Shown piece after piece: positions 1-22,366 of a stretch of 22,366 nucleotides of DNA. The notes under the pieces were generated by a model. It made no database searches. It worked only from the letters and a program-made list of their open reading frames with translations, and was not told where the DNA came from. The stretch comes from a virus, in IMG/VR virus record IMGVR_UViG_3300046467_001851, positions 1 through 22,366 of that record, one strand, 5' to 3'. The position numbers and the translations under genes are program-made. Numbering within the stretch: the stretch's first letter is position 1; every line of letters starts with the position of its first letter.

Positions 1-477
1 AGCCATAGCATGGCCGTCAGTACCTGCATCTGCAACAACCGGAGCGCCCACAGCGATGCCGCCCTCTGCGTAAATTGGCACAACCCCGCCGATAATCAAC
101 CAAAAAAGGTCGTCATCTGCGACAGTGGTTGCCCCAAGCTCAGGATCACCAACACCAGCCCAGTCGCCTTCAGTAATACTGGCACCTGCGCAAGCACCGG
201 GAGCCAGTCGTCCAGCAGAGGCATCCACGTCAAAGCTAAGAACCAGACCATAAGTAGCAGTAGCTATAGTCAGGGCCGAGCCTTTGGTGTTACGAACGCA
301 CACTGCCCGGAGGGCTTGACCACTGCGGCGGCTTTTGCCACCGCGAATCGCGGGTGTGCGATCAACGTCGGGGAATTCAAAGACAGCACCACACCAATGG
401 GCATTGGTCAAGTTGCTGTCACTGTCAGTCCCCGAGAGCGTTTCACCCAAATCAAAAGGAGGATCAACGTAAATCAT
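1..477 (-). CDS. Virion protein downstream of the capsid gene (partial, C-terminus outside window)
   Basis: An open frame runs on the minus strand from an ATG at 477 to the window edge, 159 codons with no stop, beginning MIYVDPPFDLGETL. A good SD, AAGGAAAG, lies just upstream. It follows the major capsid gene by 25 bp in the same direction. The protein is rich in Ala, Gly, Val and Asp, with beta-type segments such as FWLIIGGVVPIYAEGG and a closing GAPVVADAGTDGHAM. This resembles the head decoration or cement-type proteins commonly encoded after phage capsid genes, but I cannot assign a named family. The coding direction agrees with the neighbouring structural genes; an open frame on the opposite strand over the same bases is a shadow. 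The C-terminus is missing. Confidence 0.75.
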   Translation of the reverse strand, partial: MIYVDPPFDLGETLSGTDSDSNLTNAHWCGAVFEFPDVDRTPAIRGGKSRRSGQALRAVCVRNTKGSALTIATATYGLVLSFDVDASAGRLAPGACAGASITEGDWAGVGDPELGATTVADDDLFWLIIGGVVPIYAEGGIAVGAPVVADAGTDGHAMA

Positions 478-502
478 GTCATTCTTTCCTTGTCAAAAAG
501 CA

Positions 503-1639
503 CTATGCAAGTGCGGCCAGTTTGAAGAAGTTACGCGGCGATGAGAACTTGAGGTTGCTCAACGTGCTAACAGCTGCGACAAACGCCTGGCTATGAATGT
601 CGTATTCCGGGCCTTCCGACCGCAGAAGACTCTCATCCATGGACTTCAGTTCGATATTGTCGTAGTTCAGGCCGTACCCAACACCGGATTCAATTCCAGC
701 TTCCCACGATACTTCGATGCCATCAAAGTTCACTGTCTGCTTGAACCCGAGGGCGCGAAGTGACGTCTCGTTGGAAATCGCGATGCGTTCCTTGTCATCG
801 ATGATGTTCAGCAGTCCCATGTACAGATCACGGGCCAACAGAATGTTGGTGATCTGACCGGTCTTGCTGGCATTACGCTGACTATTAATGATGGCGTACC
901 GCAAAGCCTCGTCGCCCTGCCCAGCCCAAGTATTCGTGGTACTGGGAAGGTCGGCGTGCGTGGTCGTGTAATTCACAACCAGCGGCGACCAGAAGTCATA
1001 CTCGCCATCAGCGATACCATCAGGCCAGTATTGACCCGATTCGTTTTCTCCGCCGTAGTTGCCGAGAACTGTCGACAGTGCGGCGTAACTGTCATTCGGA
1101 TAACCAACGATGTCAGCGGCATTCGCTGATCGCTGGGCACCGGACGTGCTGTTCACCGTACCATTGAGAACGAACATCGATTCCAGGCCATGCCAGGACT
1201 GCTCGTTACCCGAGGCGGAACCATCAACGTAGTACTCGCCACCAAACGCCTGCGTCATGGAAGTTTCCAGTCGCTGGACGAAGTTGTCGAATACCTTAAC
1301 AATGCCTTCCGGCCCCTTGTTGGAACGGAATTCGCGGTAGTACATCGCGTCAGTTGTCTGGTAACCACGGAACTCGAGGTTCGCAGTTTTCCAGAGGTTA
1401 CGACGTGCAAAGTTTCGCTGAGTCTCGCCAGTATTTCCTTCCACCTTGTGGAGTCGGTACTGTACGGGCCAGTCAAAACCTTCACCGCTGTTGTTGTAGT
1501 TCACCCGTCCAGCCGACTCGAGCAATGCACCCAACTGAAAGTTTCGGAGCATTGACTCCTCAACTTCGCGGATATGATTCGCAAGAGTTGTGGCGCTAGT
1601 CCGGGCGAAGGCAACAGGATTGAATCCCTTATATGCCAT
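503..1639 (-). CDS. Major capsid protein
   Basis: A 378-residue protein starting MAYKGFNPVAFARTS, preceded by a strong SD (GGAGGGG, 9 bases before ATG). Its length, its position after a Q-rich scaffold-like gene and before a small virion gene, and its content (N-terminal helix with EESMLRNFQLGALLESAGRV, then WPVQYRLHKVEG, later ILLARDLYMGLLNIIDDKERIAISN and a C-terminal FVAAVSTLSNLKFSSPRNFFKL) fit a phage coat protein that builds the icosahedral head. No protease or transmembrane segment is seen. I infer an HK97-type fold from context and general pattern rather than from a diagnostic motif. It is transcribed with its neighbours on the minus strand, probably as a late structural operon. Confidence 0.8.
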   Translation of the reverse strand: MAYKGFNPVAFARTSATTLANHIREVEESMLRNFQLGALLESAGRVNYNNSGEGFDWPVQYRLHKVEGNTGETQRNFARRNLWKTANLEFRGYQTTDAMYYREFRSNKGPEGIVKVFDNFVQRLETSMTQAFGGEYYVDGSASGNEQSWHGLESMFVLNGTVNSTSGAQRSANAADIVGYPNDSYAALSTVLGNYGGENESGQYWPDGIADGEYDFWSPLVVNYTTTHADLPSTTNTWAGQGDEALRYAIINSQRNASKTGQITNILLARDLYMGLLNIIDDKERIAISNETSLRALGFKQTVNFDGIEVSWEAGIESGVGYGLNYDNIELKSMDESLLRSEGPEYDIHSQAFVAAVSTLSNLKFSSPRNFFKLAALA

Positions 1640-1673
1640 TTTTAAAACCCCTCCTCACAAAAGTCACAACAAA

Positions 1674-2864
1674 TTAGAACAAGCCATCTGCTATGGCCTG
1701 CTGACGTAGTTTTTCACCCGCACTTAAATGCGGATTCTGCGACGGCGCCTCGGGTTCGTATGCAGCCGGAACACTTCCGGCTGCGCTCGGTATATGAGAT
1801 GCGGGCGACTGCGACTGCAGGTGCTGCATATTTCTCTGCTGCGCGGCATATGTTTGCTGCACTTGCTGCTGCTGCTGAGATAACATGCTTGTCGACAAGT
1901 CGCCCGCATACATCCGCGTTGCAAGATCCCATAGCGTGCTTGGATCAGCGATACCCTGCTGGCGGAAGTAGTTCACATAGTTCGTGACAGCCGCGCCCTC
2001 GGAAGAGAGGACAGGGCTACCATTTGTATCCTGTACAAATTGCTGGGTTCTGGGATCACGCTGGTACACCCAGTCGGCGTTTCGTGTATTAATATCCTCG
2101 ACGGCCGCCTGCTGCTGCATTCCCTGGTAATAGTTGCTGGTGTAGTCGACGACCTTGGAATACGCCTCTGGAAAATATTTGTCGAATTCCTGCTTGATAA
2201 TCTGCGGCAGGACTTCCTGTGGCCGTCGCAATAACTTCTCGGCCCAGTCTTCCAGGTAAGTTGAATATCCCTCGGCTGCTGTCTTGACCTTGAGCGGTGT
2301 TCCGTCTCGCCAGTCCCACTGTGCGGATCCAGTTTCCTGGTTGAATACCTGCTCCCGGTATTGATCCAGGTTTTGGAGATCGAATTCCGGGGGCGCCCAC
2401 CAGTGCTGACCTCCCGGCGCTGGGGTCTGCTCCTGTTGCTGGGTCTGTTGCTGGGTCTGCTGCTGCAGGTATTCCCGTCCGTAGTCAGCATATTGCTGCT
2501 GCTCTTGCAACTGCTGGTCATACTGACCTTGCAGCTGGTTGGAGTAATTCGCCCACTGCTGATTCTGGTTCGCCAGTTGCTGGTAGGATTCAAGTAAACG
2601 GTTTTGCGCCTCGCCGTCATCTTCGACATCAGTAAACCCAAGCTGCCTCACCTGGTCTGCCAGTGTTGGCTCGTAATACTCTTGGGGGTACGCTTCCTGT
2701 GGTTCCTGCGGCTCCTCGTAGACGGGCTGCTGTGCGGGCTCGTTATCGAAAAACTCGGTCAAGTCAAGTTCCGGCGCTACTGGCTCCTCGACCGCTGGCG
2801 CCTCCGTAAACTCATCCTGCACCTCACCTTCAATGGCTTCGTCTTGGGTAATATCTGTTGACAT
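1674..2864 (-). CDS. Scaffold-like acidic, glutamine-rich head protein
   Basis: A 396-residue protein with SD GAGGAG 9 bases before ATG. The first 70 residues are acidic and proline-rich (EEPVAPELDLTEFFDNEP), residues about 85-160 are a glutamine-rich coiled-coil segment with runs such as QQQTQQQTQQQEQ, the middle is helical (LEDWAEKLLRRPQEVLPQIIKQEFDKYFPEAY), and the C-terminus is again Q/A/P-rich, ending GEKLRQQAIADGLF. This composition and its position 34 bp before the capsid gene match scaffold proteins, which chaperone coat assembly and are then lost or degraded. The many CTG/CAG codon runs encode the Gln tracts and are not separate repeats. No catalytic residues are visible, so the role rests on composition and position. 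Confidence 0.65.
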   Translation of the reverse strand: MSTDITQDEAIEGEVQDEFTEAPAVEEPVAPELDLTEFFDNEPAQQPVYEEPQEPQEAYPQEYYEPTLADQVRQLGFTDVEDDGEAQNRLLESYQQLANQNQQWANYSNQLQGQYDQQLQEQQQYADYGREYLQQQTQQQTQQQEQTPAPGGQHWWAPPEFDLQNLDQYREQVFNQETGSAQWDWRDGTPLKVKTAAEGYSTYLEDWAEKLLRRPQEVLPQIIKQEFDKYFPEAYSKVVDYTSNYYQGMQQQAAVEDINTRNADWVYQRDPRTQQFVQDTNGSPVLSSEGAAVTNYVNYFRQQGIADPSTLWDLATRMYAGDLSTSMLSQQQQQVQQTYAAQQRNMQHLQSQSPASHIPSAAGSVPAAYEPEAPSQNPHLSAGEKLRQQAIADGLF

Positions 2865-2952
2865 AAATTCTCTCCTCGGGCGAGTCCTGGGTACACTTGA
2901 AAGTGTCGCTCAAACCACCGGATTGATTCAAGAGAAGTTTCCAAGATGGCCC

Positions 2953-2997
2953 AAAAAAAGAGTACCCCAAGCAAGATCGGTGAAATCGGCAAGGGGT
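2953..2997 (-). terminator. Probable rho-independent terminator for the upstream minus-strand genes
   Basis: Read on the minus strand, ACCCC (complement of 2993-2997) can pair with GGGGT (complement of 2964-2968), with two extra pairs inside, and seven T residues follow (complement of 2953-2959). It lies between the end of the nuclease-like gene and the scaffold gene, so it would separate the two transcription units. The stem is short and has an internal mismatch. Confidence 0.45.
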
Positions 2998-3038
2998 GTC
3001 AGTGGGGTGTCACTGGGGTGTCACTGGTGTCAGTGACA
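2993..3038. repeat. 11-bp tandem repeat (3.8 copies) ending in a perfect hairpin
   Basis: Units GGGGTGTCAGT (2993-3003), GGGGTGTCACT (3004-3014), GGGGTGTCACT (3015-3025) and the shortened GGTGTCAGT (3026-3034) follow each other directly. The last part forms a perfect 8-bp inverted repeat, TGTCACTG (3019-3026) with CAGTGACA (3031-3038), loop GTGT. It lies in the 217-bp spacer between the nuclease-like gene and the scaffold gene, and could be a protein-binding array or part of a termination structure. Confidence 0.85.
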
Positions 3039-3081
3039 GGGGCGATGTCCGAATTGCGGATGCCCTGAATACCGGATTATT

Positions 3082-3582
3082 TCAGTCGATCCGGCGAGGG
3101 AAGAACGTCGGCAGGCCACACTGTTTTCGCTCGAGTAGTTCGATTTCTCGAATGCTGTGAATGGCCCCCCGGCCATAATCGACCAGCTCTGCCTCATCCA
3201 TCTCTGCTGCCGTGGCCCAGCCGCAGACGCGAGACTGCAACCGCTCGTTAACGCTGACCAGGATATAGATGTCAGCCCGGCGTTCTACATCTGGTGGAAG
3301 ACGGAGGTGCGGGTCTTCCCAGTAAGTCGATGTCTTGATATCGCATCGCCGGCCCTCGACGAGAAAATCCGTTCCCCCGTCACCCTCAATAAGAAGCTCC
3401 ACGTCCATTGGGACACCGGACTCCAGGCTGACCGTCAGCTCGCCGGCCAGGCCAAGGAAATGCGTGGATCCATCTGCCCAGTTGCGGGTGCTTTCAAAGC
3501 CCCCTTTCTGGTTCTCCCTCGCCTCCGACAACGCCGTTATCACGTCCTTGTATGCGCTCAGATCCCATATCCTTTGGGCCAT
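3082..3582 (-). CDS. PD-(D/E)XK nuclease-like protein
   Basis: A 166-residue protein when started at the ATG giving MAQRIWDLSAYKD, with GGAAA five bases upstream. A GTG 30 bases further out (3612) would add ten residues but has no SD. From the chosen start, E48 in LAGELTV, D72 in GTDFLVEG, and D81-I-K83 in CDIKTST form the spaced acidic and lysine pattern of the PD-(D/E)XK fold, seen in restriction-type nucleases and phage exonucleases. Helices before E48 and strands around YILVSVNE fit. I infer a nuclease or a nuclease-fold DNA-binding protein; no specific family is recognised. Its start overlaps the zinc-ribbon gene upstream in another frame. Confidence 0.6.
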   Translation of the reverse strand: MAQRIWDLSAYKDVITALSEARENQKGGFESTRNWADGSTHFLGLAGELTVSLESGVPMDVELLIEGDGGTDFLVEGRRCDIKTSTYWEDPHLRLPPDVERRADIYILVSVNERLQSRVCGWATAAEMDEAELVDYGRGAIHSIREIELLERKQCGLPTFFPRRID

Positions 3583-3694
3583 AAGATTTCCATTTCTGAA
3601 CGATGATGTCACACATGTGGCAGTGGTGGGCAGACCTCTCGCTATTGTCGTAGATCACCTGTGTCCTCAAACCGCATTGTGGGCACTTAACCAT
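3494..3694 (-). CDS. Small zinc-ribbon protein
   Basis: A 66-residue protein starting MVKCPQCGLRTQ, with SD GGGTGAGGA directly before the ATG. C4-P-Q-C7 and C25-H-M-C28 form a zinc-ribbon pair, and the first 40 residues look like a complete small domain. The remaining 26 residues (Gly/Glu/Arg rich) are read from the beginning of the nuclease-like gene in a different frame and may carry little function. The unusually long overlap of about 89 bases, together with the good SD, suggests the two products are translated from one message. Confidence 0.6.
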   Translation of the reverse strand: MVKCPQCGLRTQVIYDNSERSAHHCHMCDIIVQKWKSYGPKDMGSERIQGRDNGVVGGEGEPERGL

Positions 3695-3775
3695 TCCTCA
3701 CCCTACCCTCCATTACCGCTCGCGATAATAAAGGATTACTGAGATTGTGGCAAGAGATTAGAGTTGTGAATCCCC

Positions 3776-3892
3776 CTAATGTAAAGCCCACCACCACTTG
3801 AACCAGATAACCTGACGCCATATCTCAATCACAAAATATGTACTACCGGACAGGCAAAACGTACCCAGCATCAGCTTCTCTAGCTTACTCAC
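3776..3892 (-). CDS. Mini membrane protein translationally coupled to the phosphoesterase
   Basis: A GTG inside the final codons of the metallophosphoesterase gene (overlap of 8 bases) opens a 38-residue frame starting MSKLEKLMLGTFCLSG and ending in TAG at 3776-3778. GGAG lies 6 bases before the GTG. The product has one hydrophobic segment (LMLGTFCLSGSTYFVIEIW) followed by a Trp-rich end, VIWFKWWWALH, as in single-pass membrane peptides. Its function is unknown. The GTG start and small size leave some doubt. Confidence 0.45.
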   Translation of the reverse strand: MSKLEKLMLGTFCLSGSTYFVIEIWRQVIWFKWWWALH

Positions 3893-5018
3893 CTCTAGCT
3901 CCTTTCAGTGCCCAGACTGCATCCCGTACATCATCAAATCCGATAATCCTTCTCTCGCCGGGAAAGAGGATGAAAGTCGGGCAGGTCGGGATACTGTGTT
4001 CAAATCCATACTGATGTGCGTACTGTGTCGTAATCTGATAGCTGCCCGGCCGGGCTGCATATATCCTCTTGCCATGCTTGGTCACGGCCTCCAGGGCGGC
4101 AGCATGATGATGCCCTATGACACCGATATCAAAAGGGGCGTCATTCATTTCCCAGAACCGCTTGACCACATGCGTCTGGTTCAGGCTTGAGTTAAACCGT
4201 CCCACCTGATGCCGGATCAGCATGTCATAATCCTGTCCACCGACTGTGACCTTCAGCCTCGCCTCTGCCGGCGCATAACAGAGCTTGTTGTTCTCCGCTA
4301 TCTTCGACAGGTAATCCACGCCACCGATCTGTGCCGTCCAGGCGTCATGGTTGCCGGAGATCAATACGAGGATCTTGTCACCGAAGATTTTCAGGTAATG
4401 ATCGAACAGCCTCCACTGGTCGTTAGGTGTGCTGCGGGCCGCCAGGTACGCCTGCTGGATCTTGATGTGATTATCCACGCCGTCCCCCGCCAGACACGCA
4501 TAGAGGCCGGGTGTGTCGTGGATCAGCTCGGCATCCTCCCGCATTCGCTTCAGGTCACACGCCGTGCCCGGCGCGATATGCTGATCCGAGATACAGGCAA
4601 TGGCAATAGGGCCGGTAGGAAAGTTCACATTGAACTTCCCCCGCAGCTTTGCCTTCTTGATTTCCCTGATACCCAGCTTCTCGGCTTTCGTCCACGCATC
4701 GTTGCCATCCCAGTCATCTTTCCACTCGGGTATGACCACGCCAGCCTCTGCGGCAGCGGACTTCTCCTGAAATCCCAGCACCGCCTTCTTTAGATCCGCG
4801 ACCTCACTCTTGAGCGCCACGTTCTCAAACTCGACCACCTCCTCTCTAACGTCTTCCGAAATCGGTTCACGTCCCATTTGGTGCAATCTTTTCAGCTTGC
4901 TCCGCACCGCGTCAGGCGAGCGATTCATGCTTGTCGCAATTTCAATGGCGTCCGCCCCTGATGACGCCAGCTTCAGTAGCTGTTCCTCTTCACTCTCTCG
5001 CCAAATACCGCTAGCCAT
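3885..5018 (-). CDS. Calcineurin-like metallophosphoesterase with N-terminal SANT/HTH-like domain
   Basis: The start at 5018 (MASGIWRESEEEQ) has a strong SD, GGAGGTG; an ATG 27 bases further out has none. The protein has 377 residues. Residues about 5-46 form a Myb/SANT- or GcrA-like helix-turn-helix (W6, IATSMNRSPDAVRSKLKRL). Residues about 60-90 are helical, and from about 138 there is a phosphoesterase domain with all signature motifs: D145-Q-H147, GD178-179 with N183, GNHD 222-225, H270, and GHHH 302-305. Such enzymes bind two metal ions and cleave phosphodiester or phosphomonoester bonds; the substrate here is unknown. The DNA-binding-type N-terminus suggests a nucleic acid target. Transcription probably starts at the TATAAT box at 5061-5066. 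Confidence 0.88.
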   Translation of the reverse strand: MASGIWRESEEEQLLKLASSGADAIEIATSMNRSPDAVRSKLKRLHQMGREPISEDVREEVVEFENVALKSEVADLKKAVLGFQEKSAAAEAGVVIPEWKDDWDGNDAWTKAEKLGIREIKKAKLRGKFNVNFPTGPIAIACISDQHIAPGTACDLKRMREDAELIHDTPGLYACLAGDGVDNHIKIQQAYLAARSTPNDQWRLFDHYLKIFGDKILVLISGNHDAWTAQIGGVDYLSKIAENNKLCYAPAEARLKVTVGGQDYDMLIRHQVGRFNSSLNQTHVVKRFWEMNDAPFDIGVIGHHHAAALEAVTKHGKRIYAARPGSYQITTQYAHQYGFEHSIPTCPTFILFPGERRIIGFDDVRDAVWALKGARGE

Positions 5019-5045
5019 AGCACCTCCAATAGCCGAGTAAGACAT

Positions 5046-5066
5046 TGTCTATACCGGTAAATTATA
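5046..5066 (-). promoter_or_regulatory. Candidate promoter and operator for the phosphoesterase gene
   Basis: On the minus strand a perfect -10 hexamer TATAAT (complement of 5061-5066) is followed directly by TTTACCGGTATAGAC, which contains the 8-bp palindrome TACCGGTA. The ATG is about 40 bases downstream. No good -35 hexamer is seen at 17 bases. The sequence TTTACCGATATAGA recurs upstream of 10569. Confidence 0.5.
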
Positions 5067-5131
5067 GGCAGGTACTCAAATCCGCCGCTATCCACATTTC
5101 GCCGTATCAACGACTTCGATAAAATGGACAC

Positions 5132-5329
5132 ATGTGGTGGACATTAATACCAAAAGCGATTCTCACATCTTTTATCCTTATCGTAATTATTTGGGATCTG
5201 GCTACAGGTATTCTGGGGCACCCTGAAGCGACATTCAGCCGAGTACTTCTCGAGGCGTCCGCTGACCATCCGGTCATCGCCTTCATATTCGGCATGGTCT
5301 GCGGCCATGTCTGGTGGAGCAATAATTAG
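5132..5329 (+). CDS. Small phage membrane protein, possibly holin-like
   Basis: A 65-residue protein starting MWWTLIPKAILTS. Two hydrophobic segments are visible: residues about 5-22 (LIPKAILTSFILIVIIW) and about 46-60 (HPVIAFIFGMVCGHVWW), separated by the hydrophilic loop GHPEATFSRVLLEASAD. The pattern of two segments with a closing HPVI-F--GM-CGH-W resembles small phage membrane proteins often labelled putative holins. The ribosome-binding site is weak (GGA four bases upstream). It diverges from the phosphoesterase gene and precedes a long untranslated region and a dipeptidase gene, so a lysis role is possible but not shown. Confidence 0.6.
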   Translation: MWWTLIPKAILTSFILIVIIWDLATGILGHPEATFSRVLLEASADHPVIAFIFGMVCGHVWWSNN

Positions 5330-5703
5330 TGTTGTCCCAAAGTGGGGTAGCGGATATATTCGCTCTTTCCGATGTTTGCTGCGGTTCGTCGTAAGCCCAC
5401 GTTTGGTATCCGCAGCGGGTCATGGTTCAGCACCCATTGGCCGAGGCCGATAAGCCTGAACGCAAAAGGAGTCAAAACCTAAGACCCATCAAAGTGTGGC
5501 TAGCCCCTGGTTGATGGCGAGGTCGAATATCCTGCCTGTCTTGCGCGAGTAATACAGGAGTAGCCGGAAAGCGGACGTAGCTCTGCGGAGTGAACCTGCC
5601 CGGCCATTGACTCAGGGGGCGTTCTAGCCTCTCAGCCAGAGTGACTTACCGTTATGATTGGGGTAATACGGCATAACTGTCTCAGGGCCATGAGGTAGGT
5701 AGC
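5330..5703 (+). other. Hairpin-rich region without a gene, candidate structured RNA
   Basis: No supported ORF lies in these 374 bases. Several exact stems are visible: GCTGCGG (5378-5384) with CCGCAGC (5410-5416); GTTCAG (5425-5430) with CTGAAC (5456-5461), which encloses TTGGC-CGAG-GCCGA; CCATCAA (5486-5492) with TTGATGG (5511-5517); and CCTGT (5535-5539) with ACAGG (5554-5558). A run of nested stems in the plus-strand leader of the dipeptidase gene suggests a folded leader or non-coding RNA. I do not recognise a known riboswitch, tmRNA, RNase P RNA or intron core. A decayed gene or intron remnant is also possible. Confidence 0.4.
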
Positions 5704-6903
5704 ATGCGAGACTGGCAGAGAATTCACAGTGAAGCGACCATTGTTGACCTGCATACTCACCCGACGCTGAAGATATCCCTCTTCAAAAGAAACCTGGCTA
5801 AACGATTCCGGCAGGGCCTGAAGGGATTCTGGCCGATGTCGACCAGATCGGGGTTTCAGATGCTCGAGCAGGGCGAATATGACGTATCCCTGTCTACGGT
5901 ATACATGCCTGAAGCTGGCATGCTCAAAGATCTGCCCATCATCCACCTACTGAGATTCCTGCGGCCATTCGCCTGGTACAGGACTTTCGGGAAGAAATCC
6001 TACTTCAAAGGCGCTGTCTGGTGCCTGGATCAGATCGAGAAGCAGGCAAAGTCATACAAGGGCAAAAGACCGGTTGTTATCTCTCGCAGCCCGGCCGAAC
6101 TGGAGACAGATCTACTCAATAATGCGATATGTATCGTCCATAGCATCGAAGGGGCTCACAACCTGCAGGACAAATGCGGCAAGATACCAGCAGAGATAAC
6201 CCCTGAAATCGAAGAGGAGATACTGTCTAGCCTCGAGTACATGTCAAAACGGGGTGTCGCATACCTCGGATTGTCGCATTTCTACCAGAACTACTGCTCC
6301 CCTTCAGTATTCCCGTACCCAGATTATGCACTGAAACTATCAAAATGGCGTAATCTCGTGCAGAGGTGGGACGAAAACAAGGGACTCACCTCCCTAGGAG
6401 AAAAAGTAGTACTGCGTGCCAGAGAGCTTGGCATGCTTATCGACGTCACACACTGCACCCAAATGGCCCGTCGAGAAGTCTACGGCATGTGCCAATCAGG
6501 AATCATTGCTTCCCACGTCGGATCCTATGAGCTGAACCCGTCCACACTGAACCTGGAAGACTGGGAAATTGAGACAATAGCCCGTAAAGGCGGGGTAATA
6601 GGCGTGATTCCCATGACGTACTGGCTACTTGGCTATGGCAAGGGGCTCGGCCTGGACGCAATGAGCCAGACCATCCGGCACATCATCAGTGTGGGCGGAG
6701 AAGAGTGTGTGGGCATAGGCACTGACCTGGACGGCCTGACAGACCCAATTGACGAGATAACAGACGCTTCAGGGCTGTCCCAGCTGACCAGACGCCTGTG
6801 TGCAGAGACATTTGCGCGTGGAACGCGATATACCGACGAAACTATCCGAAAGATCCTTGGAGGGAACGCCTTGCGGGTCTTGACGGAGCAGTGGAAGGCA
6901 TGA
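5704..6903 (+). CDS. M19 family membrane dipeptidase homologue
   Basis: A 399-residue protein starting MRDWQRIHSE, with SD GAGG upstream. Motifs of the M19 (renal or membrane dipeptidase) TIM-barrel metalloprotease family appear in order: VDLHTHP with H17 and H19, IEGAH with the bridging E149, LSHFYQN (H192), LIDVTH (H250), ASHVGS (H271), GIGTDLDG, and a closing KILGGNALRV. Family members bind two zinc ions and hydrolyse dipeptides, some with a D-residue. The canonical first pair HxD is HxH here, a variant also found in some bacterial members as far as I recall. No signal peptide is seen, so a cytoplasmic role is likely. The stop overlaps the next gene (ATGA). The gene is unusual cargo for a phage. 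Confidence 0.87.
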   Translation: MRDWQRIHSEATIVDLHTHPTLKISLFKRNLAKRFRQGLKGFWPMSTRSGFQMLEQGEYDVSLSTVYMPEAGMLKDLPIIHLLRFLRPFAWYRTFGKKSYFKGAVWCLDQIEKQAKSYKGKRPVVISRSPAELETDLLNNAICIVHSIEGAHNLQDKCGKIPAEITPEIEEEILSSLEYMSKRGVAYLGLSHFYQNYCSPSVFPYPDYALKLSKWRNLVQRWDENKGLTSLGEKVVLRARELGMLIDVTHCTQMARREVYGMCQSGIIASHVGSYELNPSTLNLEDWEIETIARKGGVIGVIPMTYWLLGYGKGLGLDAMSQTIRHIISVGGEECVGIGTDLDGLTDPIDEITDASGLSQLTRRLCAETFARGTRYTDETIRKILGGNALRVLTEQWKA

Positions 6904-7199
6904 AACGCTACTTCGTGTATACCCACGGGGACCACAGCACAGGACCGTGGAAGGGTGATCTAATGGTCTGGGAAGGCGATTTATACAAGAAATCACTGAC
7001 CGGAAGGCCAGATACACTCGGTGTAAGGTACATATACGACTACACAGGCCCTTGGATGACCATTGCAAGGAACCATGTAGTCGAAATCGTGCCGGCAAAA
7101 GACCTGGAAGATCCAGGCGATCAACACTACCTGACCTTCAGGCAGTGCGAGTCAGTGCGTCATATAGAGGATGCATCCCCCGAGGAAGGCTCTACATAG
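6900..7199 (+). CDS. Hypothetical protein coupled to the dipeptidase
   Basis: The ATG at 6900 overlaps the dipeptidase stop (ATGA), which argues for this start and for translational coupling. The 99-residue product starts MKRYFVYTHGDHSTGPWKGD and is rich in aromatic and charged residues, with beta-type strands (LMVWEGDLYKK, VRYIYDY, HVVEIVP) and an acidic end, DASPEEGST. No family is recognised, and no membrane segment or cysteine cluster is present. Being coupled to the dipeptidase, it may act with it or simply share its expression. Confidence 0.65.
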   Translation: MKRYFVYTHGDHSTGPWKGDLMVWEGDLYKKSLTGRPDTLGVRYIYDYTGPWMTIARNHVVEIVPAKDLEDPGDQHYLTFRQCESVRHIEDASPEEGST

Positions 7200-7205
7200 C
7201 CCTCG

Positions 7206-7240
7206 GATGACCATGCAAAGGCCAAACAAGGCCGTTACAT
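7206..7240. repeat. Imperfect 35-bp direct repeat, copy 1
   Basis: This segment, with core GCAAAGGCCAAA, matches 8382-8416 at 28 of 35 positions. The two copies bracket the PP-loop/membrane-protein operon. This copy contains the stop codon of the PP-loop gene (7235-7237) and has a short GGCC/GGCC inverted repeat followed by TTT on the minus strand. Confidence 0.65.
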
Positions 7241-8071
7241 CCCACACATCCCCTGACATTCCTCGGTTAGGCCGCTTTCAAAGAGCAATTTCTGGCCTTT
7301 ATCAACATCCGTGCGGAAATCTATCTCATCTAATGGTTTCCGGGCAGCATGCAAATAGATATCACCACGCATGCCCCCACATTTTCTCACGGCCCTATCG
7401 AAATCCGCCGCCTCCTGAAACTCTTCTGGAGACTCATTTTTGAGATATCGCCATTCCTCATTGTTGTGAAATGGGCAGCCAATGCAGGCACTTCTCGGTG
7501 CCCGAGGGAAATCGTGCTGTTCCAGCCAGTTGAGGCAGCCCTGTCTCGTCATACCCATGTCTACGAGCGGATAATAATGCTCACACCACTTATGGTTCGA
7601 TGTCCGCATCCTGGTGAATTCGTCATGCGATATACCAAACCACTGTCGTACAGTTAGCTCTTTCGGAGCCCGCTGACGATGCTTCAGGCCGAGAATCTTG
7701 CGTCGTGTCCACTTTTCAATGGGCCGGATCTTGTATTCATAAGTGCATTGCCGGCGGATCATGCCCTTCTCACCATTCGGCCCGAGAACAAAGTACGGCA
7801 TTGCAGCCCAACGATTACCATCCTCCGCCTTGCCCCGTACCTGGCTGACCAAAGCATCGTTCTTGATATTGCTCGTGCTGACCACGTCAATTGGTATGTC
7901 ATGCTTACCAGCAAAATCAATCAACCACTCTAACTGGGCATACACCGCCTTTGGCTCCCAGCCAGTGTCCGCGAAGACACAAGCATCCAATTTGGGCAGC
8001 TCGCCTACACACGACATCAATAGAACCGTGGATGACTGTACACCAGCCCCCAATGACAGAATATTCTTCAT
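7235..8071 (-). CDS. PP-loop ATPase of the PAPS-reductase-like superfamily
   Basis: A 278-residue protein starting MKNILSLGAGVQSSTVLLM, with SD GGAGG 9 bases upstream. S6-L-G-A-G-V-Q-S-S14 is a PP-loop, the ATP-pyrophosphatase signature of the adenine nucleotide alpha-hydrolase fold. ACVFADTGWEP at about 30-40 is typical of phage and defence-island relatives annotated as phosphoadenosine phosphosulfate reductase. Cysteines C109, C163, C179 and the pair C196-I-G-C199 could bind metal or an iron-sulfur cluster. The ECGLH active-site motif of true CysH is absent, so assimilatory sulfate reduction is unlikely; nucleotide or nucleic-acid modification is a better guess. The start overlaps the upstream gene (ATGA). 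Confidence 0.8.
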   Translation of the reverse strand: MKNILSLGAGVQSSTVLLMSCVGELPKLDACVFADTGWEPKAVYAQLEWLIDFAGKHDIPIDVVSTSNIKNDALVSQVRGKAEDGNRWAAMPYFVLGPNGEKGMIRRQCTYEYKIRPIEKWTRRKILGLKHRQRAPKELTVRQWFGISHDEFTRMRTSNHKWCEHYYPLVDMGMTRQGCLNWLEQHDFPRAPRSACIGCPFHNNEEWRYLKNESPEEFQEAADFDRAVRKCGGMRGDIYLHAARKPLDEIDFRTDVDKGQKLLFESGLTEECQGMCGM

Positions 8072-8358
8072 TTCACCGTCCTCCGTGACTCCAGGTACAT
8101 TGCCATGAGTATGCCAACTACGCCGGCCAATAGATAACTGACATACACAAGCCAGTGTGTGCCCTTCACCAAGCCGTTGGCAAGTATATCAAGCGTGACT
8201 AACCCCGTCACGCCCAATGCAAACGATACCAAAGCAGCCGGCAGACGACGGCCAGCCACTACATTGATCTGCTGCATGCCCTTCAAGAAGATGAAGATGG
8301 CCTGGGCAACAAATACCAATAGCACAACGATACCCAGTGGAAGGTTGATTAAGTCCAT
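8068..8358 (-). CDS. Small membrane protein in operon with the PP-loop gene
   Basis: A 96-residue protein from the ATG giving MDLINLPLGIVVLLVFVAQ. An open frame continues upstream, but that extension is Pro/Cys/Arg-rich and unlike real protein. Three hydrophobic segments are visible at about residues 6-24, 41-61 and 68-89, the last ending in YLESRRTVK. Its stop overlaps the start of the PP-loop gene, so the two are co-translated. No SD is evident before the start. Function is unknown; it could anchor or accompany the PP-loop enzyme. Confidence 0.6.
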   Translation of the reverse strand: MDLINLPLGIVVLLVFVAQAIFIFLKGMQQINVVAGRRLPAALVSFALGVTGLVTLDILANGLVKGTHWLVYVSYLLAGVVGILMAMYLESRRTVK

Positions 8359-8785
8359 TGCATGACCATTATAAGGCTCTGGATGGCCCGGCAAAGGCCA
8401 AAGAGGGCCGCTGCATGGCACAACAAGGGCCTTTTGTCCCCCAAAACTGGAAAAAATCTGTTCACAGGACGTAAATGGGGGTCGTGGCTCGTCGGGGTCA
8501 TCCCCCTCCCCTCCATAACCTGGTACGCCGCATACACTTACGTCGCACGCCGCCAACTCGCATGCGATAACGTACCCCCTATCAGTATGGTTGTGAACAG
8601 ATGCACACCGGTGAACGGTTGTATACCTGGGTCGCGCGCGCGTGAATCGCTGCCCGGGCAACCGGATGTTATCACGCGCCGCCGCAGATTCTATTGCTCG
8701 GGGGGGATTCGGGTTGCACTATTGCGGCGCTTCTATACGATATTACCTATAGAGGAAGTAAGTTACCTAACCTGGAGTGTGAGCA
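8359..8785. promoter_or_regulatory. Divergent intergenic region between minus operon and plus island
   Basis: No supported gene lies in these 427 bases. They hold repeat copy 2 (8382-8416), a 10-bp inverted repeat (TCTGTTCACA at 8457-8466 and TGTGAACAGA at 8592-8601), a CG-alternating stretch near 8632-8644, and, close to the plus-strand start, TTGCAC (8714-8719) with AT-rich TATACGATATTACCTATAGA (8734-8753). Promoters for both flanking units should lie here, but no consensus -35/-10 pair with standard spacing is visible. Confidence 0.45.
8382..8416. repeat. Imperfect 35-bp direct repeat, copy 2
   Basis: Partner of 7206-7240 (28 of 35 identical), lying just upstream of the first gene of the minus-strand operon. 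The core GCAAAGGCCAAA and the second GGCC are conserved. Similarity continues for a few bases on the 7200/8376 side. Confidence 0.65.
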
Positions 8786-9127
8786 ATGGACATTTATAGA
8801 CAAGCTACGCTTGACGGCATTCGCGACCTATGCGGGATGGAACCGTTATCGGAATATGAGCAACAGCGTTTATCCGATGATCGGTTAGAGGAAGAGCGCT
8901 TTGCGTCTTACTACGCTCCGGCATGGGTTGCCGGTTCGCATTGGACCCCGCGCAAGTATGCGGCGCGTTGTCACAACATCATGACATCGCGCGAATCGCA
9001 AGGATCCTTTGCCGATGTCACCTATCACGTCGGATTGTGCAACTTGCATGATGGATTGGATCTATCCCCTTACCAATGTGAATCTGTTGCGCTGTTTATC
9101 CTCGAGCTAATTGAAAAGGGAGTGTAG
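8786..9127 (+). CDS. Hypothetical protein upstream of the gp88-like gene
   Basis: A 113-residue protein starting MDIYRQATLDGIRDLCG, with SD GGAG 9 bases before ATG. It is mostly helical and rich in charged and aromatic residues (EYEQQRLSDDRLEEERFASYY, WTPRKYAARCHNIM), ending LFILELIEKGV. No family is recognised. It lies 4 bp before the gp88-like gene, so the two form one unit. Base use (frequent CGCG, CGC/CGT arginine codons) resembles that gene and differs from the genes at either side. Confidence 0.65.
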   Translation: MDIYRQATLDGIRDLCGMEPLSEYEQQRLSDDRLEEERFASYYAPAWVAGSHWTPRKYAARCHNIMTSRESQGSFADVTYHVGLCNLHDGLDLSPYQCESVALFILELIEKGV

Positions 9128-9131
9128 AACC

Positions 9132-10031
9132 ATGACGTTTAAAATCACATGCGCGTACTCGCACGATGTCGACGGGTTCCCCGTTTTGGATGTTACAGTT
9201 ACCGACAAGCACGGAACCGTAACCTTACCCGTGCATTGCAAGACGCTTCTAACTACAGAGAATCCGAAGACGCGCAAGGGAGAAGCGCAGGGTTATCTAA
9301 CGCAAGGCTTACCGATGTCACCGCATAAGACATCGGGTGCGGGTAACGCATGCCCGAAGGCTACGCCGACGTGTATCGACAATTGTCTTGACGTTCAAGG
9401 CATCGGTTCTATCTTCAAGCGTATTCACGCGTACCGCGCGGCTAAGACTTGGTTGTACTACAACCGTCGCGAGTTGTTCTATGACATCCTTATAAAGGAC
9501 ATCGAACGGGGAGCGCGGAAAGCGGCGCGTGATAACGTCAAGCTTGCCGTGCGCCTCAATGTGTTTTCGGACATCGCTCATGAGCGTACCCGCGCGGGGA
9601 TTCGATTCCTGGAATTACTCCCGCGCGAATGTCAGATATACGATTACACGAAACTAGACGAACGGTTCGACAACATGAACCGCCTCGAGGAATTCGGGTA
9701 TCACTTGACGTTCTCGCACGGTGAGAATCGCGAACCGATTAGCGCCGCGATTCTAAGGCGGGGATTTAATGTTGCGGTTGTTTTCAATCACGACAATGTC
9801 AACTTTCCTTCGCATTGGTTAGGCGCACCCGTGATTAGCGGGGATGATAGTGACCTGCGCTTTCTCGACCCGTCAAGACGCGTCCCCGCATCCGTGCGCG
9901 GTCTATCATGCAAGGGTGGTTATGTAATCGGGTTGCGTATGAAGTATGCCACACTCGAGTCTGCCCGGGATATGATCAATAACCGGTTTGCGGTAACTGT
10001 GCCCGGTTGTGCGCCATTGGTTGACGCCTAA
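9132..10031 (+). CDS. Gp88-like phage protein
   Basis: The ATG at 9132 follows GGGAG with good spacing and gives 299 residues starting MTFKITCAYSHDVDG. The order of conserved pieces matches the phage Gene product 88 family as I know it: a Cys segment with PMSPHKTSGAGNACPKATPTC and NCLD, then AYRAAKTWLYY, KLAVRLNVFSDIAHE, CQIYDYTKLDERFD, YHLTFSHGENRE, NVAVVFNHDN, PVISGDDSDLRFLDPS and a final SCKGGYVIGL. The biochemical role of this family is not established to my knowledge. The cysteines may bind metal. Codon use is CGCG-rich, unlike neighbouring genes, suggesting transfer together with the gene before it. Confidence 0.75.
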   Translation: MTFKITCAYSHDVDGFPVLDVTVTDKHGTVTLPVHCKTLLTTENPKTRKGEAQGYLTQGLPMSPHKTSGAGNACPKATPTCIDNCLDVQGIGSIFKRIHAYRAAKTWLYYNRRELFYDILIKDIERGARKAARDNVKLAVRLNVFSDIAHERTRAGIRFLELLPRECQIYDYTKLDERFDNMNRLEEFGYHLTFSHGENREPISAAILRRGFNVAVVFNHDNVNFPSHWLGAPVISGDDSDLRFLDPSRRVPASVRGLSCKGGYVIGLRMKYATLESARDMINNRFAVTVPGCAPLVDA

Positions 10032-10056
10032 CCTCTAACCTCTAACCCCTCGAGAT

Positions 10057-10090
10057 AAACACCCGTCGGCATAGTGTCGGCGGGTGTTTT
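10057..10090 (+). terminator. Rho-independent terminator after the gp88-like gene
   Basis: AAACACCCG (10057-10065) pairs perfectly with CGGGTGTTT (10081-10089) around a 15-base loop, and the 3' arm ends in four T. It lies 26 bp after the gp88 stop. Just before it ACCTCTA is repeated. Confidence 0.8.
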
Positions 10091-10568
10091 CGCGCGCGCC
10101 TATGATTCCTGCCATTTATTTCCATCCTGGAAACAGCATATCGGGCACCCGTGCCATTGGTGCGCGGTTATTGGTGTCACTATCTAACCGCCTATACGCC
10201 TATATGGCGCAACCGAATCTCGAGCGGGTGCTATCACGCCTAGTGATTCGCGATGTCTTAGCATCCCGCCTAGCGTTTCGACGAAATAGCACCAAATCTG
10301 ACCATTCCACAGCGCCGGCGACACACTACACGCCAGAAAAATCGACCCAGGATGTTACCCACAGCTGCACCGCGCCGGCCCTCTTTCGGGAACGGGGCCG
10401 CAGCTGGCCTGGTCGAATTGCGGCGCCGAATTGCGGGGCGACCGTTAACGTCCTGGGACGGGACTGCAATGCGGACACGCCAGAACGCTAAAGTCAGGTT
10501 GATCATTTTACCGATATAGAGTACCGTACCGTCTGTGTTGAAACGAGTCTTTTATAGGAGTGCATACT
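10091..10568. other. Gene-poor region with CGCCTA clusters, upstream of the small-gene run
   Basis: No convincing gene lies here. One long plus-strand frame is open, but it would start at or inside the terminator, has no SD and is low-complexity Arg/Ser/Pro. CGCCTA occurs five times (10097, 10189, 10197, 10237, 10267), and ATCAC-GCCTA-GTGAT is a small perfect hairpin over one of them. GAATTGCGG occurs twice near 10415-10436. ACACGCCAGAA occurs twice (10328 and 10475). The far end holds TTTTACCGATATAGAG (10506-10521), like the motif before 5018. It may be a regulatory or origin region. Confidence 0.4.
10505..10521 (+). promoter_or_regulatory. Candidate promoter/operator of the small-gene run
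   Basis: TTTACCGATATAGA (10507-10520) matches TTTACCGGTATAGA of the phosphoesterase promoter at 13 of 14 positions, and lies 48 bases before the ATG at 10569. A shorter relative, TTACCTATAGAG, lies at 8743-8754 before the gene at 8786. Confidence 0.35.
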
Positions 10569-10964
10569 ATGACGAGTTCGCAGGATCAACAGAAGGACAA
10601 TCAACGTGTCATGAAGATGGTGCGTGCTGACACCGAGGCGTTCATGGAGGCTCACGAGATGGGCGTCACGCGACCGCAGGACATGCTGCGGAATGATACG
10701 GCGGAGGAACTCGGCGTGTATCTCGAGGGACTCGGCGAAGAGTACCGCGACCTCAGCGTTAAAGAGTTCATCGACCGCGAGTGGGACATTGAGTTACCGC
10801 ATGGTCAGCACGACATGTCAGACATGCCGCTCTACTCGGAAGTAGGCAAAGCCTGCATGGAACTCGCGCGGCATATCGACGGGGCGGCGCCCCACTGCTT
10901 GGACTATCAAGGCGAGTTGTATCGCGTTGCCATCCGTCAGATGCAGTGTTTCGCCTACAGTTAA
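10569..10964 (+). CDS. Hypothetical acidic protein, first of the small-gene run
   Basis: A 131-residue protein starting MTSSQDQQKDNQRVMKMVR. A GTG 9 bases upstream is in frame, but the ATG has the better SD spacing (AGGAG, 9 bases). The sequence is acidic and helical (EAFMEAHEMGVTRPQDMLRN, LGVYLEGLGEEYRDLSVKEFIDREW), with no cysteine cluster or membrane segment. It shares the leader GGAGTGCATNCTATGACGAGT with the next gene and a similar MTS start, but the proteins do not align beyond that. Its SD is complementary over 11 bases (AGGAGTGCATA) to the loop of the candidate RNA at 15143. Confidence 0.7.
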   Translation: MTSSQDQQKDNQRVMKMVRADTEAFMEAHEMGVTRPQDMLRNDTAEELGVYLEGLGEEYRDLSVKEFIDREWDIELPHGQHDMSDMPLYSEVGKACMELARHIDGAAPHCLDYQGELYRVAIRQMQCFAYS

Positions 10965-10992
10965 TCACCACCAATGAAAAGGAGTGCATGCT

Positions 10993-11415
10993 ATGACGAG
11001 TGCAGATTACGAACACCGGGTACAAGCCATGGAAGCCGAGGGCATGACCCGGAGCGATGCCCAAGGAGTCGTCGACGCGGAGGACTTGCAGAGTCCATGC
11101 GACCGCGAGTTTCCGCAGTGGGAATTCCACGAGGGATTCCGCGACGAGGTGATGCCACTGCTCGCGGATTGGTCATGGCGAAACGACACGATGCCCTGCT
11201 TCCTCGACGAGGACACGGGTCTGATCATTTGGGCTAACCACCTCGATGAGTCGAAGAGAGACTACCCGAGCGACATGTCCGTCTACACTGCTGAACTCGC
11301 CCTCAAGGGCGATGACGGGGAGTGGGAACACGGGCACGGACAGCAACCGGTCATGGAGACAGACAGCCTTGAGGAGATCAAGGACTTCATCCTGCAGCGC
11401 CGGCTCATGTGGTAA
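10993..11415 (+). CDS. Hypothetical protein with a leader complementary to the candidate small RNA
   Basis: A 140-residue protein starting MTSADYEHRVQAMEAEGMT. The ATG at 10993 has SD AAAAGGAG; an in-frame GTG lies 9 bases upstream. The N-terminal stretch EGMTRSDAQGVVDAED resembles a short helix pair seen near the start of various phage proteins. The rest is acidic with Trp-rich parts (FPQWEFHEGF, LADWSWRND) and an amphipathic C-terminal helix, SLEEIKDFILQRRLMW. Function is unknown. The 13 bases AAAAGGAGTGCAT covering its ribosome-binding site are an exact complement of the hairpin loop at 15171-15183, so its translation is the best candidate for control by that RNA. Confidence 0.7.
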   Translation: MTSADYEHRVQAMEAEGMTRSDAQGVVDAEDLQSPCDREFPQWEFHEGFRDEVMPLLADWSWRNDTMPCFLDEDTGLIIWANHLDESKRDYPSDMSVYTAELALKGDDGEWEHGHGQQPVMETDSLEEIKDFILQRRLMW

Positions 11416-11516
11416 CCCAACTAGTCGAAACGCCCTCCGGGGCGTCGTGGCAGGTCTGACTTCCTGCTGCCTGACGAGACAGGTCAGTTTATACCCCCAT
11501 CACAAGGAGAGAGACT
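11416..11516 (+). other. Spacer with inverted repeats
   Basis: A 101-bp spacer. CGCCC and GGGCG face each other around TCCG near 11431-11444, and CTGAC (11456) pairs with GTCAG further on. The SD AAGGAG closes the spacer. No T run follows either hairpin, so termination is not supported. Confidence 0.35.
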
Positions 11517-11684
11517 ATGCAATACGACGAGCAAACTGGTATGCGACTCACCGACTGCTGCGGAGCTACCTCGACTTACCATGACACGGAACTATGCTGC
11601 AAGGTTTGTTGGAAGCTTGTAGACATCGGCGAAGGTGATGGCAACGAATACGCCAAGCTTGTCGCCAACCCGGCGCAGGACTGA
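11517..11684 (+). CDS. Small cysteine-rich zinc-ribbon-like protein
   Basis: An ATG with SD AAGGAG (7 bases) opens a 55-residue frame starting MQYDEQTGMRLTDCCGATS and ending in TGA at 11682-11684. C14-C15-G-A and C28-C29-K-V-C32-W make two cysteine knuckles about 13 residues apart with a His between, like the minimal zinc ribbons common in phages. The C-terminal tail EGDGNEYAKLVANPAQD is acidic. Partner and target are unknown. The strong SD and the spacing to its neighbours support a real gene despite its size. Confidence 0.6.
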   Translation: MQYDEQTGMRLTDCCGATSTYHDTELCCKVCWKLVDIGEGDGNEYAKLVANPAQD

Positions 11685-11777
11685 TCCCGCTGCCGCCTGA
11701 CCTGACCCAGGCAACCTGGGTCGATGAGGTTAGCCCGTACGCGCAACACGCCAGAAACCTTTTGAAGGAGTGCAACC
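11685..11777 (+). promoter_or_regulatory. Spacer with perfect hairpin and ACACGCCAGAAA element
   Basis: GACCCAGG (11704-11711) and CCTGGGTC (11715-11722) form a perfect 8-bp stem with a CAA loop. It is followed by ACACGCCAGAAA (11746-11757) and then the leader AACCTTTTGAAGGAGTGCA before the ATG at 11778. The order hairpin, ACACGCCAGAAA, SD recurs before 12337. Confidence 0.5.
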
Positions 11778-12026
11778 ATGAAAGAGAAAGTCACGACAAC
11801 CTGTCCCTGCGGAACTTCTATCCCCGTGCCATTGACCGAGCAGGGGTACGACGTATGCAGCGTCGAGTGCCATGCCTGTGGTCGCCTGTCAACAGGTGGC
11901 AATGGAAGAACAGGAGAGGTGGATGGGTGGGTTACTGCCAAGGATGCAGGGCAGTCCCAAGCGGCATACGAGGCAATGCAATTTGATGTTGATATGAATG
12001 AGTGGTATGGACGAGGCAACTGGTAA
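11778..12026 (+). CDS. Small cysteine-rich protein, probable zinc binder
   Basis: An 82-residue protein starting MKEKVTTTCPCGTSIPVP, with SD GAAGGAG 8 bases before ATG. C9-P-C11, then C27-S-V-E-C31 and H32-A-C34, give five cysteines and a histidine within 26 residues, which suggests a compact metal-binding domain. The second half is polar (GEVDGWVTAKDAGQSQAAYEAMQFD) and the tail is NEWYGRGNW. No named family is recognised. A plus-strand frame starting at 11762 covers the same bases but is a shadow. Its SD matches the complement of the 15143 RNA loop over 10 bases. Confidence 0.65.
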   Translation: MKEKVTTTCPCGTSIPVPLTEQGYDVCSVECHACGRLSTGGNGRTGEVDGWVTAKDAGQSQAAYEAMQFDVDMNEWYGRGNW

Positions 12027-12045
12027 CCTTTTCGAGGAGTGCATT

Positions 12046-12234
12046 ATGAAAATCGAATACCTGATTCACGCTTTCGATGACGGCGAACCCCGAAAGATAG
12101 AGTACTGGCACAAGGACAACATGTGCTGCGTTCAGGATGTCTTGTGTCGCGGCATCGTCGGCACGGGCAAAACAATTGGCCCCGCCCTCAGAGATTTAGA
12201 AAAACATCTTAGTGGCGACCTGTTCCAGTTCTAA
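12046..12234 (+). CDS. Hypothetical small protein
   Basis: A 62-residue protein starting MKIEYLIHAFDDGEPRKIEYW. The ATG at 12046 has SD GAGGAG; a longer in-frame start at 11998 lies inside the previous gene and has no SD. The fold looks mixed, with two strands at the start, a MCCVQDVLC cysteine patch and a C-terminal helix, IGPALRDLEKHLSGDLFQF. The leader AGGAGTGCAT is complementary over 10 bases to the 15143 RNA loop. Function is unknown. Confidence 0.65.
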   Translation: MKIEYLIHAFDDGEPRKIEYWHKDNMCCVQDVLCRGIVGTGKTIGPALRDLEKHLSGDLFQF

Positions 12235-12336
12235 CACCAACCCCGCGACTCAGGCGCCCTAGACCGGGGCGGCTCTGTCCTTGGGCCTGGCTACCAGGGC
12301 TGAGTAACTACACGCCAGAAAAGGAGGAGGTGCATC
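12235..12336 (+). promoter_or_regulatory. Structured spacer with ACACGCCAGAAAA element
   Basis: CTCAG and CCCT (12249-12260) can pair with AGGG and CTGAG (12296-12304), enclosing a GC-rich segment. CCTGG-CTA-CCAGG (12286-12298) is an alternative small hairpin. ACTACACGCCAGAAAA (12307-12322) follows and is identical over 16 bases to 10325-10340. Then comes AGGAGGAGGTGCATC before the ATG at 12337. Confidence 0.5.
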
Positions 12337-12429
12337 ATGGATGACTTTATGTTGTGGGGCTGCCTGACCGTAGCCGTCGGACATTTGCTCGTGGATTTCA
12401 TAACTCAAAAAGAGGGAAATGCAGAATGA
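12337..12429 (+). CDS. Mini membrane protein
   Basis: A very strong SD (GGAGGAGG) precedes an ATG that opens a 30-residue frame starting MDDFMLWGCLTVAVGHLLVDF and ending TQKEGNAE. Residues 4-22 are hydrophobic, so it is probably a single-pass membrane peptide with a charged tail. Its TGA overlaps the next ATG (ATGA), indicating coupling. The strength of the SD is the main reason to believe so short a gene. Confidence 0.55.
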   Translation: MDDFMLWGCLTVAVGHLLVDFITQKEGNAE

Positions 12430-12659
12430 CAAACCAGGCAAGGATGCCAGCCAGATTTATTGTGGAAACCCGAAAGTCCTTTGACGCAATTGACGATAAG
12501 TACCGTTACTTCGCGCGAGTCTTCTGGTTAGACGGTCGAGAGCGCAGGCAGATTCCAACCGGATCCCTGTCTGGATATTCCGAGATGCCGACAGCTGAAC
12601 ACGCTGCAGCGTTCAAGCAGGCGCTGGAGAACTCTGACTTCTGGACTGACCTAAATTGA
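12426..12659 (+). CDS. Hypothetical small protein
   Basis: A 77-residue protein starting MTNQARMPARFIVETRKSF, beginning in an ATGA overlap with the mini membrane gene. It is basic in its first half and has strands such as YRYFARVFWLDGRERRQI, followed by the helix AEHAAAFKQALENSDFW. No metal ligands or membrane segment are seen and no family is recognised. A longer in-frame start at 12354 would lie inside the upstream gene and is not supported. Confidence 0.6.
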   Translation: MTNQARMPARFIVETRKSFDAIDDKYRYFARVFWLDGRERRQIPTGSLSGYSEMPTAEHAAAFKQALENSDFWTDLN

Positions 12660-12667
12660 GGAAGACC

Positions 12668-12823
12668 ATGCTACCACAACCAGGCGAGATCACGAAGAAC
12701 CTGTTATGGCGGATGATGCAGGCGATCATGAACCCAGAAACATTGACACGCCAGCAAACCGACTGGCTGGCAGAGGATGTACACACTGCCTATATCATTA
12801 ACTGGCCGGAGGAGGATGAGTGA
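12668..12823 (+). CDS. Hypothetical small protein
   Basis: A 51-residue frame starting MLPQPGEITKNLLWRMMQA and ending in TGA at 12821-12823, with a GAGGAAG-type SD. It is mostly helical (NLLWRMMQAIMNPETLTRQQTDWLAEDV) with an acidic end, NWPEEDE. The TGA overlaps the following ATG. The codons for LTRQQ contain another ACACGCCAG, probably by chance. Function is unknown. Confidence 0.55.
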   Translation: MLPQPGEITKNLLWRMMQAIMNPETLTRQQTDWLAEDVHTAYIINWPEEDE

Positions 12824-13074
12824 TGGAATACAAAGACATCCCGCTTGGGGTTTTGTTTACGAGCGACACGCTCGGCATGGTGATCGTGCGGATAGCCTAC
12901 CAGCAATGGGCTATCCAGATAGGCGGCGACAATCCGGGCCGCATGTTCTGGCCCAACGAGATCCAGGATGTACAAGACTGGGAGTTGGTTGCTGCACAAC
13001 GAGAGGGAGGATATGCCGGAGCTGCATTGGTTTGGAGGGTTTCGAGAAACTCTACAGAGGAGGATGGCATATGA
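12823..13074 (+). CDS. Hypothetical small protein
   Basis: An 83-residue protein starting MEYKDIPLGVLFTSDTLGM, with SD GGAGGATG and a one-base overlap with the previous stop. Strands dominate (VLFTSDTLGMVIVRIAY, QWAIQIGG), followed by NEIQDVQDWELVAAQREGG. The fold could be a small SH3- or OB-like barrel, but this is a guess from strand pattern alone. It is coupled to the next gene through ATGA. Confidence 0.6.
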   Translation: MEYKDIPLGVLFTSDTLGMVIVRIAYQQWAIQIGGDNPGRMFWPNEIQDVQDWELVAAQREGGYAGAALVWRVSRNSTEEDGI

Positions 13075-13346
13075 ATAACCACTGGCAAAACTCAGGGCAT
13101 AGCGGCCGGGCTAGCGTATACCAAGACCTATGCGAGGCAGCGTACCAGGCAGAGGATCAGCTCAACGATGTCGGTTACGTCGCGGACCTTACTCGACCTA
13201 TAACTGAAGACGAGTTGAAGTACACCGTGCGGGTTCGTCCAGCCGACGTGAACATCGTGCTGAGAAGAGATGCGTGGCAAAGGTCGCAGCCCGCAAAGTC
13301 GAGTCTCCATACTGATGGTGTGCCGGCTTTTCCTCCGCCACTTTAA
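13071..13346 (+). CDS. Hypothetical small protein, last of the small-gene run
   Basis: A 91-residue protein starting MNNHWQNSGHSGRASVYQDL, with SD GAGGA and an ATGA overlap with the gene before. The middle is helical (DLCEAAYQAEDQLNDVGYVAD), followed by PITEDELKYTVRVRPADVNIVLRR and a Pro-rich end, VPAFPPPL. No family is recognised. A 77-bp spacer with a partial match to 2971-2987 separates it from the SSB gene, so the operon may end here. Confidence 0.6.
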   Translation: MNNHWQNSGHSGRASVYQDLCEAAYQAEDQLNDVGYVADLTRPITEDELKYTVRVRPADVNIVLRRDAWQRSQPAKSSLHTDGVPAFPPPL

Positions 13347-13423
13347 AACCAGTAGACATACCCGAGCAAGATCGGTAAAATCTACGACTAATAACCCTGA
13401 CCCCATTTCACAGGAGATACCCA

Positions 13424-13798
13424 ATGCCTTCACTCAACAGAGTCATACTCTGCGGTCGACTCGGTGTTGACCCTGAAGTCCGCGCTACACAAAAAGGGAT
13501 GGCTGTCGCCAACCTCTCGCTCGGAGTTACGGACTATTCGAACGAGGGCGAAAAGACGAACTGGTACGACGTTACAGTCTGGGGCAAGACAGCCGAGGTG
13601 GTTGACCAGTACTGCACGAAGGGATCTCTCATCCTCGTTGAGGGACGCTTGTCCGTCGACAACTGGGAGGCCAAGGACGGCACGAAGCGCAAGAAGGTTT
13701 TCGTCACTGGCGAAAAACTGCAGCTTCTCAACTCCATCTCGGAGGGCAAGAAGATGTCCGAGCCAGTTGAAGAAGAAACAGATTCCTTTACGTTCTAA
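13424..13798 (+). CDS. ssb: Single-stranded DNA-binding protein
   Basis: A 124-residue OB-fold protein starting MPSLNRVILCGRLGVDPEVR, with SD AGGAGA. The signature order is present: GRLGVDPEVRATQKGMAVANLSLGV, NWYDVTVWGKTAEVVDQYCTKGS, LVEGRLSVDNWEAKDG and the dimer/tetramer-type end of the OB domain. The short tail EPVEEETDSFTF is acidic and ends in an aromatic residue, as in the SSB tip that recruits replication and repair partners. It coats single strands during phage DNA replication and recombination and fits with the annealing protein, helicase and RusA gene downstream. Confidence 0.95.
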   Translation: MPSLNRVILCGRLGVDPEVRATQKGMAVANLSLGVTDYSNEGEKTNWYDVTVWGKTAEVVDQYCTKGSLILVEGRLSVDNWEAKDGTKRKKVFVTGEKLQLLNSISEGKKMSEPVEEETDSFTF

Positions 13799-13827
13799 GG
13801 ATGGTGACTCAGCCACGGAAGGCTCTT

Positions 13828-14049
13828 ATGAAACGCAAGACCACAGTTCGTATTCGCTGCCCTTGGTGCGGCCGCAACTTTATCTCGGCAGAATTTTGTG
13901 ATCTCCACATGCGAGTCGACAAGATGTGCCAACGGGCTCACGTTGCAGCCACCAAGCGGCGGCGGACGCGGGCTATAACCAGGAGGAAATTCTGTGACAG
14001 AAATAAAGACCAAGAAGCTGACTACAGCGCAGAGAGTCAGGCAGATTGA
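13828..14049 (+). CDS. Small basic zinc-finger protein
   Basis: The ATG at 13828 has GGAAGG five bases upstream and gives 73 residues starting MKRKTTVRIRCPWCGRNF; an in-frame ATG at 13801 would add nine residues but has only a weak site. C11-P-W-C14, C22, H25 and a later C32 and H35 (in LHMRVDKMCQRAH) form a probable zinc finger. The second part is strongly basic (AATKRRRTRAITRRKFC), which suggests nucleic acid binding. Its last 56 bases overlap the next gene in another frame. Confidence 0.6.
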   Translation: MKRKTTVRIRCPWCGRNFISAEFCDLHMRVDKMCQRAHVAATKRRRTRAITRRKFCDRNKDQEADYSAESQAD

Positions 14050-14335
14050 GGAAGATATCGAAGAGATCCGGCAGGTCGTTTCGCCGCTGATATCCGAACA
14101 CCAGCAGTTGCAGCAGTCGCTGGTCGATATCGTCAAGGAGTTTGACGGTCGAATGATCGCGATGTCTAGTGCGATCAACACCATGGTACAGATCCTCACT
14201 GGCCCGCAGGTGCAGCAACCCCTAGCCCCACCTGCGGGAGGAATCTCCACCGCGCCTGCCGAACGTGCGGTCTACAATGTCGTTTCGACCGAAGACGAGT
14301 TACCCACCACGCTGGAAGATGGAGAAGATACATGA
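13994..14335 (+). CDS. Coiled-coil protein
   Basis: A GTG start with a perfect SD (AGGAGG, 8 bases) gives 113 residues starting MTEIKTKKLTTAQRVRQI. Residues about 12-65 are a long heptad-type helix (IEEDIEEIRQVVSPLISEHQQLQQSLVDIV), then a flexible Pro/Ala region (PQVQQPLAPPAGG) and an acidic tail. It probably forms an oligomer. It is coupled to the recombinase gene by an ATGA overlap, so it might assist recombination. No family is recognised. Confidence 0.65.
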   Translation: MTEIKTKKLTTAQRVRQIEEDIEEIRQVVSPLISEHQQLQQSLVDIVKEFDGRMIAMSSAINTMVQILTGPQVQQPLAPPAGGISTAPAERAVYNVVSTEDELPTTLEDGEDT

Positions 14336-15135
14336 AGGTTTACGGCTACCTCCGAGTCTCTACTGATAAACAAAGCGACTCTCTTGCGTCACAGGAAAGT
14401 CTCGTTGAGGATTACTTCGAGCGAATGAAGAAGCTCGGAGATCTCCCAGAGGACACGACGTTCAGTGGCTGCTTCGCCGACGAGGATAAGAGTGGTAGCA
14501 CTCCACTGTTCGAACGGCCGGCGGGGTACGAGATGCTCAAGGTGATTCGTCCAGGTGACCATATCATCGTGGCAAAGCATGACCGCGCGTTCCGCTGCAT
14601 GATGGATGCCTGCACCACGATCAAGCAGTTGCAGACTCAGGACGTTGAGCTGCACATGATCAACCTGGGTGTTTCGCCGAGCAACCCAATTGGGAAGTTC
14701 GTGTTTCACATCATGTCGGCCTTCGCGGAATTAGAGGTCGAGTTCATCAGAGCCAGAATTAAGGATGCGTTGGCTCACCGTAAACGCACCGGCCGGCCGG
14801 TCAACCAGTCGACCCCTCTCGGATACAAGAGACAGAAAGTCGAGGGGGAGGTCCGCTTTGTACCTAACAGGGATGAGGTCGCGATGTGTTACCAGATCAG
14901 GGATCTACGAGACGCTGGCTTGTCGTGGCCGGAGTGCGCCACAACTATTGCGAAAGAGCATGGTTGGAAGTGTCCGTCAACTGGCACGGACTGGTCCGTA
15001 CGGCTGGCGAAGCGGGCGTACCAGGCAACGCTCGACAACTTCCCGAGATACGACGGGAGGACCCTCGACGACTTCTCGGAGAATCACCGACAGCGGCAGC
15101 ACGATATAGCGATGAGTGATCGGGTGGATGTATAA
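14332..15135 (+). CDS. Serine recombinase (resolvase/invertase family)
   Basis: A 267-residue protein starting MKVYGYLRVSTDKQSD. The catalytic domain shows YLRVS with nucleophile S10, DEDKSGST, and AKHDRAFRCMMD where family members have a D-R-x-x-R segment, then GKFVFHIMSAFAELEVEFIRARI, the linker to helix E. After about residue 160, GRPVNQSTPLGYKRQ begins a short Recombinase-type domain, and a basic C-terminal part (RLAKRAYQATL) follows. It is longer than a minimal resolvase and much shorter than large serine integrases. It could invert, resolve or integrate DNA; no inverted site or att core was found here. The stop codon overlaps the TATAAT box of the candidate RNA. Confidence 0.9.
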   Translation: MKVYGYLRVSTDKQSDSLASQESLVEDYFERMKKLGDLPEDTTFSGCFADEDKSGSTPLFERPAGYEMLKVIRPGDHIIVAKHDRAFRCMMDACTTIKQLQTQDVELHMINLGVSPSNPIGKFVFHIMSAFAELEVEFIRARIKDALAHRKRTGRPVNQSTPLGYKRQKVEGEVRFVPNRDEVAMCYQIRDLRDAGLSWPECATTIAKEHGWKCPSTGTDWSVRLAKRAYQATLDNFPRYDGRTLDDFSENHRQRQHDIAMSDRVDV

Positions 15136-15136
15136 T
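15131..15136 (+). promoter_or_regulatory. Consensus -10 box of the candidate small RNA
   Basis: A perfect TATAAT at 15131-15136, 17 bases before the hairpin, predicts a start near 15143. No matching -35 hexamer lies 17 bases upstream (the position reads AGCGAT), so activity may depend on an activator. The phosphoesterase promoter has the same combination of a perfect -10 and a poor -35. Confidence 0.5.
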
Positions 15137-15142
15137 GATGAC

Positions 15143-15205
15143 TGATCCCCGAGGGGGGGCGTTAGCGTTTATGCACTCCTTTTCGCTGGCGCCTCCCCAA
15201 TTTTT
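15143..15205 (+). ncRNA. Candidate small RNA with anti-Shine-Dalgarno loop and terminator
   Basis: Bases 15153-15167 pair with 15184-15198 in a 15-bp stem (three G-T pairs), and TTTTT follows at 15201-15205, so the element is a good intrinsic terminator. The 16-base loop TTTATGCACTCCTTTT (15168-15183) is the complement of AAAAGGAGTGCATAAA. The leader at 10977-10989 matches 13 bases of this exactly, and the leaders before 10569, 11778 and 12046 match 10-11. With the TATAAT box upstream, this looks like a free-standing RNA of about 60 nt whose loop could pair with and block these ribosome-binding sites. At the least it is the terminator of the recombinase gene. RNA evidence is absent. Confidence 0.6.
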
Positions 15206-15215
15206 CTCGAGGTGA

Positions 15216-15407
15216 ATGATGATCAAGAAGGGCGTGAAGCAAGATCGACGCGGTGATCGGCAAGATCATAAGATTGACAAGATTGACGCCAAAGCAAATA
15301 AGGCGTTGGCTGTCAGCAAGAAGCGTGCGGCCCTGGCTTCGATCCTGAAGTGGTTAGTCGTGCTGATCGGCGTGGGGTATCTCGTTTTCAAATTTAGCCG
15401 AGGGTAA
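15216..15407 (+). CDS. Small basic membrane protein
   Basis: A 63-residue protein starting MMIKKGVKQDRRGDRQDHK, with GAGG upstream. Residues 1-40 are strongly basic and polar with a lysine-rich repeat (HKIDKIDAKANKA). Residues about 43-59 (SILKWLVVLIGVGYLVF) form one membrane helix, ending KFSRG. The charge pattern favours the N-terminal part in the cytoplasm. The second ATG (15219) could also be used. Function is unknown; it is the first of three tandem membrane proteins. Confidence 0.6.
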   Translation: MMIKKGVKQDRRGDRQDHKIDKIDAKANKALAVSKKRAALASILKWLVVLIGVGYLVFKFSRG

Positions 15408-15416
15408 ACAACTGTC

Positions 15417-15617
15417 ATGGCATTCTTTAAGAACTTCATCGAAGCACTGAAGTCCAAGAGGGTCTGGGCTTCGATGATCACCTGTTTTTTCCTAGTCATG
15501 TCCAGCACGGTCGTGCCGGATGTGTCGCAGGAGAAGGTGCTTGCAGTCGCAGGGGTGGTCATAGCTTTGGTGCTAGGTGATTCCGTGCGGGCGACCGTGC
15601 CGAAGGTGGAAGAGTAA
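15417..15617 (+). CDS. Small two-helix membrane protein, holin-like
   Basis: A 66-residue protein starting MAFFKNFIEALKSKRVWASM. Hydrophobic segments lie at about residues 16-32 (VWASMITCFFLVMSSTV) and 40-55 (VLAVAGVVIALVLGDSV), with a polar turn, PDVSQEK, between them. Small size and two helices fit a class II holin or holin partner, but there is no lysozyme or endolysin gene beside it. The next ATG overlaps its stop (TAATG). The SD is weak. Confidence 0.55.
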   Translation: MAFFKNFIEALKSKRVWASMITCFFLVMSSTVVPDVSQEKVLAVAGVVIALVLGDSVRATVPKVEE

Positions 15618-15856
15618 TGTCGAGCGGCGAAATCATTGCGTTAGTAGGACTCGTCGTCACGCTCGTCAGCATCGTATGCGGCGCCGCGTGGTGGGCCTCG
15701 GCACTTTACGCGAGAGTCAAAGAGATCGATCACAAGCTGGATGATGTGATCCAGCGAGGATACAAGGAACGTCGGGGCATATCTAAAAACGTGGATGCCC
15801 TTGAGGAGAGAGTAGCTGATCATGCCATTCAATTAATCAAACTCACGGAAAGGTGA
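15617..15856 (+). CDS. Membrane-anchored coiled-coil protein
   Basis: A 79-residue protein starting MSSGEIIALVGLVVTLVSIV. Residues about 5-32 form one hydrophobic helix running into WWASALYARV. The remaining residues are a heptad-like helix (VKEIDHKLDDVIQRGYKERRGIS, NVDALEERVADHAIQLIKL). This arrangement resembles small phage membrane proteins annotated as holin-associated or hemolysin-XhlA-like. It starts on the stop of the gene before, so the three membrane genes are co-translated. Confidence 0.6.
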   Translation: MSSGEIIALVGLVVTLVSIVCGAAWWASALYARVKEIDHKLDDVIQRGYKERRGISKNVDALEERVADHAIQLIKLTER

Positions 15857-16102
15857 ATGATGACCCAAGACTTCCTCACAGTAACCCAGGCAGCCGACCG
15901 AATCGGCATCACGACTGGCCGCCTGCGACAGATGCTCAGGGCGAATGAAATAGAAGGCGTGAAGATGGGGCCTCGCATGTGGTTGCTCGCTGTCGATGAA
16001 GTTGACAAGCTGAAACAACCGCAGCGACGTGGCCGGCCGAGAGGAAACAACGGCCCTTACATGGAGAACAGGGATGTTAATACTGAGCAGAAAATTGGAT
16101 GA
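15857..16102 (+). CDS. Helix-turn-helix DNA-binding protein (excisionase/MerR-like)
   Basis: An 81-residue protein starting [20 protein letters not shown], directly after the preceding stop, with AAAGG upstream. [47 protein letters not shown] is a typical winged HTH of the excisionase, AlpA or MerR type: a helix-turn-helix, then a wing ([11 protein letters not shown]) and a final helix. The basic tail [13 protein letters not shown] contains an AT-hook-like GRPRG. It may act with the serine recombinase as a directionality factor, or as a transcription regulator. Its end overlaps csrA by 29 bases. Confidence 0.8.
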
Positions 16103-16271
16103 GGTCATCACCATTGGTGACGACGTCGAAGTCAAGATCGTGAGAATCTCAAAGGACGTAGTGAAGCTCGGGATCGCCGCCCCAAAAAATGTCGCCGTGC
16201 ATCGAAAAGAAATTGCTCGAAGGATCGAGGAGAAGCTGCACCGCAATGATAATGACGAACGTGACAAGTGA
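16074..16271 (+). CDS. csrA: CsrA/RsmA-type RNA-binding regulator
   Basis: A 65-residue protein starting [20 protein letters not shown], with SD GGAGAA. It aligns along its whole length with CsrA: the first strand MLILSRK (L4 and R6 kept), [28 protein letters not shown] with R44 (VHR) and the C-terminal helix ARRIEEKL. L4 and R44 are key RNA contacts in the family. CsrA dimers bind GGA-containing sites, often over ribosome-binding sites, and alter translation or stability. A phage copy could act on phage leaders (four share AGGAGTGCA) or reset host regulation. The gene overlaps its HTH neighbour and the alpha-CTD-like gene, so the three are probably co-expressed. Confidence 0.92.
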
Positions 16272-16608
16272 ATTTGGATTCACTCGCCAGGAAGCGGGGG
16301 TCTTAGGATTCAGAATCGCAACCCACCTGATGGATGGAAACTTCGACGCTGCTCACCACGTTTTGGTGATGGCAGAGTTTTCAAAGCAGACGATCCCGCT
16401 CGCGCCCCTGCACACGATGCCTATTGCGCAGGCAAATGTAAGCACCAGAACGATCAACCTGCTAGAGCAAAACGGCGTTATGACCTTTGGAGATTTGGCT
16501 GGCAAGGGGGAAGAATGGATCCTCGCCCTTCATAACGGTGGACCTGGCACTCTCGCTGAGATCAGGACGGTCATCATGGCAGAGCTAGACAAGAGGAAAA
16601 ACGGATGA
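16252..16608 (+). CDS. RNA polymerase alpha-CTD-like protein
   Basis: A 118-residue protein from ATG 16252 ([16 protein letters not shown]); another ATG lies at 16246. Residues about 50-110 match the alpha subunit C-terminal domain: [38 protein letters not shown]. Aligned to E. coli RpoA, R66, N69, N95, G97 and E103 correspond to R265, N268, N294, G296 and E302, and T100 to S299; K298 is Gly. These residues contact UP-element DNA and activators. The N-terminal 45 residues are helical and unrecognised; the assembly domain of RpoA is absent. It may bind DNA or regulators in competition with host polymerase, or serve as a helix-hairpin-helix DNA-binding protein. It overlaps csrA. Confidence 0.75.
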
Positions 16609-16898
16609 AACCGAAGGGCACGATATACCTTATGGTCGATGATGACGACGTGATCCAGCAGACGTTTGTCATTCGCACAGGACAACACCTTCATGCATAT
16701 ACCTACACGCCAGATCAGCACGACGAAATGCTGGAAAGGATAAAGGATCACGGATTGCGGGATGATTACCCACTTAAACCTGAGATTGCAACGCAGATTC
16801 TAACAGCCATGGAACGATTCCATCAGGAACCACATGGCAGTCCAAACCTATGGAGAGAAAACCCAAATGGCTACCAAGACGATCACGAACAATTCTAA
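16605..16898 (+). CDS. Hypothetical protein
   Basis: A 97-residue protein starting [20 protein letters not shown], in an ATGA overlap with the alpha-CTD-like gene. The first part is strand-rich (TIYLMVDDDDVIQQTFVIRTGQ), the second helical (TPDQHDEMLERIKDHGL, EIATQILTAMERF), with a polar end, NPNGYQDDHEQF. No conserved motif is recognised. The 3' end overlaps the start of the annealing protein gene in another frame. Confidence 0.6.
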   Translation: MKPKGTIYLMVDDDDVIQQTFVIRTGQHLHAYTYTPDQHDEMLERIKDHGLRDDYPLKPEIATQILTAMERFHQEPHGSPNLWRENPNGYQDDHEQF

Positions 16899-17505
16899 CA
16901 TGCAGCTCTGGGAGTCGGTCTGCGTGACCGACCCGAACATCGCCAGGCACGTCGGCCAGCGAGGCGGCTTCACTGCCATCTGTGCCCAGTCCCAGCTGAA
17001 ACAGGCCACGCAACTCTGGGGTCCATATGGCGAGCGGTGGGGCGTCCGAAGCCTGGATTATGAATACCTGCATGACAACGATGCACTCACGGAACTTACT
17101 CTTACTGCTGAGTTCTACTACCCCTCGCCGACGACTGACGAGGAGGTCGCTTTCGTAATGTCGGACGACCTCGTGTACCGAGCGGGCGGCGAGTGCCGCA
17201 AGAAAATCCTCACCTCTCTCCGTAGCAAGATGCTCTCGAGTCTCGGTATGAACTCCGATGTATTCGAGGGAGACTTCGAGGACTCGCATCGCTGGGAAGA
17301 CAACCGCTACGTGAACGTGAACGAAGACATGTTCCAGCGGGCGAACGCTGCAATTGAAGAGGCGGATAACATGGAGCGGCTCGACAAGATCCGTGCCCAC
17401 ATGGAAATGGAAGACTTCACCGCAGCACAGATGGCTATCCTCAAGCGGGGATGTACTCGCCGCGCCAAATCGCTTCAGGCAGAAACAGAGCCGGCGAATG
17501 TCTAG
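16867..17505 (+). CDS. Rad52-like single-strand annealing protein (putative)
   Basis: From ATG 16867 the product has 212 residues starting MATKTITNNSNMQLWESVC; an in-frame ATG at 16834 is also possible. The pattern W-x-x-V-x-x-T-D-P, a GGF-TAI segment, QATQLWGPYGERWGV, a strand-rich middle, and a helix with AGGECRKKILTSLRSKMLSSLGMNSDVFEGDFED resembles phage recombination proteins of the Rad52/Sak3-like superfamily, in which a Lys-rich helix is followed by a short LG--ADVF-G-FDD-type motif. These anneal complementary strands together with SSB. The assignment comes from recalled pattern, not a search. SSB, helicase and RusA in the same operon support it. Confidence 0.55.
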   Translation: MATKTITNNSNMQLWESVCVTDPNIARHVGQRGGFTAICAQSQLKQATQLWGPYGERWGVRSLDYEYLHDNDALTELTLTAEFYYPSPTTDEEVAFVMSDDLVYRAGGECRKKILTSLRSKMLSSLGMNSDVFEGDFEDSHRWEDNRYVNVNEDMFQRANAAIEEADNMERLDKIRAHMEMEDFTAAQMAILKRGCTRRAKSLQAETEPANV

Positions 17506-17818
17506 CCTCGCATGCGATCACCTCGATCCGCATGTGTGGAGATATCACGAGGATGTCGCACGTTGCCGAAGCTGCGACAAGTTTCTAGGCCGCTGCGTCG
17601 AACCCCGTACTCTGGAGAATAAGCACATGAAAGACAGCATATCGTTTGGGACTATAGCCGTGATCATGGACCACCTGGTCTACGCGAAGAACCGTGGCGA
17701 CATGAAGAAGATTGCCACGACAATCAAAGACATGGAAGACCTCAACGACGCAACTCGCGAGATCCTTCGCAGCATATATGGCGCACGTCTGGAGGATATA
17801 GATGGGGACGACTCCTGA
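17498..17818 (+). CDS. Hypothetical protein with zinc-ribbon N-terminus
   Basis: A 106-residue protein starting MSSLACDHLDPHVWRYHED, overlapping the annealing gene by 8 bases. C6, H8, then C23-R-S-C26 and C32 lie within the first 32 residues and form a probable zinc-binding domain. The rest is helical (TIAVIMDHLVYAKNRGDMKKIATTIKDM, DATREILRSIYG) with an acidic tail. It overlaps the helicase gene by 17 bases. A role beside the helicase or annealing protein is plausible from position only. Confidence 0.6.
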   Translation: MSSLACDHLDPHVWRYHEDVARCRSCDKFLGRCVEPRTLENKHMKDSISFGTIAVIMDHLVYAKNRGDMKKIATTIKDMEDLNDATREILRSIYGARLEDIDGDDS

Positions 17819-19367
17819 GTTTGTCGAGCGTCCCTATCAGCGAGATGCGAGACTGGCAATAGAGCAGGAGTTCGCCAGTCGGGACGCGACGATTATCGAG
17901 ATGGCAACTGGCCTCGGGAAGACCGAGATCTTTACACAGTTGATGGATCGCTGGGGTGGCCGCTGCCTGGTAGCCGCCCCGCTGATCACACTGGTGGGTC
18001 AGGCAGCCCGCAAGATCCAGTCCCGAACCGGGGTGATGCCGGGTATCGAGCAGGCCAGTCTTCGGTCGAACGAAGCGCCCATGGTCCGCTCGCGGTTTGT
18101 AGTGGCGAGCAAGGACAGCCTGATCGCTGGTGATCCAAAACGATACACTCGCATTAAGGATGTCGGGCTGCTCATTGTGGATGAATGTCATTTGTCGATC
18201 ACGAGTTCATGGAAGGAACTGATAGACTACTTCCGCCAGCAAGGTGCGAAGGTACTCGGTGTCACAGCCACCGCTCGCCGGCACGACCAGCGGGCGATGA
18301 AGCAGGTCTATGAATCCTGCTGCTACCAGTACGGGATCGTCGAGGCGACACGAGACGGCTGGCTTGTCCCTGCCCACGCCAAGACCGTGCAGCTTGAGAC
18401 GCTCGACCTGAAAGGTATTGGCACCAGCAGACGCAAGGTCTTCGGCAACGACTTTTCACTCACTGATCTGCGTCACAGGCTGGAGGATAACCGGACGATC
18501 CTTGAGATCTCCGAGGTCACAGCTCGCGAGACTGAGGGGATGAAGACAGTGATCTACTGCGCCAGTGTGAGTGAGGCACAGATGGTGGCCGAGCGGCTCG
18601 AGGACGCTCACGGCATCAACGCTGGATGGATCTGTGCCGACACCAGCCGCTGTCCCGAGACGCAGCGCCGGCTGGTACTGGATGGATTCACCCATGGCGA
18701 CATCACTCATGTCTGCAACGTCGGTATCCTGACAACTGGCTGGGACTTCCCCGGCCTGCAATGTATCGTCATGGCACGACCCACCCGCAGCCTCTCTCTC
18801 TATACCCAGGTGTTCGGGCGAGGCACGAGGCCGCTGCCGGAAACGGTGGACTTCGAAGGCTCCACCCCAATGACACGGAAGAAATCAATTGCCAACAGCG
18901 ACAAGAGCAGCTTCCTGATGATAGACCTGGTCGACGCCAGCCTGCAGCATAAGATCCGTACCAGCGTTGACGTGATGGCCGGCACCACTGACGAGGATAT
19001 TATCGAGAAGGCGAAGCAGTTCGTAATCGAATCGACCGCAGACAGGGTGGAGGTAGACGAGGCAGTCCGCGAGGCGAGAGAGATCGTCAAGGCCCGCCGC
19101 AACGAGGAAGCCAGGATCCAGCGGGCGAAGCTCGATGTCTACGCGGAGTACAGGTTAGTCGACGTGGACCCGCACGGTGAGCCAACCGGAGAAGTGAAGT
19201 TCTCCAAGCGTGGTGCCCGGTTCCCGTTCGGCAGGTACAAGGGATGGCTGGTCAAGGAGACGCCAACGTGGTATCTGGACAGCTGCAAGAATGGGAGGCC
19301 GACGATATCCATGGCCTGGTTATCGACGGCTATTAATCGAGAGGTCGAATTTAGAAACGGGAGATGA
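17802..19367 (+). CDS. SF2 DNA/RNA helicase with FGRYKG C-terminal domain
   Basis: A 521-residue protein, SD GGAGG 8 bases before ATG. Helicase motifs: Q-like RPYQRDA (10-16), Walker A ATGLGKT (35-41), motif Ib region VVASKDSL, DECH (127-130), TATA (155-158), motif IV VIYCAS, motif V GILTTGWDFPGL and motif VI QVFGRGTRP (336-344). This places it with UvsW/RadD-like or type I-R-like SF2 helicases, which use ATP to move on or remodel DNA. Residues about 474 on contain FPFGRYKGW and TPTWYL, like the short DUF3820-type module. It probably works in replication restart or recombination with SSB and RusA. Confidence 0.92.
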   Translation: MGTTPEFVERPYQRDARLAIEQEFASRDATIIEMATGLGKTEIFTQLMDRWGGRCLVAAPLITLVGQAARKIQSRTGVMPGIEQASLRSNEAPMVRSRFVVASKDSLIAGDPKRYTRIKDVGLLIVDECHLSITSSWKELIDYFRQQGAKVLGVTATARRHDQRAMKQVYESCCYQYGIVEATRDGWLVPAHAKTVQLETLDLKGIGTSRRKVFGNDFSLTDLRHRLEDNRTILEISEVTARETEGMKTVIYCASVSEAQMVAERLEDAHGINAGWICADTSRCPETQRRLVLDGFTHGDITHVCNVGILTTGWDFPGLQCIVMARPTRSLSLYTQVFGRGTRPLPETVDFEGSTPMTRKKSIANSDKSSFLMIDLVDASLQHKIRTSVDVMAGTTDEDIIEKAKQFVIESTADRVEVDEAVREAREIVKARRNEEARIQRAKLDVYAEYRLVDVDPHGEPTGEVKFSKRGARFPFGRYKGWLVKETPTWYLDSCKNGRPTISMAWLSTAINREVEFRNGR

Positions 19368-19373
19368 CCTGAC

Positions 19374-19751
19374 ATGGATGTTAAACAAATCGAGCGCGAC
19401 CTGTGGCTCATGCTGATTGGGGCTATGATCGCCGACAAGGACACGAGGGAATTAGCGACGGGCTGCCTGACAGCGAGCGGCTGCTGCGACGAAACACTTC
19501 GGCAGGTATTCAGCTCTATCAGCAGTGGGAACCGGAACGATGCGAAGGGAAGGCTCGGCGGACTTGGCATCGACGTGACTGCCGGCGACACCGTCGCCCA
19601 GTCTCTCGTCATGACAGTGAACCGCTACTGCCGGCGAAGAAAGTACACCAACATGGTGCGTACTCTCGACGGCTGCATCAAGTTGGACATTGATAACTTC
19701 ACGAGCAAACTCAGGGAATACCTCAACGAACTGGAGGGTGAAGATGAGTGA
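19374..19751 (+). CDS. Hypothetical protein downstream of the helicase
   Basis: A 125-residue protein starting MDVKQIERDLWLMLIGAMI, 6 bp after the helicase stop. It is helical throughout (ERDLWLMLIGAMIADKDTRELATGC, LRQVFSSI, LVMTVNRYCRRRKYTNMVRTLD) and acidic at the end. The first half faintly recalls the N-terminal domain of DnaB-type helicases (leucine-rich helix, a dip, then a second helix pair), but this is not strong enough to name it. Position suggests replication or recombination. Confidence 0.6.
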   Translation: MDVKQIERDLWLMLIGAMIADKDTRELATGCLTASGCCDETLRQVFSSISSGNRNDAKGRLGGLGIDVTAGDTVAQSLVMTVNRYCRRRKYTNMVRTLDGCIKLDIDNFTSKLREYLNELEGEDE

Positions 19752-19902
19752 CACCGAAGGGTTCAGCAAAAAATTCATGGAACTCTACTCAAAGGCCACC
19801 TTCTTCCAAGGCGTTGAAGAGGAAACTAAAGACATGACGGATAAAGAACTTAAGGCAAAGATAAAACGCCTCGTCCGAAAGATTGGCTTGGAGGACAAGT
19901 AA
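19744..19902 (+). CDS. Hypothetical small basic protein
   Basis: A 52-residue protein starting MSDTEGFSKKFMELYSKAT, with SD GGAGGGTG and an 8-base overlap with the preceding gene. It ends in a basic helix, DKELKAKIKRLVRKIGLEDK. No cysteine or membrane segment. The stop overlaps the next start (TAATG). Function is unknown; the helix could bind nucleic acid or a partner. Confidence 0.6.
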   Translation: MSDTEGFSKKFMELYSKATFFQGVEEETKDMTDKELKAKIKRLVRKIGLEDK

Positions 19903-20663
19903 TGGCCTTAACTGACACGCAACGTCACATTCTCGCGACAGCAGTTTCCAACAAGATGGCGACAGACATGGTGGCTGCGGCAGATCCCAAGAAATACAGG
20001 GGGTACAACCCCGTTAGTTTTCGGCGTATGGCTAAATCCAGAATATATGTAGACATCCTCGACACTCCCAAGTTCGCCTGGTGGAAGGAGATTTATAAGG
20101 ACAGGGAAGAGGCGTATAAGGCCCTTGGTTTTGACCCCGTAACCGGAGATGATGCTATGGATAAGCGATTAAAGCAAATCAAGAAAGAGTATAAGGCGCT
20201 GGTGCTTCCCGGCGGGCTTTCTCGTCACACCGTGGGCAATCTGAAGTGGCTTATCTCTACCGTGGGAAAGCTGATAAAACTCGACGTCCGCCGGGTAAAA
20301 CAACTATCCCTTGGGCTCGATGAACGCGCTCTACTCACACAAGATGTGGAGGACGCCCGTGGTGCGGAGGAAACGGCATGCCTTGAGCTATCCAACCTGC
20401 GCGATAAAATTGCTCGGGACGAACTCGAGCGGGACTGGGAACTCGAAGGCCTCCAGCAGGGCTTGAGGGATTCCGAAGATCATGTCGACCAATACCGCAG
20501 GGAGTACGCGAACGTACTGAAGGAAAGGTGCGGAGTTAACCCTGTAACCGGAGAGAAGCAGTGGCACTGCGGGTGCGTAGCTGCCTTGCGGATAGAACAC
20601 AAGAAGCTCCTCAAGAAGATGAAGCTAATGCGGGCCGACATGAAAAAGAAAACCAGGGTGTAG
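19902..20663 (+). CDS. Hypothetical coiled-coil protein
   Basis: A 253-residue protein starting MALTDTQRHILATAVSNKM, beginning on the last base of the previous stop. The N-terminal 120 residues contain FAWWKEIYKDREEAYKALGFDPVTGD and SRHTVGNLKWLISTVGKLIKLD. From about 140 a long charged helix runs to the end, interrupted by ERCGVNPVTGEKQWHCGCVAAL, where CGC may bind metal. The phrase (F/N)-P-V-T-G occurs twice (about 77 and 215). No known family is recognised. Confidence 0.6.
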   Translation: MALTDTQRHILATAVSNKMATDMVAAADPKKYRGYNPVSFRRMAKSRIYVDILDTPKFAWWKEIYKDREEAYKALGFDPVTGDDAMDKRLKQIKKEYKALVLPGGLSRHTVGNLKWLISTVGKLIKLDVRRVKQLSLGLDERALLTQDVEDARGAEETACLELSNLRDKIARDELERDWELEGLQQGLRDSEDHVDQYRREYANVLKERCGVNPVTGEKQWHCGCVAALRIEHKKLLKKMKLMRADMKKKTRV

Positions 20664-20673
20664 GAGGTAGGTG

Positions 20674-20928
20674 ATGAGAGACTGGGGGTTAGGCAGCGAC
20701 AGCGAGAAGAAGCGTGACCCTGTAACCCAGCCCGAACACTACGTTCAGGGTAAGGTGGAGGTAATCGATGCCATCATGCTGCTCGGCCTCGACCCCTGTG
20801 CCGGTAACGTGCTGAAATATATTGCCAGGTTCCAGATGAAGGGTGGCAGGCAAGACCTCGAGAAGGCTCGCCAGTACATCACGTTGATGCTCGATAACTA
20901 CGAGGACTGGTATGGATCCGACGGCTGA
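20674..20928 (+). CDS. DUF3310 family protein
   Basis: An 84-residue protein from ATG 20674 (MRDWGLGSDSEKKRDPVTQ), with SD GGAGG; an in-frame GTG lies 3 bases upstream. DPVTQPEHYVQGKVEVIDAIMLLGLDPCAGNVLKYIARFQMKGGRQDLEKARQYI carries the DUF3310 signature: P-x-H-Y at the start, E-V-I-D, GN-x-x-KYI-R and a DL-KA-x-Y helix. The family is common in phages and sometimes called nucleotide kinase, but activity is not proven for it. The gene overlaps the HNH gene by 17 bases. Confidence 0.88.
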   Translation: MRDWGLGSDSEKKRDPVTQPEHYVQGKVEVIDAIMLLGLDPCAGNVLKYIARFQMKGGRQDLEKARQYITLMLDNYEDWYGSDG

Positions 20929-21427
20929 CGACGAGCTTCTCTCCGAAGCATACACCCTGATCCTGGCTACTCTAGCCCGCGATCTATCAGGCAATCATAA
21001 TAACGAGAGGAAACTCTCTGGATGGATTGCCAGGTATGTCGAAAGGGACAGGCAGAAGAGAGGACGCCCCCTGAATGGATTGCTAGGTATGTCGAAAGAG
21101 ACAGACAGAAGGAACTGGGCCAGCGAGCATGACGTCTGCTGGATATGTGGGGAACGAGATTATCGCGGCTTCCCGCTCGAGACACATGAAATGGAACGTC
21201 GTAGTCAGGCGCCGACACGCTGGATGCAGAGGTGCAACTACTTCCGTACCTGCAAGATCTGCCACATGGACAAGCTCGCGTCCATGGCACACGCCCGGCA
21301 ATTGGCCTACAAGCAGGCCAAGGATCCAGAGAACTATGATCTCCAAGTCTGGCTAAAGATCCGCGACCCGGACCTCCATGCGCCTAACCGTGTTACGCAG
21401 GAAGACGTTGACGTGTTCAATGAATAA
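20912..21427 (+). CDS. HNH-type endonuclease-like protein, possible fusion
   Basis: A 171-residue frame starting MDPTADDELLSEAYTLIL, with SD GAGG. Residues about 76-125 form a zinc/HNH-like module: C76-W-I-C79, ETHEMERR with the candidate catalytic His, RCNYF, and C-K-I-C-H, seen in HNH nucleases of phages. Residues 1-55 are a separate helical part. The junction contains a 37-bp near-duplicate in shifted frame (21022-21058 and 21075-21111). Without it the first part would end after ERDRQKELGQRA and the HNH part would begin at ATG 21089 (MSKETDRRNWASEHD). So this may be a natural fusion of two overlapping genes. Confidence 0.7.
   Translation: MDPTADDELLSEAYTLILATLARDLSGNHNNERKLSGWIARYVERDRQKRGRPLNGLLGMSKETDRRNWASEHDVCWICGERDYRGFPLETHEMERRSQAPTRWMQRCNYFRTCKICHMDKLASMAHARQLAYKQAKDPENYDLQVWLKIRDPDLHAPNRVTQEDVDVFNE
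21022..21058 (+). repeat. 37-bp direct repeat, copy 1
   Basis: Begins ATGGATTGCCAGG. It matches copy 2 at 34 of 37 positions and is read here as WIARYVERDRQK. Confidence 0.9.
21075..21111 (+). repeat. 37-bp direct repeat, copy 2
   Basis: Begins ATGGATTGCTAGG. It lies 53 bases from copy 1, not a multiple of three, so it is read in a different frame as GLLGMSKETDRR. Confidence 0.9.
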
Positions 21428-21440
21428 ATGCGATAACATC

Positions 21441-21806
21441 ATGAAGATTACCCTGCCCTACCCACCGAGCGTCAACACCTACTGGAGGGCCATTGGTCGG
21501 GGTAGAGTAATCCTTTCCAAGAAGGGCCGTGAGTATCGACAGGAAGTAGCCTATGAGGCTGTCAGGCAGCGGGGCGCGATCCGCAAGCGGCCGCTCGAGG
21601 GCAGGGTGAAAATTGATATCATGGCCTGGATGCCCGACAAGAGAAGGCGAGACCTGGATAACATACTCAAGGCCACACTCGATTCACTTGTGCATGCGGC
21701 CGGCCTGCTGCTTGATGACGAACAGATTGATGACCTGCGAATCAGGCGAGCCGGAGTTGAAAAGCCAGGCCGACTTGAGGTTAAACTGACTGAGATCAAA
21801 TGCTAA
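21441..21806 (+). CDS. rusA: RusA family Holliday junction resolvase
   Basis: From ATG 21441 a 121-residue protein starting MKITLPYPPSVNTYWRAIG, the usual RusA beginning; ATG 21420 would add seven residues and overlaps the HNH stop. Catalytic residues are present: D71-L-D73-N74, K77 and D92, matching D70, D72, K76 and D91 of E. coli RusA, in RRRDLDNILKATLDSL and GLLLDDEQI. RusA dimers cut four-way junctions symmetrically. It would process recombination or replication intermediates made by the annealing protein and helicase upstream. It is the last gene of the early block. Confidence 0.93.
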   Translation: MKITLPYPPSVNTYWRAIGRGRVILSKKGREYRQEVAYEAVRQRGAIRKRPLEGRVKIDIMAWMPDKRRRDLDNILKATLDSLVHAAGLLLDDEQIDDLRIRRAGVEKPGRLEVKLTEIKC

Positions 21807-21835
21807 AATAGAGTGACCTATACTAAGGGGATACC
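21807..21835 (+). promoter_or_regulatory. Possible promoter of the right-end virion gene
   Basis: TATACT at 21819-21824 is close to a -10 box, but no clear -35 is visible. It would leave a leader of only a few bases, since AAGGGG (SD) starts right after it. Confidence 0.25.
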
Positions 21836-22366
21836 ATGGCAATCACTGGACGTTCGATAAAACAACCGGAATATACGACGCAGAAAAACCACCTGCTCCA
21901 CTCCTCCGTGGTGGATGGTCTGGCCTTCTCGTGGTCAAATGCCACCTACAACTATACTGCGGCGGACACAATCCTGGCTGTTCAAAACGACAGCACTACC
22001 CAAAACCTGCACATCGACCAGATATGGTGCCACGGGGATACCACGACGCGAGTAATCGTCCATGCGACAAGTGAAAATGGCTTCACTATGGCCGGAGCAG
22101 CCGGAGTCACGGGGGTCAATTTGAATAGAGTTGGCACCCCGGCAGTAGCCGCTGCGACCGCTTTTGCGCATGAAAGCGGCAATACACAGGGCAAAATCTT
22201 CTGGGCTGGCAGTATCCCGGCAGATAACGCTACGCCCGTAGCTATTGGCCTCGGTATTATTCTTGGTGTGGATGATGGCAGTGGCGAGGCAGGCGGAGTT
22301 ATTGCCGTGGATTTCACTGACGTTGGCGGGGAAGCCCTTGTCACTATCATTGGTCACTACGAGAAC
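21836..22366 (+). CDS. Probable virion protein (partial, C-terminus outside window)
   Basis: An ATG with SD AAGGGG opens a frame of 177 codons that reaches the window edge without a stop, starting MAITGRSIKQPEYTTQKNH. The sequence is strand-rich and high in Ala, Gly, Thr and Asp (AADTILAVQNDSTTQNLHIDQIW, TRVIVHATSENGFTMAGAAG, VAIGLGIILGVDDGSGEAG), without Cys clusters or a catalytic motif. Such composition and the repeated beta pattern are usual for head decoration, fibre or tail components. Minus-strand frames over the same bases are shadows. It may begin a late structural block on the plus strand. Confidence 0.65.
   Translation, partial: MAITGRSIKQPEYTTQKNHLLHSSVVDGLAFSWSNATYNYTAADTILAVQNDSTTQNLHIDQIWCHGDTTTRVIVHATSENGFTMAGAAGVTGVNLNRVGTPAVAAATAFAHESGNTQGKIFWAGSIPADNATPVAIGLGIILGVDDGSGEAGGVIAVDFTDVGGEALVTIIGHYEN

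What the first reader, a model, noticed from the sequence alone, without database searches (positions are those of the whole stretch)
15131..15205. Candidate phage small RNA whose hairpin loop is complementary to several phage ribosome-binding sites
A perfect TATAAT is followed 17 bases later by a 15-bp stem, a 16-base loop and a five-T run, the layout of a free-standing RNA of about 60 nt. The loop TTTATGCACTCCTTTT is the exact complement of AAAAGGAGTGCAT before the gene at 10993 (13 bases), AGGAGTGCATA before 10569 (11), AAGGAGTGCA before 11778 (10) and AGGAGTGCAT before 12046 (10). A single-stranded loop presenting an anti-SD sequence would allow translation of four genes to be repressed together. 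I know of no described phage RNA of this design.
Basis: partly seen in the sequence, partly recalled or inferred. Interest (0 to 1): 0.9.

Follow-up and report, generated by a model that had tools for sequence, protein, structure and literature searches.

The report
Phage hairpin complementary to start-site repeats
A virus of bacteria carries a strong RNA-type hairpin whose exposed loop is the mirror match of a repeated start signal in front of four of its own genes, and an unrelated, well-studied phage group turns out to carry the same arrangement, which suggests (but does not prove) that such phages use an RNA to control a whole set of genes at once.

Summary
At 15153-15198 a 15-bp stem with a 16-nt loop is followed by AATTTTT; it is the strongest terminator-like hairpin in the window. 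The loop is exactly complementary to four ribosome-binding sites (14, 11, 10 and 10 nt). No other 16-mer outside the leaders matches two or more, and about 1 in 2000 random anti-SD loops does as well. The promoter claim is weak: the TATAAT overlaps a stop codon and has no -35.

Relatives keep a hairpin with a large pyrimidine loop in the same gene region (CTCCTTTT invariant in one lineage), but their loops match their own leaders only over the SD core. The extended pairing is therefore private to this phage.

The best support is independent. Cluster K mycobacteriophages carry 13-bp Start Associated Sequences at start codons. [quoted passage not shown] In the three I examined that copy is the loop of a strong, conserved, largely unannotated hairpin. 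A third group with such repeats (Microbacterium EF) lacks one.

Verdict: probably a terminator-type regulatory hairpin acting through an anti-start-site loop, like Listeria LhrC. New variant of a known kind; function unproven.

The parts
15153..15198 (+). Hairpin: stem 15153-15167 / 15184-15198 (15 pairs), loop 15168-15183
   Evidence: -30.8 kcal/mol alone, strongest terminator-like hairpin of the window
15168..15183 (+). Loop TTTATGCACTCCTTTT, complementary to four leaders; P(unpaired) of the UCCUU core 0.88-1.0
15199..15205 (+). AATTTTT tail, terminator-like
   Evidence: sequence
15131..15136 (+). TATAAT claimed as -10; overlaps the stop codon TAA 15133-15135 of the recombinase; no -35
10976..10989 (+). 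Leader of gene 10993-11415: GAAAAGGAGTGCAT, 14 nt complementary to loop plus closing base
10556..10566 (+). Leader of gene 10569-10964: AGGAGTGCATA, 11 nt
11765..11774 (+). Leader of gene 11778-12026: AAGGAGTGCA, 10 nt
12035..12044 (+). Leader of gene 12046-12234: AGGAGTGCAT, 10 nt
12318..12326 (+). Weaker fifth leader (gene 12337): GAAAAGGAG, 9 nt, then interrupted (GAGGTGCAT)
14332..15135 (+). Serine recombinase gene (Pfam Resolvase) just upstream
15135..15215 (+). 26-codon open frame that exactly fills the gap (TAATG ... TGAATG) and runs through the hairpin; not found in relatives
   Evidence: sequence; relatives
15216..15407 (+). Next gene, small membrane-type protein (homologue in L090, 47%)

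Best explanation
The element is an intrinsic-terminator-type hairpin at the end of the SSB-recombinase segment of the early region. Its transcript's 3' end, left by termination or processing and probably not from its own promoter, presents a single-stranded loop that pairs with the repeated start signal (A)AGGAGTGCAT in front of four small early genes. Pairing covers the Shine-Dalgarno sequence and would block 30S binding, so the RNA would repress the set together as feedback once transcription reaches 15.2 kb. Shown: hairpin, loop, tail, complementarity, its rarity, recurrence of pyrimidine-loop hairpins in relatives, and the same design in Cluster K1 mycobacteriophages. Inferred: that the RNA is made, accumulates, pairs in the cell and represses.
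For: Rarity of the complementarity. The leader motif is conserved beyond what 16S rRNA can pair with (TGCAT), as in the SAS of Cluster K. Hairpins with a large loop holding UCCUU occur in the same gene region in the L090 lineage (CTCCTTTT invariant in five distinct sequences) and the L119 lineage; in an unbiased scan of 1.48 Mb the window, L090 and L103 score highest. The window loop is far larger than those of most strong terminator-like hairpins of the group. Independent parallel: in Adephagia, Angelica and Anaya the only reverse copy of the SAS core (CTCCTATCC, expected 0.003-0.017 per genome part) is the loop of a strong hairpin. The loop CCTCCTATCC is invariant in 8 aligned phages while the stem varies with partly compensatory changes.
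Against: No close relative of the early region exists in the collections, so loop-leader covariation could not be tested near the window. In more distant relatives the loops match their own leaders only over 8 nt or less (L090 group). No promoter. In Cluster K the anti-SAS loop is confined to Anayavirus (plus Amohnition with one bulge); Pixie, Keshu, Yuna, SirPhilip and Marshawn lack it, and Microbacterium cluster EF, which has SAS-like repeats, has no anti-SAS hairpin. The four leaders are two duplicated pairs, and the match was found post hoc.
Confidence: 0.45

Rival explanations
1. Plain intrinsic terminator: the hairpin only ends transcription after the recombinase gene; the loop-leader match is a coincidence helped by pyrimidine-rich loops and by duplicated leaders.
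For: Strong G+C stem plus AATTTTT; relatives have hairpins with U-rich tails at equivalent places whose loops match own leaders only at the SD core; no promoter.
Against: 16-nt loop unusual for a terminator; match frequency about 5e-4 given an anti-SD loop; pyrimidine loop kept in three lineages; same design in Cluster K1.
Confidence: 0.32
2. A very short gene: the 26-codon frame 15135-15215 (MMTDPRGGALAFMHSFSLAPPQFFSR) fills the gap exactly, stop-start coupled at both ends, and the hairpin is part of its mRNA.
For: TAATG and TGAATG junctions, open frame; tight gene packing in the region.
Against: Only a weak SD; no comparable start-coupled frame at the equivalent hairpins of L090 and L119; sequence dominated by the inverted repeat.
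Confidence: 0.1
3. Cis-acting switch: the hairpin (extended by CCCCGAG with CTCGAGG) controls read-through or translation of the next gene 15216/15219 rather than distant genes.
For: MFE of 15137-15215 pairs the SD region of the next gene with the foot of the hairpin.
Against: Does not explain the loop-leader complementarity; the extension is not seen in relatives.
Confidence: 0.08
4. DNA-level element: a recombinase site or an inverted, decayed copy of the leader cassette.
For: Next to a serine recombinase; 17 of 19 bp inverted match to the 10993 leader.
Against: In L090 and L119 the hairpin is not tied to a recombinase end; strand-specific U-tract; similarity stops at the loop.
Confidence: 0.05

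Closest known systems
LhrC sRNAs of Listeria monocytogenes (PMC4132741)
   Same: CUCCC...UUUU motif in hairpin loops including the terminator loop pairs with a Shine-Dalgarno region and blocks translation; redundant C-rich loops
   Different: Bacterial, own promoters, several motifs per RNA, short (UCCC) core; here one phage hairpin, 10-14 nt complementarity to a repeated start motif
Start Associated Sequences of Cluster K mycobacteriophages (PMC3203893) and of Microbacterium cluster EF (PMC7302621)
   Same: Highly conserved extended RBS repeated before several non-structural genes; papers leave open what binds them; K1 phages also have one reverse copy, shown here to be a hairpin loop
   Different: Other sequence (GGGATAGGAGCCC, GGGAAAGGACCCC), 10-19 copies against 4; EF has no anti-SAS hairpin
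c4 antisense RNA of phages P1/P7 (Rfam RF01695; Citron and Schuster 1990, as reviewed in PMC12197685)
   Same: Phage-encoded antisense RNA regulating a phage mRNA (from own knowledge: through complementarity near a ribosome-binding site)
   Different: From own knowledge: one target, processed from its target's own transcript, two short complementary blocks; no Rfam match here

Membership tests
Intrinsic (Rho-independent) terminator | G+C-rich stem directly followed by a U-run | tested here: met
   two A between stem and five T
Intrinsic (Rho-independent) terminator | Short loop (about 3-8 nt) | tested here: not met
   16 nt; other strong terminator-like hairpins of the group mostly 3-11
Intrinsic (Rho-independent) terminator | Ends transcription | not testable with these tools
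   no transcript data
LhrC-like anti-SD loop sRNA (works like) | C/U-rich loop complementary to an SD region | tested here: met
LhrC-like anti-SD loop sRNA (works like) | Own promoter, discrete RNA | tested here: inconclusive
   TATAAT without -35; transcripts not testable
LhrC-like anti-SD loop sRNA (works like) | Represses targets through pairing | not testable with these tools
   none
c4 antisense RNA (RF01695) | Covariance-model match | tested here: not met
   no match in the Rfam scan
SAS / anti-SAS design (Cluster K1) | Extended RBS repeated at several starts, conserved beyond 16S pairing | tested here: met
   AGGAGTGCA before 4 genes, 3 of them with T
SAS / anti-SAS design (Cluster K1) | Single reverse copy in a hairpin loop | tested here: met
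   window 15168-15183; Adephagia, Angelica, Anaya
SAS / anti-SAS design (Cluster K1) | Homology between the two RNAs | tested here: not met
   by inspection no shared sequence outside the CTCCT core; works alike, not a member

The most novel reading that the evidence does not exclude
Unrelated phages have independently evolved one hairpin RNA that recognises a repeated start-associated sequence and so sets translation of a whole group of genes: an RNA-run translational regulon. It would explain what the Start Associated Sequences of some mycobacteriophages are for.
Probability: 0.35. Interest if true: 0.85.

Novelty: new variant of a known kind. Interest (0 to 1): 0.62.

Why it matters
Phages are thought to time gene sets mainly by promoters and terminators. 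One RNA acting on a repeated ribosome-binding signal would be a simple translational regulon. The Cluster K link turns a question stated in 2011 (what, RNA or protein, recognises the Start Associated Sequences) into a bench test with cultured laboratory phages such as Adephagia and M. smegmatis.

Tried and rejected
Nucleotide search of the hairpin region in phage records: no match. Exact loop pattern in 2.9 million viral contigs: none. Recombinase and GP88 proteins as probes: no loci. Leader pattern AGGAGTGCATRCTATGA: 6 contigs, none with a matching reverse copy, near the chance expectation. Loop-leader covariation in relatives: not found; the AAAAGGAG target is rare in them. The idea that the window carries the relatives' pseudoknot RNA: rejected. 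Antitermination (loop TATCCTC with the terminator arm GGGGATA in L125) was considered from the sequence; there is no equivalent second terminator in the window. Prediction of an anti-SAS hairpin in Microbacterium cluster EF: failed. tRNA/tmRNA: none. Rfam: no family at the hairpin. One accession for TM4 was not in the collection, so the K2 subcluster was not examined.

Full report
What is there. The window is a whole IMG/VR record of 22,366 bases, a fragment. It carries a major capsid protein on the - strand (503-1639) and, from about 8.8 kb on, early genes on the + strand: GP88-like, many small genes, SSB (13424), serine recombinase (14332-15135), helicase (17802), annealing protein (16834). 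Between the recombinase and the next gene lies an 80-base gap with the hairpin. The TATAAT is part of the recombinase's stop (GTA TAA T) and has no -35. And the gap is also exactly filled by a 26-codon open frame.

Is it more than chance? The hairpin folds at -33.2 kcal/mol (z -3.1). Of 39,090 other 16-mers in the window outside leaders, none is complementary to two or more leaders over 10 nt. Of 200,000 random loops that already contain CTCCTT, 98 match four leaders over 10 nt. The non-SD half of the loop is what makes the difference: shuffling it reaches the observed mean duplex energy in 5 of 2000 cases. The motif ATGCACTCC is expected 0.08 times in the window, and about 1.6% of 9-mers lie in such loops. 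The four leaders are two near-duplicate pairs, so they count as fewer than four independent hits. The selection is post hoc.

Relatives. Nothing in the phage collection matches the region's DNA. The capsid protein found 80 relatives, and syntenic early regions were reached through the helicase and annealing protein. In the L090 lineage (L090, L115, L117, L137, L159) an intergenic hairpin in the corresponding stretch has a loop whose 5' part varies (TTAT, TTAA, TTTAA, GGTTGA) while CTCCTTTT is invariant. In the L119/L136 lineage the hairpin GGGTGCCC...GGGGCACCC exposes GTCCTTCC or GTCCTTTCC. In L103/L125 a hairpin with loop TTATCCTCCTTT sits between SSB and recombinase. In an unbiased scan of 1.48 Mb for stems around CTCCTT, the window, L090 and L103 are the top scores. 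The upstream genes of window and L090 are not demonstrably homologous, so 'same gene region' is as far as I go. When each loop is compared with its own and with other phages' leaders, only the window's loop stands out (14 nt and five leaders at 9 nt or more); the L090-group loops reach 8 nt, no better than foreign loops. So the pyrimidine loop is shared, but the extended pairing is not.

An independent parallel. Extended RBS repeats are known: Cluster K mycobacteriophages have 11-19 copies of GGGATAGGAGCCC at start codons. The authors say positions 10-13 cannot pair with 16S rRNA and leave open whether host- or phage-encoded RNA or protein binds them; [quoted passage not shown] I looked at that copy in Adephagia, Angelica and Anaya (CrimD's was not examined on its own). 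In all three it is the loop of a strong hairpin inside an intergenic stretch found in 164 phage records, unannotated in most of those listed, though covered by small 'hypothetical protein' calls in some, and unknown to Rfam. The loop CCTCCTATCC is invariant in Adephagia, Angelica, Anaya, LastHope, Kashi, Yunkel11, Niklas, Amelie and Murucutumbu, while the stem varies; two pairs change on both sides, several by wobble, 92% of cells paired against 38-47% when slid. Other Cluster K genera have pyrimidine loops that fit the SAS less well (Amohnition with one bulge; Amgine, Shandong1, Bryler and Ximenita not better than shuffles) or none (Pixie, Keshu, Yuna, SirPhilip, Marshawn). CTCCTATCC is expected 0.003-0.017 times in the stretches searched. 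As a prediction test I took Microbacterium cluster EF phage AnnaSerena, which has ten copies of GGGAAAGGACCCC (PMC7302621): no anti-SAS hairpin was found. The design therefore exists in two unrelated groups but is not universal among phages with such repeats.

Mechanism. The most economical model is a terminator-type hairpin whose loop pairs with the start signals, as the terminator loop of Listeria LhrC pairs with the lapB Shine-Dalgarno (PMC4132741). The loop is open in the predicted fold (P unpaired 0.88-1.0). The leaders are partly open (0.36-0.67). I put this at 0.45. A plain terminator with a coincidental loop is the main rival (0.32). All functional steps are inferred.

Novelty. Anti-SD loops are a known mechanism and c4 is a known phage antisense RNA, so this is a new variant of a known kind. 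What would be new is one phage RNA addressing a repeated start-associated sequence, and a candidate partner for the mycobacteriophage SAS.

Noticed in passing
L119:2932-2971, L136:3277-3316, L121:3716-3754, L126:5386-5424, L130:36-74, L132:4435-4473, L131:3887-3926, L138:839-878, L140:5063-5101, L103:9380-9419(-): Conserved H-type pseudoknot RNA (GCC-N9-GTGGC-N2/3-GTAAC) near SSB/recombinase in relatives, followed by a small hairpin, CUCC and a terminator. 92% of pairs kept, 7 of 10 pairs with two-sided changes, covariation 0.63 against 0.20 shuffled. No Rfam match in L126, L131, L138, L140; absent from the window. Likely an undescribed phage RNA family.
   Followed up: partly
11423-11488 +: Type II hammerhead ribozyme candidate between early genes: Rfam RF02276, 32.4 bits (gathering 37), E 5e-5 on the local stretch; core GAAA, GUC, CUGACGA present.
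   Followed up: partly
L238:38440-38830 (Adephagia) and 163 other Cluster K records: Structured intergenic RNA-like stretch of roughly 250-300 nt near the right end, unannotated in most listed records, with several strong hairpins beyond the anti-SAS one.
   Followed up: partly
10328, 10475, 11746, 12310, 12746 (+): Repeat ACACGCCAGAAA (0-1 mismatch) five times in the early region; possible regulatory site.
   Followed up: no
21005-21110: 53-bp tandem duplication, 85% identical, inside gene 20912-21427.
   Followed up: no
L226: A contig binned in a SAR202 Chloroflexi genome (QEVV01000018.1) encodes the group's helicase at 58%: weak host hint.
   Followed up: no
L090:8650-8850: About 150-nt intergenic stretch with long inverted repeats (CCGTCTAGC...GCTAGACGG) and a repeated CTTGCCGGTTGTTT, possibly another structured RNA.
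   Followed up: no

Follow-up and report, generated by a model that had tools for sequence, protein, structure and literature searches.

A stand-alone RNA polymerase alpha-CTD protein encoded beside csrA suggests that a phage may steer host transcription

The RNA polymerase alpha-CTD binds A/T-rich sequences known as UP elements (PMC4390567), and its Arg265, which is crucial for the use of both UP elements and activators, is the residue modified by the T4 protein Alt (PMC2988021). Phage alpha-CTD proteins are already known as a class from annotation: examples come from Mycobacterium phage Mithril, Rhodococcus phage Finch, Bacillus phage Goe8 (gp005), Microbacterium phage Mazun (gp26), Ruegeria phage V16 and uncultured Caudovirales (entries of 131–135 aa), and BFVD includes proteins that already bear the alpha-CTD name. 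No function test of such a protein was found in the open literature, subscription papers lying mostly outside the search. The family described here, in which an N-terminal helical hairpin precedes the alpha-CTD and the gene is linked to csrA, appears undescribed.

The stretch of DNA analyzed (the window), an IMG/VR virus record, spans 22,366 bases and is assigned to a phage because it carries genes for a major head protein, a single-strand binding protein, a serine resolvase, RusA and a helicase (Pfam/PHROG matches). Five overlapping genes, encoding HTH, CsrA, alpha-CTD, short ORF and exonuclease-like proteins, form a chain on the + strand (15857-17505), in which each start lies inside the end of the preceding gene (Table 1). 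The 3′ end of csrA shares 20 bases with the alpha-CTD gene, whose translation could equally well begin at an in-frame ATG at 16246. The HTH protein scores 25.3 bits against PF12728, slightly below the cut-off of 27. Elsewhere in the window, the M19 dipeptidase gene is full-length and possibly a host-derived metabolic gene; the Pfam list for a 58-kb relative (G022) does not include it. As a route to the host, the dipeptidase was searched in about 250 genomes from each of the two phyla to which capsid matches pointed (below), without a match at E 1e-60, a threshold that is probably too strict.

Table 1 Positions of the overlapping gene chain, of the two parts of the alpha-CTD protein and of other genes in the window.
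Feature	Position	Strand	Evidence
Small helix-turn-helix (HTH_17/excisionase-like) protein, overlaps csrA	15857..16102	+	PF12728, PHROG excisionase matches
CsrA-like RNA-binding regulator	16074..16271	+	PF02599 (E 5.5e-20; 71.5 bits, cut-off 27); NCBIfam csrA above cut-off
Stand-alone alpha-CTD protein, 118 aa	16252..16608	+	ORF/translation; PF03118; AF2 superposition; 14 further distinct phage homologs
Predicted family-specific N-terminal helical hairpin (helices at residues 12-27 and 31-47)	16252..16401	+	AF2 model; homolog conservation
alpha-CTD domain, about residues 52-112	16405..16587	+	Pfam match to residues 53-107; PDB superposition of residues 51-112
Short protein, overlaps alpha-CTD stop codon	16605..16898	+	ORF list
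Phage recombination-type protein	16834..17505	+	phrog_7838 ('exonuclease'), E 5e-18
M19 membrane dipeptidase, between structural-arm genes and early region	5704-6903	+	PF01244, E 3.8e-49
Phosphoadenosine-phosphosulfate-reductase-like protein	7235-8071	-	phrog_424, E 3e-46; no Pfam match at E<=0.01
GP88 domain protein	9111-10031	+	PF17338, E 1.9e-26; PHROG of unknown function

The earlier note on this DNA had aligned the C-terminal half of the 118-aa protein with the RpoA alpha-CTD and seen no RpoA N-terminal domain (NTD), and both observations hold. PF03118 (RNA_pol_A_CTD) is matched at 26.1 bits (cut-off 23.8; E 7e-6), and a Pfam scan at E≤1 returned no other family and no helix-hairpin-helix (HhH) family. 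RpoA proteins are the best PDB sequence matches, headed by that of B. subtilis (E 7.4e-5). NCBIfam rpoA models align by their C-terminal part only (TIGR02027, 229–287), and residues 1–52 give no meaningful RpoA profile match, so that this is a small phage-encoded ORF with an alpha-CTD and without an NTD. A 15-row family profile, built from 13 phage and two provirus proteins, gives E 9e-12 against RpoA and E 1.7e-13 against cellular TPR-alpha-CTD proteins. Since the profile reaches RpoA at this level, and since purifying selection acts on the phage homologs, which are conserved and syntenic, the match is not due to chance. The C-terminal part is a true RNA polymerase alpha-CTD domain.

An AlphaFold2 (AF2) model built with the 15-row family alignment (mean pLDDT 82.7, pTM 0.69) consists of two N-terminal helices followed by the alpha-CTD helices, with pLDDT values of 81–90 in the N-terminal part past residue 10. 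The best PDB superposition is with a cyanobacterial alpha-CTD (9dvt_A; Z 11.3, 1.0 Å over 62 residues), E. coli alpha-CTDs give Z of about 9–10.4, and the top structural rows are all alpha-CTDs; the best unrelated fold is the HhH domain of a RAD51 paralog (Z 8.5, 10% identity). Foldseek against the PDB gave a best E of only 0.012, with probabilities of about 1; the weak E-values are explained by the shortness of the domain, and the sequence evidence agrees. Superposition of a predicted structure on the alpha-CTD was one of the checks proposed in the earlier note, and it returned the alpha-CTD fold; neither of the refuting outcomes named there, a different fold or a better match to generic HhH proteins, was seen. 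A generic HhH domain as the primary identity was rejected, PF03118 being the sole family matched and the RAD51-paralog domain ranking below the alpha-CTDs.

The N-terminal part has no Pfam match above cut-off, and no TPR was found in residues 1–55. Two candidate identities were rejected: the end of the RpoA NTD (hhalign E 0.25), and a TPR unit, raised by a GxFxAA pattern (hhalign E 0.08 over 19 columns, no Pfam TPR). A first alignment with B. subtilis RpoA and some Pseudomonadota RpoA matches extended across this part. Residues 1–50 are here treated, on the basis of the model, as a new small family-specific helical hairpin, with a likely role in dimerization or partner binding. The region is conserved together with the alpha-CTD in phage and provirus homologs.

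When the 118-aa protein was searched as a single sequence, IMG/VR yielded no relative and INPHARED no significant match, and a helicase-based search found none; relatives were reached via the capsid protein (80 loci) and then with family profiles. PF03118 matched in seven of 50 capsid-related records, with scores of up to 38 bits (three of the seven below cut-off). All six records >50 kb with a capsid protein sharing at least 73% identity with that of the window carry the gene, and the PF03118 search found none in 40–82 kb records of a more distant capsid group (about 46%). Further loci came from profile and pair searches, for a total of 15 distinct phage proteins including that of the window. 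These are uncultured genomes, mostly fragments, and gene absence in short records carries little weight. Capsid matches in genomes comprised a 3-kb contig binned as Gammaproteobacteria (80%) and an 11-kb contig binned as Planctomycetia (43%).

Gene order in the relatives is constant: HTH, CsrA, alpha-CTD, often a short ORF (as in L083, L085 and L087), then recombination genes. In the 58-kb relative the last group includes a DUF3799 PDDEXK nuclease, ERF, a ResIII/DEAD helicase and RusA, and the nuclease and ERF are found in relatives at the position of the exonuclease-like gene of the window. Ten pairs share at least 75% identity and have a finite dS, and among these dN/dS is 0.055–0.163 in nine and 0.26 in the tenth, which has very few changes; between the window and its nearest relatives (46–47% identity) it is 0.31–0.33, with dS near saturation. 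The low dN/dS and the conserved, constant position indicate that the alpha-CTD ORF is a real, selected gene.

The main rival to a regulatory role, which we nevertheless consider unlikely, is that the alpha-CTD fold serves as an HhH domain in a DNA-binding accessory of the recombination/replication module, aiding the nuclease, the ERF annealing protein or the helicase. The DUF3799 nuclease, ERF and helicase genes downstream in the relative and the exonuclease-like gene in the window fit this idea, as do the kinship of the alpha-CTD fold with HhH domains (the RAD51-paralog hit) and the alteration of positions 264, 269 and 294 (E. coli numbering; below). However, the profile is specifically that of the alpha-CTD, without any HhH Pfam match, the upstream CsrA and HTH proteins are regulators and the gene overlaps csrA, and versions of the protein in Planctomycetota proviruses adjoin a GNAT-ATPase fusion rather than recombination genes.

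Of the 13 records that carry the alpha-CTD gene, nine encode CsrA directly upstream. In every one of the nine loci with csrA that were examined, the alpha-CTD ORF overlaps the 3′ end of csrA, with some uncertainty over exact start codons. Such adjacency and overlap would be expected if the two proteins formed a complex, the alpha-CTD anchoring CsrA near the transcription of phage or host genes and so coupling transcriptional and mRNA control, but the other four records keep the alpha-CTD with no detectable CsrA, from which it follows that the alpha-CTD protein can work without it; we regard this arrangement as very improbable.

For the residues that bind UP elements, the earlier note had listed R265, N268, N294, G296 and E302 as kept and S299 as replaced by Thr, which is exact for the window protein (R66, N69, N95, G97, E103 and T100, respectively). 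K298 (G99), C269 (Leu) and V264 (Thr) are also changed. Besides R265, we take N268, N294, G296, K298, S299 and E302 to be DNA contacts in E. coli; five of this set of seven are kept in the window, with S299T and K298G as the exceptions. Across the 15 distinct phage proteins the claim stands in part. Position 265 is R in 11 and K in four, N268 and G296 are invariant, S/T299 is found in 13 and K298 in 10. However, N294 is kept in the window protein only and lost in the other 14 (M in eight, G in six), E302 is kept in six and changed in nine, C269 is replaced in all 15, and 10 have an acidic residue at position 264. In the comparison set, N294 and E302 are retained by RpoA and by the cellular TPR-alpha-CTD proteins (one RpoA row, L140, was a spurious ORF and was ignored). 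The phage family thus conserves the core minor-groove contacts R/K265, N268, G296 and S/T299; the center of the DNA-contact surface is kept and its rim is not. With an acidic residue often beside R265 and N294 mostly lost, the affinity of the family for UP elements may be altered, and the changes at positions 294, 302, 269 and 264 mean that DNA affinity in general may be weak or different. The family also constitutes a natural variant set (R/K at 265, acid/Thr at 264, M/G/N at 294, E/L at 302), useful for asking what an alpha-CTD needs for action outside the polymerase.

Position 261 is acidic in 14 of the 15 proteins, and net charge is near neutral, which is atypical for a free DNA-binding protein. 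Together with the changed DNA face (acidic 264, no N294) and a hairpin that could add a binding surface, these features would suit a protein decoy or antagonist that ties up host activators or sigma region 4 and blocks activated transcription without binding promoter DNA. Against such a decoy, which seems improbable, the DNA contacts N268, G296 and R/K265 are the most constant positions of all, and the sigma-contact patch is altered at positions 258/259 (A and Q/L).

The ORFs scanned in the 58-kb relative show no RNA polymerase among their 25 top Pfam families, so the polymerase used is probably that of the host. The locus suggests that the virus may steer host transcription with a stand-alone alpha-CTD protein. 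Our preferred reading, held tentatively and at a little less than an even chance, is a phage regulator in which a free alpha-CTD acts at some promoters or activators and is co-produced with CsrA. The hairpin-alpha-CTD protein would probably be translated together with CsrA from the overlapping genes, its alpha-CTD part most likely still binding DNA via R/K265, N268, G296 and S/T299 and its hairpin perhaps binding a partner protein or another copy of the protein. It would sit on A/T-rich upstream sequences or on activators, where the detached alpha-CTD would compete with, or replace, that of the host at a subset of promoters, with CsrA acting in parallel on mRNA. Counted against the regulator are the changes at positions 294, 302, 269 and 264, Gly in place of K298 in the window, the near-neutral charge, Gln265 in provirus versions and the recombination genes on the 3′ side. 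A two-layer takeover cassette, in which the overlapping genes supply CsrA as an mRNA regulator together with a free alpha-CTD, which would take the place of that of the host at promoters or compete with it, redirecting transcription by copy and not by modification, is doubtful. If the regulator reading is true, phages would use a polymerase domain, produced free of the enzyme, to control promoter choice, a simple route distinct from ADP-ribosylation or cleavage of alpha, and it would be clear why alpha-CTD modules recur in unrelated phages, joined each time to another N-terminal part.

Outside the phage group, a family profile search of 392 Planctomycetota genomes matched mostly RpoA and TPR-plus-alpha-CTD proteins of about 450 aa. 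Among the matches listed, two Planctomycetota loci encode the full hairpin-alpha-CTD in a short ORF, both near terminase-like genes, and two IMG/VR viral records carry the same provirus type. In all four (L162, L163, L180 and L181) the alpha-CTD gene lies 3′ of one encoding a protein with an ATP-binding loop and a GNAT acetyltransferase domain, and in L162 a Pfam-confirmed terminase is nearby. Extra alpha-CTDs outside RpoA, one or two per protein, are common in Planctomycetota in proteins of about 440–530 aa (L128, L135–L139, L147, L156, L160 and L161; TPR repeats Pfam-confirmed in L128), a candidate class of cellular regulators on which a literature search found nothing. Eight loci came from scanning viral contigs with a generic alpha-CTD search: six small phage alpha-CTD proteins, one short partial match, and L189, which was rejected because it instead resembles the HhH of a DNA-repair polymerase. 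In viral contigs L182–L187, proteins of 140–145 aa join an alpha-CTD to other N-terminal parts, and five of these share the N-terminal part GGxAFPSADNPGMSLRDYFA. The distant provirus versions, and the modules of other phages in which the alpha-CTD follows a different N-terminus, show that the alpha-CTD has been recruited repeatedly.

Among the closest known systems, the Planctomycetota provirus proteins (124 aa) share both hairpin and alpha-CTD, the family profile spanning both parts, but they lie in another phage backbone with a GNAT-ATPase neighbor and without adjacent CsrA, and two of them (L162 and L163) have Gln at position 265. The alpha-CTD of RpoA itself (PF03118; E. coli RpoA 249–329) has the same fold (Z 9–11, mostly 1.0–1.7 Å) and recognizable sequence, with R/K265, N268, G296 and S/T299 kept in the phage family and N294, C269 and often E302 and V264 changed; without the NTD, the known route of polymerase assembly is impossible for the phage protein, which has a new N-terminal hairpin instead. 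The cellular Planctomycetota proteins with tandem alpha-CTDs (L128 and relatives) likewise carry an alpha-CTD detached from RpoA, but are far longer (about 450 aa), with two alpha-CTDs and true TPR repeats that the phage hairpin does not resemble. The annotated phage proteins also combine an alpha-CTD with an unrelated extra part, although in Goe8, Mazun and V16 only the alpha-CTD domain matches, and this is more RpoA-like, with N294 kept. T4 Alt and ModA, which ADP-ribosylate alpha Arg265, interfere with the same alpha-CTD function, and the contrast drawn in the earlier note with T4-type takeover is fair as an analogy and goes no further (PMC2988021): T4 modifies host alpha enzymatically, whereas the phage family would supply a copy of the alpha-CTD.
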